From assembly GCF_004565475.1 (NCBI RefSeq), contig NZ_SRHX01000008.1:1-64000 (forward strand): a stretch of DNA of 64,000 bases, read 5' to 3'. Both the position numbers and the translations under genes were made by a program. The number at the start of each line of letters is the position of its first letter. The stretch's first letter is position 1. Under the pieces are notes generated by a model that saw only the letters and a list, made by a program, of their open reading frames with translations, was not told the origin of the DNA and made no database searches. The stretch is from Lonepinella koalarum. GTDB lineage: Bacteria > Pseudomonadota > Gammaproteobacteria > Enterobacterales > Pasteurellaceae. This document shows positions 1 through 64,000 of this stretch, piece by piece.

Positions 1-180
1 ATTCGTGTTAACAGAGATATGCTTAGGCTTTCTCAATGACGACATATTCAGGGTAGGACATACCCGTAGAGCTTGTGAAGTGAATATCGTTAGATGTCAG
101 CAACAAGAACCCACCGAGAGTAGCCCCTGAAAGGGGGAGCTAGTAGGAATCCCCGTCCTTTAGGGCAGGGAGGATGTCAA
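1..180 (+). mobile_element. Right end of an IS200/IS605-family insertion sequence (partial)
   Basis: The first 180 bases hold the end of a TnpB-like reading frame followed by about 50 bases with two compact GC-rich hairpins, AGCCCCT/AGGGGG near 122-138 and one around CCCCGTCC/GGGCAGGG at 151-170, and a terminal GGATGTCAA. This arrangement (tnpB 3' end, subterminal hairpin, end without inverted repeats) is typical of IS200/IS605 elements, which transpose as single strands through TnpA. The rest of the element lies left of the window. The boundary at 180 is inferred from similarity to known right ends and not from a comparison with an empty site. Confidence 0.75.
2..130 (+). CDS. tnpB: TnpB-like RNA-guided nuclease, C-terminal fragment (5' end outside window)
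   Basis: An open frame enters the window at base 2 and stops at TGA 128-130. Its last residues read VGHTRRACEVN, then QQQEPTESSP, which matches the usual C-terminal tail of IS605-type TnpB (GH-x-ACE...QEPTE). TnpB is the accessory protein of these elements and works as an RNA-guided nuclease, ancestral to Cas12. The catalytic RuvC residues and zinc finger lie outside the window, so intactness cannot be judged. Only about 42 codons are visible. Confidence 0.7.
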   Translation, partial: FVLTEICLGFLNDDIFRVGHTRRACEVNIVRCQQQEPTESSP

Positions 181-196
181 CTAACCAGTTACCGAA
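122..196 (+). ncRNA. Candidate 3' end of a TnpB omega/reRNA scaffold plus guide segment
   Basis: In TnpB-bearing IS elements a guide RNA is transcribed through the 3' end of tnpB and the right end, and the guide is the flanking DNA just outside the element. Here the two hairpins at 122-170 and the end at 180 would form the scaffold 3' part, and the guide would begin at 181 (CTAACCAGTTACCGAA). This is inference from the family; the sequence shows only the hairpins and the element end. Confidence 0.4.
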
Positions 197-246
197 ACCA
201 AAACCTGTGAAGAATTACGCAGCACGGTAAAATTAAGGCAAAATTG

Positions 247-273
247 ACCGCACTTTAACAGGTGCGGTTTTTT
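247..273 (+). terminator. Intrinsic terminator carrying an uptake-signal core
   Basis: ACCGCAC (247-253) and GTGCGGT (262-268) form a 7-bp stem with an 8-base loop followed by a run of six T. The left arm continues into CTTT and so carries a perfect DNA uptake signal core. It lies between the insertion-sequence end and the first gene of the integrated element, insulating the two. Confidence 0.7.
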
Positions 274-317
274 ATTATCAAAATTTTGTATCAACCCAAC
301 TAAACAAGGAAACCCAC

Positions 318-950
318 ATGATTAAACTTCATTTTAACATCGCCCTACTCAAGGCAGCTAATTTAGCGACAGCCAAAGATTATGACCCTTTTCTTAAAGG
401 GGTTTACGTCAATCTAGCGGATTTAAGTTTACAGGCGACAAACAGATACATCGCCTTTATCTCTAAACCTGAATCACTTTCACTCATCGAAGGCGAACGC
501 AAAGGTGGCTTTGTATTACCATCTGAACTCGTCAAGCAGATTCTTTCTGTCAAAATTGATAAGAAAATATCAGAAGAACATACTCTTTATCTTGAATTTG
601 ACCCAGATTCACAGGAAATCACCGCCACGATTAAATCAATGACGTTAAAGAGTCAAGCGACACAAGAACGATTTCCAAGCATTGCTAATGTCTATGTAAT
701 AACGCCATTGTTATTACAATCAGATGGAAATATACAAGTTTGTTATTACACGCCTTACTTGAAAATCCTAGATAACATGCTCAAAGCCCTAAGTATTATA
801 CCGACTATTGGTGCTGACAAAGGTGTGCGACTTCATTTTGGCGAAAACAAAACTATTGCAGAGTTTCCCGATAATATTGCTCAATTGGTAATTATGGGCA
901 TGCAAGATAATGAAACCCCTAACAACTGGCAATATCAATTAACTAAATAA
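318..950 (+). CDS. Possible DNA sliding-clamp-like protein of the integrated element
   Basis: A 210-residue protein. Residues 10-80 run LLKAANLATAKD, then a GVYV strand, a region around LQATNRY, and GGFVLPSELVKQIL, the same order as in a DnaN (DNA polymerase III beta) domain, where ATDGHR is followed by a strand and an IPxK-xx-EL helix. The C-terminal AQLVIMGMQ resembles the clamp ending in which a hydrophobic strand precedes a methionine-rich turn. A full bacterial clamp has about 366 residues, so this would be one or two clamp domains. It leads a tight string of element genes (11 bp to the next). Clamp-like proteins in phage modules may recruit or decoy replication factors. The assignment is fold-level inference and a plain unknown phage protein is the alternative. 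Confidence 0.45.
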   Translation: MIKLHFNIALLKAANLATAKDYDPFLKGVYVNLADLSLQATNRYIAFISKPESLSLIEGERKGGFVLPSELVKQILSVKIDKKISEEHTLYLEFDPDSQEITATIKSMTLKSQATQERFPSIANVYVITPLLLQSDGNIQVCYYTPYLKILDNMLKALSIIPTIGADKGVRLHFGENKTIAEFPDNIAQLVIMGMQDNETPNNWQYQLTK

Positions 951-960
951 GGAAAATCCA

Positions 961-1224
961 ATGAACCTAAACGATTTAAATAAAGTCCTTTTTGACAATC
1001 TAAACCGAATAAATAATCCTGATTTAAGTGGCGAGCAATTAAAAGATACGATTGAACAAAGCAAAGCAGTTGCCAGTGTGGCGGGACAAATTATCAGCCT
1101 TGGCGAACTTGCTTTACGCGGTCAAGAATTAGCATGCAAGCAAAACAAGGATTATTGCCCGATTATGCCGGCGTTATTGCAAGTGACAAATGAAACTAAG
1201 GTGATTAATCAAGAAACTAATTGA
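961..1224 (+). CDS. Small phage-type protein of unknown function
   Basis: An 87-residue, largely helical protein with no membrane segment. The N-terminal part (LNDLNKVLFDNLNRINNPDLSG) followed by EQLKDTIEQSKAVASVAGQII recalls a conserved small prophage family often found beside HNH nuclease genes, but I know no function for it. It is preceded by AAGGAAAATCC and lies 11 bp after the clamp-like gene and 16 bp before the HNH gene, so co-transcription is likely. Two cysteines, in ELACKQNKDYCP, are the only notable residues. The function is unknown. Confidence 0.6.
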   Translation: MNLNDLNKVLFDNLNRINNPDLSGEQLKDTIEQSKAVASVAGQIISLGELALRGQELACKQNKDYCPIMPALLQVTNETKVINQETN

Positions 1225-1240
1225 TACAGGAGAAACAACC

Positions 1241-1864
1241 ATGCCAAAAGGAATCTATGTAAAATGGACACCTGAAATGCTAACGTTTATTAAGTTATTT
1301 CAACCTTATTTCCGTTATTCAGAAATTGCTGAAATGATGAAAGAAGAATTTGGTATCACACTAACGACTAACCAAATCTCATTTAAACTCAATAAACTCG
1401 GCATCTATCGTGAGAACAGCGGACGATTCCAGAAAGGACATCAAACTTGGAATAAAGGCATAAAAAGCCCATGGGCGAAAATAGGTAAATGCCGAGAATT
1501 TCATTTTAAAAAGGGGCATACACCCTCCCGAACTCGCCCAATTGGTGATGAGCGCTATAGCCAAAAAGATAATCAAATATATGTCAAAGTGTCTGATATT
1601 CGTTATGCAAAGAAGAGTGTTAATTGGCGCCCGCGCGCCCACCTTGTTTGGCAAAAGCATTTCGGCGAGATTCCCAAAGGCTACATTGTTTGGCACAAAA
1701 ATGGCAACTCCACTGATGACCGTATTGAAAATTTAGAACTCATCACACGTCAAGAAGCGGCTCAGCTGGCTCACAAAGGTTATTACGATACCCATGACAG
1801 CCTTAAACCACTTAAACGTCAAGTTATCAATCTAGAAACCGCAGTCTACAACAAGGGAAAGTAA
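1241..1864 (+). CDS. HNH endonuclease with N-terminal helix-turn-helix-like region
   Basis: A 207-residue protein. Residues about 20-50 (YSEIAEMMKEEFGITLTTNQ) look like a DNA-binding helical region. The middle is basic, with FQKGHQTWNKG and FHFKKGHTPSRTRP, and resembles the NUMOD-type segments of phage homing enzymes. The C-terminal half carries the HNH core: RAHLVWQKHFGEIPKGY, then VWHKNGNSTDDRIENLELI, the standard H...N...N-L-ELI pattern of the HNH_3 group. This architecture is usual for free-standing phage HNH endonucleases. It sits in the element operon (AGGAG before the start). It could be a homing nuclease inserted between genes or part of the host element's recombination functions; the sequence does not decide. 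Confidence 0.8.
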   Translation: MPKGIYVKWTPEMLTFIKLFQPYFRYSEIAEMMKEEFGITLTTNQISFKLNKLGIYRENSGRFQKGHQTWNKGIKSPWAKIGKCREFHFKKGHTPSRTRPIGDERYSQKDNQIYVKVSDIRYAKKSVNWRPRAHLVWQKHFGEIPKGYIVWHKNGNSTDDRIENLELITRQEAAQLAHKGYYDTHDSLKPLKRQVINLETAVYNKGK

Positions 1865-1865
1865 G

Positions 1866-2153
1866 ATGTACATTGTATTAAATGAACAACCGAGCCTAAG
1901 CGAACCTACCAAACTCGCCTTAAAATCTATTAAGCAGGCAATGAAAGATGCAAAGGAATTAGGGCAAACCGCTATTTATGAAATTTTATCCGATGCTTAC
2001 GAAAATATCAGAGACTTAATCACGCTTTATCAAGCCGATAGTGACCGATTAGACGCCTTTCAAACCTTACCAGAATGTCCGGCTCCTGATATTCGCCGTT
2101 TTATTGATACGCACCCTAAATTATTATTCAAAGAAAAAGGAGCGGAAAAATGA
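1866..2153 (+). CDS. Unknown 95-residue element protein
   Basis: I do not recognise this protein. It is soluble and mostly helical, with no cysteine cluster beyond a single CPAPD motif near residue 77. It starts one base after the HNH stop codon region (GGGAAAGTAAG precedes ATG) and its stop overlaps the next start by four bases (ATGA), which points to translational coupling with the NinG-like gene. It is probably an accessory protein of the same module. Confidence 0.55.
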   Translation: MYIVLNEQPSLSEPTKLALKSIKQAMKDAKELGQTAIYEILSDAYENIRDLITLYQADSDRLDAFQTLPECPAPDIRRFIDTHPKLLFKEKGAEK

Positions 2154-2914
2154 CCGCAGTTTCTTTAAATACCCAAATGAGTAACTTGTTTAATAAATTA
2201 GTCCGGATTTCGGCATTAAGTGGGAATAAATTTAAACAAGAACGGCAAATCAATCAAAAACATCAACGCGAGCTAAAATCCACTAAAACCATCTCACAAT
2301 TAATAACCACACAAGGAACGCATTTAACTTGTGCAGAAAAGAAACAACGAGCGAAAGCCATTGAGCAAATGGTCGAACGACAAAGCCAAATCAAGCTCAC
2401 CAAACAATTAATCAAACAACAGAACAGGGAAGCCGTCGAAAGGAGTACAAAAGGCAGACGCTATGACCGCATCACCCGAGATTCAGCGGATGAAGTCTTT
2501 TCACAATGTGTCAGGTTACGAGCCAATTGTACCTGTGAAATTTGCGGAATGGTATTCTCACCGAATAATATGAAAAATCTACATTGCTGTCACTGGTACG
2601 GAAGGGGAATACAAGCATTACGCTACGACCCCAATAACGCGGTTGCATTATGCCGAAATTGCCATTTTGCATCAGACAAAACAACGGAAGGACGAACCAA
2701 ATTTGGACAAATGATGAAAAAGAGATTAGGAGATTTAGGGTCACTCGCTTTGCAACTTAAAGTCAAAGATAAAAAACCGCTAACACTCAGTAAACAACAA
2801 ATCACTGCTCACTACGCCATTATCGCCCGGCATTTACGCCAACTCCGCCACCAAGGACGAGAAGACTTTATTAACTTTTCCGGTTTAGATATTTATCAAA
2901 AGGAAACCCTATGA
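2150..2914 (+). CDS. HNH/NinG-like recombination nuclease
   Basis: A 254-residue protein. The first 110 residues are basic and coiled-coil-like (KKQRAKAIEQMVERQSQIK). From about residue 120 comes a zinc-binding HNH core: CTCEICGMVF, then LHCCHWYGRG, LRYDPNNAVALCRNCH. The spacing and the sequence H-W-x-GRG...LRYD-x-NN-x-x-LC-x-x-CH match the lambda NinG (Rap) Holliday-junction family and related phage HNH proteins, where two CxxC pairs bind zinc. It is therefore a good candidate for a recombination or junction nuclease of the island. It overlaps both neighbours by four bases. Classification as a generic HNH endonuclease remains possible. Confidence 0.65.
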   Translation: MTAVSLNTQMSNLFNKLVRISALSGNKFKQERQINQKHQRELKSTKTISQLITTQGTHLTCAEKKQRAKAIEQMVERQSQIKLTKQLIKQQNREAVERSTKGRRYDRITRDSADEVFSQCVRLRANCTCEICGMVFSPNNMKNLHCCHWYGRGIQALRYDPNNAVALCRNCHFASDKTTEGRTKFGQMMKKRLGDLGSLALQLKVKDKKPLTLSKQQITAHYAIIARHLRQLRHQGREDFINFSGLDIYQKETL

Positions 2915-3264
2915 ATGAAATAAAAACCAGCCTTTCGGCTTATGATTTTAATGAAATGCTGAACTACGCCGTCCGCTACTGTCTAGAACGCCACAGCTAC
3001 GCTGTATGGGACGGACAGCAGTACATCAAAAAATACTGGCAATTGCTAGACAACAAAACCAAAACCATTATCGCCCAAGACATACAACGACATCTTGAAA
3101 TGTACGAAGAATCCCAACAGGATTACTATTTCAAACTGGATTATGAATCTTGGGCTAATACCCTAAACTGGATACAACAACAACCCACCACCCCAACCAA
3201 CAACAAAAAATCACTTGAAATCCCCATTATCTCACAGGAGAAATACAATGCTAAACACAATTAA
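2911..3264 (+). CDS. Unknown 117-residue element protein
   Basis: An acidic, aromatic-rich soluble protein without recognisable domains (several Y and W residues between 12 and 85, then a low-complexity tail of Q, P, T and N near residues 93-103). Its start overlaps the NinG-like stop (ATGA), and its 3' end overlaps the start of the next gene by 17 bases, a compact arrangement typical of phage early operons. I assign no function. Confidence 0.55.
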   Translation: MNEIKTSLSAYDFNEMLNYAVRYCLERHSYAVWDGQQYIKKYWQLLDNKTKTIIAQDIQRHLEMYEESQQDYYFKLDYESWANTLNWIQQQPTTPTNNKKSLEIPIISQEKYNAKHN

Positions 3265-3586
3265 ACAATGGTTCAAAAGCAAAAACAGCCTAATCACCAC
3301 CATTCAACGCCTAGACAAAGAGATAGACGAAACCAACGAAAAGGCTCGAGAATATTCAAACATCGCTCAATCCGTAAATGCCCTGTTAGAACAAAGCAGG
3401 ATCATGTACAAAGAAAAATGCGTAGAACTCGCCCAGCTCAACGCCAAACTCCACAACCAACAAATCCAACACGAAAACAAGATTACAGGCTTGCAAAAGG
3501 TTATTGATAATCAGGCAAAAGATATTTTGCAACTCAAAGCAAAATTAGAAAAGAAAAAACAACGGTATTTCAAAAGAAGAAAATAA
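3248..3586 (+). CDS. Coiled-coil protein of unknown function
   Basis: A 112-residue protein starting at ATG 3248 behind AGGAGAAATACA; a longer frame from 3215 exists but lacks this ribosome site and lies inside the upstream gene. From about residue 17 to the end it is almost one continuous coiled coil rich in K, E, Q and N, ending in a very basic tail (KKKQRYFKRRK). There is no signal peptide. It could be a DNA-associated or scaffold protein of the element; nothing more specific can be said. Confidence 0.6.
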   Translation: MLNTIKQWFKSKNSLITTIQRLDKEIDETNEKAREYSNIAQSVNALLEQSRIMYKEKCVELAQLNAKLHNQQIQHENKITGLQKVIDNQAKDILQLKAKLEKKKQRYFKRRK

Positions 3587-3595
3587 GGGGGAATT

Positions 3596-3907
3596 ATGGA
3601 ACAGGCAATATCCTTACAAACCGTGTCAAAAATGCTCAACATGAGTTATTCCGCCGTGTATAACAACCGCTTGCGTTGGGGAGCATTTCAAATGGAAGGT
3701 TCAAGATTGTGGCGAATTTTCCCGTCAGTGCTTGAAAAACACTGTAAAAAGCAGAATAATGTTTGTCGGCTAGAAATACAGGTCGGCGATAAGGAGCATT
3801 TAACATGTCGATCTACAAAAAATCAAACGGTATCTGGTGGATTGATTTCAGAACGCCAAGCGGTCAAAGAATTAGACACTCTGCTAAAACGACTGAAAAA
3901 AAGTTAG
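3596..3907 (+). CDS. Helix-turn-helix protein, possible excisionase
   Basis: A 103-residue protein. Residues 3-50 (ISLQTVSKMLNMSYSAVYNN, then RWGAF, RLWRIFPS) have the winged-helix order of MerR/AlpA-type excisionases: a helix-turn-helix, then a wing around GSRLWR. It sits immediately upstream of the integrase, where recombination directionality factors usually lie, and its last 34 codons overlap the integrase start in another frame. That overlap would couple translation of the two. The C-terminal third is translated from DNA that also encodes the integrase arm-binding domain and looks less constrained. Excisionase function is inference from position and fold. Confidence 0.65.
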   Translation: MEQAISLQTVSKMLNMSYSAVYNNRLRWGAFQMEGSRLWRIFPSVLEKHCKKQNNVCRLEIQVGDKEHLTCRSTKNQTVSGGLISERQAVKELDTLLKRLKKS

Positions 3908-4896
3908 CCCAAGAATACCACGATAAACTCAAACATGAAGCCTGGCAAATTGAAAGACTGAACAAAAAACCTGAACGCACAATTGAAGAAGCATTAATCA
4001 GATTTTTAGAAGTTTCTCAAGAACAAAAAGATATTGAAACCAAAATTCGCCATACGGAATACTGGCGAAGCGTATTGGCAGGACGCACACTTAGCTCTTT
4101 AACAACAGATGACATTCTCAATAATCTGCCTACCCACAAAACAGGCACAAAAAAGAAACTCTCCCCCGCCACACAAAATCGCTATCGCACATCTATTTTG
4201 CGTGCCTTATCCCTAGCCCACAAAGCAGGGTGGATTGATAGCGTGCCTTACGTCCCGAAAAATCCCGAACCTAAATTGCGGGTTCGTTGGCTAAGCAAAG
4301 AACAGGCGTTGCAATTAATCAACGCCCTTAGCCTACAATGGATGAAAGAAGTCTGCTCATTTGCTTTAATGACAGGGGCAAGAATGACAGAAATTCTCTC
4401 ACTCACATGGGACAAAATAGATTTCGCAAGAAATATCGCCATTGTCAGTAGTGACATCGCCAAATCAGGCAAAGCAAGAGCCTTACCGCTTAGCCGTGAA
4501 GCGATCACTTTACTCAGAAAAAGACAAAGTCAACAACTCGCTCACTACGTCTTTCATCGTGGCAAGGGAAAATACATCAGCGAAATTGACCGTGAAGACT
4601 TCCAACGAGCATTAACCAAAGCAAATATCCAGGATTTTCGCTTTCACGACTTACGTCACACCTGGGCAAGTTGGCACGTACAAAACGGCACACCGTTAAT
4701 GGTGCTAAAAGAACTCGGCGGTTGGGAAACTGTGGAAATGGTAAAACGCTACGCCCACTTAAACGCCACCCATCTACTCAACTATGCCAGCGTGGGTACA
4801 TTTTGGGAACAGTCCACTATCACCTCATTCAAATTCACCGCAGAAAACGACCCACAAACCGAACCACCCCAAAACAAAAAAGCCGTAAGTTACTGA
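3805..4896 (+). CDS. Tyrosine recombinase (phage-type integrase)
   Basis: A 363-residue site-specific recombinase. An N-terminal arm-binding segment (IYKKSNGIWWIDF) precedes a core-binding helical domain (about 60-150) and the catalytic domain. The catalytic set is complete: R193 (GARMTE), K220, H281 and R284 (HDLRH), W307 (GGWE) and the nucleophile Y316 (KRYAHL). It reads toward the 3' end of tRNA-Ser(UGA), 27 bp away, the classic layout for an integrase next to its own attachment site. It catalyses integration and, with the HTH protein upstream, excision of the element. The ATG follows AAGGAGCATTTAAC. The last codons overlap a terminator that reads on the other strand. Confidence 0.93.
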   Translation: MSIYKKSNGIWWIDFRTPSGQRIRHSAKTTEKKLAQEYHDKLKHEAWQIERLNKKPERTIEEALIRFLEVSQEQKDIETKIRHTEYWRSVLAGRTLSSLTTDDILNNLPTHKTGTKKKLSPATQNRYRTSILRALSLAHKAGWIDSVPYVPKNPEPKLRVRWLSKEQALQLINALSLQWMKEVCSFALMTGARMTEILSLTWDKIDFARNIAIVSSDIAKSGKARALPLSREAITLLRKRQSQQLAHYVFHRGKGKYISEIDREDFQRALTKANIQDFRFHDLRHTWASWHVQNGTPLMVLKELGGWETVEMVKRYAHLNATHLLNYASVGTFWEQSTITSFKFTAENDPQTEPPQNKKAVSY

Positions 4897-4910
4897 TTAA
4901 CTTACGACTT
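4875..4910 (-). terminator. Terminator for tRNA-Ser, overlapping the integrase stop
   Basis: On the minus strand AGTCGTAAGTT (4909-4899) and AACTTACGGCT (4891-4881) form an 11-bp stem with one G-T pair, followed by six T at 4880-4875. It lies just beyond the tRNA 3' end, so it should end tRNA transcription, yet the hairpin spans the last codons and stop of the integrase. The terminator therefore belongs to the integrated element. Confidence 0.75.
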
Positions 4911-4923
4911 CTCTAAATTTAAG

Positions 4924-4965
4924 TGGCGGAGGAAGTGAGATTCGAACTCACGGAGGGCGTAAACC
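4924..4965. other. Probable attachment site (att) in the 3' half of tRNA-Ser
   Basis: Tyrosine integrases of this layout recombine within the 3' part of the adjacent tRNA gene, here from the encoded CCA (4924-4926) through the T arm and variable arm. The gene remains intact because the element carries the matching bases. The other copy of the repeat must lie to the left of base 1 and is not seen, so the exact core is unknown. Confidence 0.5.
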
Positions 4966-5013
4966 CTCGCCGGTTTTCAAGACCGGTGCCTTCAACCGCT
5001 CGACCATTCCTCC
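4924..5013 (-). tRNA. tRNA-Ser (anticodon UGA)
   Basis: Read on the minus strand, the gene starts GGAGGAA and ends TTCCTCC-G-CCA, a perfect 7-bp acceptor stem with CCA encoded. The anticodon arm has loop CUUGAAA between CCGGU and ACCGG, giving anticodon UGA. A long variable arm (about GAGGG/CCCUC) marks it as class II, as expected for serine, and the T loop contains GTTCGAATC. Length is 90 bases. It is probably the integration target of the element to its left. Confidence 0.96.
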
Positions 5014-5028
5014 GCAGCTGTGGGATGC

Positions 5029-5057
5029 ATAATAAGGATTTTTCTATTTTCTGTCAA
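5029..5057 (-). promoter_or_regulatory. Sigma-70 promoter of tRNA-Ser
   Basis: On the minus strand TTGACA (5057-5052) and TATTAT (5034-5029) are separated by exactly 17 bases. The -10 box lies 15 bases before the tRNA 5' end, so the transcript should start a few bases upstream of the mature end. This is a near-consensus strong promoter. Confidence 0.8.
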
Positions 5058-5130
5058 GAATAAAAATTACGTCATAATATCGTTTGCTGCTTTTTAAAAC
5101 AATAAAAAAACACCACACTTTTAAAGCTTC

Positions 5131-6528
<1,398 letters not shown>

Positions 6529-7140
6529 TTAAATAGTTTCATATAATTGTTGTGCCATATTTAGGATCTTACGGCGAGAGAATAGCAGTTGCCATTTGCT
6601 ACCACCTACTTGTTGCCAAAGCATAGCCGCTCGAACACCCGCTAGCAAACAGGCTCGAATACGGTTTTGAATAGATGGTTGCTGTAAATATTCCGCATTA
6701 CCGAATATTTGAATCCGTTTACCCAATGGACTGAGAATATCGGTATAGATAGTAGCAATTTTTTCTAACATGGTTTCATCAAGCAGTGAATAATATTCTA
6801 ATTGCGTTGGCATATATTGAATACGATGGGCAAGCTGAGATTTCGCTTCCGCATTATCTTGCAATCTGCCAGCCATTGCCACTAAGCTCAACCAATAGCG
6901 AGCGAGTTCAGGGTTTTGAGCATTTAGTTGTTCAATTAAGGTTTCTAAACCTAATTTGATATTATCCAACGAACCACCAAAAACCGCCAATGTATCAGTT
7001 GGGTGTGTTTGCAATAAACTTTTTAAAGAAACTTCTAGGGCATAGGTATTCGCTTGCCCTCGTTGTGCAAACTGTTGCACTAATCTTGCCGACTGACAAA
7101 CCCCAGCTAGGGCGAGAGTGATGTCTTGATAATTTGCCAT
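6529..7140 (-). CDS. hflD: HflD homologue, membrane-associated lysogenization regulator
   Basis: A 203-residue, mostly helical protein matching the HflD family over its full length (N-terminal [20 protein letters not shown], central [10 protein letters not shown]-terminal [15 protein letters not shown]). In E. coli HflD is a peripheral inner-membrane protein that binds lambda CII; its host role is unclear. In E. coli it sits between mnmA and purB; here purB follows directly but mnmA lies 13.7 kb away on the same strand beyond a catabolic island. No clear ribosome site is seen before the ATG. Confidence 0.93.
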
Positions 7141-7228
7141 GTTTTTTGATGAAAATGAGATTGAGAAAGTTAAGAGTAATATAGCATTTTTAGGGAATAA
7201 TTTAAAGGATATGATTATCCTATTAGAA

Positions 7229-7253
7229 TAAAACCGCCCATTAAGACGGCTTT
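7229..7253 (-). terminator. Intrinsic terminator after the phosphatase gene
   Basis: On the minus strand AAAGCCGTC and GGGCGGTTT form a stem of about nine pairs around a TTAAT loop, then T-rich sequence. It ends the DASS transporter-phosphatase transcript before hflD. A second small palindrome, AGGATA/TATCCT at 7206-7221, follows. Confidence 0.6.
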
Positions 7254-7274
7254 ATATATTGGCTTTGCAGAGTT

Positions 7275-7877
7275 TTAATCTGCCACATCAATATCAGGAC
7301 AAAATGCTCCTAGATTATAGGCTTCAAGTTTCAAATTATGATTTTCATCTACATCAAATACTGCAAGTGTCGCTGGGGTGACAGGTAATAATTTATCTGT
7401 CGCAATACCAAGGAAAACATGGCAAACAACCCGAATTACACCGCTATGTACAATAGCTAAAATATCCTGATTAGGATATTTCTTGATATAGCTTAGTAAT
7501 GTTGTTTTAATTCGCAGACAAAAATCTTGCCAAGATTCACCATTATCAGGGGTAAATTCGCCTGCTCGCCAAGCCTTATAATATTCTGGCTGCTCTTTTA
7601 GTAAATCTATCTTTGATTTACCTGTCCAGTCTCCCATATTCAATTCTCTTAGATGGGCATCAAAATGGGCATTCTTGTAACCTACTATTTTTGCAGTTTG
7701 TCGTACTCGTCCCAAATCAGATGCCACAATAATTTGTGGTTTAAATTGGGCGAGTATCGGTTTGATTGCTTTTACTTGAGCAATTCCCCGTTCAGACAGA
7801 CTTGAATTTGCATGCCCTTGTAAACGGAATGATTTATTCCATTCCGTTTCACCATGTCGTAATAAAATTAAACGCAT
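7275..7877 (-). CDS. Histidine phosphatase family protein (phosphoglycerate-mutase-like)
   Basis: A 200-residue cytoplasmic protein. The N-terminal LILLRHGETEWN carries the phospho-accepting histidine (H8) and the signature RHG; the second catalytic histidine is in AIVHSGVIR, and the acid-base glutamate in LRELNMGDWTG. This is the small single-domain branch (PhoE/GpmB/CobC-like), with enzymes dephosphorylating sugar phosphates, phosphoglycerate or alpha-ribazole phosphate. The substrate cannot be read from sequence. It lies 12 bp downstream of the DASS transporter and is surely co-transcribed with it; a cobalamin role is unlikely because no cob genes are nearby. Confidence 0.88.
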   Translation of the reverse strand: MRLILLRHGETEWNKSFRLQGHANSSLSERGIAQVKAIKPILAQFKPQIIVASDLGRVRQTAKIVGYKNAHFDAHLRELNMGDWTGKSKIDLLKEQPEYYKAWRAGEFTPDNGESWQDFCLRIKTTLLSYIKKYPNQDILAIVHSGVIRVVCHVFLGIATDKLLPVTPATLAVFDVDENHNLKLEAYNLGAFCPDIDVAD

Positions 7878-7889
7878 TTTGATTCCCCT

Positions 7890-9338
7890 TCACAATCCAT
7901 AACCCAATAATTGGAACCAAGTGAAAATAGATATACAAATTAACGTTGCACCAATAAAGCAAGTAATCAACCCATATTTCATTTGATCCATGACACTAAA
8001 ATAGCCTGTCGCAAAGTAAATAGTATTTACTTTAGAATGTGGGGGTAATGTGATGGTGTAAGTGAGTGTAAAGGACGCTGCTAAGGCTAATGTCACAGGA
8101 TCCATTCCCATTGTTTTGGCTAAAGCAATAATAGCTGGAATTAAAATGGTCGTTTTAACCGTTTTACTGGTAAAAATTAAATGGCTATACATACAAATAA
8201 AGATGACGATGATATACACCAGATAAATATTCATCTGCTCAAGGCCTAATCCATACACCATTTTTGAAATTAACCATTGGGCACTCTGTGTTGATTCAAG
8301 GGTGTTACCTGCGGCATAAGCCCCAGCAGCAAAAATCATGAGCTCCCATTTTATTTTTGCTTCAGACCAATTAAGTAAACCAATTTTTGGCATTAAACAA
8401 AGTACAGCAGCGATTACCGCAGTCATATACACACTGATTTTGAAACCAAATAATGCTTTATGATAGGATTCTGTCGCCCAAAGGAAAACCGCAAGTAAAA
8501 AAATAAACATTGCTTTTTTCTCGTTTAGAGTGAATGCACCTAATCGTTGACGTTCTTCTTTTAATGTGACTAACGCTCTTTCAAAATCTATTTCGTCTTT
8601 AAATTTAAATAACTTCAATCCTACCCAAAAAGAGAGCATCATACCAAAGAAAGAAATAGGGAATGAAGCAATAAGCCAATCCATATAACCAATGTTTCCA
8701 CCTGCTTGTTGATTAATGAAACCAACAGCAATAATATTACCTGCTGTTCCTGTCATTACCCCCGATGTAGCAATAGCATCAGCTTGTACCCCTTGCAACA
8801 TCATGACTTTACCAAAGTTACTTTTACCTGGTACGGCTTTGTAAATTTCTAATAAAATCATACAAATTGGCACCATTAGACTGGCTCGGGCTGTTGTTGA
8901 CGGCACAAAAAAGACAATACTAAAATTAATTAGAATCAGTACAATTAAGGCTTTTTTCGGTGTTTGCCCAAAAGTCGTAATCATCCATAAAGCAAAACGG
9001 CGAGCAATATTCGATTTAATCATGGCAGATGTTAAGACAAACGCAGAAACCATTAACCAGATAACATCAAACCCCAGAGTGGCAAAAACTTCTTTTTCTT
9101 TGGCGACGGTACCAGAAAGGGGCAATAAAATAATAATTATCATAGACGTCAAATAGATAGGTAAAGCACCACTTACCCATAACATCAATGCTGCACAGAA
9201 AATAGCTAATGCCTTTTTTCCTTCTAATGTCAAACCGTCGGGGGTAGGCATAAACATTAATGCACAAAAAATCACAATCGCTAACGGAATGCCTAATTTT
9301 TTCAACCAAGAAGATTGAGAAGAAGATGTCGTTTCCAT
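7890..9338 (-). CDS. DASS-family (SLC13) anion/dicarboxylate transporter
   Basis: A 482-residue inner-membrane protein with about 12 to 14 hydrophobic segments. It has the DASS repeat organisation: a first helical hairpin around VPSTTARASLMVP, GTAGNIIAVGF, and a second around LPPHSKVNTIYFATG, corresponding to the paired S-N-T-like substrate and sodium motifs of this family. Members such as CitT, TtdT and VcINDY move citrate, tartrate, succinate or similar acids by sodium symport or antiport. Substrate unknown here. The start follows GAGGTGACAT. It is divergent from a LysR gene 114 bp away, the likely local regulator. Confidence 0.9.
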   Translation of the reverse strand: METTSSSQSSWLKKLGIPLAIVIFCALMFMPTPDGLTLEGKKALAIFCAALMLWVSGALPIYLTSMIIIILLPLSGTVAKEKEVFATLGFDVIWLMVSAFVLTSAMIKSNIARRFALWMITTFGQTPKKALIVLILINFSIVFFVPSTTARASLMVPICMILLEIYKAVPGKSNFGKVMMLQGVQADAIATSGVMTGTAGNIIAVGFINQQAGGNIGYMDWLIASFPISFFGMMLSFWVGLKLFKFKDEIDFERALVTLKEERQRLGAFTLNEKKAMFIFLLAVFLWATESYHKALFGFKISVYMTAVIAAVLCLMPKIGLLNWSEAKIKWELMIFAAGAYAAGNTLESTQSAQWLISKMVYGLGLEQMNIYLVYIIVIFICMYSHLIFTSKTVKTTILIPAIIALAKTMGMDPVTLALAASFTLTYTITLPPHSKVNTIYFATGYFSVMDQMKYGLITCFIGATLICISIFTWFQLLGYGL

Positions 9339-9422
9339 ATGTCACCTCATATTATTAAAAAGTCACAAGGAAGTATAATGACCTTTACAAGATAAGAATA
9401 TTTTTATTATTATATGAATACC

Positions 9423-9437
9423 ATAAAATAATTTTAT
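9423..9437. promoter_or_regulatory. AT-rich palindrome in the LysR/DASS intergenic region
   Basis: ATAAAATAATTTTAT is symmetric except at its centre and lies just before the LysR start, in the 114-bp divergent spacer. LysR proteins bind such interrupted palindromes (T-N11-A) to repress themselves and activate the divergent gene. This is inference from position; in an AT-rich spacer chance symmetry is not negligible. Confidence 0.35.
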
Positions 9438-9452
9438 AGCTTAGGTGAGTAA

Positions 9453-10349
9453 ATGAACTTTTCTCAACTTGAAACCTTTTTGGTGCTTGCACAAACGCTA
9501 AGCATTACTAAAACTGCAGAAAAAACCTTTTGTACACAACCAGCTGTCAGTATAAAAATACGCAACTTAGAACAACAGTTGAATACCTTATTATTTGAAC
9601 GGATTAATAATCGTTTATTTTTGACTGAACAAGGAAGAATCTACCAAAAATATGTACGACAGGCTCTCAATTTATTGGAAACCGCCAAAACACATTTAGA
9701 TCAATTCAACGATCCTACTCAAGGCAATATTAAGTTAGGAGCAAGCCATTTTGTTGGGGTATTCTTCTTACCACAATTAATGGCAAATTATAAAAAATCC
9801 TATCCTAATGTAAACATATCGTTAGATATATCTTCATCTCAACAATTAATTCAAAAATTGGCAGATCATCAACTTGACTTATTAATAATGTCCGATCAAA
9901 TTTATTTTGATCCACACAAGTATGAGTTAAAAACTTTTCTTGATGATGAGTTAATTTTAATCGTACCAAATGATCATTGGCTTGCCACCGAAAAAGGTTG
10001 TACCTTTGATTCGCTTAGAAATGAAACATTGTTAACAAAACAAGAACATTCAAACACTCGCTTATTTTTAGAGAAACGGATCCATCAAAAGGATAAAATA
10101 ATGCCTAAATTACTCGAAATAAACAGCCTAGAAGGTATAAAACAAGGAGTTATCTATGGTCTAGGTATTGGAATTATTCCGAAAATTGCGGTAAAAAATG
10201 AATTAAAATTTGGGTTAATTAAAGAAGTGAAAGTTGTCGATATTGAATTTAATCGCAAAATTTGTTTTGTTCACCAAAAAGACAAGTATCTTTCTCCGAC
10301 AATTCGTCAATTTTTAGATTATTTGGTGAAAGTTAATATTGTTGTGTGA
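9453..10349 (+). CDS. LysR-type transcriptional regulator
   Basis: A 298-residue regulator. Residues 1-60 form the winged helix-turn-helix (FSQLETFLVLAQTLSITKTA, then QPAVSIKIRNLEQQLNTLLF), joined by a linker helix to a periplasmic-binding-protein-like effector domain from about residue 88. The ATG follows TTAGGTGAGTAA. It is divergently placed against the DASS transporter-phosphatase pair, the usual layout in which a LysR protein senses the transported acid and activates the divergent operon. The effector is unknown. Its transcript ends at the shared terminator before uxuA. Confidence 0.92.
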   Translation: MNFSQLETFLVLAQTLSITKTAEKTFCTQPAVSIKIRNLEQQLNTLLFERINNRLFLTEQGRIYQKYVRQALNLLETAKTHLDQFNDPTQGNIKLGASHFVGVFFLPQLMANYKKSYPNVNISLDISSSQQLIQKLADHQLDLLIMSDQIYFDPHKYELKTFLDDELILIVPNDHWLATEKGCTFDSLRNETLLTKQEHSNTRLFLEKRIHQKDKIMPKLLEINSLEGIKQGVIYGLGIGIIPKIAVKNELKFGLIKEVKVVDIEFNRKICFVHQKDKYLSPTIRQFLDYLVKVNIVV

Positions 10350-10420
10350 TACCGTATTAGATATTATGAAAACAAAATAAAAGTAACTAACCACGACCAC
10401 AAAAAATAGATTTAAAATTC

Positions 10421-10454
10421 ACCGCGGTTTCTTCAACTTAACTAAAACCGCGGT
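10421..10454. terminator. Bidirectional terminator between LysR and uxuA
   Basis: ACCGCGGTTT (10421-10430) and AAACCGCGGT (10445-10454) form a perfect 10-bp stem. The genes on either side converge, so the hairpin can serve both. The arm resembles the uptake signal but reads CGCGG and does not match its core. Confidence 0.75.
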
Positions 10455-10472
10455 CAAATTTTCGTCAATATT

Positions 10473-11657
10473 TTACATTTCAAAATACACTTTCTTCAAC
10501 GCCAATTCCAATCCACGAAACTCCGCCAAACCACGCAACCGCCCAATAGCGGAATAACCCGGATTGGTTTTTTTCTGCAAATCATCCAGCATTTGATGAC
10601 CGTGATCGGGACGCATTGGGATTAATCTCGTGTCGCCATTGGCTTTGTGGCGATATTCTTCCGCAAGTAAGGCTTTTACTACGCCGAACATATCCACGTC
10701 CCCTGCCAAATGATCCGCTTCGTGGAAACTTAACGGATTATCTTCTCGTTGGGTGGCACGCAAATGAGCGAAGTAAATCCGATCGGCAAAACGTTCGGTC
10801 ATTGCAACTAAATCGTTGTCAGGACGAACACCGTAAGAGCCTGTACACATCGTAAAACCATTGGCAGCCAAAGGTTGCGTGTCCACATACCATTGCATAT
10901 CGTCAATAGTGGATACAATGCGTGGTAGGCCTAAAATCGGGCGTGGTGGATCGTCAGGGTGAACCGCCATACGAATCCCGACTTCTTGTGCCACGGGTAT
11001 AATTTCGTTTAAGAAATACGCCAAGTGAGTACGGAATTTTTCAGGGGTAATGCCGTTGTAGCGATCCAGTTGAGCCTGAAATTCTTCCAATGTGTAGCCT
11101 TCTTCTGCCCCTGGTAACCCTGCAATAATGTTTTTGGTGAGCGTCGCAATGTCGTCTGCTGTCATTTGTTCAAAATAGGATTGGGCTTGTTGACGTTCTT
11201 CTTCAGTGTAAGTCCGCTCCGCATTCGGACGTTTTAAAATATGCAATTCAAATGCCGCAAAGGCAATATGATCAAATCGCAATGCCTTTGAACCGTCTGG
11301 CATTTCATAAGCTAAATCGGTTCTCGTCCAGTCCAACACGGGCATAAAATTGTAGCAAACCGTATCAATCCCACATTGAGCGAGATTGCGTAAGGTCTGT
11401 TTATAATTATCAATCCACGTTTGAAAATGGCCTGTTTGGGTTTTGATTTCTTCGTGAACTGGCACGCTTTCTACTACTGACCACGAAAGCCCAGCTTGCT
11501 CAATCACGGTTTTGCGTTTTTCAATTTCGTCCACTGTCCACACTTGCCCATTGGAGATATGATGCAAAGCCGTTACAATACCTGTTGCCCCTGCTTGGCG
11601 GATGTCGGAAAGGGAAACGGGATCATTAGGGCCGTACCAACGCCATGTTTGTTCCAT
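10473..11657 (-). CDS. uxuA: Mannonate dehydratase
   Basis: A 394-residue TIM-barrel enzyme that converts D-mannonate to 2-keto-3-deoxy-D-gluconate, the fourth step of glucuronate breakdown. The N-terminus [11 protein letters not shown] and segments around [23 protein letters not shown] and RPDHGHQM are hallmarks of UxuA and contain the conserved metal-binding His, Cys, Asp residues. Length equals the E. coli enzyme (394). ATG follows AAGGAGTTATCT. It lies 20 bp downstream of uxuR on the same strand, so the regulator and enzyme form an operon divergent from the rest of the uronide genes. Confidence 0.97.
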
Positions 11658-11677
11658 AGATAACTCCTTATAATTTA

Positions 11678-12433
11678 TTAATTTAACCCCACTGACACAG
11701 GATTCACATTAAACAAAAAACCATCAAAATTCGGATCTTCTACATCCGAGAGTTCAAACAGTTTTTGTTTTACGTTTTCCAAATGTTGCCACATGGCTTT
11801 TTTCGCCAGTGCAGGATCTTTTCGTTGTATGCTGGTTAAAATCGCTTCGTGATCTTTTAACCACATTTGGCGATATTTATGATCGCTAATATGTAAATGT
11901 AAGCCTTTCCACATCGGATTATTGCGGTATTTCCACAGTTCTTTTTGCAGATTGATTAATACTTCATTTTGGGTAATTTCCGCAATAGCACTGTGAAATT
12001 CTTCATCTTCGGAATAATCTTCATCATTTTGCTCAAGAGTAATTCGCTCACGACTTAAAATATCTTTTAAGCGTAAAATATCATTGCGGCTCGCCTGAAT
12101 CGCCGCAAATTCTGCAATGCTACTTTCTACCAATTGTCGAGCTTGTAATAATTCGAAAGGCCCCACATCCGCATATTCATAGTTATCATCATTTTGTGCC
12201 ATTACTTTAGGTGAAGCGATGACATATACACCTGATCCTTTACGCACGGAAACCAGATCGTCTAATTCCAACATAATAATGGCTTCACGGATGACCGTGC
12301 GACTTACATTCATCAGTTCTGCTAAATCACGTTCGGGAGGTAAACGGTCGCCCACTTGATAAACACCATCAACTAGCTGTTGTTTTAATATGGCTCCGAT
12401 TTTTTTATAGGAGCGTGAAATCTCTTGTAGCAT
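11678..12433 (-). CDS. uxuR: GntR/FadR-family regulator of hexuronate genes
   Basis: A 251-residue repressor. Residues 8-75 are the GntR winged helix ([20 protein letters not shown] then [20 protein letters not shown]), and residues 95-235 form an all-helical FCD ligand domain with conserved D/H metal positions ([15 protein letters not shown]). This is the layout of E. coli UxuR and ExuR, which bind fructuronate or galacturonate. The start follows TTAGGAGGAAAT. Its position beside uxuA, plus several ATTGG/CCAAT palindromes in the divergent spacer, supports local regulation and autoregulation. Confidence 0.92.
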
Positions 12434-12470
12434 ATTTCCTCCTAAGTTTTCAAAATCCTTATTAGGTATA

Positions 12471-12487
12471 AATTGGTATAACTAATT
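12471..12487. promoter_or_regulatory. UxuR-like operator before uxuR
   Basis: AATTGGTATAACTAATT is an imperfect palindrome close to the ATTGGTATACCAAT consensus known for E. coli UxuR/ExuR. It lies 38 bp upstream of the uxuR start codon, where binding would autoregulate uxuR-uxuA. The assignment rests on motif similarity. Confidence 0.55.
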
Positions 12488-12557
12488 CGGCATTTTTGTC
12501 TTTTCTTGTTTTATTTTACTTGTTTTTATTATTTAAAAAAGAGAATTTTTATAAAAA

Positions 12558-12573
12558 CGTGATCTACATCACA
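12558..12573. promoter_or_regulatory. CRP-cAMP binding site, uxuR side
   Basis: CGTGATCTACATCACA matches TGTGA-N6-TCACA in nine of ten key positions. It is one of two CRP sites in the uxuR/SDR divergent spacer, implying that both arms of the uronide locus are under catabolite control. Confidence 0.75.
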
Positions 12574-12584
12574 AAAACTTAATT

Positions 12585-12598
12585 ATTGGTGGACCAAT
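12585..12598. promoter_or_regulatory. UxuR-like operator, central
   Basis: ATTGGTGGACCAAT is a palindrome with perfect ATTGG/CCAAT arms, matching the UxuR/ExuR consensus. It sits between the two CRP sites. Confidence 0.6.
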
Positions 12599-12607
12599 TT
12601 TAAGAAA

Positions 12608-12623
12608 TGTGATCTAGTTCACA
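12608..12623. promoter_or_regulatory. CRP-cAMP binding site, SDR side
   Basis: TGTGATCTAGTTCACA has both TGTGA and TCACA half-sites with the canonical six-base spacer. It lies about 105 bp upstream of the SDR start codon, in the range for activation of that operon. Confidence 0.8.
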
Positions 12624-12667
12624 TTTTTTTGTTTCGAAATAGTATAGAATTTTTTATGTTTTTAGCT

Positions 12668-12704
12668 ATAGGTATACCAATTACATAATATTGGACAACC
12701 AGTT
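12668..12704. promoter_or_regulatory. Two UxuR-like operators before the SDR operon
   Basis: TAGGTATACCAATTA (near 12668-12683) keeps the GGTATACC core, and ATTGGACAACCAGTT (12690-12704) keeps ATTGG and an imperfect partner. Both lie just before the SDR ribosome site, a position suited to repression. Spacing of about 22 bp between centres suggests binding on one face of the helix. Confidence 0.5.
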
Positions 12705-12728
12705 CAAAGAAAATTTAGGAGACAACCA

Positions 12729-13577
12729 ATGACAAATATTGCTATGAACCACAATTTTAATAACAAAGTAATTGTAATAACTGGCGCAGGCGGTGTGCTT
12801 TGCGCCTTCTTAGCCAAACAGCTTGCGCATACCAAAGCACATATCGCTTTATTGGATATTAACCTTGATGCTGCAAACCTTGTGGCACAAGAAATTAACC
12901 AAGCAGGTGGCAGTGCGAAAGCCTATCAAACCAATGTGCTGGATTTAGCCAGCATTCAAGCGGTGCGCGATCAAATCGCAGCCGATTTTGGCACTTGCGA
13001 CATTTTAATTAACGGCGCAGGCGGTAATAATCCAAAAGCAACCACAGACAATGAATTTCATACCACTGATTTAGCTGAAGGGGTAAAAACCTTTTTTGAG
13101 CTCGATAAAGCAGGTATTGAGTTCGTATTTAACCTTAACTATCTCGGCACATTGCTTCCTACGCAAGTGTTTGCCAAAGATATGCTTGGTAAAGATGACG
13201 CAAATATCGTCAATATTTCCAGTATGAATGCCTTCACGCCATTAACCAAAATCCCCGCTTATTCAGGTGCGAAAGCAGCAATTAGTAACTTCACGCAATG
13301 GCTGGCGGTGTACTTCTCTAAAGTCGGCATTCGTTGTAATGCAATCGCTCCTGGCTTTTTAGTCAGTAATCAAAATCGTGCATTGTTATTTGATCAAGAC
13401 GGCAAACCAACCGCACGCGCCAATAAAATTCTCACCAACACACCAATGGGTCGCTTTGGTGAACCAGAAGAGTTGCTTGGTGCATTGCTCTTTTTAATTG
13501 ATAGCCAATATGCCAGCTTTGTAAATGGCGTGGTTGTACCTGTTGATGGCGGATTCTCAGCCTATAGCGGAGTTTAA
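12729..13577 (+). CDS. SDR-family oxidoreductase, probable D-fructuronate reductase
   Basis: A 282-residue short-chain dehydrogenase. The nucleotide-binding turn reads TGAGGVLC, the NAG-equivalent is NGAGG, and the catalytic set is S (VNISSMN), Y and K (PAYSGAKAA). A C-terminal VPVDGGFSAYSGV is typical. E. coli uses the unrelated long-chain enzyme UxuB for fructuronate to mannonate; no uxuB is in this locus, while every other step from glucuronate to KDG is, so this SDR is the natural candidate. H. influenzae has a similar SDR next to its uxuA genes. It starts the operon behind TTAGGAGACAACC. NAD(H) rather than NADP(H) use is not decided from sequence. Confidence 0.85.
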   Translation: MTNIAMNHNFNNKVIVITGAGGVLCAFLAKQLAHTKAHIALLDINLDAANLVAQEINQAGGSAKAYQTNVLDLASIQAVRDQIAADFGTCDILINGAGGNNPKATTDNEFHTTDLAEGVKTFFELDKAGIEFVFNLNYLGTLLPTQVFAKDMLGKDDANIVNISSMNAFTPLTKIPAYSGAKAAISNFTQWLAVYFSKVGIRCNAIAPGFLVSNQNRALLFDQDGKPTARANKILTNTPMGRFGEPEELLGALLFLIDSQYASFVNGVVVPVDGGFSAYSGV

Positions 13578-13578
13578 A

Positions 13579-14391
13579 ATGCAAGAGTTTCAACCTAAAC
13601 ATAACATTATTGTGTGTGTGGATTCCGATGGTTGCGTAATGGATACGATGAATATTAAGCATTACGAATGTTTCGGGCCTATTGCCGTTGATGTATTTCA
13701 AATTACCGATCGCGAACGCTTTTTAACAATTTGGAATAAAGTGAATTTATTTTCTGCCACGCGTGGAACAAATCGTTTTAACGGTTTAATTTTTACCTTA
13801 CAAGAATATGGCTATAACAAAGATTTTAGCCAATTAACCCAATGGGTAAAAACAACCAATGAATTATCTAACGGTTCATTAAAACGTGAAATTGAAAAAA
13901 ATTCTAGCCCTGATTTATTACTTGCTTTGCAGTGGTCGGAACAAGTCAATAGTGCTATTAAGAATTTAACAATGGAAAATGCATTATTTAAAAATGCAGG
14001 TCGATCATTGGCTATATTAAAAAACTTTGCTGATATTGCGGTGGTGAGTTCTGCCAATAATGAAGCGATTGAAAAAGAGTGGTCGGAATATGATGTTCTT
14101 CAATATACCGATTTAGTTTTTGGACAAAATGAAGGTTCAAAAGCACACTGCTTGAAATTGATTAAACAATTAGGTTATAAAAAAGTGTTAATGGTCGGGG
14201 ATTCCCCAGGGGATTATTCTGCAGCACAAAAAGCAAATACTTATTTTTATCCAATTTTATTTAATTTTGAAAATGAATCTTGGGATAAATTGGTACTAGA
14301 AGCTTTCGGAAAGTTGAAATTTAATTTATTCGATGAAAACTATGCTAATGAATTATTACAAGCATTCAATCAGAATCTTAATCAACATTAA
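13579..14391 (+). CDS. HAD-superfamily hydrolase, putative sugar phosphatase
   Basis: A 270-residue cytoplasmic protein. The start is ATG 13579, one base after the SDR stop; a longer frame from 13525 lies inside the SDR gene and has no ribosome site. HAD motif I is VCVDSDGCVMDT (nucleophile D15, acid D17), motif II VVSSAN, motif III lysine around GSKAHC, motif IV VGDSPGDY. The order and a helical cap between residues 25 and 145 define a C1-cap phosphatase. In this context it may remove phosphate from a sugar-1-phosphate or recycle a dead-end phosphorylated uronate. The substrate is unknown. Confidence 0.85.
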   Translation: MQEFQPKHNIIVCVDSDGCVMDTMNIKHYECFGPIAVDVFQITDRERFLTIWNKVNLFSATRGTNRFNGLIFTLQEYGYNKDFSQLTQWVKTTNELSNGSLKREIEKNSSPDLLLALQWSEQVNSAIKNLTMENALFKNAGRSLAILKNFADIAVVSSANNEAIEKEWSEYDVLQYTDLVFGQNEGSKAHCLKLIKQLGYKKVLMVGDSPGDYSAAQKANTYFYPILFNFENESWDKLVLEAFGKLKFNLFDENYANELLQAFNQNLNQH

Positions 14392-14409
14392 AATAATAGG
14401 AGATAAGAA

Positions 14410-16170
14410 ATGTCTGTCGATTTAAAAGCCAAACCCTTTTATTTAACGGATGAAGATATTCAATGGGTAGAAAAAACCATTGCAAATATGAGCCTTGAAG
14501 AAAAAATTGGGCAATTATTTGTCAATATGGGCTCAAGCCGTGATGAACAATATTTAAAAGATGTCGTAAATAAATATCATATTGGCGCAGTGCGTTATAA
14601 CCCTGCAAGCGCTGCTGAAGTGTATGAACAAAACCGTATTTTACAAGAAAATAGCAAAATTCCGTTGTTAATTTCTGCCAATATTGAAGCTGGTGGCAAT
14701 GGCGCTTGCACAGACGGCACAGAAATTGGCGTGCAAGTGAAAATTGCTTCAACCAATGATCCAAAATGGGCTTATGAAATGGGACGTGTGGGCGGCTTAG
14801 AAGCAGCTGCTGTCGGCTGTAACTGGTGTTTTGCCCCGATTGTGGATATTAACTACAACTGGCGTAACCCGATTATATCTAACCGCGCCTTTAGTCAAAA
14901 TCCTGATCAAGTGTTAGAAATGGCACTTGCCTATATAAAAGGGGTGCAAGAGCACGGCATTTTACCTGCGGCAAAACACTTCCCAGGCGACGGCGTTGAT
15001 GAACGCGATCAACATTTATCATTCAGCATTAACAGCTTTTCTTGCGAAGAATGGGATAAAACTTTCGGCAAAGTTTATCAAGGTTTAATTGATGCTGGTT
15101 TACCCTCTATTATGGCAGGGCATATTCATCAGCCCGCCTATGAAAAACATTTTAATCCAAATTTAACCGATGAAGAATGTTTACCAGCCACATTATCCAA
15201 AGGGCTGATTACCGATTTATTACGTGGGAAATTAGGTTTTAATGGATTAGTGGTAACCGATGCCAGCCATATGGTTGCAATGACTTCATCAATGAAACGT
15301 AGCGAAATGTTACCAACCAGTATTGCCGCAGGTTGTGATCTGTTTTTATTCTTCAACGATCCTGATGAAGATTTCCAATATATGTTAGACGGTTATAAAA
15401 ATGGCATTATTACCGAACAACGTTTAACTGATGCACTAAGTCGTATTTTAGCTTTAAAAGCAAAATTAGGTTTACATAAAAAAGCCAAAACCGAAATTCT
15501 ACAGCCAAAAGAACAAGCACTTGCACAAATTGGTCTGGCTGAAAATAAAGCTATTTTTAGTGAAGTTGCCGATCGTGCGATTACTTTAGTTAAACATAAA
15601 CAAGATATTTTCCCAATTACCCCCAATAAATATCCGCGTATTTTATTAGTGGATATTAAAGGTGTAGAAGGCGGTTTTGGCAAAATGATCGCAGGGAATA
15701 ATCGAAAAGCAACTGAAGTATTACAAGAACAATTAAGAGAACAAGGTTTTAACGTTGAAATCTTTAAATCACCGATGGAAAACATTGCCCAAATGTCGGG
15801 GGAAGAACAGATTAAAACAATTCGTAGTGTATATGCTGCCAAACGCCCAATTTCAGATTTGGTAAATAATTATGATTTGATAATCAATGTGGCAAATGTG
15901 AATGCCAGCACAGGGCAACGAATTATTTGGCCAGCAAGTAAAGGTACACCTGATATTCCTTTTTATGTACACGAAATTCCAACCATTTTTGTTTCGGTAC
16001 AATGCCCATTCCATTTAGCCGATGTGCCACAAATGAAAACTTATATTAACGCCTATGATTCCAAACCAGCCACATTAGCGAAATTAGTGGAAAAACTAAT
16101 GGGCAAATCGGAATTTAAAGGAATTAGCCCTGTTGATGTTTTCTGTGGGTTTAACGATACACATATCTAA
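14410..16170 (+). CDS. Glycoside hydrolase family 3 enzyme, NagZ-like, cytoplasmic
   Basis: A 586-residue two-domain GH3 protein without signal peptide. The barrel domain has the substrate-binding KHFPGDG (189-195), followed by D200 and H202 at the spacing of the Asp-His catalytic dyad that defines the NagZ (beta-N-acetylhexosaminidase) branch, and the nucleophile D284 in VVTDASHM. Residues from about 370 on form an alpha/beta sandwich domain, as in the long Gram-positive NagZ proteins. Beta-glucosidases of GH3 lack the dyad. Sitting between HAD and a GPH transporter in a uronate locus, it should cleave an imported uronic acid-containing glycoside. Some dyad-type enzymes act as phosphorylases, which would fit the HAD neighbour. 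SD is AGGAGATAAGAA. Confidence 0.88.
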   Translation: MSVDLKAKPFYLTDEDIQWVEKTIANMSLEEKIGQLFVNMGSSRDEQYLKDVVNKYHIGAVRYNPASAAEVYEQNRILQENSKIPLLISANIEAGGNGACTDGTEIGVQVKIASTNDPKWAYEMGRVGGLEAAAVGCNWCFAPIVDINYNWRNPIISNRAFSQNPDQVLEMALAYIKGVQEHGILPAAKHFPGDGVDERDQHLSFSINSFSCEEWDKTFGKVYQGLIDAGLPSIMAGHIHQPAYEKHFNPNLTDEECLPATLSKGLITDLLRGKLGFNGLVVTDASHMVAMTSSMKRSEMLPTSIAAGCDLFLFFNDPDEDFQYMLDGYKNGIITEQRLTDALSRILALKAKLGLHKKAKTEILQPKEQALAQIGLAENKAIFSEVADRAITLVKHKQDIFPITPNKYPRILLVDIKGVEGGFGKMIAGNNRKATEVLQEQLREQGFNVEIFKSPMENIAQMSGEEQIKTIRSVYAAKRPISDLVNNYDLIINVANVNASTGQRIIWPASKGTPDIPFYVHEIPTIFVSVQCPFHLADVPQMKTYINAYDSKPATLAKLVEKLMGKSEFKGISPVDVFCGFNDTHI

Positions 16171-16186
16171 TTTATAGGAGCTTTAT

Positions 16187-17611
16187 ATGCGTTTTAATAA
16201 TGGCAATAGAGAATTTGGCTTAATAGATAAAATTGCTTATCTGTGTGGTGATTTAGCCAATGATTTAACTTTTATTATGGCAGCATTTTTCTTAATGCTA
16301 TTTTATACTAATGTGCTTGAAATTCCTGGTTATGTAGTGGGTTTATTATTTTTAAGTGCGCGAGTTATTGATGCATTTACCGATATTGGTATGGGACGTT
16401 TATTAGATACATCAAAAGCAGGTAAAGATGGGCGTTTTAGAACATGGATTAAACGTGCATCACCTTTTGTTTGTATTACTGGTTTTTTAATGTTTGTTTA
16501 TGTCGTTAAAGATTGGGCGTATCCACTAAAATTAGCGTATGTGGTTGTAACTTATATTTTATGGGGCAGTTTTTCTTACACCGCAGTAAATATTCCTTAT
16601 GGATCAATGGCAACCGTTATTAGTGCTAAACCTGAAGATCGCGCAGCATTATCTGGATTTAGAGCAATTGGTGCAAATATTGCCATTTTATTGATAACCT
16701 CTATTGTGCCATTACTTATTTATAAAGAAATTGATGGTAAACAGGTTATTCAGCCAGAAATGTTTACTGTTATTATGGCGGTCTTTACGATTTTAGCTTT
16801 TATTCTCTACCAAATTTGTTATCGTTTTACGATTGAAAGAATTAAATTACCGGATACAGAGCGTCAACATAGCAAACAAAGTTGTGTAAAAGATGTTACG
16901 AGTATTTTTTCAGGGATTAAAAGCAATCGTCCATTACAGATTTTTATTCTTGTCGCTATTATTTTACTGCTCTCTAGTTTATCTACAGGCACATTAAATC
17001 CTTATTTATATATTGATTATTTTAATAATAAACTTGGTTTATCGATTGGTGGTATTATTCCTGTTGCCTGCACGTTTGCCATGGTGCCTTTTGCACCAAT
17101 GTTAGTAAAACGTTTTGGTAAAAAAGAGTCCGCTGCGGTGGGAATGCTGATTACTAGTGTTATTTATTTTGCCCTGTTTATTTTACGTGTAGAAAATTTA
17201 TGGGCTTATCTTGTCTTGATTACAATTGCTGCCTTAACCTTTAACTATTTTATGATTATTATTTGGGCGTTTATCGCAGATATTATCGATAATCAATATT
17301 TAAAAAGTAATGTGCGTGAAGATGGCACAATCTATTCTGTTTATTCCTTTGCACGTAAACTGGGACAAGCACTGGCTGGCGGTTTAGGCGGTTTTGTATT
17401 AAGTTTTGTCGGCTATACCGCAAATGTACCTAAACAATCCCCTGAAACATTAGAGCATATTTATAATGTTGCCACGCTTATTCCTGCTATTTCAGCCTTG
17501 TTGATTTTTATTATATTGCAATATTGGTATCCATTATCTAAATCGATGGTTGAAAAAAATATGAGTGAACTGGCAATGCGTACATTACAACCCAATCAAA
17601 ATAATCAATAA
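16187..17611 (+). CDS. GPH-family (glycoside-pentoside-hexuronide) cation symporter
   Basis: A 474-residue inner-membrane protein with 12 predicted helices. The N-terminus ([18 protein letters not shown], then [15 protein letters not shown]) and the loop [20 protein letters not shown] (a D-x-x-M-G-x-x-x-D motif with GRFR) are diagnostic of the GPH family, whose members include UidB (glucuronides), MelB and XynB-linked transporters. It imports a glycoside with sodium or protons. Its neighbours, GH3 and UxaC, predict a uronic acid-containing di- or oligosaccharide. It is 16 bp after the GH3 gene with its own ribosome site TAGGAGCTTTAT. Confidence 0.9.
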
Positions 17612-17622
17612 GGAAAAATAAA

Positions 17623-19026
17623 ATGAAAACCTTTATGAACGAAGATTTTTTATTATCCACTGATACAGCCAAACGCTTATATCACGATTATGCTAAAAAT
17701 CAGCCAATTTATGATTACCACTGCCATTTATCGCCAAAAGAAATTGCTGAGAATCGCCAATTTAATAATCTAGCGGAAATTTGGCTAGAAGGGGATCATT
17801 ATAAATGGCGTGCATTGCGTACTGCAGGCGTTGATGAATGTTTTATTACAGGCAATGCCAGCCCTTATGAAAAATATCAAGCGTGGGCGAAAACCGTTCC
17901 ACTTTGTATTGGCAATCCCATTTATCACTGGACGCATTTAGAACTGCGCCGTCCGTTTGGCGTTAGTAATACCTTATTTAATCCGCAAAATGCCGAAAAA
18001 ATTTGGGCGCACTGTAATGAGTTATTACAACAACCTGAATTTTCAACGCGCGGTATTATGCGCCAAATGAATGTAAAAATGGTCGGCACAACAGACGATC
18101 CGATTGATGGTTTGGCATACCACAAACAGATTGCGCTCGATCCGACTTTCGATGTGGAAGTAACACCAAGCTGGCGACCAGATAAAGTATTTAAAATCGA
18201 TTTGCCACAGTTTGCCGACTATATCGAAAAATTAGGCGAACTGACTAATATTGAGATTCGACGTTTTGCTGATTTGCAGCAAGCCTTATTACAACGCTTG
18301 GATCATTTCGATCAACACGGTTGTAAATCTGCCGATCACGGCATTGAAGTGGTGCGTTTTGCGCCAATTCCTGATGAAAAAGTATTAGATCAAATTTTGC
18401 AAAATGGTTTGAAAAAATCGGCGCACACTGAGCTTGAAATTGCCCAATTTAGCAGCGCAATTTTGGTTTGGTTAGGCAAACAGTATCACGCGCGTAACTG
18501 GGTGATGCAATATCACATTGGTGCAATTCGCAATACGAATAGCCGAATGTTCCGTTTATTAGGCGCTGACAGTGGTTATGATTCCATTGGTGATCGCATT
18601 TTCGCTGAACCTTTGGCTAAATTGCTTGATGCGATGGATCAAACCGATCAGCTACCGAAAACCATTTTATATTGCCTAAATCCACGGGATAACGAAATGA
18701 TCGCAAGCCTAATTGGCAACTTCCAAGGCGGTGGTATTGCAGGCAAAATTCAATTTGGATCTGGCTGGTGGTTTAATGATCAGAAAGACGGTATGGAACG
18801 CCAGCTGCAACAACTTTCGCAACTCGGTTTACTCAGCCAATTTGTCGGAATGCTGACCGATTCACGCAGCTTCTTATCTTATACTCGCCACGAATATTTC
18901 CGTCGTATTCTATGCGAAATGCTCGGAAATTGGGTTGAAAATGGCGAAGCACCGAATGATTTAGCATTACTTGGCAATATGGTAAAAAATATTTGCTTTA
19001 ATAATGCAAAAAATTATTTCAAATAA
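17623..19026 (+). CDS. uxaC: Glucuronate isomerase
   Basis: A 467-residue enzyme (E. coli 470) that isomerises D-glucuronate to D-fructuronate, and galacturonate to tagaturonate. The metal site motif YDYHCHLSP is at residues 31-39, and [20 protein letters not shown] and the C-terminal [18 protein letters not shown] are conserved in the amidohydrolase-fold UxaC family. It lies 11 bp after the GPH gene. It is the committing step that connects the GH3 product to UxuA through the SDR enzyme. Confidence 0.97.
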
Positions 19027-19037
19027 AGGTCATGAAT

Positions 19038-20174
19038 ATGAAAAAGACATTTACTATTTTTTTTAGCATTGTATTAGTGAGTCCTTCTGTTTTAGCGTGG
19101 AATGTTATTGATAATAAAGAGACAGGTACTAGATTTGATATTTATGGTGGCTTGAGTTTAAGTTATATTACGACTTCAACAAAAACAAGTAATGCAGCAA
19201 CGGATATTCGTACCAAAACCCATTATCATACACCTGTGCAAAATGATAGCACGCGTATCTATATGAATCTTCAACAATCAGTCGGTGGTGATTATTACTT
19301 ACGCCTTCACAATCAATTGCGTTTTGGCTCTACAACAGGTTATGCACATCATCATCGACATAATTTTGGTAAATTGTATTCTCATACTTTTTTTGGTGGA
19401 TTTGGTCATAAAATATATGGTGAATTTACTTATGGTAATCAGAATGTATTTACTGATTATATAAAACAAACTGATAAAGCCAATACACATTCTATTGCGG
19501 ACGGTTTACAACGTTCAGTTGAACGTAAAGTTTTCCAGTATGTTAATAAAGGTGCAATTAAAGGTTTAGAATTTGGTGCATATTATGGTGGAGCAGAATC
19601 ACTTTCTGTTTTTCAAACAAAATTGGCGAATAAGCGTAAAAATGTTTGGGGTTTAGGTGTTATTCATAAACAACAAATTGATGATCGTCAAAAATATGTG
19701 TTAGCTGTTGGTTTTAGCCAAATGCGTAATCACGTTACCAATACTGATCGTACTGGGCGTACTACAATTTATAGTATGGGGTCATCTTATAGTTATGATA
19801 AAACCACTATCGCATTCGATTTAGATCAACGTCTTACCAAATCAATTAAATCTTTAACAGAAGATCGCACCGAAACTGAAGCACGTTTTTTAATTTGGCA
19901 AGATCTCACGCCACAATGGGCAATTTATTCTCAATATATGGATACCCATAACAAAGTGAAACATTTGCTAAATGATGCACCAACCTATAAAGGCAAAGTA
20001 AAAAAATTTAAAATAGGAACAGAATATTATATTATTCCTAAATATGTTCGTGTTGCATTAGAATGGCAAACTATTCGAACAAAAACTTACGAGCCTTCAA
20101 CCGCAAATTCAAGCAGTGAATATAAGCGTACTCGAGAAAATGCAACTATTTTAGGACTTCGGATAATTTACTAA
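19038..20174 (+). CDS. Outer-membrane porin of the uronide operon
   Basis: A 378-residue protein from ATG 19038 (an ATG six bases earlier is only two bases from the AAAGG ribosome site). Residues 1-20 are a signal peptide ending SVLA. The mature part has alternating beta strands (FDIYGGLSLSYITTS and similar) and ends LGLRIIY, with the C-terminal aromatic residue needed for BAM insertion. Length matches a 16-stranded porin of the OmpP2 type more than the 12-stranded KdgM. Its place between uxaC and eda implies a substrate-selective pore for the uronide imported by the GPH protein. Confidence 0.75.
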   Translation: MKKTFTIFFSIVLVSPSVLAWNVIDNKETGTRFDIYGGLSLSYITTSTKTSNAATDIRTKTHYHTPVQNDSTRIYMNLQQSVGGDYYLRLHNQLRFGSTTGYAHHHRHNFGKLYSHTFFGGFGHKIYGEFTYGNQNVFTDYIKQTDKANTHSIADGLQRSVERKVFQYVNKGAIKGLEFGAYYGGAESLSVFQTKLANKRKNVWGLGVIHKQQIDDRQKYVLAVGFSQMRNHVTNTDRTGRTTIYSMGSSYSYDKTTIAFDLDQRLTKSIKSLTEDRTETEARFLIWQDLTPQWAIYSQYMDTHNKVKHLLNDAPTYKGKVKKFKIGTEYYIIPKYVRVALEWQTIRTKTYEPSTANSSSEYKRTRENATILGLRIIY

Positions 20175-20192
20175 TTTCATTAAGGAAAAACA

Positions 20193-20831
20193 ATGTTATA
20201 CACTACCGAACAAATTATTGAAAAATTAAAAACACTAAAAGTCGTCCCTGTTATCGCCGTGGATGATGCACAAGATAGTTTACCACTTGTCAAGGCCTTG
20301 TCTGACAATGGCTTGCCTGTGGCAGAAATCACATTCCGCTCGGCAGCAGCGGAAGAATCTATTCGATTGGTGCGTCAGCATTTTCCTGATGTGTTAATTT
20401 TAGCAGGTACTGTGTTGACCGCAGAACAAGTGGTCGCTGCTAAGAACGCAGGAGCAGATGCCATTGTTACTCCAGGATTTAACCCAAAAATTGTACAACT
20501 CTGTCAAGATCTAGGTTTGCCAATTACCCCCGGAGTGAATAATCCAATGTCCATTGAAGCTGCATTAGAATTTGGTATCACCGCAGTAAAATTTTTTCCA
20601 GCAGAAGCCAGCGGTGGGGTGAAAATGATTAAAGCCTTACTTGGTCCTTACGGCAATTTGCAAATTATGCCAACAGGGGGAATTTCACCGACCAATATTA
20701 AAGACTATCTAGCCATTTCAAATGTGGTTGCTTGTGGTGGATCTTGGTTTGTAGAAAAAGCCTTGATCAAGCAGAAAAAGTGGGATGAGATTGGGCGGTT
20801 GACGAAGGAAGTTGTAGAGTTGGTAAAATAA
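20193..20831 (+). CDS. eda: KDPG/KHG aldolase
   Basis: A 212-residue class I aldolase cleaving 2-keto-3-deoxy-6-phosphogluconate to pyruvate and glyceraldehyde 3-phosphate. Catalytic E45 (AEITFRS) and Schiff-base K133 (AVKFFPAE) lie at the same numbers as in E. coli Eda. TPGVNNP is the typical phosphate-binding loop. It ends the uronide operon, 18 bp after the porin, and needs the product of a KDG kinase, which is not encoded in this window. SD is TTAAGGAAAAAC. Confidence 0.95.
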   Translation: MLYTTEQIIEKLKTLKVVPVIAVDDAQDSLPLVKALSDNGLPVAEITFRSAAAEESIRLVRQHFPDVLILAGTVLTAEQVVAAKNAGADAIVTPGFNPKIVQLCQDLGLPITPGVNNPMSIEAALEFGITAVKFFPAEASGGVKMIKALLGPYGNLQIMPTGGISPTNIKDYLAISNVVACGGSWFVEKALIKQKKWDEIGRLTKEVVELVK

Positions 20832-20842
20832 TAGTTTGGATT

Positions 20843-20878
20843 GCGGTGAAAAATATTTGTTTTTTTCACCGCGGTTTT
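20843..20878 (+). terminator. Terminator of the uronide operon
   Basis: GCGGTGAAAAA (20843-20853) pairs with TTTTTTCACCGC (20861-20872), then a GGTTTTATT tail. It lies between eda and the convergent mnmA gene and may act for both strands. Confidence 0.7.
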
Positions 20879-20883
20879 ATTGA

Positions 20884-22035
20884 TTATTTAACTTGTGTTT
20901 CAATCACCCCCCCCCCCAGACAAATTTCTCCTTGATAAAATACCGCACTTTGTCCTGGGGTGACGGCGATTTGTGGCTCGTCAAATATCACTCGAATATT
21001 ATCATCGTTGATGGGGATAATTTTGCAAGGAATATCGCTTTGACGATAGCGAGTTTTTACTGTGCAACGTAACGGTTGGCGGATAGGTTGGCGATCTACC
21101 CAATGTAGTTGGCTGGCAGTCAAACCCATGGAAAGCAGGGCGGAATTATCATGTCCCTGAGCCACGATCAATACATTGTTAATTAAGTCTTTTTCAACCA
21201 CGTAGAAAGGATCTTCGCTTAATCCTTGTACACCGCCAATTCCTAAGCCTTTGCGTTGTCCTAAGGTGTGATACATTAACCCATCGTGATGACCGACTAA
21301 CTTACCGTCCACTGTACGAATTTCACCAGGTTGAGCAGGCAAATAACGAGCTAAGAAATCTTTGAATTTGCGTTCGCCGATAAAACAAATGCCAGTAGAA
21401 TCTTTTTTCTTCGCGGTGACTAAGCCGAGATCTTCCGCTATAGCTCGTACAATTGGTTTTTCAATATCACCAACTGGGAACAGGCTTTGTCCAACTTGTT
21501 GATAGCTTAAGGTATAAAGGAAATAGCTTTGATCTTTATTGCTATCTAAACCACGTAATAATTGAGCATGCTCATCATCACCTGAACGGCGAACATAATG
21601 CCCTGTAGCGATATAATCTGCACCTAGGTCTTCTGCCGCATATTCTAAAAAGGCTTTGAATTTAATTTCTTTGTTGCACAAAATATCAGGATTTGGCGTG
21701 CGACCAGCTTTATATTCAGTTAAGAAATGTTCGAACACATTATCCCAATATTCCGCTGCAAAATTGATTTTATGTAAGTGAATACCTAGTTTATCGCAAA
21801 CTGCTTGTGCATCGGCTAGATCGGCTGTAGCAGTACAGTAGTCGGTATCATCATCTTCTTCCCAGTTTTTCATAAACAAGCCTTCCACTTGGTAGCCTTG
21901 TTGTTGTAGGATAAAGGCGGATACGGAAGAATCTACGCCACCTGACATACCCACGATGACTTTTTTGCTTTGGTTGTAAGTGAGCTGATCGGCAGTGAGT
22001 GGCGGAAAATGTGTGTTGTAAGTGATCGATTGCAT
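20884..22035 (-). CDS. mnmA: tRNA 2-thiouridylase
   Basis: A 383-residue enzyme that thiolates U34 of tRNA-Lys, Glu and Gln. The PP-loop SGGVDSS follows VIVGM; catalytic cysteines lie in DYCTA/QAVC and GICFIGER; the TGHY and NPD-x-LCN motifs are present. I start it at ATG 22035; the frame continues upstream to a GTG inside a hairpin repeat, which is unlikely as a start. The last residues ICLGGGVIE are encoded by a run of 11 G, a slippage-prone tract. In E. coli mnmA precedes hflD-purB; here a 13-kb island lies between. On its other side it keeps the nqrM-apbE-nqr neighbourhood. Confidence 0.96.
20907..20917. repeat. Poly-C tract (11 C; poly-G in mnmA)
   Basis: Eleven consecutive C lie in codons for the GGG of LGGGVIE near the C-terminus of MnmA. 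Mononucleotide tracts of this length are rare outside phase-variable genes. Gain or loss of one base would replace only the last eight or so residues. Confidence 0.9.
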
Positions 22036-22050
22036 AATTTTGTTCTCTTC

Positions 22051-22153
22051 CCCCATACTCACGTATGGGGTTAAACATGGTGACGCTACTCCGTAGCTGG
22101 TCTAAAGATGCAAAGCATCATGATTTGCGTATCCCCGTATGGCTAATACGGAG
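22051..22153. repeat. Multi-hairpin intergenic repeat, copy 1
   Basis: Four perfect hairpins in a row: CCCCATAC/GTATGGGG (22051-22070), GCTAC/GTAGC (22085-22097), GATGC/GCATC (22107-22119), CCGTAT/ATACGG (22135-22151). On the minus strand it lies between the nqrM stop and the mnmA start. About 50 bases are shared with copy 2 near 23516-23586 in inverse orientation to the coordinates given here, including GCTACGGAGTAGCGTCACC. Confidence 0.85.
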
Positions 22154-22159
22154 CAGTAA

Positions 22160-22402
22160 TTATTTTACTTCATAAAAGGCAGGTTTAGTAAACCGTTCTA
22201 ATTCTTTCGGATCTGCATCCCCTTTGGCAACTTTGTTTTTCAAGTCGTCACAAGGTTCGTCACAGTCACAAACTTTTTTCATCCCTAACGATGAAATGCC
22301 CCCACAGCTCCCTTGAATAGATTTACGTTTGACAATATAACCCAACGCCATACCAAAAATAACTAGCATAAAAATGCCAAAGGTCACTAAAAAAACTTGC
22401 AT
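22160..22402 (-). CDS. nqrM: Na+-NQR maturation protein NqrM
   Basis: An 80-residue protein with one N-terminal membrane helix (FLVTFGIFMLVIFGMALGYI) and a cytoplasmic part with four conserved cysteines: GSCGG and VCDCDEPCDD. These match NqrM (former DUF539), which delivers the iron for the Cys4 iron centre between NqrD and NqrE. It follows apbE by 13 bp on the same strand at the end of the nqr operon, exactly as in other Pasteurellaceae. Confidence 0.95.
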   Translation of the reverse strand: MQVFLVTFGIFMLVIFGMALGYIVKRKSIQGSCGGISSLGMKKVCDCDEPCDDLKNKVAKGDADPKELERFTKPAFYEVK

Positions 22403-22415
22403 AATATCTCCTTAA

Positions 22416-23456
22416 TTAATTTTGTTCCGCTAAAAGTGAGGTGAATTTTGAAGACGTTTTTGTTTCAAAGCCGTTATCGGTTTTGATGATCATGAAAATC
22501 GCAATCCCTTGTTGTTCGGCAATTTCCAAGGCTTTTTCTTCGCCAAGAACAAATAAGCCTGTGGATAAACCGTCTGCGGTCATAGCTGACGGATGTAATA
22601 CGGTAATCGAAGCTAAATGATGTTGCACTGGATAGCCTGTTTTTGGATCAATTTCATGGCTATAACGCACGCCGTCTTGTTCAAAATAATTGCGGTAATC
22701 GCCCGAGGTTGCCATGCCAATATTGTCTAAACCGATGACCTGTTGAATGGTGCGGCTGCCGTCAAGATTCGGTTGTTCAATGGCAATTTGCCATGTTTTT
22801 TGTTCAGCATTTTTACCTTTAGCACGAATTTCGCCACCAATTTCCACTAAATAATTTTGAGTGCCGATTGTTTCAAGATAACCCGCCACTTGATCGACAC
22901 CATAACCTTTGGCAATAGATGATAAATCTATATAAAGCTCAGGAATGCTTTTTTCTAAACTAAATTTCTCCGCACTTTGAGTAAGTTTGAGCTTGTTAAT
23001 GCCAACTAATGCTAAACATTCATTTAATTCTTGTTGGCTAGGTTCTTTATCTAGGCGTTTATCGGGTCCAAATCCCCATAAATTGACTAAAGGTCCAACG
23101 GTGACATCTAATGCACCGTCAGTTAATTTATTTAAGCGAAGTGATTCGGTAATGACTTTACCCAATTCAGGAGAAATCTCAATTGGTTGATTAATCTGTG
23201 TATTTTGATTAAAACGGCTTAACTCTGAGGTAGGAATATAGGTGGACATTTGGTCATTTACCTGTTTCAAAATGACTTCAATTTGTTCATGAGCTTGTTC
23301 TACTTTTTGGCTGACTTTACCATCATCAATATATTTGATGTGATAGGTGGTTCCCATGGTTTTGCCTGTTAGAGTGATAATCTCAGGATCTTTACTACAC
23401 GCCACGAGTAACAGGCTTAAAACTAGTGTGAATAAATATTTTATAGAATATTTCAT
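22416..23456 (-). CDS. apbE: FAD:protein FMN transferase (ApbE lipoprotein)
   Basis: A 346-residue lipoprotein with lipobox LLLVACSK (Cys20). It transfers FMN from FAD to threonines of NqrB and NqrC at the membrane face. ApbE hallmarks: GKTMGTTYHIKY, KLTDGALDVTVGPLVNLWGFG, YIDLSSIAKGYGVDQ, EIGGEIRAKG and the HHLASITVLHPSAMTADGLS block with metal ligands. It lies downstream of nqrF, after a hairpin repeat, so expression may be set apart from the upstream genes. Confidence 0.96.
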   Translation of the reverse strand: MKYSIKYLFTLVLSLLLVACSKDPEIITLTGKTMGTTYHIKYIDDGKVSQKVEQAHEQIEVILKQVNDQMSTYIPTSELSRFNQNTQINQPIEISPELGKVITESLRLNKLTDGALDVTVGPLVNLWGFGPDKRLDKEPSQQELNECLALVGINKLKLTQSAEKFSLEKSIPELYIDLSSIAKGYGVDQVAGYLETIGTQNYLVEIGGEIRAKGKNAEQKTWQIAIEQPNLDGSRTIQQVIGLDNIGMATSGDYRNYFEQDGVRYSHEIDPKTGYPVQHHLASITVLHPSAMTADGLSTGLFVLGEEKALEIAEQQGIAIFMIIKTDNGFETKTSSKFTSLLAEQN

Positions 23457-23479
23457 TTTATTGCTTTATTTATGTTTTC

Positions 23480-23586
23480 AACCCTGCACTTACGTACAGG
23501 GTTATAAAGAATAACGATGCTCCGCATCTTTTCTATAAAGCTACGGAGTAGCGTCACCATGCTTAGCCCCATACCTAAGTATGGGA
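23480..23586. repeat. Multi-hairpin intergenic repeat, copy 2
   Basis: Hairpins AACCCTG/CAGGGTT (23480-23503), GATGCTCCGCATC (23516-23528), GCTACGGAGTAGC (23540-23552) and CCCATAC/GTATGGG (23568-23585). It fills the gap between nqrF and apbE. The last three hairpins match copy 1, and the first matches copy 3 with paired substitutions. Confidence 0.85.
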
Positions 23587-23593
23587 ATAAAGG

Positions 23594-24823
23594 TTAACCT
23601 CCAAAATCATCTAATAAGATATTTTCGTGTTCAACGCCTAAGCTCTCTAACATTTTGATCACCGCAGCATTCATCACTGGTGGTCCACACATATAATATT
23701 CACAATCTTCTGGGGCTTCGTGATTTTTCAGATAGTTTTCATAAAGCACGTTGTGAATAAAGCCAGTGTAACCTGTCCAGTTATCTTCTGGTAACGCATC
23801 TGATAAGGCAATATGCCATTCAAAGTTGTCATTTTCACGCGCCAACATATCAAAATCTTCCTCATAGAAAATTTCGCGTTTTGAACGTGCACCATACCAA
23901 AACGTTATTTTACGTTTACTGTGTAAACGTTTTAACTGGTCGAAGATATGCGAACGCATTGGTGCCATACCTGCACCACCGCCGATAAACACCATTTCAG
24001 CATCGGTATCTTTAGCAAAAAATTCACCAAATGGACCTGAAATCGTGACTTTATCACCTGGTTTTAATGACCAAATGTAAGAAGACATTTGACCTGGCGG
24101 CACGTCTGGGTTACGTGGTGGCGGTGTCGCAATACGCACGTTAAGCATAATAATGCCTTTTTCTTCAGGATAAGATGCCATAGAGTAAGCACGCACAATA
24201 GGTTCGTCCACTTTTGACACATAACGCCAGAGATCAAATTTATCCCAGTCTTCGTGGTATTCCTTTGGAATATCGAAGTCTTTGTATGCCACAGTATGTG
24301 GTTCAGCTTCAATCTGAATATACCCACCAGCACGGAATGGCACTTCTTCACCCTCAGGGATTGCCAATTTTAACTCTTTGATGAACGTGGCTTTGTTATC
24401 GTTAGAGATAACGGTACATTCCCATTTTTTCACGCCAAAGATTTCTTCTGGCAATTCAATATCCATGGAAGATTTTACGTTTACCTGACAAGATAAGCGA
24501 TAACCTTCTTTGGCTTCCCGTTTGGTAATATGAGAAAGCTCGGTTGGCAGAATTTCACCGCCGCCTGATTTCACTTTTACCACACATTGACCGCAAGAGC
24601 CACCGCCACCGCAAGCCGATGAAACGAAAATTCCTTTGCTAGCTAGTGCCCCTAATAATTTACCACCTGCTGGCAATGTGATCGCTTTTTCAGGATCATC
24701 ATTGATGGAAATGGTAATATCGCCTGAATCCACTAATTTAGATTTAGCGAATAAAATAACCACTGCAAGCACTAATACAAGGGCTGTAAAAATGCCGATA
24801 CCGAAAATAAAATTACTATCCAC
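23594..24823 (-). CDS. nqrF: Na+-translocating NADH:quinone reductase subunit F
   Basis: A 409-residue subunit that oxidises NADH. Residues 5-26 form one membrane helix; the 2Fe-2S domain uses C71, C77, C80 and C112; residues from 130 form a ferredoxin-NADP reductase-like module with RAYSMASYP (FAD), [13 protein letters not shown] (NADH) and the C-terminal [11 protein letters not shown] and LLDDFGG. The length is normal (about 407-411). Last of the six nqr genes, 10 bp after nqrE. Confidence 0.98.
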
Positions 24824-24833
24824 GATATGCTCC

Positions 24834-25430
24834 TTATAATTGAATGCCTGAGAATGACATAAAGCCTAACGCCATTAAACCTACGGTGATAAAGGTAATC
24901 CCCAAACCACGTAAACCCGCTGGTACATCAGCATATTTCATTTTTTCGGTTAAGCCTGCAAGAGCCACGATAGCCAACATCCAGCCAGTACCAGCACCAA
25001 TACCGTACACCACAGATTCTGGGAAGTTGTATTCACGTTGTACCATAAAGGATACACCGCCGAAAATGGCACAATTTACCGTGATCAATGGTAAGAAGAT
25101 CCCCAGTGCACTATAAAGGGCTGGAAAGAATTTATCTAATACCATCTCAAGAATTTGTACTAACGCAGCAATCACGCCGATAAAAGTGATGAAGTTTAAG
25201 AAACTCAAATCCACCCCTTCCACTAAGGCATTTTCTTTCAGAATATGGGTATAAACTAATTGGTTAGCGGGTACGGCAATGCCTAATACCACGATAACCG
25301 CAATCCCAAGACCGAAAGAAGTAGATACTTTTTTTGATACTGCAAGGAATGTACACATACCAAGGAAGAAAGAAAGCGCCATATTCTCTACGAATACAGA
25401 TTTTACAAATAGACTAATATAATGTTCCAT
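24834..25430 (-). CDS. nqrE: Na+-NQR subunit E
   Basis: A 198-residue, six-helix membrane protein of the NqrDE/RnfAE family, mutually inverted with NqrD. It holds half of the membrane iron centre: a conserved cysteine in [14 protein letters not shown] and one in [12 protein letters not shown]. It takes part in electron transfer between NqrF and the FMN of NqrC. It starts one base after the nqrD stop. Confidence 0.98.
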
Positions 25431-25431
25431 G

Positions 25432-26055
25432 TTATTTCTCCACTTGCTCAGGTTTCCAAGTACGAATACCCCAAATTAGGAAACCGATAATAAAGAATGC
25501 ACTTGGTGCTAACAGGAATAAGCCGTTAGTTTGATACCAGCCGCCCTCATTAATGGTTTGGAAAATGGTGGCACCAAATAATTTACCTGAACCAATCAGC
25601 TCACGAATAAAGGCAACCGCAATTAAAATCGCTCCATAGCCTAAACCATTACCGATCCCATCGACGAAACTTTCCACTGGACCTGATTTCATGGCAAAGG
25701 CCTCCGCACGTCCCATTACGATACAATTGGTAATAATCAAACCAACGAAAACCGAAAGCTGTTTAGATAAACCATAAGCATAAGCACGCAAAATTTGGTC
25801 AACCAAAATAACCAATGAGGCAATAATCGCCATTTGCACAATAATACGAATGCTGTTTGGCACATAGTTACGAATAATGGAAATAAACAAATTTGAGAAT
25901 GACACCACAAAAGTTACCGCAATGGTCATCACAAATGCGGTTTCCAATTTAGTGGTCACCGCTAAAGCGGAACAGATCCCCAAAATTTGTAAAGCAATTG
26001 GGTTACTATCGACAATTGGCGAGAGTAACAATTTTTTCAGATTAGAAGCAGCCAT
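25432..26055 (-). CDS. nqrD: Na+-NQR subunit D
   Basis: A 207-residue membrane protein with six helices, partner of NqrE. Its conserved cysteines are in [15 protein letters not shown] and [14 protein letters not shown]. The start overlaps the last base of nqrC, so translation is coupled. Confidence 0.98.
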
Positions 26056-26822
26056 TAGTTAGCCTCCGCTTTTAATTTTGCTAGATATGGGCCAAAACCT
26101 TTTTGACCGAACCAGAATTTGAAAGAATGATCCACACCATTACTAGTTAAGGTTGAACCAGAAATGGCATCAATACCATGTTCTTTATCAGCACTTGCCC
26201 CTTTACCGACATGTAAGGCTGGGTTGCCTTGCTCATCAAGCAATTTTTTACCTGGGAACTGAGCTTGCCAACGTGGATTTTCAATTTCACCACCTAACCC
26301 CGGAGTTTCCCCTTGGTCGTAGTAGGTGATCCCGTTAATGGTATTACCGTCTGGTTGAATTGACATAAAGCCATACATGGTTGACCAAAGACCACGACCG
26401 TAAAACGGTACAACGATCTGGCTAACTTTATCATTTTCATCTTTCACTAAATACACTTCAGCTAAGTTAGCACGGTTACGAATCCCAGCGATGTCTTCTT
26501 CTGGCGAAAGTGCGGTGCTTTGTGCAGGATCTTTTGCTGCTTTGGCAGCATCAAAATCTGCTGGACCATCAACATAATCGCCGCTATCAAGATCCACCAA
26601 TTTGGCTTCAATACGTTGAGCATAGACTGCTTGCACATTGGTGTTTTCTTGTAACAGACCTGCTACTTGTAAAATATTGCGTTGTTTATCCAACTGTTTT
26701 TGAATCTCTTGGGTTGGTTTTAACAACACAGCTGCCCCTGCCACAATGAGTGAACAGACCAAACTCAGCAATACCACGACGGTTAAGGTGCCGCCGACAC
26801 TATCTTTATTAAATTTAGCCAT
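26055..26822 (-). CDS. nqrC: Na+-NQR subunit C
   Basis: A 255-residue subunit with one N-terminal membrane helix ([20 protein letters not shown]) and a periplasmic FMN-binding domain. FMN is attached by ApbE to the threonine of [11 protein letters not shown] near residue 222. [14 protein letters not shown] is conserved. The frame overlaps nqrB by eight bases. It contains a perfect uptake signal near 26510. Confidence 0.98.
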
Positions 26823-28053
26823 TGCGTGCTCTCCGACGTTTGATATTTGCTTGAACTACTAAATAGTCGAATAATGGCGCAAATAGATTGGCGAATAAAA
26901 TCGCTAACATCATGCCCTCTGGGTAAGCTGGGTTGACCACACGAATTAACACTGCCATCACCCCGATTAAACCACCATACCACCATTTACCTTTATTGGT
27001 AAAGGAAGCAGAAACTGGATCGGTTGCCATAAAGATCATACCGATCGCAAAGCCTCCTAATACCAAGTGCCAATGCCAAGGCATAGAGAACATAGGGTTG
27101 GTGTCGGAACCAATGAAATTGAATAAGGTTGATGTCAAAATCATCCCTATCATGGTACCAGCAATAATACGCCAAGAAGCAATGCGCGCAAATACGATCA
27201 TCAAACCACCGATAATCAATGCCAAGGTAGAAACTTCCCCCATAGAACCCGGTAAGTTACCTAAAAACGCATCCATCCACACAATCGGTTGACCGGTAGA
27301 AATATGTTTTAATGCGACTTCGCCACCTTGAGCCCATTGGGAAAGTGCAGTGGCACCAGAGAAACCATCGGCTGCTGTCCACACTGCATCACCTGAAATC
27401 TGTGCCGGATACGCAAAGAACAAGAATGCACGACCTGCTAACGCCGGGTTCATAAAGTTTTTACCGACTCCCCCAAATACTTCTTTGGCTACCACTAAAC
27501 CGAAAGTAATACCAAGCGCAGCTTGCCATAATGGCAAGGTTGGTGGCACGATTAAGGCAAATAAAATGGTGGTAACGAATACCCCTTCATTAATTTCATG
27601 ACCACGCACAATAGCGAAAATCATCTCAATCAATGAACCTAAACCGAAGACTAATAAATAAATCGGTAAGAAAAACACTGCACCTATAGCCATTTTACTG
27701 CCGACACCAGCAGTAACAGCAGTATCAAGGTTTAACCATTGAATTAAGCCATAATGCCAATCTTGTGCTGCTAAGGCTTCCACGGTGGTACCGAGGCTGG
27801 CAATGGCATGAATGGATTGATGTCCTACGTTATACATACCGTAAAAAGCCGCAGGAAATAACGCCAGCCACACGGTAATCATCATCCGTTTAGAGCTGAT
27901 GGCATCACGTACATGAGTAGTACCCTTAGCAACTTGACCGGGCGTGAAATGCAAGGTGTACATTGCCTCAAATATGGTATAAAACTTCTCAAATTTGCCA
28001 CCGGGTAAGAACGCAGGCTCAAGTTTGTGAAATAAATTTTTCAGAAAAACCAT
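26815..28053 (-). CDS. nqrB: Na+-NQR subunit B
   Basis: A 412-residue membrane subunit with about ten helices that carries a covalent FMN on the threonine of [12 protein letters not shown] and non-covalent riboflavin, and forms the sodium channel. [20 protein letters not shown] and [12 protein letters not shown] are conserved. It lies four bases after nqrA. Confidence 0.98.
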
Positions 28054-28057
28054 AGTA

Positions 28058-29389
28058 TTAACCTTCCTTCTCGATTTTTTCTAATGCTTGACGGAGTAAA
28101 GCACCGTAATCGGTTTTACCTGGACAAACATAAGTACAAAGTGCCAAATCTTCTTCATCTAGCTCCAAACAGCCTAAGGCTTGCGCCCCGTCCGTATCAC
28201 CTGATGCAAGATCACGCAATAGCATCGTTGGTAAAATATCCAACGGCATCACTCGTTCAAAAGAACCAATTGGCACCATTGCCCGCTCACTACCGTGAAT
28301 CTCGGTGGTAAAATTAAATAGTTTTTTTGAGAAATGTCCTAATACCGTACGAGTAATAGAATATTTATCCGGTTGTGGGGTGATCCAACCAAAGAACTCT
28401 AAACCTTCGCCTTCTTCCAATACGGAGACTTGCAAGGCATAACGCCCTAAGTAATCATGTGGTCCGTTGGCAATTGCACCATGTAAAACAGAACCTGATA
28501 CTACGCGATTGTTTCCGTCTTTGACTTCATTTGCGGTCAATTGGGATAAATTCGCCCCCAAACGAGTACGTACCAAACATGGTTTTTTCACTTGTGGACC
28601 CGCTAAAGAAACCACGCGATCAGTAAATAATTCACCAGTGGTAAATAATTTACCAATAGCAATCACATCTTGATAATTCAAATGCCATACTTGTTTGCTA
28701 ATACTTACGGGATCAATAAAGTGAATATGTGTCCCTACTAAGCCTGCTGGATGTACCCCTTTGACTTCATGCACAGTCACACCATTAACACTTGCTACAC
28801 TTAATTCAGGTGCTTTGACTAAATGAATTTTATCATGTAAACGACTTAATACCGTTAAACCATGAGTGAAATCTTCTGCATGTTGACTAATAACCACCGC
28901 AGGATCTGCTGCCAGTGGACTAGTATCCATGGCATTCACAAAAATAGATGATGGTACGGCATCTACCGTAGGAATTTTGCTAAATGGGCGAGTACGAAAT
29001 GCTGTCCATAAGCCTGAGGATTGTAAATTCTGACGTACTTGTTGTTCAGTTAATTGGGTTAAGGCACGCACATCATATTTCGTAAATGTTTCTTGTTCGT
29101 TACCTTCCAGATGAATAACCACAGATTGTAACACACGCTTAGCGCCACGATTAATCGCAGTTACAGTACCACTTGCAGGAGCTGTGAAAACGACGCCCGG
29201 ATTCTTTTTATCTTCAAAAAGCACCTGACCTTTTTTCACCACATCACCTTCACGCACCTTCATTGAAGGACGCATACCCACATACTCTTCGCCAAGCATA
29301 GCAACTTCAGTCACGGTATTACCGTCACGGATTACTTGTTCTGGTTTTCCCGCAATGGGAAGATCCAAGCCTTTTTTAATCGTAATCAT
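28058..29389 (-). CDS. nqrA: Na+-NQR subunit A
   Basis: A 443-residue cytoplasmic subunit that binds ubiquinone, with no membrane segments. [18 protein letters not shown] is the family N-terminus, so I start at ATG 29389 rather than at a GTG nine bases upstream. [16 protein letters not shown]-like and [11 protein letters not shown] regions are conserved. It opens the nqrABCDEF-apbE-nqrM operon. The 280-bp upstream spacer holds an uptake signal at 29461 but no promoter I can point to with confidence. Confidence 0.97.
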
Positions 29390-29671
29390 TATTTGCACTA
29401 CTTTTTCGTTAGGGTTGAAAATTAAGCCATTATTTTTGCAACAAAATTAACTAAAATAATGACCGCACTTTGAGCGATAACATTGGAGAGAAGAAAAGAC
29501 AGCCCCCAAGAAATCATAAAAATAAAAACTCAAATTCAGTGTTGTTGTTCATAAAAAACAATAATAACGAAGTATTTTAACTAAAATCCGATCGTTCTTC
29601 CAGTTTAACCGTATTTTTTTACGTGTTTTTGTTAAAAAAAGGTGAAAATATTTTAATATACTAAGAAAGCG

Positions 29672-29983
29672 TTACAAACCAACTCCAGTACAAGTTGGTG
29701 ACTTAGGATAATTCCCTTGCAAATTTTGCCATTCCGTTAAGGTATACGTATGTAAGGCTAAGGCATGAATACCATTCGCAAGATCTTGAGCAAATAGTTG
29801 ATAAATCAGGCGATGACGAGCGACTTGACGAATACCGTTAAATTTGTCGCTGACTAACACTATTTTAAAATGTGAATTTGCCCCTTTCCCTGAATTATGC
29901 ATATAACTTTCGTTCTCGACTTTCACAAAGTGCGGTTGAAATTCAGCCATTAATCGCTGCGCTAGTGCTTGTTGTTTTGACAT
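29672..29983 (-). CDS. bolA: BolA family protein
   Basis: A 103-residue cytoplasmic protein of the BolA fold (alpha-beta-beta-alpha-alpha-beta). The conserved HFKIVLVSDKFNGIRQVARHR stretch contains the class-defining FxGxxxxxRHR signature and the histidine that can bind a glutaredoxin 2Fe-2S cluster. BolA proteins act in stress morphology and iron-sulfur handling. It is divergent from yajG, an arrangement also seen in E. coli. A perfect uptake signal lies in the coding region. Confidence 0.94.
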   Translation of the reverse strand: MSKQQALAQRLMAEFQPHFVKVENESYMHNSGKGANSHFKIVLVSDKFNGIRQVARHRLIYQLFAQDLANGIHALALHTYTLTEWQNLQGNYPKSPTCTGVGL

Positions 29984-30083
29984 AAATAAGTTCCTAACAT
30001 AAAATTGATATGGAAAGGCTATACATTATTCATGAAGTTTGCAAGAATATAGTCATATAAAATTTTAACATTAAGGAGCAATT

Positions 30084-30683
30084 ATGAAATTAATGCAAAA
30101 ATTATCATTTGGAGCATGCCTAGCCAGTGCTATTTTACTGGCAGGCTGTTCAAGCATGCCAAGTAACACATTAACCTTTAACCCACAATCCCCAACAGCA
30201 ACCACTGCATTTAATACCCAAAATCAAAAAGCCATTGTGAATGTCGTAAGTAAAGACGGGCGTAGTCAATCAGAAGTTTCTAGTTACACGCTAAATAGTG
30301 CCTTATTCAAACTATATTCTTCTCCAGCAGTAGAAAAATTATTTCAACAAGTGGTTCAACAAGATTTAAATGCAAAAGGCTTCCGTTTAGCCGATAGTGG
30401 CGTGAATACGAACGTGTTAGTCACCGTAAAAGAATTCTATGCCAAAGTAGAAGAAGGTAATATTCGGCATAAAATCACCTCTAAAATCCAGTTAGAAATT
30501 CATGTCCAAGGCATTCAAGGCAATTTCACCAAAAACTTTGGTGCAAGCCGCATTGATGAAGGGGCTTTAGGGGTAAATAATAACGATATTCAAAAATCTC
30601 TGGATGCGACTTTAACAGACGTAGTTTCTGCATTATATAAAGACACTGAAATTGCTGGTGCAATTAGCCGTTATGTAAATTAA
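30084..30683 (+). CDS. yajG: YajG family lipoprotein
   Basis: A 199-residue predicted outer-membrane lipoprotein. The signal peptide ends LLAGC with the lipid-anchored cysteine at residue 22, and SSM follows, so sorting to the outer membrane is expected. The mature protein matches YajG in the FNTQNQKAIVNVVSKDGR and ATLTDVVSALYKDTEI regions. Function is not established. It is divergent from bolA with 100 bp between them. Confidence 0.9.
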   Translation: MKLMQKLSFGACLASAILLAGCSSMPSNTLTFNPQSPTATTAFNTQNQKAIVNVVSKDGRSQSEVSSYTLNSALFKLYSSPAVEKLFQQVVQQDLNAKGFRLADSGVNTNVLVTVKEFYAKVEEGNIRHKITSKIQLEIHVQGIQGNFTKNFGASRIDEGALGVNNNDIQKSLDATLTDVVSALYKDTEIAGAISRYVN

Positions 30684-30703
30684 CATTCTTATTCAAGCTA
30701 ACT

Positions 30704-30738
30704 GCGGTGAAAAAATTTTTATTTTTTCACCGCACTTT
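30704..30738. terminator. Terminator between yajG and emrB
   Basis: GCGGTGAAAAAA (30704-30715) pairs with TTTTTTCACCGC (30722-30733), followed by ACTTTTG, giving a perfect uptake signal in one arm. The flanking genes converge, so the hairpin probably serves both. Confidence 0.75.
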
Positions 30739-30747
30739 TGCTATATT

Positions 30748-32262
30748 TTAATGCCGTCCACCAAAGGGTGGTCTGGCAAACCATACCACGATAACCAGCA
30801 ATAAAAATAAAATTGCAGACAACCAAAAGATTTCATTTGCGCCAATAATAAAGCCTTGTCCCGTAATAGTCTGAGCCAACATACTGGAAATTTGTGTATC
30901 ATTTAACCCCAATTGACCGAGCGTTTGATAATACACTTGTGAATTATAGTCATACGGCGTAATCATTTCGGTTAAACGGGTGTGATGCATGGCTTCACGG
31001 CGGTACCATAAAAAGGTGGTTAATGAGGTGCCGACCGAACCGGCTAACGTCCGTAAGAAGTTAAATAAACTGGAGGCGGATGCCATTTTTTGTGGGGGTA
31101 AACCTGATAATGTAATGGTGGTTAACGGCATAAAGAAACACGCTACGGCAAAACCTTGTATAAATTGCGGCAAAGCAAAATCCCAAAAGGTGGTGGACGT
31201 TTCAAAGGTAACAGCACGCCAATAGAATGTCACTGCAAACATAATAAAACTGAATGTTACCAGAATTCGCATATCAATTTTATGCCCAAATCGTCCGATA
31301 ATCGGTGATAGAAAGATCGGCAATATACCCACTGGTGCAGCAGCTAGCCCCGCCCACGTGGCAGTGTAGCCATAAACTTGTTGTAATAACAACGGAATCA
31401 GCACCACAGAACCGAGATAAACTAAAAAAGCTGAACTAGAACATAAACAGCCAATTACAAAATTTCGTCGCTGAAATAAAGACACATCAATAATCGGATT
31501 ATCATCGGTCAATGACCAAATAATTAACGCAATTAAGGCAACAACGGAAACGATGGTTAATACCACAATTTCAGTGGAATTAAACCAGTCCTGTTCACGC
31601 CCTTGGTCGAGCATTAATTGCAAGCAACCTACACCTAACACTAATAGACTTAACCCGATTAAATCCACTGGACTGTGCTGGGTCGGCGTTTCACGATCGC
31701 CCAAGGTTTTCCACGTCATAAACATCACGGCTAACCCAATCGGTACATTGATAAAGAAGATCCATCCCCAGTGTAAATTATCACTAATCCAACCACCAAG
31801 AATCGGTCCAAAAATAGGGGCTACCACCACGGTCATAGACCAAAACGCCAACGCCATGCCTCGTTTTTCGGGCGGATAATTATTTAATAATAAACTTTGC
31901 GAAAGAGGAACAATGGGACCCGCGGCTAAGCCCTGTAGCACACGACATAAAATCAGCATTTCAAGGCTATGTGAAATACCACATAGCCAAGAGGCGACCA
32001 CAAAACCTAACACCGCCAACAAAAACAACCGCACTTCGCCAAAGCGTTTTGCCAACCAACCAGTAATCGGAATGGCAATGGCATTTGCCACCCCAAAAGA
32101 CGTAATAACCCAAGTTCCTTGACTAGTTGACGCTCCTAAATCCCCTGCAATGGTTGGAATGGCAACGTTCGCAATGGTCGAATCCAACACTTGCATAAAA
32201 GTGGCCAACGCTAAGGCAATGGTCATTATGGCAAGTGCCACCCCATGAACTGGTTTTTGCAT
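30748..32262 (-). CDS. emrB: EmrB-like DHA2 multidrug efflux permease
   Basis: A 504-residue inner-membrane protein with 14 hydrophobic helices, typical of the DHA2 branch of the major facilitator superfamily. LDSTIANVAIPTIAGDLG is the DHA2 motif D1, and RVLQGLAAGPIVPLSQSLL matches motif C. With EmrA and an outer-membrane channel it would expel hydrophobic drugs or fatty acids using the proton gradient. It lies 11 bp downstream of emrA. No tolC-like gene or MarR regulator is adjacent. Confidence 0.92.
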   Translation of the reverse strand: MQKPVHGVALAIMTIALALATFMQVLDSTIANVAIPTIAGDLGASTSQGTWVITSFGVANAIAIPITGWLAKRFGEVRLFLLAVLGFVVASWLCGISHSLEMLILCRVLQGLAAGPIVPLSQSLLLNNYPPEKRGMALAFWSMTVVVAPIFGPILGGWISDNLHWGWIFFINVPIGLAVMFMTWKTLGDRETPTQHSPVDLIGLSLLVLGVGCLQLMLDQGREQDWFNSTEIVVLTIVSVVALIALIIWSLTDDNPIIDVSLFQRRNFVIGCLCSSSAFLVYLGSVVLIPLLLQQVYGYTATWAGLAAAPVGILPIFLSPIIGRFGHKIDMRILVTFSFIMFAVTFYWRAVTFETSTTFWDFALPQFIQGFAVACFFMPLTTITLSGLPPQKMASASSLFNFLRTLAGSVGTSLTTFLWYRREAMHHTRLTEMITPYDYNSQVYYQTLGQLGLNDTQISSMLAQTITGQGFIIGANEIFWLSAILFLLLVIVVWFARPPFGGRH

Positions 32263-32273
32263 AGCGAACCGCC

Positions 32274-33440
32274 TTAGTAGGTATTTTGCGAAATAATAGA
32301 ATTCACTAAATTTTCCACCGCAGTTTGATCATAAACTAAGCTAGAAGTGGAATAGAGCGTTTGTTGTTGAGTTTGATCACGTGCGGTTCGCAATACATCA
32401 CCGTCGGTTTGCTGTACATTCACTTCCACTTGAGAAGATAACCCGATACGTAGCGGATATTTTTGCAACTGCTCAGGTTCTAACGCAATACGCACAGGCA
32501 CACGTTGCACCACTTTAATCCAGTTACCCGTCGCATTTTGGGCTGGCAATAAAGAAAAGGCACTACCTGTTCCCATATCAATCCCAGATACTTTTCCGTT
32601 AAATTCCACTTTATCGCCGTATAAATCCACTTTTACTTTGACTGGTTGACCAAGTCGCATATATCTTAATTGGGTTTCTTTGAAATTGGCATCAATCCAC
32701 ATTTGATCAACTGGAATAACCGCCAACAATGCCGATCCCACGGCGACTTTTTGTCCCACTTGTACTGAACGACGCGCCACATAACCATCAATCGGACTGA
32801 CAATTTTACTGCGTTGTAAATTTAACCACGCCTGTTTTAACTGGCTCACCGCATGCAAAACACTCGGTTGCTGATCTAATGGTACATCCAGTAATAATGC
32901 TTGATTAGCGCTCAATTGATTTTGCGTGGCAATTAAATCTACTTTTGCCAATTCTACCGCTTCTTTAGCGTGTAAATAACTTTCTTTATCAATAGATTGC
33001 GTTTTATTTAACTGTTCACGCCGTTGTAAATTACCACGCACCTGCTCAAGGCTAACGGTTTTACTTTGCACCGCAGCAGAGAGTTGTTTGATGGTATAAT
33101 TTAATTGGGAAACTTGACGAACAGCACTGGCTAAATTACTTTGAGCTTGTTCAAAGGCAAGTTGTAAGTCGCTGTTATCTAAAGATAATAACTGTTCCCC
33201 CGCTCGTACAAAATCCATATTATCCGCGTTAATTTGCTGAACATTGCCACTTACTTGTGATGAAATCATCACTTGATTTCCACTCACATAAGCATCGTCG
33301 GTGCTTTCATAGCCTTTCACAAAAAAGAACCAATAAAGTCCGGTGACTAACGCGAGCAATAATAAAATAAAGATAAAAATAACTAGGGCTTTTTTACGAT
33401 TTTTCTTTTTACTTGAAGGAAAATTGGTTTCTTCTGACAT
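32274..33440 (-). CDS. emrA: EmrA-like membrane fusion protein
   Basis: A 388-residue periplasmic adaptor with a single N-terminal membrane helix (KKALVIFIFILLLLALVTGL, after a basic cytoplasmic head). The lipoyl/hairpin region starts at GYESTDDAYVSGNQV, followed by a long coiled-coil hairpin (100-200) and the second lipoyl half SPIDGYVARRSVQVGQKV. This order identifies the HlyD/EmrA type working with EmrB. It leads the pair. Confidence 0.92.
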   Translation of the reverse strand: MSEETNFPSSKKKNRKKALVIFIFILLLLALVTGLYWFFFVKGYESTDDAYVSGNQVMISSQVSGNVQQINADNMDFVRAGEQLLSLDNSDLQLAFEQAQSNLASAVRQVSQLNYTIKQLSAAVQSKTVSLEQVRGNLQRREQLNKTQSIDKESYLHAKEAVELAKVDLIATQNQLSANQALLLDVPLDQQPSVLHAVSQLKQAWLNLQRSKIVSPIDGYVARRSVQVGQKVAVGSALLAVIPVDQMWIDANFKETQLRYMRLGQPVKVKVDLYGDKVEFNGKVSGIDMGTGSAFSLLPAQNATGNWIKVVQRVPVRIALEPEQLQKYPLRIGLSSQVEVNVQQTDGDVLRTARDQTQQQTLYSTSSLVYDQTAVENLVNSIISQNTY

Positions 33441-33479
33441 ATTATAATTCCTTATTCATTTACAAGACGGCTGTCTATT

Positions 33480-34160
33480 TTAGTTCAAAAAACGCATAAA
33501 AATCTCATTTATATTGCGAATTAAGGTTATTTTCCCGGCAATCTCTTCATTTTGCCAACTGGCTAATAATATTTCTGGACAAAATTGCTGTTGAGCAATG
33601 TCTGCCAACGGCAAATAGCTGATATGCCAAGGCTCACGCCCAATATTAAAATATTGATTATATTGCATAAAAGGCAAGGCAAAATCAAAGTGTGATAATT
33701 TTTCCTGTAGAAATTGGCTTAATTCATAAAAATAGCCACCTTGTTGATATTCCCAAGGCTCGAGTTGCAAAGATTGATTGACGGGTAATAAATCGGGATC
33801 AAAAAAATCAATTTCTGTTCCCCAATGATGACGGCTTGCTCCCGGCATGGCTGACCAACGCAAAATTGTCTGAGCTTTTTGCCAATCAGAAAGTTGGTTT
33901 AAATCAATCGGATTGCCCTGATCATCATGCACTTTTCGTGCCCCATTAAACTTCGCATTCCAAATTAACTGCTGGCGTTGAAAATCCCGAAAGCTACTGG
34001 CTGGCTGTAAATTAAAGCCATTTTGCACCGCACTTTGTTGCAACCCTTGAAAGGCTTTCATCGCCTGCGGTTGCAAGAAATGATTTGGCGAATGTGGACA
34101 AGGTAATGACACTAAATGGGTACGGGATTTACCGGTTAATTGATCGATAGTTAATTTCAT
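33480..34160 (-). CDS. M15-family D-Ala-D-Ala carboxypeptidase-like protein
   Basis: A 226-residue zinc peptidase of the LAS superfamily (VanY/LdcB-type). The zinc motif is SRHHWGTEIDFFD (His, Asp) with the third ligand in EPWHISY. PASSFRDFQRQ is a conserved family region. It would trim peptidoglycan peptides. No signal peptide or anchor is evident from any start, which is odd for a periplasmic enzyme. I chose the ATG at 34160; an ATG at 34187 has a better ribosome site but sits beside a hairpin repeat. Confidence 0.82.
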   Translation of the reverse strand: MKLTIDQLTGKSRTHLVSLPCPHSPNHFLQPQAMKAFQGLQQSAVQNGFNLQPASSFRDFQRQQLIWNAKFNGARKVHDDQGNPIDLNQLSDWQKAQTILRWSAMPGASRHHWGTEIDFFDPDLLPVNQSLQLEPWEYQQGGYFYELSQFLQEKLSHFDFALPFMQYNQYFNIGREPWHISYLPLADIAQQQFCPEILLASWQNEEIAGKITLIRNINEIFMRFLN

Positions 34161-34193
34161 ATTTTTGTCTTGGTTTTTAGTAAACATAATCTT

Positions 34194-34266
34194 ACTCTGC
34201 ACTTGCGTACAGAGTTAACAACGTAATGCTACGCTGTAGCTATACCACGTTTAATCTTGCATGCAA
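34194..34266. repeat. Multi-hairpin intergenic repeat, copy 3 (shorter)
   Basis: Hairpins ACTCTG/CAGAGT (34194-34215) and GCTAC/GTAGC (34228-34240), then palindrome TTGCATGCAA (34257-34266). The loop of the first hairpin, CACTTGCGTA, differs in one base from CACTTACGTA of copy 2 while the stem has paired changes. It lies between dapE and the M15 peptidase. Confidence 0.75.
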
Positions 34267-34281
34267 ATATGTAGTCATTTG

Positions 34282-35409
34282 TTACAATAATTTTTCCAAT
34301 ATACTTTTATAAACCTTTCCCAATATTGCAAGATCCGTTACACTCACACACTCATCCACTTTATGAATCGTGCGATTCAGCGGTCCAAGTTCCACCACTT
34401 CACCGCCCATTAAGGCGATAAAACGGGCATCAGACGTACCTCCGCCGGTGTCTAACTGCGGTGAAATATTGACGATTTTTTCAAGGGCTTCAACAACCGC
34501 TTGCACCAATTTATTTAGCTTGGTTAAAAACGGTTTGCCTGATAAATTCCACTCAATGCAATATTTTAATCCATGTTTTGCCAACATTTCAGCAACTTTA
34601 TTTTTAATGATGTCATCGGTCACTTCGGTGCAATAGCGTAAATTAAATTGTACAAAAAGCTCCCCTGGAATCACATTATTACTGCCAGTGCCAGCTTGAA
34701 TATTAGCAATTTGTAAACTGGTTGGCGGAAAAAATTCATTGCCTTTATCCCATTGGTAAGTGGTCAGTTCCTGCAAAAATGGCACAGCTTTATGTACAGG
34801 ATTTTCCGCCAAATGCGGATAAGCCACATGCCCTTGAATACCTTGAATATACAAATTCCCTGTGAGCGATCCCCGTCTGCCATTTTTGACCATATCGCCA
34901 AGGGTTTGGGAACTGGATGGCTCGCCGACAAGACAATAATCAATATTTTCTCCCCTTGCCATCAGGGTTTCCACCACTCGCACCGTGCCATCTTTGGCTG
35001 CTGCTTCTTCATCGGAAGTGATTAACAACGCCACTGTACCTTGATGATTTGGATTGGCTTTCACAAATTCTTCCGCTGCCACCACCATTGCCGCCAGCGA
35101 TCCTTTCATATCCGCCGCCCCACGTCCATACAGCATATCACCGACAATTTCAGCGGAAAAAGGCGGATATGTCCATTGATTCTCATCACCAGCTGGCACC
35201 ACATCAGTATGCCCTGCAAAGGCAAAAATTGGGGCTGTCGTGCCATGTTTAGCCCATAGATTGAGCGTATCATTAAAAGGCAACCATTCAATGCTAAACC
35301 CCAGTTTTTCAAGGCGTTCAGCAATGACTTGTTGACAACCTTGATCATCAGGACTGATAGATGGACGGCGGATTAAATTTTGAGCAAGGGAGAGAATATC
35401 GTTTTTCAT
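34282..35409 (-). CDS. dapE: Succinyl-diaminopimelate desuccinylase
   Basis: A 375-residue di-zinc M20 peptidase-like enzyme of lysine/diaminopimelate synthesis. Metal ligands: H in [10 protein letters not shown] in [11 protein letters not shown] pair in TSDEEA, E in LVGEPSS and H in TIHKVDE. The start is ATG 35409, one base after the upstream stop; a longer frame lies inside the ArsC-like gene. The pairing with yffB also occurs in E. coli, so the two are translated together. Confidence 0.96.
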
Positions 35410-35410
35410 T

Positions 35411-35755
35411 TTATTTAAAAGCAGATTGATAGTCGGTTTCATCAAACCCAATCAACGCAATCTCTTCTTGCAAAATAATCGGGCGTTTAATTAAGGTGGG
35501 TTGGTCTGTTAGCACTTGAAGTGCGGTGTTTTTTTCCAACGTTTTTTTCACCTTTTCATCTAAATTTCGCCAAGTGGTGCTACGTTTATTGACTAAATTC
35601 TGCCAACCAAATTGGCGTTCTGCTTGAATTAAAAAATCAGCAGGTAGCCCGTCTACACGGTAATCGTGTAATTGATGCTCCACATGGTTATCGCTTAGCC
35701 ATTTGAGGGCTTTTTTCACGGTGTCACAGTTTTTGATGCCATACACTTTTATCAT
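35411..35755 (-). CDS. yffB: ArsC/Spx-family reductase (YffB)
   Basis: A 114-residue thioredoxin-fold protein with a single N-terminal cysteine C10 in [12 protein letters not shown] and the RPII motif (LIKRPIIL) near residue 90. It fits the YffB group, glutathione-dependent thiol reductases related to arsenate reductase, not a true arsenate reductase. Always near dapE in gammaproteobacteria. An uptake signal lies within the gene at 35518. Confidence 0.92.
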
Positions 35756-35774
35756 TATTTATCCTTTACAAAAG

Positions 35775-35807
35775 AAAAGTGCGGTTAATATTTCACCGCA
35801 CTTTTTT
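35775..35807 (-). terminator. Terminator after thrC built from paired uptake signals
   Basis: AAAAGTGCGGT (35775-35785) and ACCGCACTTTT (35795-35805) form an 11-bp stem just beyond the thrC stop, with T-rich tail on the minus strand. It should end the thrABC transcript before yffB. Confidence 0.75.
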
Positions 35808-35811
35808 CTGG

Positions 35812-37086
35812 TTACTTCAACAAGTATGCTCTTAACGCCACAAAATCAGCGTCCATTTCATCGGACAATAACGGCAATTTATTGTGTTTGTCCAAGGCTT
35901 CGGGCAGTGGCAATTCGATGTCTAAAATGCGTTCTACACTTTCTTTGAATTTGGCAGGGTGAGCGGTGCAAAGGAAAAGCCCTGTTTCGCCTGCTTGTAG
36001 TTGTTCGCTTAACACTTGGTAGGCAATCGCTCCGTGTGGTTCGCATAAATAACCTTGGGCGTATTGGGCTTTTAAGGCGGTTTCGGTTTGGGCATCATTT
36101 AATGCCCCACTGCCTAATTCGCTTAAATTCCAGCCGTTGCGTTTAAATAATTCTTCCACTCTTGGCCAGTTGTTTGGACGGCTGACATCCATGGCATTGG
36201 ACAGCGTTGCCACGGTGGCATTTGGCGACCATTCGCCTGTTTGTAAATAGCGTGGCACGGTGTCGTTGGCGTTGGTGGACGCAATAAAGCGTTTAATTGG
36301 TAAGCCCAAGGTTTTGGCGATTAAGCCTGCGGTTAAGTTGCCGAAATTGCCACTTGGCACGGACACCACCAAGTTTTGACGTTGTTCGGCGGTCAACTGT
36401 GCTGCCGCTTCAAAATAGTAGCAAACCTGTGCCAATAAACGGCTGATATTAATGGAGTTGGCAGAATTTAAGCCGATAGTTTGGCGGAGTGTTTCATCAT
36501 CAAAGGCTTGTTTTACCAAGGCTTGACAGGCATCAAAATCCGCATTAATCGCCACAGTGCGAATATTGCCGCCAAGGGTGCAGAATAATTTTTCTTGCAA
36601 CGGGCTGATTTTGCCTTTTGGATACAAAATCACCACTTCAATGTTTTCTAACCCGTAGAATGCGTGAGCCACGGCTGCTCCCGTGTCGCCCGAAGTGGCA
36701 GTCAAAATGGTGATTTTGCCATCTTTACGCACGGTAGCCAATGCTTGTGCCATAAAGCGACCGCCGAAATCCTTGAACGCCAAGGTGGGCCCGTGGAATA
36801 ATTCTAAGGCGTAAATATTGTCTGCCACTTTCGCCACAGGGGCAGGAAACGTAAAGGCGTTTTCAATCATGGCGTTAAGCTTATCCGTTGGGATTTCATC
36901 GCCGATTAATGCCCCTAAGATTTTTTGGCTACGTTCCACTAAGGGCAACGCCAACAGTTCGTCAATGTTGTGAAATTGGGGAATGGTTTCAGGGAAAAAT
37001 AGGCCCTGATCTTTGCCTAAACCTTGGCGGACGGCTTGGGCGAAGCTGACTTGTTCGGTTGGGTGTTTGATGTTGTATAAATTCAT
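35812..37086 (-). CDS. thrC: Threonine synthase
   Basis: A 424-residue PLP enzyme converting O-phosphohomoserine to threonine. The lysine that binds PLP is in LAFKDFGGRFMAQ; the phosphate-binding glycine loop is VPSGNFGNLTAG; the family N-terminus YNIKHPTEQVSFAQAV is present. It is the last gene of the thr operon, with a 109-bp gap from thrB that contains repeats. Confidence 0.98.
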   Translation of the reverse strand: MNLYNIKHPTEQVSFAQAVRQGLGKDQGLFFPETIPQFHNIDELLALPLVERSQKILGALIGDEIPTDKLNAMIENAFTFPAPVAKVADNIYALELFHGPTLAFKDFGGRFMAQALATVRKDGKITILTATSGDTGAAVAHAFYGLENIEVVILYPKGKISPLQEKLFCTLGGNIRTVAINADFDACQALVKQAFDDETLRQTIGLNSANSINISRLLAQVCYYFEAAAQLTAEQRQNLVVSVPSGNFGNLTAGLIAKTLGLPIKRFIASTNANDTVPRYLQTGEWSPNATVATLSNAMDVSRPNNWPRVEELFKRNGWNLSELGSGALNDAQTETALKAQYAQGYLCEPHGAIAYQVLSEQLQAGETGLFLCTAHPAKFKESVERILDIELPLPEALDKHNKLPLLSDEMDADFVALRAYLLK

Positions 37087-37130
37087 GGTTGTTCCGTTTT
37101 TGTCGTTTTTTTCATTTAATTGGGTGATTT

Positions 37131-37182
37131 GGGCGTATGCAATACGCTACGGTTGTTATGGGCGTATGCAATACGCCCCTAC
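37131..37182. repeat. Tandem short palindromic repeat between thrB and thrC
   Basis: GGGCGTATGCAATACGC occurs at 37131-37147 and again at 37160-37176, the second extended to a perfect GGGCGTAT/ATACGCCC palindrome and followed by CCTACG. The unit resembles a small dispersed palindrome known from other gammaproteobacterial genomes, though I cannot name the family. It lies inside the thr operon. Confidence 0.75.
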
Positions 37183-37195
37183 GAATAATGACATT

Positions 37196-38146
37196 CTACC
37201 CCAATTCCCTTGCCCCTGCATTATCCACTTTGCAAATATGCACAAAACCCTCGTTGTTTTGCAGATAATGGTTTTCAAGGTAATTTGCCACTTTGGTTGC
37301 CGTGGCTAAATCTGGCGTAATGCTAAACATAGTGGGTCCTGATCCTGAAATGCCACTCACCAATGCCCCGAGATCGCGGCTGGCTTGTTTCACTTCGGCG
37401 AAGTTTGGCAATAATGCTGCTCGATAAGGTTCGGCGATGACATCTTTCATCATAATCGCCGCCAACACATCTTGCCCCGTGTGGCACGCATGCACAAAAC
37501 TGCCTAAATGGCGACCGTGGGCGATCATATCTTGACGAGTGTAGCTTTTCGGCAAAATGGCACGGGCTTCGGCGGTGGACACTTCAATGCCCGGATACGC
37601 CAACACCCAATACCAGCTGTCAAAAAACGGTAATTTTTGGCTGATATTGCCTAAACTTTGCACCATTAACTGCACACCACCCAAATAACAAGGTGCCACA
37701 TTATCATAATGAATCGAGCCTGAAATGCGACCTTCCAACTCGCCCATCATTTCCAATAATTCCATTTTTGAGAACGGTTGATCATGGAAATTATTCAACG
37801 CTACCAAGGCTGCCACAATAGAGCAAGCACTTGAGCCAAGCCCAGAACCAATCGGCATATTTTTTTCAAGGGTTAAACGTAAGCCTTTGGTTTTTCCGCC
37901 ACGCAATTTAAAGCGTTCGCTAAATAACACATAGGCTTGATAGACAATATTTTTTTGCGGTTCTTTAGGCAATTTCCGCACAAAATAACCTGCATTTTCC
38001 AGCTCAAAACCCTGCTCAATTTCTTCAATCTGCACCACATCGCCAAGCAACGAGCCGTCAATGGGCGAAATCGCCGCCCCGAGCGTGTCAAAGCCCACGT
38101 TAATATTGGCACTGGATGCAGGGGCATAAATTCGTAATGTTGTCAT
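37196..38146 (-). CDS. thrB: Homoserine kinase
   Basis: A 316-residue GHMP kinase that phosphorylates homoserine. The ATP-binding motif is [13 protein letters not shown] at residues 90-103, with N-terminal [17 protein letters not shown] and C-terminal [17 protein letters not shown] (motif 3). It lies 35 bp downstream of thrA. Confidence 0.98.
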
Positions 38147-38181
38147 ACTGGCTGTCCTTATTGCTATTCTTTTTGCCGTTA

Positions 38182-40632
38182 TTAGGATTTCAATGTTCTG
38201 AGAATATCGGCAAAGATTCCTGCGGCAGTCACCGCATTACCCGCCCCATAACCACGCAATAACAACGGAATCGGCTGGTAATAGCGAGTGTAAAACGCCA
38301 ACGCATTTTCACCGTTTTTCACTTTATATAAAGGATCATCACCGTCCACGGCAACAATAGACACCTTACATTTGCCGTTTTCAATCTGACCCACATAACG
38401 CAATACTTTCCCATCGGCTTTGGCTTTTGCTACTCGCTGTGCAAATTCCGCATCTAATTGCGGTAACATTGCCATAAATTCATCGACATTTTTGCCTTCG
38501 CTAAAGCCTTTTGGTAGCACACTATCTACTTCAATATCGTCTAATTCAAGGTTTAAACCAATTTCACGGGCTAAAATTAATAGCTTACGTGCCACATCAG
38601 TCCCCGATAAATCATCTCTTGGATCAGGTTCGGTAAAGCCTTTTTCACGTGCAAGTGCGGTGATTTCTGATAGAGTTTTGCCCGTTTCTAATTCACCAAA
38701 AATAAAGGATAATGAGCCTGATAAAATACCGTTAAATTTCACCACATCATCACCGGCAGCGAGCAGATTTTGTAAGTTTTCAATCACCGGCAAACCGGCG
38801 CCCACATTGGTATCATACAAAAACTTACGCTGTGTGCCACGCGAATTTTCACGCAGTAAATTATAGTATTCGAGTTCTCGAGTATTTGCCTTTTTATTCG
38901 GTGTCACCACGTGAAACCCTTCACTTAACGCACGCGCATATAAAGCTGGCACAGAATCGGAAGATGTACAATCCACAAAGACCGGATTGACCACATGATG
39001 TAATTTAATAAATGACAATAACACATCAAAATCAGAAGGTTGCATCGCATGGGCTAAATCTTCTTTCCAATTGTCCAAATTCAAGCCATTTTCATTGAGC
39101 AGCATTTTATTCGAATTGGCTAAGGCACACACTCGGATTTCAATATCCTTTTTTGCTAAATATTCCCGCTGACGTTTAATTTGCTCAATTAACTCGCTAC
39201 CGACGCCGCCAACGCCGACCAGAAACATATCCACCACTTTTTTGTTATTAAAAAGAGATTGGTGGGTAGCACGTACGGCTTCAATGGCTTTATTTAAAGG
39301 TACCACGGCAGAAATAGAACGTTCCGAAGATCCTTGTGCAATCGCCACAATACTAATATTCGCACTGGCTAACGCAGAAAAAAAGTTAGCCGCAATCCCC
39401 TTGGCTTGTTTCATGCCATCGCCAACCACTGAAATAATAGATAAATCATGGCTCACTTCCACAGGATCAAGGGCTTTGGACGCTAATTCATTGGCAAATT
39501 CCACATTTAAAGCAGCTTTAGCTTTATCCATGGCTTTGGTTGGCACACAGAAACTAATGCTATATTCAGAAGAAGATTGGGTAATTAAAATCACCGACAC
39601 ACCCGCTTTTGACATAGTAGAAAACACTCGCGCGGCCATGCCGACCATACCTTGCATACCTGCGCCAGACACATTAAACATGGCGACATTATCCAAATTG
39701 GTGATCCCTTTCACTTGCAAACCATTAGATGCACGTTCTTCTCCGTCAATGATAGAACCTGGAGCATCCGGGTTGCCGGTATTTTTGATTAAGCAAGGAA
39801 TTTTCGGTTCTACCAACGGTCCGATAGTGCGTGGATGAATCACTTTCGCACCGAAATAAGACAACTCCATGGCTTCACGATAAGAAAGGCTTGGTAATAA
39901 GCGCGCATCTGGTACTAAACGAGGATCACAAGTAAATACACCATCTACATCCGTCCAAATTTCACATACACTGGCATGTAAACAGGCTGCCAAACAAGCC
40001 GCTGAATAATCTGAACCATTACGGCCTAACAGCACGAGTTCGCCTTTTTCATTACCCGCCGTAAACCCAGCCATAAGTACTACATTTTTGGTTGGGATTG
40101 AACTAGCATCAACACGTTTAGTAGATTCGGCAATATCGACGCTACTTTCTAAATAGGAACCATTGGCTAATAATTTTTGTACCGGATCAATTAAGGTCAC
40201 CTGATAACCACAGGCTTCAAACCAAGCTTTCATCATCGCAATAGATAACTTCTCACCACGACAGTCAATGGTCGCTTTCACCGCATCATCTACTTTACCT
40301 GCTTGGCGAATTTCCGCATCTAATTGTTTAATTTGAGCAAATTCTGCATCAATTAAGGATTTTGTACCAGCCAAATCAAATTTATTATTTTTTTCATGTA
40401 ATCCATTGATAATATTATAGAAAATATCAAGTGCTTCACTAAAATGATCTTCGGTAGGTTGGTTTAGACTGGCTTTTTCTGAAATGGCGACAAGGTGGTT
40501 GGTGATTTTAGCGGGTGCCGATAAAACCCCCGCTGCCTGTTCTTCTAAATGGGCTTTTTCAATAAGCTCTGCTGCTTGTAAAAAACGTTCAGGGTTAGCT
40601 AAAGAAGTGCCACCAAATTTGAGTACTCGCAT
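38182..40632 (-). CDS. thrA: Bifunctional aspartokinase I/homoserine dehydrogenase I
   Basis: An 816-residue fusion (E. coli 820). Residues 1-290 are the aspartokinase ([29 protein letters not shown]), 310-455 two ACT domains that bind threonine, and 465-816 the homoserine dehydrogenase ([18 protein letters not shown] site; [23 protein letters not shown]). It catalyses the first and third steps of threonine synthesis and is feedback-inhibited by threonine. It follows the thrL attenuator. Confidence 0.98.
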
Positions 40633-40671
40633 AATGTTTCCTTAATGTTGTGAATATTTAAAATTTTGTAT

Positions 40672-40704
40672 AAAAAAACCCGCACTTTTAACCAGTTGCG
40701 GGTT
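40672..40704 (-). terminator. Attenuator of the thr operon
   Basis: On the minus strand AACCCGCA and TGCGGGTT form a stem followed by seven T, between thrL and thrA. The left part lies 20 bases after the thrL stop. This is the intrinsic terminator through which ribosome position on the leader peptide controls read-through. The arm carries a near-match to the uptake signal. Confidence 0.85.
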
Positions 40705-40724
40705 TCGTTGAATCTTATTACGCA

Positions 40725-40796
40725 CTAACCCGCCCCATTAATCGTCATAATAGTGGTGGTCATAATCATCATTGCAAAAGTGCGGTTTAATTGCAT
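40725..40796 (-). CDS. thrL: thr operon leader peptide
   Basis: A 23-codon frame on the minus strand from ATG 40796 (GGAAAAAACGA before it) to TAG 40725. After MQLNRTFA it has a run of Thr and Ile codons, five Thr and three Ile within ten residues (MTTTIMTI), then NGAG. E. coli ThrL has the same design and a similar GNGAG ending. Starvation for charged tRNA-Thr or tRNA-Ile would stall the ribosome here and prevent the terminator at 40672-40704. An internal ATG at 40772 is an alternative start without a ribosome site. An uptake signal is embedded in codons 4-8. Confidence 0.88.
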   Translation of the reverse strand: MQLNRTFAMMIMTTTIMTINGAG

Positions 40797-40810
40797 TCGT
40801 TTTTTCCGAA

Positions 40811-40832
40811 ATTTCTAACTGATGCTAGAAAT
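40811..40832. promoter_or_regulatory. Palindrome overlapping the thr promoter
   Basis: ATTTCTA (40811-40817) and TAGAAAT (40826-40832) form a 7-bp inverted repeat with an 8-base loop, overlapping the -10 box and expected start point of the thr transcript. It could be an operator or a 5' hairpin of the leader RNA. No regulator is suggested by sequence. Confidence 0.4.
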
Positions 40833-40856
40833 ACCGAAATTTTTTAGGATTGTCAA
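40828..40856 (-). promoter_or_regulatory. Sigma-70 promoter of the thr operon
   Basis: On the minus strand TTGACA (40856-40851) and TATTTC (40833-40828) are 17 bases apart, about 32 bases before the thrL start. The -35 is consensus and the -10 imperfect. Confidence 0.65.
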
Positions 40857-40960
40857 ATAGAAAATAAAAAAATAACACTAAAAATTATCCTTGATGCTTA
40901 TTTTTTAGAAATCAGCTAAAATAGATTCTTTAAATTGAAAATTATTGAACACAGACAACA

Positions 40961-41665
40961 ATGCAAATTCAAGATAATTTAATCCATATTCACCAACAAA
41001 TTAGTCAAGCCTGCCAACAAACGAATCGGTTAGCGGATTCAGTACAGTTATTAGCCGTATCAAAAACCAAAACTGTACAAGATATTCAACAAGCTATAAA
41101 TGCTGGACAACAGGCTTTTGGCGAAAATTATGTACAAGAAGGCGTGGAGAAAATTCAATATTTTGCGCAAAAAGGCATTCCTTTAACTTGGCATTTTATC
41201 GGTCCGTTACAATCCAATAAATCACGTTTAGTGGCAGAACATTTTGACTGGATGCAAACCCTTGATCGTGTCAAAATTGCTGAACGATTAAATAAACAAC
41301 GTCCAATGGGAAAACCACCGTTAAATGTCCTTATTCAAATTAATATTAGCGATGAAAACAGTAAAGCCGGTATTCAACCGAAAGAAATGTTGGGGTTAGC
41401 AAAACACATTGAAAATTTACCTCACTTACGTTTACGTGGATTGATGGCAATTCCCGCCCCAACAGATAATATGCCCCAGCAAAAAATGGCATTGAGTGCG
41501 ATGTATGTTTTATTTGAACAACTAAAAAAAGCTTTTCCTGAACAACAAATTGACACGCTCTCAATGGGTATGACCAGTGATATGGAAACGGCGATTGCTT
41601 GTGGTTCCACGATGGTACGAATCGGTACGGCAATTTTTGGTAAACGTCATTATTCGACTAACTAA
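40961..41665 (+). CDS. yggS: YggS/PLPBP-family pyridoxal phosphate-binding protein
   Basis: A 234-residue TIM-barrel protein with PLP bound to the lysine of LLAVSKTKTVQ. FGENYVQE, WHFIGPLQSNKS, NISDENSKAGI and SMGMTSDMETAIACGSTMVRIG are the family blocks. It keeps free PLP in balance and has no catalytic activity known. It stands alone, reading away from the thr operon with a 328-bp divergent spacer that holds the thr leader. Confidence 0.96.
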   Translation: MQIQDNLIHIHQQISQACQQTNRLADSVQLLAVSKTKTVQDIQQAINAGQQAFGENYVQEGVEKIQYFAQKGIPLTWHFIGPLQSNKSRLVAEHFDWMQTLDRVKIAERLNKQRPMGKPPLNVLIQINISDENSKAGIQPKEMLGLAKHIENLPHLRLRGLMAIPAPTDNMPQQKMALSAMYVLFEQLKKAFPEQQIDTLSMGMTSDMETAIACGSTMVRIGTAIFGKRHYSTN

Positions 41666-41724
41666 TTAACAAAATTATGTTATAATTTACTAATTTAACC
41701 CTATATTAATTTAACACAATAAAC

Positions 41725-42336
41725 ATGAATATTCGTTGGACAGTTATTCTCGCTATCATTACATTGATCTTATTAGGCTGGTTTTATTCGTTAAATCAGA
41801 CAGATAGTGAATTAGCTGAATTAATTAAACAGGAAGAAAGCCCTGAATACGTTGGGAACAAAATGAATACCGTGATATATTCTCCCACTGGTGCCAAACA
41901 ATATGTAGCATTGTCTGAAAAGGTGGAATATTACGAATACGATGGACATACGGATTTCTACACCCCGATAGTCTATTTATTTGACATTCAACACGAAAAA
42001 ATCCAACAAACAGAAAGTTGGAAATTGAGTGCGAACAAAGCCACATTAACCAAAGATAATATGTTGTATTTAGACGGTAATGTGTTGGGTGAAAGTTTAT
42101 TGCCACAGTCTAAATTACAGCGTTTTGAAACGGAAAGTGCGGTGGTTAATTTGACTACGCAAGATATTAGTTCCGATAAACAAGTAAAAATTAACGGTTT
42201 AAATTTTACCTCTATAGGATTGAAATTAACCGGTAATTTACAACAACAAGTCGCCACATTGAAAGAACAGGTGAAAACTCACTATGAAATTAGTAAAACA
42301 AATGATGAAACCGATGAATCCCAAAATGAACAATAG
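41725..42336 (+). CDS. lptC: LPS export protein LptC
   Basis: A 203-residue bitopic inner-membrane protein: N-terminal helix ILAIITLILLGWFYSL, then a periplasmic beta-jellyroll domain (PTGAKQYVALSEKVEYYEYDG region) that receives LPS from LptBFG and hands it to LptA. Length is close to E. coli LptC (191). It starts the lptC-lptA-lptB cluster, and its last 53 bases overlap lptA. Confidence 0.93.
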   Translation: MNIRWTVILAIITLILLGWFYSLNQTDSELAELIKQEESPEYVGNKMNTVIYSPTGAKQYVALSEKVEYYEYDGHTDFYTPIVYLFDIQHEKIQQTESWKLSANKATLTKDNMLYLDGNVLGESLLPQSKLQRFETESAVVNLTTQDISSDKQVKINGLNFTSIGLKLTGNLQQQVATLKEQVKTHYEISKTNDETDESQNEQ

Positions 42337-42838
42337 AATTATGCTATTAACCGCGTTAATAATGACGTCGGTATCTGCTTTTGCATTAAAAGATGATACT
42401 AATCAACCGATTAGTATTACATCTGATAATCAATCCTTAGATATGGAAAATAGCGTAGTTACGTTTACCGACAATGTGGTGATTACCCAAGGCTCCATTT
42501 TAATTAAAGCCAATAAAGTCACTATTACTCGTCCGCCAGAAAATTCTGGTAAAAAAGAAACAGTGGAGGCTTTTGGTAGCCCTGTGAGTTTTCACCAATT
42601 GTTAGATGACGGCAAACCGGTGGATGGCAAAGCCAATAAAGTCCATTATGACTTAGGCGCGGAATTTTTAACCCTAACAGGCAATGCGGAACTCAAACAG
42701 TTAGACAGTCAGATTAATGGTGAACGTATTACTTATGATGTTAAAAAACAACAACTTAAAGCAAATGGTTCAAACGGAACCCGAGTTAAAACCATATTAA
42801 TTCCAACCCAGTTAAACGATAACAAAACGAAAAAATAA
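42284..42838 (+). CDS. lptA: LPS transport periplasmic protein LptA
   Basis: A 184-residue protein with a signal peptide (IMLLTALIMTSVSAFA) after a basic N-terminus and an OstA-like domain: PISITSDNQSLDMENSVVTF, then NVVITQGSILIKANKV. It forms the periplasmic bridge for LPS. The ATG at 42284 follows AGGTGAAAACTCACT and lies within lptC; later ATGs would shorten only the positive head of the signal peptide. Confidence 0.94.
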   Translation: MKLVKQMMKPMNPKMNNRIMLLTALIMTSVSAFALKDDTNQPISITSDNQSLDMENSVVTFTDNVVITQGSILIKANKVTITRPPENSGKKETVEAFGSPVSFHQLLDDGKPVDGKANKVHYDLGAEFLTLTGNAELKQLDSQINGERITYDVKKQQLKANGSNGTRVKTILIPTQLNDNKTKK

Positions 42839-42849
42839 GGTAAGCGAAG

Positions 42850-43575
42850 ATGGCCGTATTAAACGCTGAGAACCTAGCAAAAAGTTATAAAAGCCGCAAA
42901 GTCGTCTGTGACGTGAGTTTCACCGTGAAATCGGGGGAAATCGTAGGATTGCTTGGACCAAATGGTGCAGGTAAAACCACGTCTTTCTATATGGTGGTTG
43001 GATTAGTGCGTCATGATGAAGGCAAAATCAGCATTGATAATGAAGATGTCAGTCTGTTACCTATGCATAATCGGGCACAAAAAGGAATCGGTTATTTACC
43101 ACAAGAAGCCTCTATCTTTCGCCGGTTAAGTGTGTATGATAATTTAATGGCAGTATTAGAAATTCGTAAAGATTTAAATTCCGTACAACGTAAAGACAGA
43201 GCGGATGAGTTAATTGATGAATTTAATATTGGACATATTCGTGATAATCTAGGGCAATCTTTGTCAGGCGGTGAGCGTCGCCGAGTGGAAATTGCGCGTG
43301 CCTTAGCGGCTAATCCCAAATTTATTTTGTTAGATGAACCCTTTGCCGGAGTTGACCCCATTTCGGTAATCGACATTAAGAAAATCATTACAGATTTACG
43401 TAATCGTGGTTTAGGCGTGTTAATCACTGACCACAATGTGCGTGAAACCCTTGATGTGTGTGAACGTGCTTATATTGTGAGCGCCGGGCATATGATTGCT
43501 ACGGGCACACCAAGTGAAGTGATGAATAACGAACAGGTTAAACGTGTTTATCTTGGTGAAGAATTTAAATTATAA
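42850..43575 (+). CDS. lptB: LPS export ABC transporter ATPase LptB
   Basis: A 241-residue ATPase with Walker [12 protein letters not shown]-loop [11 protein letters not shown], signature [15 protein letters not shown], Walker [14 protein letters not shown] and H-loop TDHNVRET. It powers extraction of LPS by LptFG. It follows lptA by 11 bp. In E. coli rpoN and hpf come next; here ptsN follows directly. Confidence 0.98.
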
Positions 43576-43586
43576 AGAAGAAAACC

Positions 43587-44072
43587 ATGGCAAAATTTAC
43601 CGCACTTTTACGTCCTGAAAATATTCGTCAAGGCGTTATTTGTTCAAGTAAAAAAACGGCATTAGAAATGGTGGCTGGTATTTTAGCTAAACAAGCAAAT
43701 GTTGATGAAGTTGAATGCTTTGAAAGTCTATTTAATCGAGAAAAATTAGGTTGCACAGCACTCGGTAATGGTATCGCTATGCCTCGAGCTCGTCTATCAC
43801 AAGGAGATAAGGTATTTGCGGTATTTTTACAATTAAATACTCCTATTGATTATGAAGCAGCAGATAAACGAGAAGTAGATTTAATTTTAGCCGTGATTAT
43901 TCCTGAACAACTTTGTCAAACTTATACTCCAATTCTGGTAGAATTAAGTGAAAAATTAAAAGACAAAACTCTGGATAAACAGCTTAGATCCGCGCAAAGT
44001 GCGGAGGAAATTTGGCAAATTTTTCAACATTTTGATGATCATAAACAAGAAAATATAGATTCAACAACATAG
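43587..44072 (+). CDS. ptsN: PtsN-like (EIIA-Ntr) protein lacking the phospho-histidine
   Basis: A 161-residue EIIA domain of the fructose/mannitol type. The family motif GIAxPH around E. coli H73 reads [11 protein letters not shown] here, with arginine 67 (codon CGA) in place of the phosphorylated histidine. The rest of the fold ([36 protein letters not shown]) is well kept. The protein should therefore not accept phosphate, though it could still bind partners such as TrkA, KdpD or the stringent factor. It lies between lptB and rapZ, as in E. coli without rpoN and hpf. Confidence 0.9.
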
Positions 44073-44092
44073 CCACATTATTGAGAGAATTT

Positions 44093-44953
44093 ATGGAATT
44101 GATTATTGTTAGCGGACGCTCAGGAGCAGGAAAATCAGTTGCTTTACGTGCTTTAGAAGACATCGGCTATTATTGTGTCGATAATTTACCTATTGAATTA
44201 CTCCCTCAACTAGCCAAAATTCTCTCAAAAAACCAGCAGCTTGCGGCGGTGAGTGTCGATATTCGTAATCTCCCTGATTCAGCAGAATCCTTAGAACAAA
44301 GAATTATTCAGCTATCAGAACAACATCAAGTAAAAATTATTTTCTTAGATGCGGATCAGGATGTGTTAATTCGACGCTACAGTGATTCTCGTCGCCCTCA
44401 CCCACTTTCATCGATCAAAGATATTTCCCTTGAAGTCGCCATTAATGCTGAACGTGATTATCTTGAACCTTTATATCAGCAAGCCAATATCATCATAGAT
44501 ACCACGGAATTATCCACCCACGAGCTGGCTGAAAAATTGCGAAAGTTCTTGCGTGGTGAAAATAATAAAGCACTTAAAATCGTGGTGGAATCCTTTGGCT
44601 TTAAATATGGTATTCCTCTTGATGCGGATTATGTATTTGACGTACGTTTTCTCCCCAACCCCCATTGGGATCCCTCTTTACGCTCAATGACTGGCTTAGA
44701 ACAACCCGTCATTGACTTTTTGCAACGACATACCGAAGTGCATAATTTTATTTACCAAACACGTAACTTTATCGAAACTTGGCTCCCAATGTTAGAGAAC
44801 AACAACCGCAGTTATTTAACCATTGCCATTGGTTGTACTGGTGGAAAACATCGTTCAGTGTATATTGCCGAACAAATTGGCAAGTATTTTAAAGATAAAG
44901 GGAAAAATGTATCAATTCAGCATAATTCCTTGAAGAACCATAAATCAAATTAA
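44093..44953 (+). CDS. rapZ: RNase adapter protein RapZ
   Basis: A 286-residue protein (E. coli 284). The N-terminal kinase-like domain has Walker [17 protein letters not shown] and Walker B-like FLDAD; the C-terminal RNA-binding domain includes [18 protein letters not shown] and [13 protein letters not shown]. It targets small RNAs for RNase E and controls GlmS, or binds metabolites. The start is ATG 44093 behind GAGAG; a TTG 12 bases upstream is unlikely. No npr gene follows. Confidence 0.96.
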
Positions 44954-45199
44954 AAGTGCGGTGGAAATTTTCGTTATTCTGTCGTGCTTGCCCCAAATTT
45001 TTTCAAACTAGCAATGTGATTGTATAAGTTTATCCAATAATTATAGAAATAGATGATTATTGAGTGTTTATTGATAGGTTGATATTTTAACTTTTCAAGG
45101 CTGGTACTGACAGAATGTTGATAATCTTTTCTGTTCTGTTACAATCAAGTTCTGAGATTCGCCCTGTCTATTAGAATATTGCCAAAGGCTATTATCACT

Positions 45200-46090
45200 A
45201 TGAACTTGAAACATATGCGTTATTTTTTGGCTGTCGCACAGGAAGCCAATTTTGGTCGAGCGGCACAGCGCCTACATATCGCACAGCCTCCTTTAACTCG
45301 TCAAATTCGTGCTTTAGAAGAAGAGTTGGGTACAGATCTGTTCGTTCGTACAACCAAAGGAGCAGAATTGACTGAAGCAGGAGAAGTACTACTGGCTGAG
45401 GTACCCAATATACTCTCCTTGGTTCAACGTGCTAAAGAACAGACCCAACTTGCCAGCCAAGGAATGCTTGGTCGCTTGGATATTGGTATTTTCAGTTCTG
45501 GCGTACTATATGTTATCCCGCAATTATTGGCACGTTTTCACGCCCAACGCCCGGGGGTACGTATCGGTTTGCACAATATGACTAAGTACGAGCAAATAGA
45601 AGCGCTACGTGAGCGACGTATCAGCATTGGTTTTACTCGTTTTACACCACAGGAGGACGACATTGCAGTAGGCACTATATTGCAAGAACCCTTTATGGTT
45701 GCCCTATATGAGGACCACCCGCTCTGTCAACAAACACTGATTAAGCTGGCTGATTTAGCCGGCGAGTCTATTATTCTCTATCCCAATTTTCCCACCCATG
45801 GTTTGGCGCAAGAAGTCAGACAGGCTTTTGAGCACGAAGGGTGTAATTTAACGGTCGGTTGGGAAACGGAGGATTTCATTACGGCTATCGCTCTAGTTGC
45901 TAGCCGTCTCGGACTTTGTATTACGACCGCTTCTGTCGCCAATTTAAATTTGCCGGGCGTGGTTTATCGTCCTTTAATCAGCAAATATCTACAATATATA
46001 GAACTCAACTATTTGTATCGACACAATGATAATTCTCCCGCGTTGCGGGCTTTTCTGGATGTTGTGCAGCAGTATCAGCATAGTGAATAA
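45200..46090 (+). CDS. LysR regulator of the catechol genes (BenM/CatM-like)
   Basis: A 296-residue regulator. Winged helix: MNLKHMRYFLAVAQEANFGR, then AQPPLTRQIRALEEELGTDL, the form common in CatM/BenM/CbnR, which respond to muconate or benzoate. Effector domain from about residue 90 (GRLDIGIFSSG). The start is ATG 45200; a TTG frame extends seven codons upstream. It lies 165 bp before the extradiol dioxygenase on the same strand, which suggests control of that gene and of the convergent dmp operon. Confidence 0.88.
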   Translation: MNLKHMRYFLAVAQEANFGRAAQRLHIAQPPLTRQIRALEEELGTDLFVRTTKGAELTEAGEVLLAEVPNILSLVQRAKEQTQLASQGMLGRLDIGIFSSGVLYVIPQLLARFHAQRPGVRIGLHNMTKYEQIEALRERRISIGFTRFTPQEDDIAVGTILQEPFMVALYEDHPLCQQTLIKLADLAGESIILYPNFPTHGLAQEVRQAFEHEGCNLTVGWETEDFITAIALVASRLGLCITTASVANLNLPGVVYRPLISKYLQYIELNYLYRHNDNSPALRAFLDVVQQYQHSE

Positions 46091-46186
46091 TCACAATTAT
46101 TACGACCGATTTTACGCTGTTTTTCCTGCTAAATTTCCTTACATTTTAGGTATCAAGACAAACAAAAAAAAGTATTGGATTCATCT

Positions 46187-46202
46187 TATAATCAAAATTA
46201 TA
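46187..46202. promoter_or_regulatory. Palindrome before the extradiol dioxygenase gene
   Basis: TATAATCAAAATTATA is a perfect 6-base inverted repeat with a four-base centre, in the spacer between the LysR gene and the dioxygenase, 54 bp upstream of its start. Such repeats are candidate LysR sites or promoter parts. Confidence 0.4.
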
Positions 46203-46255
46203 GTGAGTAGTGCAGTACTTTTAATCATCTTATTCCAATACCTAATGGAGGATAC

Positions 46256-47305
46256 ATGAATACTACATTTTCTCAAAACACCTTACCCCCTGAACCGATC
46301 TTTGATATTGCCAGCATTTCTGCGTTTGAGCTGTTTTCGCCCAATGTTGATGAAACAGTTTGGTTCTTTAAAGACTTACTTGGTATGATCGAGACTGGTC
46401 GCGATGGTGAATCCGTTTACCTACGTGGTTGGCAAGATCCCTATAAACATTCGCTGAAAGTGACTTATCGTGACCAACCGGGTATGGGTTACACCGCTTG
46501 GCGAACCACTAGTCCACAAGCTCTTGAAAGACGAGTAAAATCTATTGAATCTTCAGGTTTGGGACGCGGTTGGGTCGAGCCCGAAGGCGGTATTGGCCGT
46601 GCTTATGAGTTTACTTTGCCAGATGGTGCCGTGCTACGGATTCATTGGGACGTGGAGTATTATCGTCCTGAGCAAGAGGAAAAAAGCGTGGTACTCAATC
46701 GTATTCAACGCCGTCCTTTACGTGGTATTCCTGTACGTCGTCTCGATCACATCAACATTCTTTCTCATAATGTAAGCGAGAATCACCACTTTTTACGTGA
46801 GCATTTGGGGTTAAAACTCAGTGAACACATTGTATTTAGTGACAATACTGAAGTCGCTGCTTGGTTAAGATGTATGCACCGTTCTCATGACATAGCACTA
46901 GTACAAGACGCTGCGGGTCCCGGTGGACGATTACATCATGTGGCTTTCTTATATGGTAACACGCAACATTTAATGGATATTTGTGAAGTGGTAACGGATT
47001 GCGGTTTAGAAATGGAAGCGGGTCCTGCCTCGCACGCAGTGAGTCAAGCGCAATTTGTGTATGTACTTGAACCGGGTGGCAATCGCATTGAATTGGTTGG
47101 TGTACCCGGCTATATCATTGAAGATCCGGCTTGGGAACCTGTGGTTTGGAGCCAGGACCAATTAGATAATGCAATTATTTGGTATGGTGCACCGTTGCCA
47201 AAAGAATTTGATACTTATGGTACACCGCATTATGGACCAACTAACTATCGTACACCGAATCGTTATATTGCCGCCGAAGCCGCACATTTGCTTGGCAAGA
47301 AATAA
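46256..47305 (+). CDS. dmpB: Catechol 2,3-dioxygenase (extradiol, VOC superfamily)
   Basis: A 349-residue two-domain VOC enzyme. The ferrous-iron ligands are H165 (LDHINIL), H228 (RLHHVAFL) and E279 (GGNRIELVG), all in the C-terminal domain as in type I extradiol dioxygenases. The N-terminal domain lacks a metal set, as expected. It opens catechol to 2-hydroxymuconic semialdehyde; methylcatechol or a larger substrate is possible. A ribosome site ATGGAGGATAC precedes ATG. It stands on the opposite strand to the rest of the pathway and ends in a terminator. Confidence 0.85.
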   Translation: MNTTFSQNTLPPEPIFDIASISAFELFSPNVDETVWFFKDLLGMIETGRDGESVYLRGWQDPYKHSLKVTYRDQPGMGYTAWRTTSPQALERRVKSIESSGLGRGWVEPEGGIGRAYEFTLPDGAVLRIHWDVEYYRPEQEEKSVVLNRIQRRPLRGIPVRRLDHINILSHNVSENHHFLREHLGLKLSEHIVFSDNTEVAAWLRCMHRSHDIALVQDAAGPGGRLHHVAFLYGNTQHLMDICEVVTDCGLEMEAGPASHAVSQAQFVYVLEPGGNRIELVGVPGYIIEDPAWEPVVWSQDQLDNAIIWYGAPLPKEFDTYGTPHYGPTNYRTPNRYIAAEAAHLLGKK

Positions 47306-47326
47306 AATTTGTATTCGGTCAAAACT

Positions 47327-47356
47327 AACACTCAAGTCATTGCTTGAGTGTTTTTT
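47327..47356 (+). terminator. Terminator after the dioxygenase gene
   Basis: AACACTCAAG (47327-47336) and CTTGAGTGTT (47343-47352) form a 10-bp stem followed by six T. It ends the LysR-dioxygenase transcript. Confidence 0.9.
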
Positions 47357-47381
47357 ATGTGCTGTCTTTATCACAAATACC

Positions 47382-47413
47382 AAAAGTGCGGTATATTTTC
47401 ACCGCACTTTTTT
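47382..47413. terminator. Paired uptake signals between converging genes
   Basis: AAAAGTGCGGT (47382-47392) and ACCGCACTTTTTT (47401-47413) are a USS inverted pair with an 11-bp stem and T run. It adds to the flanking hairpins at 47327-47356 and 47421-47452. Confidence 0.7.
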
Positions 47414-47420
47414 GCAACAA

Positions 47421-47452
47421 AAGGACTAAATCCTACACAGAATTTAGTCCTT
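47421..47452 (-). terminator. Terminator after dmpG
   Basis: AAGGACTAAAT (47421-47431) and ATTTAGTCCTT (47442-47452) form a perfect 11-bp stem; on the minus strand TTTTG follows. It lies just past the dmpG stop. Confidence 0.7.
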
Positions 47453-47470
47453 AATTTTAGATACGATATT

Positions 47471-48484
47471 TTAGCGATTTTTCAATAAATCCAACGCCAC
47501 ATCCACAATCATATCTTCTTGACCGCCGACCATGTGGCGTTTGCCGAGTTCAATCAGAATATCCATGGTTTTTAAGCCATATTGTTTAGCTGCTCGTTCG
47601 GCATGACGTAAGAAACTGCTGTACACGCCTGCATAACCTAATGCAAGAGTTTCACGATCCACGCGTACTGGACGATCTTGTAACGGGCGCACTAAATCAT
47701 CGGCGGCATCCATTAAGCGATATAAATCACAACCATGATTCCAGCCCATACGTTCTGCGGTGGCAATAAAGATTTCTAGTGGGGCATTGCCTGCCCCTGC
47801 CCCCATGCCCGTTAAACTGGCATCCACACGGTGACACCCTTCTTCCACAGCAACAATGGCATTGGCAACGCCTAAGCCCATATTGTGATGGGTATGAATC
47901 CCAATTTGAGTTTCAGGTTTTAGTGTGTCACGGACGGCTCGCACCCGTTGACGAATATCGTCCATGACCATTGCTCCGCCTGAATCCACCACATACACAC
48001 AACTTGCCCCATAACTTTCCATTAATTTAGCTTGTTGAGCTAATTTTTCTGGCGTGGTCATGTGGCTCATCATTAAAAAGCCCACAGGATCCATGCCTAA
48101 TTCTCGGGCATATTCAAGATGTTGTTTAGACACATCGGCTTCGGTACAATGGGTTGCCACACGCACGACTCTCGCCCCCGCTTGATAAGCGGCTTTGAGA
48201 TCATGCACTGTACCAATTCCAGGGAGTAACAAGGTGGCAATGCGAGAATGACTGATAACATCGGCGGCGGCTTCAATCCATTCTAAATCCGTATGGGCGG
48301 CAAAGCCGTAGTTAAAACTAGAACCTTGTAAGCCGTCACCGTGGGCGATTTCAATGCTATCTACTTTAGCTTCGTCCAAGGCACGAGCAATTTGTTGTAC
48401 TTGTTCAATACTGTATTGATGACGTACCGCATGGCTACCGTCACGCAAGGTCACATCGGAAATATAAAGTTTTTCTGTACTCAT
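47471..48484 (-). CDS. dmpG: 4-hydroxy-2-oxovalerate aldolase
   Basis: A 337-residue DRE-TIM metallolyase. The N-terminal [15 protein letters not shown] holds the metal-binding Asp and catalytic residues; [13 protein letters not shown] gives two histidine ligands. It splits 4-hydroxy-2-oxovalerate to pyruvate and acetaldehyde and channels the latter to DmpF. It is adjacent to dmpF (3 bp), as is usual for this complex. It ends the dmp operon. Confidence 0.96.
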
Positions 48485-48487
48485 GGC

Positions 48488-49429
48488 TTATTTCTCCGTA
48501 TTAAGTAATGACTGTGCCATACGTTCTGCGGTGGCAAGAGCAGCACTGGTCATAATATCCAAATTGCCTGCATAAGCAGGAAGATAATGTGCTGCCCCCT
48601 CTACTTCAATGAAAATAGAAGTTTTTAAGCCAGCCACACGTCCCAATCCCTCAATAAAAACAGGTTTTTCAAGGTGTTCAAATTGGACTTGTTGTTTAAG
48701 GCGATAACCTGGTACATAGCTTTGCACCGCCGCTGCCATGCGTTCAACAGATTCTCGAATGGCTTGTTCATCGGCTAGATCGCTTAAGGTATACACCGTA
48801 TCACGCATCATTACTGGCGGTTCAGCTGGATTGAGTACAATCATGGCTTTACCTTTCTCTGCTCCACCGATGACTTCAATGGCTTTAGAGGTGGTTTCGG
48901 TAAATTCATCAATATTGGCTCTTGTGCCAGGTCCAGCACTTTTACTGGAAATAGCCGCCACAATTTCCGCATAATGCACCTTGGTCACTTGCGACACCGC
49001 TGCCACCATTGGAATAGTGGCTTGACCGCCACAGGTAACCATATTCACATTTTGCTGATTGACATGCTGTTCAAGATTCACTACTGGCACACAATAAGGA
49101 CCAATAGCCGCTGGGGTTAAGTCAATTAAACGAATATTCGGCTTAACGGCTCGCAAGGCAGCATCATTTTTTACATGCGCAGTGGCACTGGTGGCATCAA
49201 ACACAATATCAATATCGGCAAATTCGTTCATTTCAATTAAACCTTGCACGCCTTGGTACGTAGTCGCTACACCCAATTTGGCAGCACGAGCCAAACCGTC
49301 TGAATTGGGATCAATTCCTACCAATACGGCGGCTTCAAGATGTTTACCATGGCGTAAGATTTTCATCAGTAAATCGGTACCAATATTACCGCTACCAATA
49401 ATAGCGACTTTAATTTTCTTTTCACTCAT
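48488..49429 (-). CDS. dmpF: Acetaldehyde dehydrogenase (acylating)
   Basis: A 313-residue enzyme making acetyl-CoA from acetaldehyde, NAD and Co[16 protein letters not shown] is the Rossmann loop; the catalytic cysteine is in [13 protein letters not shown]. The small DmpF/MhpF type pairs with DmpG in a channelling complex. It lies between dmpH (26 bp) and dmpG (3 bp). Confidence 0.96.
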
Positions 49430-49455
49430 TTTTGCACTCCATTTTTAGGCGAGAG

Positions 49456-50235
49456 TTAAGCTGATTTTTGAGCAGATAGCGAAAATCCTGCCCGTCCCAA
49501 ATATTGCATTTCCACTTCAATATATTGACCAGATTTAATCCATTCCGCTGGCGTTGCTCCGCCTGCTAAAATAATATCGCCTGCTTTTAAAGGTTCACCC
49601 GCCCCCGCTGCTAAACGAGCCGCCGCCACTAAAGAACGGATCGGATGCCCAAGCAAAGCAGCCGTTGATCCCACATGCAATGGGCGACCGTCAATGCTCA
49701 TCACAAGACCAAGATTGCTAAAATCAATGGTCGGTGAATGCCAACTACCGACTACAAAACCACTAGAAGAAGCATTATCGGCAATCACTTCGGGCAAATT
49801 AAATTTAAAATCTTTATAGCGAGAATCAATCACCTCCAAGGCTGGTGCAATGGCTTCCACCGCACTCAAGGCTTGTGCATTCGTCACTTGTGCCGGCAAA
49901 TCTTTTTTCAGCAAAAATGCCAATTCAGGTTCAACCCGAGGATGAATAAAGCGATTTACTTCTACTTCAGAGCCTTCTTCAATTTGCATAGTATCGGTTA
50001 AACGTCCCCAAATGACATCGGATAAGCCCATTTGGATCATTTTGGCACGGCTGGTAAAGCCCATTTTGAAGCCTACTTGACGTTCACCACGGGCTAAACG
50101 TCGCCCAATGGAGAGTTTTTGAATATAATAAGCCTCTTCTAAAGTTAGTTTTCCTTCGCTGTCAATCTGTGCAATTTCTTGGCAGTTGAATGCAGCTTGA
50201 TCCACAATCTGTGCAAAATTTTCTAAATGACTCAT
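49456..50235 (-). CDS. dmpH: 4-oxalocrotonate decarboxylase
   Basis: A 259-residue protein of the hydratase/decarboxylase family. The block VGFKMGFTSRAKMIQMGLS and EVIDSRYKDFKFNLPEVIAD are characteristic of the decarboxylase (DmpH/XylI) against the hydratase (DmpE), which here is the next gene. Metal ligands include HPRVEPELAF. It forms 2-hydroxypenta-2,4-dienoate for DmpE, usually as a complex with it. It starts 3 bp after dmpE. Confidence 0.9.
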   Translation of the reverse strand: MSHLENFAQIVDQAAFNCQEIAQIDSEGKLTLEEAYYIQKLSIGRRLARGERQVGFKMGFTSRAKMIQMGLSDVIWGRLTDTMQIEEGSEVEVNRFIHPRVEPELAFLLKKDLPAQVTNAQALSAVEAIAPALEVIDSRYKDFKFNLPEVIADNASSSGFVVGSWHSPTIDFSNLGLVMSIDGRPLHVGSTAALLGHPIRSLVAAARLAAGAGEPLKAGDIILAGGATPAEWIKSGQYIEVEMQYLGRAGFSLSAQKSA

Positions 50236-50238
50236 GGC

Positions 50239-51054
50239 TTATTTCTCCTCTGCATTATCGTTTTCAAACACCGCACGTACTGAACCTAAACCCTCAATAT
50301 GGGCTTCAAAGCGTTCACCTGGTTTCACGGCTGCCATTGGACCTAACGCCCCTGAAAGTACCACATCGCCAGCTCGTAATGGTGTACCTAACTCTGTCAT
50401 GGTGCGCGCCAACCAAACTACGGCATTCAGCGGATGACCTAAACAAGCAGCGCCTGCTCCAGTAGAAACAGGTTCACCCGCACGGAACATCGCCATACCT
50501 GCCAACCGCAGATCCAAGCCACGCATTGAATAAGGCGTACCGCCCAATACATAAGCACCAAAGGATGCATTATCCGCCACAGTATCCACCAAACCGATAT
50601 TCCAATTTTCAATACGGCTACCGACTACCTCAATAGCAGCCACAGCATAATCTATCGCCCCTAACACATCGGCAAAACCGGGACGTTCATGGGGTAAATC
50701 ACGCCCAAGTACAAAAGCAATTTCTGCTTCCACCTTAGGTTGGTGCAAAAGCGAGAAAGGAATGGGCTGACTGTCACCAAATGCGAGATCATCAAATAGA
50801 GTACCAAAGTCAGGTTGATCTACGCCTAATTGTTTTTGCACCGCAACAGACGTTAAACCTATCTTACGTCCAGTAATACGCCGTCCAGCTTGTATCGCAT
50901 GTTGTGTATTCGCGGCTTGAATTGCATAGGCATCTGCTAACGTCATGTTTGGATATTGCTCACGTAATGGCGTAATAAAACGCCCTGTATTTGTCGCCCC
51001 ACGCAAAGAGGCTGCCGCCTGTTCAATGGTCTTCGCATCTAAATTTAAGCTCAT
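50239..51054 (-). CDS. dmpE: 2-oxopent-4-enoate hydratase
   Basis: A 271-residue protein of the same family. [20 protein letters not shown] is the hydratase signature; [11 protein letters not shown] carries the metal-binding glutamates; the C-terminal [13 protein letters not shown] is conserved. It adds water to the dienoate made by DmpH, giving 4-hydroxy-2-oxovalerate for DmpG. Its start overlaps the dmpI stop by four bases. Base composition looks richer in G+C than flanking core genes. Confidence 0.92.
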
Positions 51055-51260
51055 TTTGATTCTCCTTTCGCCGCATCACGCTCGGCTTTACTTTGGTTTC
51101 CCACAATCCAGTGTGTTGCAGGAACTTGATTGACCACCACACGAATACTTTCCAGCGGTGCACCCAATTTAGTATGTGCAACCTGTGCGATTTCTTTTGC
51201 ACATTCAGTTACAACCTTATCATCACGCCCCTCAACAAGGGTAATCTGTATTAATGGCAT
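51051..51260 (-). CDS. dmpI: 4-oxalocrotonate tautomerase
   Basis: A 69-residue protein beginning [14 protein letters not shown]: after Met removal proline 1 is the catalytic base. The basic residues needed for the substrate carboxylates are in VEGRDD and near residue 39 (SIRVVV). It ketonises 2-hydroxymuconate in the branch that goes through the semialdehyde dehydrogenase. It is the first gene of the dmp operon, which therefore carries the decarboxylase branch without a dehydrogenase gene. Confidence 0.92.
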
Positions 51261-51421
51261 ATCATGACCTCCACGAAATAAAAGAAAAATAGAATATTGA
51301 TGAGAACATTATCAAAAAAACAGAGATAACTGTCCAATACCAAATTTCCTTTGAGTGATACTAAAGCGGTATTAAACCGTATTCAGCATCTATTCATAAT
51401 TACTATTTGGTTTCAACAACT

Positions 51422-51447
51422 ACAATCGTAGTGCATGCTACAATTGT
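51422..51447. promoter_or_regulatory. 26-bp palindrome upstream of the dmp operon
   Basis: Arms ACAATCGTAG and CTACAATTGT pair in nine of ten positions around TGCATG, which is itself symmetric. It lies about 160 bp upstream of the dmpI start and is a strong operator candidate, likely for the LysR protein at 45200. No matching copy was seen at the dioxygenase promoter. Confidence 0.5.
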
Positions 51448-51601
51448 AAAAAACAGCGTTATTTATTACACGAAGTGATCAAGAAATAGCTTTCCAGTCA
51501 TCCATTAGATCTAGAAAACACCTCTCAATATATATTACGGAATAAATTGATACTTATTTTGAAGATAAAGATATATCAGTGATGTATAACTGTTTCAAAA
51601 A

Positions 51602-51653
51602 TAAAAAAATCTGCACCTTAATTAGCTATTAATCTAACTTTTGGGGAGCAGAT
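51602..51653 (-). terminator. Terminator after the aldolase gene
   Basis: On the minus strand ATCTGCTCC and GGTGCAGAT form a 9-bp stem with one mismatch, with an inner TTAG/CTAA pair, followed by seven T. It ends the yjh-like operon. Confidence 0.8.
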
Positions 51654-51690
51654 CATTTTCAAGTCTTTGTTAATACATAATTACAAGTTA

Positions 51691-52584
51691 TTAATTGGCT
51701 TCAAGTAAAATTGTTTTAATTTTCTCTTCTTGCTCTTTCGTTAAAGGGGAAGCCGGTGCTTTTGTATAAAGTGACATATCTAATCCACTTGAGATTTTTA
51801 CAGCCGATTTTATTGCCACAATAAACAATGGTGTTATTTGATACAATTGCATTAGATATGAAATTTTCTTACCCATTTTCTCCATTGTAACAAAGTCTTT
51901 AGCTTCAAACGCCTTATGAAATTGAACAAAATCCTCTGGAATGACATTTGTCAGTCCACAAAGTACACCATCTCCTCCTGATATTCTATTGACTAAATAA
52001 TATTCATCAAACCCAGATAATATAGAAAAGTCAGGACGAATAGGTTTTATTTTTTGGCATAAACGGCGCGTATGACTAATATTATCAACCGTATCTTTAA
52101 TACCTATAATATTTGGATATTTTTCTGCAAGCTCACAAACCAACTCAGGTGTCAAATCATTTCCTGTACGATCAGGGAAATTATACAACATGATAGGTAA
52201 TTTCACTGCCTCCGCTACTTTAGCAAAGTAAGAAACTGTTGATTGTTCATTGAGCCCAAAATAATAAGTAGAAACAATATTTAATGCATCCACTCCTGCT
52301 TTCTCAGAATAACGTGCTAAGTCAAGGACATTATCAAGAGATGTGTCACCAATACCAATAATAACTTGTGTTCGTTTATTCACAACTTTAACGACCCAAT
52401 CAATAAACTCTTTCTTTTCTGCTAATGAGATACCATAAAATTCTCCTAGACTGCCAAAAAATAATAATCCATTTAATCCTGCATTGATTAATCTATTAAT
52501 ATGTTTTCCCATATTTGGATAATCAATTTTCCCATCATCAGTCATAATTGTGATAACAGGAGAGTTTACGCCTTCAAAAATCAT
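51691..52584 (-). CDS. yjhH: DapA-family 2-keto-3-deoxy-sugar-acid aldolase (YjhH/YagE-like)
   Basis: A 297-residue TIM-barrel class I lyase. GSLGEFYGIS replaces the usual GTTGE; the Tyr of LYNFPDRTG and the Schiff-base lysine of IIGIKDTVDN are in place. YagE/YjhH proteins cleave 2-keto-3-deoxy-gluconate or pentonate to pyruvate plus an aldehyde. The order aldolase, GntP transporter, YjhG dehydratase and IclR protein parallels E. coli yjhFGHI, which argues against a lysine biosynthesis role. It lies 46 bp after the transporter gene. Confidence 0.85.
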   Translation of the reverse strand: MIFEGVNSPVITIMTDDGKIDYPNMGKHINRLINAGLNGLLFFGSLGEFYGISLAEKKEFIDWVVKVVNKRTQVIIGIGDTSLDNVLDLARYSEKAGVDALNIVSTYYFGLNEQSTVSYFAKVAEAVKLPIMLYNFPDRTGNDLTPELVCELAEKYPNIIGIKDTVDNISHTRRLCQKIKPIRPDFSILSGFDEYYLVNRISGGDGVLCGLTNVIPEDFVQFHKAFEAKDFVTMEKMGKKISYLMQLYQITPLFIVAIKSAVKISSGLDMSLYTKAPASPLTKEQEEKIKTILLEAN

Positions 52585-52630
52585 AATAATTTCTCCAATT
52601 TAATATTTAAATTTCATCTTTCTAAATTAG

Positions 52631-53965
52631 TTAAAGAAACACATCTAAGCATAACAGCATGATTAGACCTAATATTGATAATATTGTGGACATAAATGTC
52701 CAGGTTGCAAATGTTTCTTTAAGCGTTAAACCAAAATATTCTTTAACCATCCAGAAACCTGCATCATTAACATGAGAAGCTATTGAACTTCCCGCACCGG
52801 TTGCTAATGTCACCAATGCCAGATTTACATCATAATTACTTAAAATTGGGACAACCAATCCCGCAGTGGAGAGGGCAGCAACAGTTGCGGATCCTAAGGC
52901 AATACGAAGAATCGCAGCAACTCCCCAAGCAAGTAGAATCGGTGATAGTGAAGTACCTACAAACAACTCACCGATATAATTACCTACACCACCCACAATA
53001 AGTACTTGTTTAAAAGCTCCACCGCCACCAATAATTAAAAGCATCATTCCTATTGCAGAAATAGAAGCATAACAACTACCCATAATATCTTTTATTGATA
53101 TATTTCTTGCGATACCCATAGTGTACATCGCGAGTAAAATGGAAATCAACATTGCAATTGAAGGGTTCCCAATAAAACTGATAGTATTGGAAATAAAACT
53201 TCCTTTACTAAAGATCCCTGAAGCAAATGTAGCAATCATCATCAAAATAACAGGTAACATAGATGTAAGTAAACTTACACCAAAACCAGGCATTTCATTA
53301 TCTTTAAATGTTTTTTGAGTACCTAGTGCTGTAATATCACCCACCTTTTCAAAAGCAGATGGAATAATCTTTTGTGAGATTTTAGTAAATAAAGGACCAC
53401 AAATAATGACTATTGGAATTGCTATAATACAGCCATAAGTGAGTACACTACCTAAATCTGCCCCATATTCACCGGCTATGACTGTTGGACCTGGATGCGG
53501 TGGTAAAAAACAGTGTGTAGCAAGTAAAGCAGATAACATTGATATACCTAAATAAAGAGGATTTACTCTCATTTCCCTAGCGACAGAGAACACAATCGGA
53601 ATTAATAACACTAATCCAACTTCAAAGAACATTGCAATACCAACTATAAAAGATGCGATAAAAATTGCCCACTGGATTTTTTGTTCGCCAAATTTATTAA
53701 TTAAAGTTAAAGCAATGCGTTGTGCACCTCCTGCATCTGCTACAAGTCTCCCTAACATTGCCCCAAGTCCAAATATAAGGGCAATATGTCCTAATGTACC
53801 ACCAATACCACTTTCAATGGTAGCTGCTACCTTTTCCACTGGAATACCAAATGCTAATGCAGCTCCTGCAGAAACAATGATTAATGCAATAAAAGTATTC
53901 ATTTTCCAAATAGAAATAAGTAATATCAAAATAACTACGGCAATAGCTGTTATAAGTAAAGGCAT
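52631..53965 (-). CDS. GntP-family gluconate/aldonate transporter
   Basis: A 444-residue membrane protein with about 12 helices. The GntP signatures are present: [20 protein letters not shown], a loop at [15 protein letters not shown], and [14 protein letters not shown] near the C-terminus. It imports gluconate or another aldonate by proton symport; context suggests a pentonate such as xylonate. It lies 30 bp after the dehydratase gene. Confidence 0.92.
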
Positions 53966-53995
53966 ATAAATTCTCCTCTATAATCCAAATAATGG

Positions 53996-55966
53996 TCATT
54001 TCATTAAAGTTTTTTTACCAGCTTCTAGGACTTCAATGATTCTATCAACATCATAAACATTACCACGCCATGTCCCCCCACTAACTTCTTGTAATGCAGC
54101 CCATAAACGTGTATCTTCAGGAAGATCTTTATCAGCCCCTACGTTTTCATGTGTTTCGCGTTGTGCTAATACTTGAGCTCCTTCTTCATAAGTAAGTTTT
54201 TGATTTTCAGTACCAATGAAATTTAAACTACCCTCTAGTTTCACTGTATCAACAATAATTTCCACAATGTCACCATCCCTTAATTTACCGATTGGTCCTC
54301 CTGCTAATGCTTCCGGGCCGACATGACCGAAACAAGCCCCTGTAGATACTCCTGAGAATCTAGCATCAGTGATTAATGAAACATGTTTTCCAAAAGGTAA
54401 ATGTTTTAATGCAGAAGTTAATTGGTAAGTTTCTTCCATACCAGTACCTTTTGGTCCTCCTCCCATGACGATCATAATATCGCCTGATTGGATTCGACCT
54501 GGCTCTTTTAATGCTTTAATAGCGTCTTTTTCTGAAACAAATGTTTTTACTTTAGCCGTATGTCTAAAAATTTTGTCTTCACCAATTACACTTGGATCAA
54601 TTGCTGTTGATTTCACAACAGCGCCTTCAGGTGCTATATTTCCGATTGGGAAAGTAACTGTCGAGCCAATACCTCTTTCTTTTGCTCTTTTTGGAGTGAA
54701 AATTACTTCATCCGGAGAAACTCCTGTCGTTGCTTGAAGATGTGTACGGCAATTATGACGACGTTCTGATTGCTCCCACCAATCAAGATTTTCCCCCAAT
54801 CTACTACCAGTTACCGTGAGAACATCTTCATGGAGCAGACCAAGTTTACGCAAATGTAACATGACCTCAGGCACTCCCCCCGCCATAAATCCATATACCG
54901 TTGGGTAATTTACAGGTCCAATTGGCAACACGCTAACTAAACGTGGAACTTCTTTGTTCACTTTAGACCAATCTGCCACTTGAGGCATTTTCAAGCCAGC
55001 AGCATGAGCAATTGCTGGTAAATGGAGAAGTAGATTTGTAGAACCCCCAAAAGCAGCATGTAATACCATGGCATTTTCAATAGCTTTATCTGTTAAAATA
55101 TCCTTAGTCTTTATTCCTTTTACGACTAATTCCAATGCAGCTGTAGCCGAGTTACGAGCTATTTCATACCAGATCTCTTCACCGGATGGAGCTAAAGCAG
55201 AATGGGTAAGTGATAGTCCCAAACTTTCTGCAATAACTTGAGAAGTACCTGCTGTACCAAAGAATTGGCAACCACCACCTGCCGAAGCACAAGCACTACA
55301 CCCTACACGAGTAGCATAATCAAAAGAAATTTCATTATTAGCATAACGAACACCTATAGTTTGTACCGTACCTAAATCTTCACCATTATTTGGTGCTAAT
55401 GTGGCACCTCCAGGAATAAGAATTGTAGTATCATTTTTCTGCCCAGCAAGAGCCATCATCATCGCAGGTAATCCTTTATCGCAACTTGCAACACCAATCA
55501 CGGCTTTTCTTGTCGGTAATGAACGAATTAAACGTCGCATTACTATTGCGGCATCGTTCCGATAAGGTAACGAATCAAACATACCAATAGTACCCTGACT
55601 ACGACCATCACAAGGATCTGTCACGAAAGCTGCATGTGGTACTCCCCCCATTTGCTTGATGACATCCGCAGCTTCTGACATTAATAGGCCTAATTCAAAA
55701 TGACCGTTATGTAATCCCACTGCTGTTGTAGTCCCATTGTCTCGACGAATCCCTCCCTGAGTACTAATGATCATAAAATCACCATTTGCTAAAGTATCAG
55801 GATTCCATCCCATACCTGCATTTACCGTCATACCAAATATATTTCCACTTGGTGCTGAACGTAAAAACTCGGGTGTTAGAGGTAATTTCCCATTTGGTCC
55901 ATCTGCATGAGTTCTTGCGTTAAAGATCTTTGGATCTTGATTTGAAAATAATGTTTCAATAGACAT
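53996..55966 (-). CDS. yjhG: YjhG/YagF-family dehydratase, probable xylonate dehydratase
   Basis: A 656-residue iron-sulfur dehydratase of the IlvD/Edd superfamily. The N-terminus from ATG 55966 (GGAGAG ribosome site) continues into ARTHADGPNGKLPLTPE, as in E. coli YjhG. Cluster cysteines are expected in SDPCDGRSQG, GVASCDKGLPA and CSACASAGGGCQF. A frame 33 codons longer exists but passes through the operator region and is rejected. It makes 2-keto-3-deoxy-aldonate for the aldolase. First gene of the operon, under CRP and probably IclR control. Confidence 0.92.
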   Translation of the reverse strand: MSIETLFSNQDPKIFNARTHADGPNGKLPLTPEFLRSAPSGNIFGMTVNAGMGWNPDTLANGDFMIISTQGGIRRDNGTTTAVGLHNGHFELGLLMSEAADVIKQMGGVPHAAFVTDPCDGRSQGTIGMFDSLPYRNDAAIVMRRLIRSLPTRKAVIGVASCDKGLPAMMMALAGQKNDTTILIPGGATLAPNNGEDLGTVQTIGVRYANNEISFDYATRVGCSACASAGGGCQFFGTAGTSQVIAESLGLSLTHSALAPSGEEIWYEIARNSATAALELVVKGIKTKDILTDKAIENAMVLHAAFGGSTNLLLHLPAIAHAAGLKMPQVADWSKVNKEVPRLVSVLPIGPVNYPTVYGFMAGGVPEVMLHLRKLGLLHEDVLTVTGSRLGENLDWWEQSERRHNCRTHLQATTGVSPDEVIFTPKRAKERGIGSTVTFPIGNIAPEGAVVKSTAIDPSVIGEDKIFRHTAKVKTFVSEKDAIKALKEPGRIQSGDIMIVMGGGPKGTGMEETYQLTSALKHLPFGKHVSLITDARFSGVSTGACFGHVGPEALAGGPIGKLRDGDIVEIIVDTVKLEGSLNFIGTENQKLTYEEGAQVLAQRETHENVGADKDLPEDTRLWAALQEVSGGTWRGNVYDVDRIIEVLEAGKKTLMK

Positions 55967-56009
55967 AAATCTCTCCATACAATATTTTGTTTGTATATGC
56001 GTTTTATTA

Positions 56010-56025
56010 ATTCGTATATGCGAAT
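56010..56025. promoter_or_regulatory. Candidate IclR operator
   Basis: ATTCGTATATGCGAAT has perfect ATTCG/CGAAT arms. A partial copy, TTGTATATGCGTT, lies just to its left at 55991-56003. Both are close to the dehydratase start, where a repressor would block transcription. The IclR gene is divergent. Confidence 0.55.
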
Positions 56026-56099
56026 TAAGCGCAATAGTACTTAAGCTATTTCTATATGTCAACAAGAAAACGGTACCAAAAATTGATTTAATTCATTTA

Positions 56100-56115
56100 T
56101 GTGATCTAGATCACA
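56100..56115. promoter_or_regulatory. CRP-cAMP binding site
   Basis: TGTGATCTAGATCACA is a perfect palindrome matching the full CRP consensus. It sits in the 307-bp spacer between the dehydratase and the divergent IclR gene, about 134 bp from the dehydratase start, so the aldonate operon is probably catabolite-controlled. Confidence 0.85.
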
Positions 56116-56273
56116 AATTACAAACATCCAAATAATGTCGATAATGACCAACAATAGGTACTATAGAAGCATCTGGAGCTTATTGATGAAATTGCTATTT
56201 TTAGTAAGTCCATTTATAATGAATCGAAACTTTTTAAGGAAAGATAACGCGTAGAATCAACGAAGGTAAAAAT

Positions 56274-57032
56274 ATGTACCATAAACCAACTGAGCGTGTT
56301 CTAAGTGTTTTTACACACCTTGCCAACTGGCGAGAAGGGAGAACTTTGACTGATTTGGCAAATAGTCTAAATATTCCCAAAAGTACTATTTCACCAATAT
56401 TGCAAGAAATGGTGTATCAAAATTATTTATATTTAGATAACCAAACAAATAAATATCATATTGGTATTACCACTCACGCAATAGCTTCTTATTATGATCC
56501 GCTCCAAGAAATATTTACTCATATTCAGCGAGAAATGAAAAATATTACAGCAAAAACAAATGAAATTTGTCAGTTGGGTATTTTAGAAGGTCCAAATGTG
56601 TTATATATTGCAAAAGAAGAACCAACAAGTAATTTAGAAATTCAAATTATTTCTTATGTTGGAAAACTAATACCCGCATATTGCACGGCCTTAGGAAAAT
56701 CACTTCTTGCAGGTTATGACATATCTCAATTAAAAGATCTGTACCCCAATGGGCTGTTAGCCCAAACAGAAAATACAATTACAGATATAAATAAGTTGAA
56801 AAAACAATTAGATAATTTCTCAGTAGAAAATATTTTTTATGAGGAAGAGGAAGTAACACCTTATCTATGTTGCTACGCTACACCAATTAATCTGCATAAT
56901 AATCAGAGAATAGCCTTAAGTATCAGTTTGCCTGTTTTTAGAGTGAATGAAACAAAAAAAACGTTAATCAAAAAACTTTTACTACAGGCGAGAGAAAAGT
57001 TTAATGTAATTAATAAAGAATTATCAGTTTAA
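56274..57032 (+). CDS. IclR-family regulator (YjhI-like)
   Basis: A 252-residue regulator. The N-terminal winged helix is at residues 8-68 (RVLSVFTHLANWREGRTLTD, then IPKSTISPILQEMV), and the C-terminal effector domain begins near residue 85 and includes IPAYCTALGKSLLAG, the usual IclR block. It is divergent from the aldonate operon, as yjhI is in E. coli, and is the likely repressor binding the 56010 palindrome. AAGGTAAAAAT precedes the ATG. Confidence 0.9.
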   Translation: MYHKPTERVLSVFTHLANWREGRTLTDLANSLNIPKSTISPILQEMVYQNYLYLDNQTNKYHIGITTHAIASYYDPLQEIFTHIQREMKNITAKTNEICQLGILEGPNVLYIAKEEPTSNLEIQIISYVGKLIPAYCTALGKSLLAGYDISQLKDLYPNGLLAQTENTITDINKLKKQLDNFSVENIFYEEEEVTPYLCCYATPINLHNNQRIALSISLPVFRVNETKKTLIKKLLLQAREKFNVINKELSV

Positions 57033-57165
57033 TTTTTTGTAGCTTGAGTTATTTTTAGTCTTCGTGCAACTACTATAATGCTATAAAAATGAGTGAAATA
57101 AGTGTCTTTCCACTATCTCTCAACATATGGACAACAACAAAAAACTCACTAGTTAGAAAGAAATA

Positions 57166-57198
57166 CGGTGGAAATTTTAAGATTTTCCACCGCGCTTT
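57166..57198. terminator. Terminator between IclR gene and lipA
   Basis: CGGTGGAAA (57166-57174) and TTTCCACCG (57184-57192) form a perfect 9-bp stem, with CGCTTTAATT beyond on the plus strand and TATTTCTTTC on the minus. It lies between converging genes. Confidence 0.7.
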
Positions 57199-57219
57199 AA
57201 TTAAGTCTACTTTACAAAA

Positions 57220-58182
57220 TTATTTCACAACCCCACCACTCGCCTGTAAATCCGCATGATAAGAAGAACGTACGAAAGGTCCACAAGCCGCGTGTTCAAA
57301 TCCCATGGCTTCGGCTTTTTCGCGTAGTTCATCAAATTCTGTTGGCGGGACGTAACGTGCTACTGGTAAATGATGACGGCTTGGTTGTAAATATTGTCCC
57401 AGGGTGAGCATTGTCACGCCGTGATTACGCAAATCTTGCATTACTTCTAAAATTTCATCATTAGTCTCACCCAAGCCTACCATTAAGCCAGATTTAGTGG
57501 GTATATTAGGGAATTGTTGTTTAAAGCCTTTGAGTAATTTTAATGACCAATCATAATCTGCGCCCGGACGGATTTCACGATATAAGCGTGGTACATTTTC
57601 CAGATTATGGTTAAACACATCTGGTGGATTTTCTTTTAGAATGTCAATTGCTTGTTCAATTCTCCCACGAAAATCAGGTACTAGAATCTCAATTTTAGTA
57701 TTTGGATTCAAAGCCCTAATTTCACGCACCGTGGCAGAAAAATGAGCCGCACCACGATCGGTTAAATCATCACGATCGACCGAGGTAATCACCACATATT
57801 TTAATCTCATGTCCTGTACGGTTTCCGCGACTTTGCGTGGTTCATCAGGATCTAATGGCAACGGTTTACCATGTGCTACATCACAGAATGGACAACGACG
57901 AGTACAGATCGCGCCCATAATCATAAAGGTCGCTGTACCATGATTAAAACATTCATGTAAATTCGGGCAAGAGGCTTCTTCACACACTGAGTGCAAACCG
58001 TGACGACGCATACCATTTTTAATGCTATCAATTTTTGCCGAATTCGCTGGCAATTTAATTTTCATCCACGACGGTTTTTTTAATAATTCCTGATCGGGAT
58101 CGATATTTTTGACTTGAATAATTGACGTTTTAGCCGCATCACGGTATTTAACGCCACGTTCCATTTTAAACGGAGTACCCAT
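57220..58182 (-). CDS. lipA: Lipoyl synthase
   Basis: A 320-residue radical-SAM enzyme inserting sulfur into octanoyl-protein. Two iron-sulfur clusters: the auxiliary one from [12 protein letters not shown] and the radical-SAM one from [19 protein letters not shown] at the C-terminus supplies the serine ligand. It lies 32 bp after lipB with ribosome site AGGATAGTAA. Confidence 0.98.
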
Positions 58183-58214
58183 TTACTATCCTATCATCTA
58201 TTTTAAACAAAAGT

Positions 58215-58886
58215 TTAATTGTTAAAAATTTGTTGCATATTATAGCCTAAAATTTTGCTAAAGTGTGCAACTAATTTTGGCGCAACTTTCTCACAGGTAG
58301 CATCTGTAGGATCAATAAAATCTGCTAATTGACACATTTCCAGCCCAGCATAACCACAAGGGTTAATATAGTGAAACGGCTGCAAATCCATCTTAATGTT
58401 TAACGCTAAACCATGAAAGGAACAACCTTTACGAATCCGCAAACCAAGAGAACAGATTTTTTTCTCAATACCCTGACAATCCACATATACACCGGGGGCA
58501 TCTGCTTTAGGGTAGGCTTGTACGCTGTAATCTGCTAAAGTTTTTACGACAGATTGTTCTAAAGCAGTAACTAAATGACGAACGCTAAGATCTCGTCCCG
58601 CTGCTTTGTGACGTTTAATATCAATCAATACATACATCACCTGTTGCCCCGGTCCGTGATAAGTAATCTGTCCACCACGATCCGACTGTACCACGGGAAT
58701 ATTGCTCGTTTGCAATAAATGCTCAGGTTTACCGGCTTGCCCTTGGGTAAAAACCGGATTATGCTGTACAAGCCAAATTTCATCCGCAGTATTTTCATCA
58801 CGTTGATCAGTAAATGCCTGCATTTGATGCCAAACATCTTGATAATCCTGTCTGCCAAGTTGACGGATAATTAATGGAATATTCAT
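58215..58886 (-). CDS. lipB: Octanoyltransferase
   Basis: A 223-residue enzyme that moves octanoate from acyl carrier protein to lipoyl domains. [12 protein letters not shown] is the signature, [19 protein letters not shown] holds the catalytic lysine region and [11 protein letters not shown] the catalytic cysteine. It sits between ybeD and lipA. Confidence 0.97.
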
Positions 58887-58904
58887 CCTTTTTCTCCACT
58901 AAAT

Positions 58905-59210
58905 CTATAGCACCATTCTCACACCATCAATTTTTGCTAGTTCCACATAAAGGGTTTCCACTTGCGCAATATTTTCCGCAATAATATCAATAGATACGGA
59001 ATTATAAGTACCTTTCGAGCTAATGTGTTGGCGTGGGTTGTAATCCCCCTTGGCGTATTTTTGTGTTACGACGACGACATCATCCATTAAGTCTGGACGA
59101 TTTTTCCCCACTACTTTGAAAGTAAAAGAGCAAGGGAAGTTTAACAAATCTTTTAATTGTTGCTGGGGAATATCGGCTAAATTAATTTCTTTTACGTTAA
59201 TATCGGTCAT
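58905..59210 (-). CDS. ybeD: YbeD/DUF493 family protein
   Basis: A 101-residue protein, slightly longer than E. coli YbeD (87). It has the ACT-like beta-alpha-beta fold: LLNFPCSFTFKVVGKNRPDL, then SSKGTYNSVSIDI. The function is not settled; position before lipB is conserved in gammaproteobacteria. Ribosome site AAGGAAAAAT. Confidence 0.93.
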   Translation of the reverse strand: MTDINVKEINLADIPQQQLKDLLNFPCSFTFKVVGKNRPDLMDDVVVVTQKYAKGDYNPRQHISSKGTYNSVSIDIIAENIAQVETLYVELAKIDGVRMVL

Positions 59211-59227
59211 ATTTTTCCTTAAATTTT

Positions 59228-59261
59228 AAAAAAAAGCACCGCACTTACATCAAAGTGCGGT
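59228..59261 (-). terminator. Terminator after dacA from paired uptake signals
   Basis: ACCGCACTT (59238-59246) and AAGTGCGGT (59253-59261) form a 9-bp stem; on the minus strand GCTTTTTTTT follows. It separates dacA from ybeD-lipB-lipA, with read-through possible. Confidence 0.8.
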
Positions 59262-59293
59262 AGATTCTTCATAAATTTTTCTTATTTTATTCT

Positions 59294-60475
59294 TTAAAAC
59301 AAACTTTTAATTGTCAAAATTAGCCAATCCCAAGCACGCCCAAAGATACCGGCTTCACCCACATCTTTCATCACTTGAAGATTAACCGTCGCAATATCTT
59401 TACCGTCTAATTGATAAATTACTTTACCAACGTTTTGTCCTTTCACTAACGGTGCTTCAAGTCCTTTGCCGTCATATTCAACACGCACTTTTAGATCCGT
59501 TTGGCGACCTTTTGGAATGGTGATAAACCCATCTTGTAACACCCCCACAGCGACTTTATTTTCATCACCATAATAAACCGATTTTTCTTCGATAGCCTTA
59601 TCGGCTTGTAAGGTTTTTATGGATTCAAAATTATTAAAACCCCATTGTAATAATTTCTTACTTTCCACCTCACGACCTTTATACGTCGCTACGCCCATGA
59701 CCACAGAAATTAACCGCATTTCACTATTATTTATGGCAGAAGCCACTAAATTATAGCCTGCTTGATCCGTATGTCCGGTTTTTATACCATCCACATTAAT
59801 CGTTTTATCCCACAATAAACCATTGCGGTTCGGTTGTTTAATTTTATTAAACGTGAAATCCTTTTCCGCATAAATTTTATATTCTTCAGGTAAATCACGA
59901 ATAAGATGCGCACCAATAATCGCCATATCGCGGGCAGATGAATATTGATTTGGATCATCTAAACCATGTGGTGTAGTGAAATGGGTATTTTTCAAACCAA
60001 ACTGTTCCGCATATTGATTCATCATTTCAATAAATTTATCTGTTGAACCAGCCACGTGTTCTGCTATGGCAACACAAGCATCGTTGCCCGACACCACAAT
60101 AATCCCACGATTTAAGTCGGAAACAGAAACCTGTTGATTTAAATTTAAGAACATTTGTGATGAACCGGGGAAATTTTTCCCCCATGAACTTTCACCGATA
60201 GTCACCGTATCTGTTGAACTAATTTTACCTTGTTTAATCGCATCCCCCACCACATAACTGGTCATCATTTTGGTTAATGACGCAGGGTATTGACGTTGAT
60301 CAGGATTTAAGGTTGCCAACACAGCACCTGAATGATAATCCATTAAAATATAGGTTTGAGCATTAATTTGTGGTGGGCTAATACCAAAATCCACATCAGC
60401 CACACTAGTAAATGATAAGGATAATAAACTGGCAGCCAATGCTATTTTTGTTTTTTGGGTTAACTTTTTTAACAT
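59294..60475 (-). CDS. dacA: D-alanyl-D-alanine carboxypeptidase (PBP5/6)
   Basis: A 393-residue S11 penicillin-binding protein. Signal peptide ends near SFTSVAD; active-site SLTK with S66 and K69; SGNDAC motif; KTGHTDQAG. The C-terminal amphipathic helix (AWDWLILTIKSLF) anchors it to the periplasmic face of the inner membrane. It trims the terminal D-Ala of stem peptides. It follows rlpA by 19 bp. Confidence 0.97.
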   Translation of the reverse strand: MLKKLTQKTKIALAASLLSLSFTSVADVDFGISPPQINAQTYILMDYHSGAVLATLNPDQRQYPASLTKMMTSYVVGDAIKQGKISSTDTVTIGESSWGKNFPGSSQMFLNLNQQVSVSDLNRGIIVVSGNDACVAIAEHVAGSTDKFIEMMNQYAEQFGLKNTHFTTPHGLDDPNQYSSARDMAIIGAHLIRDLPEEYKIYAEKDFTFNKIKQPNRNGLLWDKTINVDGIKTGHTDQAGYNLVASAINNSEMRLISVVMGVATYKGREVESKKLLQWGFNNFESIKTLQADKAIEEKSVYYGDENKVAVGVLQDGFITIPKGRQTDLKVRVEYDGKGLEAPLVKGQNVGKVIYQLDGKDIATVNLQVMKDVGEAGIFGRAWDWLILTIKSLF

Positions 60476-60494
60476 ACTAATACTCCTTTAATAT

Positions 60495-60983
60495 TTAATT
60501 TCGAACTAGGTGTAATTTTTCCACTTTCACATTTGCCACTCCCGACGAAATCATGCCAAGTTGTGATGCAGCCGAGCGAGACAAATCAATCACTCTAGAT
60601 TTGGTGAAAGGTCCACGATCATTAATTCTCACCACTACTTGACGATTATTTTTTAAATTCGTCACTAATACATGAGTGCCTATCGGTAATGTCCTATGTG
60701 CAGCGGTTAATTTTGTGCTATTGTAAATTTCACCGCTGGCAGTACGATTACCGTGAAATTTTTGGTGATAATAACTGGCTTTACCGGTTTTTTCATAATG
60801 TGCTGATCCAGTAGATATATTGGTATATTTTTTACCATTCACCGTATAAATATTTTTATCATTGATCTTTGCGATCTTAGCTAAATTTACTGTAGGCGTG
60901 CTTTTTGTCGCTTGCGCAGAAGATGTACAAGAGGTTAAAAAAAACGCTAAACAGATTGCTAATAATAGTTTAAATTTATGCAT
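60495..60983 (-). CDS. rlpA: RlpA septal-ring lipoprotein, minimal form
   Basis: A 162-residue lipoprotein starting at ATG 60983 behind GAGAGATTT; a longer frame 14 codons upstream is unlikely. Lipobox FFLTSC. The double-psi beta-barrel runs from GKASYYHQKFHGNRTASGE to INDRGPFTKSRVIDLSRSAA, with the Asp/Glu of the lytic transglycosylase active site. The SPOR domain found at the C-terminus of E. coli RlpA is absent. Confidence 0.93.
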   Translation of the reverse strand: MHKFKLLLAICLAFFLTSCTSSAQATKSTPTVNLAKIAKINDKNIYTVNGKKYTNISTGSAHYEKTGKASYYHQKFHGNRTASGEIYNSTKLTAAHRTLPIGTHVLVTNLKNNRQVVVRINDRGPFTKSRVIDLSRSAASQLGMISSGVANVKVEKLHLVRN

Positions 60984-61036
60984 AAATCTCTCAATTTTAT
61001 TAAATACCATTTTATATAGAGTCACTTAAAAGGGAT

Positions 61037-62158
61037 TTAGTTCCCTTCCCCATAAAGAGTTTTCGTTTTATGAGTATGAATTGACATCACGATGCCAAAT
61101 CCAGCCATTAATGCAACAAAGGATGTACCGCCATAACTCACCAGTGGTAAAGGCACACCCACAACGGGTAAAATGCCACTCACCATGCCAATATTGACGA
61201 AAATATACACGAAAAAAATTAAAAAAGTTGCCCCGGTTAAAATACGCCCAAAAGCATTTCTTGCTTGAGCCCCCATAACCAATCCACGGCTAATAATGAA
61301 AAAATAAATGGTCAATAAAATTAACACACCAATTAAACCATATTCTTCACTTAATACCGCAAAAATAAAATCCGTATGCGGTTCAGGTAAAAATTCTAAC
61401 TGAGATTGGGTACCTTCCATCCAGCCTTTGCCCCATATTCCGCCCGAACCAATGGCAATTTTTGATTGCAAAATATGATAACCCGCACCTAAAGGATCTT
61501 TTTCAGGATCAAACAAGGTTAACACCCTTGTGCGTTGGTAATCATGCATCAAATAAATCCACATAATCGGAATAAATGCCGCCAGCCCTAACACCGCAGT
61601 TAAAATAATCCACCAGCTCATACCGGCTAAGAATAACACAAAAATACCAGATGCGCTGACTAAAATAGCGGTGCCTAAATCTGGTTGAATAGCAACCAAT
61701 AAGGTGGGAAAAATAATCATCATAAAAGCGACTAAAGTCTCTTTCCAATTAATCGGCTGTTGTCGATTTCCCAAGTAAACCGCCACCATCAGCGGAACCG
61801 CCAATTTAACGATTTCAGATGGTTGGAATCGAACGACCCCTAAATCTAACCAACGTTGCGCTCCTTTACTGGTGGTTCCAATTAAATCCACTAATACTAA
61901 CATAATCACCCCCGCAATATATAAAATAGGCGCAATTTGTTGATAAAATCGTGGGGGAAGCTGTGCCATAATAAACATCACTACAAAACCTAAAATCACT
62001 TGAATGACACGGCTACGAAACATCACTTCACTGCCACCAGACGCACTATAAAGTACTAATAATCCATAACCTGAAATCACGAGCAAGCCGATTAATAACC
62101 AAAAATCAAGGTGCAGTTTTCCCCATAAGCTAGGAATTAATGATGGTTTCTCATTCAT
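61037..62158 (-). CDS. rodA: Rod-shape peptidoglycan glycosyltransferase RodA
   Basis: A 373-residue SEDS protein with ten membrane helices. [12 protein letters not shown], the catalytic-loop [21 protein letters not shown] and [17 protein letters not shown] are hallmarks, as is [10 protein letters not shown]. It polymerises glycan strands with PBP2 in the elongasome. The start overlaps the mrdA stop by four bases (ATGA). Confidence 0.97.
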
Positions 62159-64000
62159 TCTGTCATCTCTATTTCTGTTGCATTTTGCACCGCACTTTCA
62201 GCATTAATACTCGGTTCGGCATTATCAGGTGCAACGGATTGTTGTAGTTGATTAATTCTTGGTAAACGTTGTAATAAATAATAATCCATCACTTGACGCA
62301 CGATGGGTGCCGCATTACTCGAACCGCCACCAGCATTTTCTAAAATCATTGCCACCACTACCTTAGGATCATCATAAGGTGCATAAGCCATAAACCAAGC
62401 ATGGTCATGCAAGAATTTTTTTAAATTACGTGCATCATATTTTTGCCCTTCTTTTAAACTAAACACCTGAGCTGTGCCCGATTTACCCGCGGCATCATAA
62501 GCCGCTCCAGCAAATGCCTTACGACCCGTTCCCGATGCGCCATGAATCACGCCAAACATACCGCGTTTAGCCGCTGTCCATGCACCTTCTGTCGGCTCCG
62601 TAATATCTTCATATAACAGCGGATCTTTATAACGTTCTAGCGATGAACCATTAATTTCTTTCATTAAGTGTGGCGTATTTACTCGACCATTATTGACTAA
62701 TACAGCAAGCGCCTTAGCTAATTGTAATGGTGTTGCCGTCCAATAGCCTTGACCAATCCCCACTGGAATGGTATCACCTATTACCCAAGGTTTTTTATAA
62801 CGCCGTTGTTTCCATTCACGATCAGGCATAATCGCCGCAGTTTCTTCTTTAATATCTATTCCCGTCGGCATACCAAAACCAAATTTTTTCATCCACTCGG
62901 ATAAACGATCAATACCTAATTTATAAGCCACTTGATAAAAATAAGTATCAGAAGATTCAGTAATCGCTTTTTGCAAATCCGTATTACCATGCCCCGATTT
63001 TTTCCAGTCACGGAATTTTTTGGTGCTATTTGGCAACATCCAATAACCTGGATCGAAAACTGTGGTACCAGAGGTAATCACATTTTCAGTTAACGCTGCT
63101 ACAGCAATAAAGGGTTTTACCGTAGAAGCCGGCGGGTAAGCTCCCTGTGTTGCGCGACTATATAACGGACGATCTTCATCATCTAACAAACGTTTATAAT
63201 CTGCGCCAGAAATACCGCCTACAAATAAATTATTGTTATAACTCGGACTAGATACCATCGCCAAAATACCGCTATCTTTCGGATCTAACACCACCACCGA
63301 GCCTTTTTGCTTACCTAACAAATCCATAATAAATTGTTGTAACGGCAAATCAATGGTGAGATGAATACTTTTGCCCGCAATCGGTTGTTGCTCGCTCAGT
63401 TTACGAATCACTTTACCACGGCTATTAATTTCTACCTGTTCATAACCCGGTTTACCGTGTAATTCATCTTCATAATAACGTTCAATCCCCAGTTTACCAA
63501 TATCCGTGGTGCCGGCATAATTTGCATCTTTTTCTTCTTTCTTTAGTCGTTCCGCATCTTTATCATTAATTTTCGACACATAGCCTAAAATATGGGTCAT
63601 GGCTTCGTCATATAAATAATTCCGCTTAAAATAAGGTCGAATATCCGCACTTGGATAGTTATACTGATTCACCGCAAAGCGAGCTATTTGTTCTTCATTT
63701 AAATTCGGTTTTAAAAGAATCGGCGTATAACGGGTTGAACGACGACGTTCTTTCTTAAATTGTTCAATATCTTCATCCGTTAATCCCACCACCATGCGTA
63801 ATTCTGCAAAAGTGCGGTCTAAATCCTCCACTTTTTCTGGCACAATATATAAGCCAAAAAACGTCAGATTTTCTGCCAATAAGGTACCATTACGGTCATA
63901 AATCAAACCACGCGTGGGGGCAACGGGTAATAATTTAATTCGATTACCATTCGAACGTGTTTGATATTTATCAAAATCCACCACTTGCAAATGATATAAA
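62155..64000 (-). CDS. mrdA: Penicillin-binding protein 2 (5' end outside window)
   Basis: The frame is open through the right edge, so the N-terminus with its membrane helix is missing. What remains, about 614 residues, begins [20 protein letters not shown] and has the pedestal and transpeptidase domains with catalytic [17 protein letters not shown] and KSGTAQV. It crosslinks peptides during elongation. A TTG at 63990 is not the start. It heads the mrdA-rodA-rlpA-dacA operon. Confidence 0.97.

Follow-up and report, generated by a model that had tools for sequence, protein, structure and literature searches.

Bacterial opening of glucuronides is well known from the GH2 beta-glucuronidase UidA/GusA, which acts together with the transporter UidB; the glucuronide is opened beside a GPH symporter and feeds UxaC and UxuA. 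Reportedly, a phosphorylase acting on an acidic sugar has also been described; its title names a glucosyl-glucuronide, so that glucose would be the sugar transferred. Within family GH3, the beta-glucoside phosphorylase BglX/BglP (5VQD/5VQE) originates from an uncultured bacterium, and NagZ proteins such as YbbD and LpqI represent beta-N-acetylglucosaminidases with an Asp-His dyad. Only two characterised GH3 phosphorylases are named in a 2022 review (PMC8950772). Of two NagZ-type enzymes, LpqI is reported to show no phosphorolysis and RmNag3 to be hardly affected by phosphate (PMC6572805, PMC6987092). SN243 is a GH3 beta-glucuronidase according to the PDB titles (7QE1/7QEA) and a review. A GH3 glucuronide phosphorylase was not found in the open papers searched.

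In this study, a GH3 gene of Lonepinella koalarum was analyzed within a window of 64,000 nucleotides, i.e., the whole stretch of DNA considered. The encoded protein has the fold, length, nucleophile position and dyad loop (KHFPGDGVDxRDQHL) of BglX/BglP, but features R62, N64 and S286/H287 where BglX/BglP has M, R and T/Q, respectively. The Asp-His dyad and the barrel are common to NagZ; however, the NagZ protein of the same genome shows GHG instead of GDG and resides in a different genome context. SN243 shares the GH3 fold and the predicted sugar, but is distant (18% identity, Z 35.6) and ranks well below BglX and NagZ. UidA/GusA differs in family and mechanism, although such GH2 enzymes cluster with the GH3 gene in some loci. 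The glucosyl-glucuronide phosphorylase has phosphorolysis and an acidic sugar in common with the enzyme predicted here, and differs in that glucose would be transferred.

Genomic Context of the GH3 Gene

The GH3 gene is part of an operon encoding functions in glucuronate utilization. The following features were assigned (profile scores in bits against the respective cut-off):

10473..11657, minus strand: UxuA mannonate dehydratase (TIGR00695, 725.6 against 199.55)
11678..12433, minus strand: UxuR/ExuR-like GntR regulator (PF00392, PF07729; NF007588, 279 against 442, below the cut-off)
12434..12728, no strand: divergent control region with ATTGGTGGACCAAT (12585-12598), ATAGGTATACCAAT (12668-12681) and CRP-like TGTGATCTAGTTCACA (12608-12623) and CGTGATCTACATCACA (12558-12573)
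12729..13577, plus strand: SDR-type D-mannonate oxidoreductase (fructuronate reductase; NF006132, 454 against 281)
13579..14391, plus strand: HAD protein of about 270 aa upstream of GH3, predicted glucuronate-1-phosphate phosphatase (PF13419, 34.9 against 23.8)
14410..16170, plus strand: GH3 His/Asp-dyad enzyme, predicted beta-glucuronide phosphorylase (ATG start, 586 aa)
16187..17611, plus strand: GPH-family cation symporter (TIGR00792, 290.1 against 231.35)
17623..19026, plus strand: UxaC glucuronate isomerase (NF002794, 687.8 against 387)
19032..20174, plus strand: putative outer-membrane porin of 380 aa with apparent signal peptide, role suggested by its place
20193..20831, plus strand: KDPG/KHG aldolase (NF004325, 295.7 against 241)

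The scores of UxuA, the SDR oxidoreductase, UxaC and the KDPG aldolase exceed the profile cut-offs and bear out the description of a uronate locus given in an earlier note on this DNA. The best single-function model for the symporter is the glucuronide transporter NF007353 (250.3 against 528, below the cut-off). For the putative porin, profile scans returned no family match and a further search one chance-level match. UxuA is encoded in the operon itself, whereas the genome has its altronate-dehydratase-family protein on another contig, which points to glucuronate. A KDG kinase is encoded elsewhere in the genome; it was detected with the KDG kinase of locus L020 as query (one stop was flagged in the matched stretch, where an intact 300-aa open reading frame is present), and the KDG kinase of L032 gave no match in this genome. 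Furthermore, no GH88 gene was found in the genome, and its only GH2 gene is an open frame of 1033 aa, so that no GH2 of UidA size is present. Similar DNA was not found in E. coli genomes.

Within the control region, ATTGGTGGACCAAT, ATAGGTATACCAAT and the CRP-like elements TGTGATCTAGTTCACA and CGTGATCTACATCACA are regarded as candidate binding sites for regulators. The two best matches to ATTGGTNNACCAAT, with zero and one mismatch, are both located in this region; across the whole window, matches were no commoner than chance (9 against 6.35; 19 of 100 shuffles gave as many). The consensus AAWTGGTNNNACCAWTT at three mismatches gave 50 matches against 27.55 expected and was too loose for use.

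Domain Structure and Catalytic Residues of the GH3 Protein

The N-terminal GH3 barrel (PF00933) was identified at residues 29-348 (E-value 3.7e-68, 230.7 bits against a cut-off of 27), which places the protein in family GH3. No second GH3 Pfam domain was found in the 586-aa protein at E<=0.001. However, the AlphaFold model (mean pLDDT 90.3) continues past residue 370 with a mostly confident alpha/beta part, and the top two structural matches, 5vqe and 5vqd, span model residues 2..581 and 2..585. A second domain is thus present, a feature shared with BglX and B. subtilis NagZ and in agreement with the extra domain that the earlier note had described. In our own reading of the N-terminus, a signal peptide is not evident.

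Residues of interest are encoded as follows, where the 106 aligned GH3 rows are those retrieved as relatives of the window's GH3 protein:

14593..14595, plus strand: R62 codon at the end of strand 60-62, candidate carboxylate contact
15007..15015, plus strand: dyad codons D200-Q-H202, general acid/base (D200 and H202 in 106/106 relatives)
15259..15270, plus strand: D284, the nucleophile position (106/106), to H287 (72/75 rows of the window's clade, 0/23 BglX-like rows)

D200 and H202 follow KHFPGDG in KHFPGDGVDERDQH, at the positions claimed previously, and assign the enzyme to the GH3 Asp/His-dyad group, defined by a D-x-H motif in the loop that follows KH(F/W)PG. The suggested NagZ-type identity, on the other hand, did not hold. 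The score against the NagZ equivalog NF003740 is 116.2 bits (cut-off 207), and the genome encodes a separate NagZ scoring 496.6; NagZ orthology was rejected on these grounds. A simple beta-glucosidase was also considered and rejected, the score against the E. coli-type BglX beta-glucosidase equivalog NF011678 being 77.3 against 666. By sequence, the closest solved structure is 5VQD (8e-129 over residues 5-584), followed by B. subtilis NagZ (1.8e-51). By fold, 5VQE ranks first (Z 58.9, rmsd 2.0, 547 aligned residues, 42% identity), followed by 5VQD and NagZ (Z 49.6). The nearest solved relative over nearly the full length is therefore the phosphorylase BglX/BglP. Beta-glucosidases using a C-terminal glutamate, the grouping named in the earlier note as speaking against its idea, were not seen among the nearest matches.

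Phylogeny and Gene Neighborhoods

The window's GH3 differs from the BglX-like branch at positions 62, 64, 286, 287, 315 and 316. In the tree of 102 GH3 rows, a clade of 75 (SH-aLRT 98) comprises all HAD-linked rows; R62 occurs in 73 of these, the remaining two having a gap. The other 23 ingroup rows, including 5VQD, carry M, L or T at position 62 and R at position 64, and R62 also occurs in all four outgroup rows, which are devoid of uronate genes and HAD. Members of the window's clade (R62, usually with H287) are located near a conserved HAD gene with phosphatase motifs, often with uxaC, uxuA or kdgA, whereas the BglX-like relatives are often encoded near a beta-phosphoglucomutase and, except for L057, away from uronate genes. 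A single change on the tree separates 51 HAD-linked from 12 mutase-linked rows, compared with a mean of 11.2 changes for shuffled labels (0/500 as low).

This result depends on the labels. At L057, where the operon also encodes UxuA and an SDR, a second, non-R62 GH3 is flanked by HAD and mutase; this GH3 was labelled mutase-linked although HAD is its other neighbour, and with the opposite label the one-change result fails. The mutase-linked label was also assigned to L072 and L074, where the mutase gene is about 4 kb distant, but not to L071, where the distance is 5.3 kb; L027, L048 and L057 (HAD 3 to 8.5 kb away) received no label. L026 (same protein as L022) and L014 (GH3 split into two frames) were omitted from trees and uronate-gene region counts, and L097, L108, L109 and L130, whose genomes were already present, from the 102-row tree. 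In the region counts, the truncated L033 (N-terminal part missing, gap at 62) was placed among the 11 non-R62 members of the first set, which number 10 without it.

A class-level sample of 391 + 398 genomes yielded 39 GH3 places, namely 28 of the R62 type (one with a gap at 62) and 11 others; these 11 new rows were first grouped as BglX-like by residue 62 itself, and the grouping was then checked on the tree. HAD was encoded within about 1.5 kb at 19/28 R62 places and at none of the 11 others. The mutase partner of many BglX-like relatives was absent within 1.5 kb of R62 places (0/28), where HAD occurs instead, and present at 4/11 non-R62 places (6/11 in wider regions). At least two of UxaC, UxuA, UxuB, ManD, KdgA and KdgK were encoded in 17/23 R62 regions and 0/11 others; these region counts are without five of the 39 places (L097, L108, L109, L130 and L131, the latter lying inside the L148 stretch). 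Conversely, the stretch read was devoid of uronate genes for 22 of the 49 first-set R62 loci, some of which are on short contigs, and for 5/23 of the class sample. The neighbour counts are not independent, given that the split arose in a single evolutionary event and that a single clade accounts for 12 of the 17 uronate-linked loci of the class sample.

GH2 proteins of R62-type loci carry the N-x-K-G motif in 16/16 cases, those of non-R62 loci in 0/2. GH2 genes of UidA size (592-610 aa) are part of the GH3 cluster at L019, L020, L025, L048, L052, L056, L057 and L061; the only two scanned, from L020 and L056, reached 811.8 and 911.5 against a beta-glucuronidase cut-off of 544. Because such genes adjoin several of these GH3s, a simple replacement of UidA by GH3 was rejected.

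The HAD Partner Protein

ATG 13579 is the more likely start of the HAD gene, since the open reading frame, which begins at 13525, would otherwise extend into the SDR gene. DxD and GDxxxD motifs are of the HAD phosphatase kind. Both the nucleophile pair (as DSDG) and the metal motif GDxxxD were present in 36/36 homologues of the window's HAD protein. The beta-phosphoglucomutase model TIGR01990 gave no match to HAD at E<=0.001, compared with 255.3 against 189.4 for the pgmB product of L073, and fold comparison left phosphatase and mutase tied (Z 18.3 vs. 17.6). A role as beta-phosphoglucomutase was rejected given the missing TIGR01990 match and the C6 carboxylate of the sugar, which leaves no place for a phosphate. 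Across the whole genomes tested, HAD co-occurred with R62+H287 GH3 enzymes in 21/22 cases, with R62 enzymes lacking H287 in 0/3, and in genomes having only non-R62 GH3 in 0/12 as an intact gene (one broken copy). The R62 members L047, L053 and L055 are without HAD.

Proposed Pathway and Alternative Explanations

Based on these results, we lean towards a cytoplasmic, retaining phosphorylase of the BglX lineage that cleaves beta-D-glucuronides, with HAD dephosphorylating the product and UxaC taking over. The GPH symporter would import the beta-glucuronide, D284 would form the glycosyl-enzyme with H202/D200 as the acid, and phosphate would attack the glycosyl-enzyme to release beta-D-glucuronate-1-phosphate. 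Phosphate is proposed as the attacker because the acid/base is a histidine and not a carboxylate. R62 appears to be the best candidate for holding the sugar carboxylate. The beta-phosphoglucomutase of the sister branch cannot work on a uronate, which has no free C6 hydroxyl; in its place, HAD would remove the phosphate. The resulting free glucuronate could then be converted to KDG by UxaC, the SDR reductase and UxuA, followed by KDG kinase and KDPG aldolase. A glucuronide as the substrate is well supported, and pNP-GlcA would be the leading candidate for assays, ahead of pNP-GlcNAc and pNP-GalNAc. Phosphorolysis is probable, with the caution that some dyad-type GH3 enzymes are hydrolases. The idea of a phosphorylase linked to the adjacent HAD, raised in the earlier note, thus gained support from lineage and gene neighbours, phosphorolysis itself being a prediction.

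A less probable but serious alternative is a plain beta-glucuronidase, i.e., a dyad hydrolase freeing glucuronate, with HAD having another function in the pathway or clearing traces of glucuronate-1-phosphate from a side reaction with cellular phosphate. UxaC needs free glucuronate, and a phosphorylase followed by a phosphatase nets out as hydrolysis, the phosphatase giving back the energy gain, which counts against phosphorolysis. Moreover, LpqI and RmNag3 reportedly acted as hydrolases with phosphate present and SN243 demonstrates that a GH3 fold can serve as beta-glucuronidase; two genomes with uronate-linked R62 enzymes (L053, L055) encode no HAD. However, the closest characterised relative is a phosphorylase, the mutase linkage of part of the sister branch (12 rows) fits a beta-sugar-1-phosphate product, and the presence of HAD in 21 of the 22 genomes would be a remarkably regular pattern for a bystander.

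UxaC also accepts substrates other than glucuronate. Accordingly, the same phosphorylase/phosphatase route might serve another or modified uronide, such as a beta-galacturonide, a 4-O-methyl-glucuronide or GlcA in a glycosaminoglycan or plant oligosaccharide, and the clustering of GH3 with a beta-glucuronidase-like GH2 at several loci suggests two substrates. This is rather unlikely in view of the companion genes, namely UxuA and mannonate oxidoreductase in the window and UxuA or ManD in other loci, of the altronate-dehydratase-family protein being encoded on another contig and of the failure to find GH88 in the genome. Least credible, and very improbable, is a NagZ-like beta-N-acetylglucosaminidase or beta-glucosidase residing in a uronate operon by chance: dyad and fold are common to B. 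subtilis NagZ, but both equivalog scores are below cut-off, NagZ is encoded elsewhere in the genome, the six positions named above differ from the BglX-like branch, and regions with at least two uronate genes are confined to the R62 type in the class sample.

Conclusions

We consider it about an even chance that a retaining beta-D-glucuronide phosphorylase and a dedicated beta-glucuronate-1-phosphate phosphatase operate in Pasteurellaceae, Bacilli, Clostridia and Actinomycetes. In this reading, the phosphorylase lineage would have turned to a sugar with a 1-phosphate that no mutase can channel into glycolysis, and would have exchanged the mutase partner for a phosphatase of the same superfamily. 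If true, bacteria would possess another way to open glucuronides besides the well-known beta-glucuronidase. With a glucuronide-specific branch, GH3 phosphorylases would gain a new donor sugar and bacterial metabolism an unusual sugar phosphate, and such a branch would pose the puzzle of why phosphorolysis is kept although a phosphatase comes next. Furthermore, the clade offers a natural case for examining whether a histidine acid/base is the mark of phosphorylases. Finally, a glucuronide route unlike UidA might escape screens and inhibitors designed around GH2 enzymes.

The GH3 enzyme and its glucuronate locus

The enzyme under study is encoded by the following feature:

14410..16170, + strand: GH3 enzyme of 586 aa, with a PF00933 barrel at residues 29-348 (3.7e-68)

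Residues D200 and H202 directly follow KHFPGDG, as described in the earlier note, and the uronate setting proposed there was confirmed by Pfam and NCBIfam profiles, which identified glucuronate genes around the GH3 gene. The locus comprises genes for UxuA, a UxuR-like regulator, an SDR mannonate oxidoreductase, a predicted HAD phosphatase, the GH3 enzyme, a GPH symporter, UxaC, a putative porin and KDPG aldolase. Seven co-directional genes, beginning with that for the SDR and ending with the aldolase gene, are separated by gaps of 1 to 18 bases (HAD start taken as 13579), which makes a single transcript likely. The putative porin (19032-20174) matched no Pfam or NCBIfam family, and the PDB search gave nothing useful. 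The divergent uxuR/SDR promoter region (12434-12728) contains the perfect palindrome ATTGGT-GG-ACCAAT, a second copy with one mismatch, and two CRP-like sites, one perfect and one with one mismatch. A further perfect CRP-like site, TGTGATCTAGATCACA, is located at 56100-56115 between an ORF ending at 56065 and an ORF starting at 56274. Both ends of the uronate locus feature inverted repeats (10401-10474 and 20823-20892), three of the four arms of which contain ACCGCGGT; these are possibly terminators or paired uptake-signal-like sequences. Elsewhere in the genome, contig C11 carries a second hexuronate locus (L168, L167) encoding an altronate-dehydratase-family protein, KDG kinase and KDPG aldolase. 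The only GH2 of L. koalarum has an open frame of 1033 aa, corresponding to LacZ size.

Relationship to NagZ and GH3 phosphorylases

The NagZ identity considered previously was refuted, with the protein scoring 116.2 bits against the NagZ equivalog NF003740 (cut-off 207). L. koalarum possesses its own NagZ on another contig, with KHFPGHGHVIADSH and an NF003740 score of 496.6; a third GH3 protein (L003) is encoded by a 656-aa frame. The closest solved structure by sequence is the β-glucoside phosphorylase BglX/BglP (5VQD, 8e-129), followed at a distance by B. subtilis NagZ (1.8e-51). The AlphaFold model (mean pLDDT 90.3, pTM 0.91) was most similar to 5VQE (Z 58.9, rmsd 2.0, 547 aligned residues, 42% identity), then to 5VQD (Z 58.5) and NagZ (Z 49.6). 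According to a review (PMC8950772), only two GH3 phosphorylases, Nag3 and BglP, had been characterised, and the His/Asp dyad admits anionic phosphate.

Among 140 Pasteurellaceae genomes, ten including L. koalarum matched at E<=1e-60, the nine others being 76-77% identical; one of these genomes, G037, has the same GH3 protein as L026 (Testudinibacter sp.). A scan of species genomes yielded 44 loci, whose hosts include Bacillus, Arcanobacterium, Lachnospiraceae, Clostridium, Paenibacillus and Arthrobacter. At 72-76% identity to the L. koalarum enzyme, the Bacillus and Alkalihalobacillus copies are almost as close as those of its own family, which suggests gene transfer between phyla. In the Pasteurellaceae loci L019, L020 and L025, genes for GH3, HAD, a UidA-size GH2 and a TRAP-type transporter (names from clustering) are clustered.

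A single switch of the partner enzyme

In the first set of loci, 33 GH3 genes were labelled HAD-linked (gene centres no more than about 2.4 kb apart) and eight were labelled as linked to a β-phosphoglucomutase (mutase) gene within about 4 kb. In a 67-row tree, a 51-row clade (SH-aLRT 100) enclosed all 33 HAD-linked genes, with all eight mutase-linked genes and 5VQD outside. In order to lessen query bias, 391 and 398 genomes were drawn evenly from two classes, both centres being known carriers; 14 and 19 genomes, respectively, carried such a GH3, at 39 places. Residue 62 (numbering of the L. koalarum enzyme) is R in 27 of these, a gap in one and M, L or T in 11. Within about 1.5 kb, HAD accompanied 19 of the 28 R62 places (one with the gap) versus none of the 11 others (Fisher p 1.5e-4, relatedness ignored), and the mutase none of the 28 versus four of the 11 (p 0.004, relatedness likewise ignored).

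In the 102-row tree of both sets, a single change separates 51 HAD-linked from 12 mutase-linked GH3s; shuffled labels needed 11.2 changes, and none of 500 shuffles was as low as one. A 75-row clade (SH-aLRT 98) contains all 51 HAD-linked and no mutase-linked GH3s. HAD lies upstream of GH3 in Pasteurellaceae loci and L034-L040, and downstream in L013, L031, L032, L050, L059 and L061; the pairing has therefore persisted through rearrangement. One operon (L057) harbors both kinds, in the order R62 GH3, GH2, HAD, non-R62 GH3, mutase, UxuA and SDR.

Whole genomes, chosen mainly for absence of HAD beside GH3, were also searched. HAD was found in 21 of 22 genomes with an H287 GH3 (R62 or a gap at 62): in 12 of 13 of the first batch, the exception being G144, whose GH3 is without its first 102 residues, in all eight further genomes, and in G152, where HAD abuts a second GH3 having R62 and H287. 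In G140, G146, G151, G152, G787, G831 and G849, as well as in G547 at 6 kb, it is found in a GH3 region; in the remaining genomes with HAD it lies elsewhere. None of the three genomes with R62 but no H287 (L047, L053, L055) contained HAD; these GH3s may act as hydrolases or depend on a different phosphatase. L053 and L055 lie near genes for UxaC, UxuB and ManD and share R64 with the BglX-like branch. Intact HAD was likewise absent from all 12 genomes with non-R62 GH3 only, counting G155 and G156, where further GH3 copies were not sought, and G439 with a broken copy. The latter (contig C69) comprises two adjoining pieces, which may reflect either decay of the gene or faulty assembly; the only GH3 of this kind detected in G439 is non-R62.

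Uronate genes and pocket residues

At least two of UxaC, UxuA, UxuB, ManD, KdgA and KdgK were present in the stretch read for 20 of 49 R62 loci of the first set (at least one in 27) and for none of 11 non-R62 loci (10 without truncated L033), the L057 pair being counted once, as R62. The class sample gave 17 of 23 R62 loci (18 with at least one) versus none of 11 others (Fisher p 8.7e-5, relatedness ignored); 12 of these 17 (L155-L166, GH3 rows L116-L127) form one clade (SH-aLRT 98), so the counts are not independent. The uronate motif of β-glucuronidases is N-x-K-G. It occurs in all 16 GH2s of R62-type first-set loci versus neither of two in non-R62 loci. The GH2s of L020 and L056 pass the β-glucuronidase equivalog (811.8 and 911.5; cut-off 544), that of L039 reached no cut-off in the equivalog profile scan, and that of L072 scored highest, below cut-off, with a β-galactosidase model.

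Of the 75 rows of the clade, 73 carry R62 (the other two have a gap there) and 72 carry H287. Both residues are absent from the remaining 23 ingroup rows, all of which have R64; within the clade, only L053 and L055 show R64. Further clade preferences are S286, F315 and N316, with T, N/T/A and K/R as counterparts elsewhere. The AlphaFold model places R62 at the end of strand 60-62 and N91 after strand 87-90; in the sequence, these two barrel strands come one after the other. The subsite -1 sugar of RmNag3 is bonded by an Asp on strand c and by a Lys-His pair on strand e (PMC6987092); N91 and K189-H190 would be their counterparts. Given this placement, a position of R62 close to the sugar is plausible, with the caveat that R62 is also present in all four outgroup rows, which come from Rhizobium and sphingomonad plasmids and are not accompanied by uronate genes. 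This distant dyad-type group (L015, L075, L076, L077) combines R62 with D91, and its GH3 genes lie beside an ABC transporter or sulfatase gene.

Phosphorolysis or hydrolysis

The 36 HAD homologues share DSDG and GDxxxD. With Z 18.3 for the phosphatase AlnB and Z 17.6 for β-phosphoglucomutase, the matches of the HAD model (pLDDT 92.4) are close to a tie, so the fold gives no choice between them. A phosphatase is favoured, since the profile search gave no TIGR01990 match and the carboxylate at C6 of a uronate makes a 1-to-6 phosphate shift impossible. R62 and R66 of HAD itself, invariant between the first and second motifs, might hold this carboxylate.

The symporter would import a glucuronide, which the GH3 enzyme would convert by phosphorolysis to β-glucuronate-1-phosphate; HAD would dephosphorylate the latter, and UxaC, SDR, UxuA, KDG kinase (contig C11) and aldolase would follow. 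Hydrolysis by the GH3 enzyme is ranked lower, even though LpqI yields GlcNAc rather than GlcNAc-1-P (PMC6572805), phosphate hardly affects RmNag3 (PMC6987092), and a phosphatase acting after phosphorolysis leaves no saving of ATP; moreover, SN243 is a known GH3 β-glucuronidase (PDB titles; PMC10176489). Phosphorolysis is the best reading because the nearest measured relative is a phosphorylase and because in both branches the GH3s are associated with enzymes of the HAD superfamily that would act on a sugar-1-phosphate.

Searches of open-licence literature yielded no paper titled for a GH3 glucuronide phosphorylase, which is not proof of absence; the only mentions of "glucuronide phosphorylase" found refer to a GH94 enzyme, and the parts available of PMC12943147, PMC5788505 and PMC9369180 hold nothing on a GH3 one. 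The L. koalarum enzyme represents a GH3 clade of phosphorylase lineage with predicted glucuronide specificity, in which the partner enzyme has been swapped.
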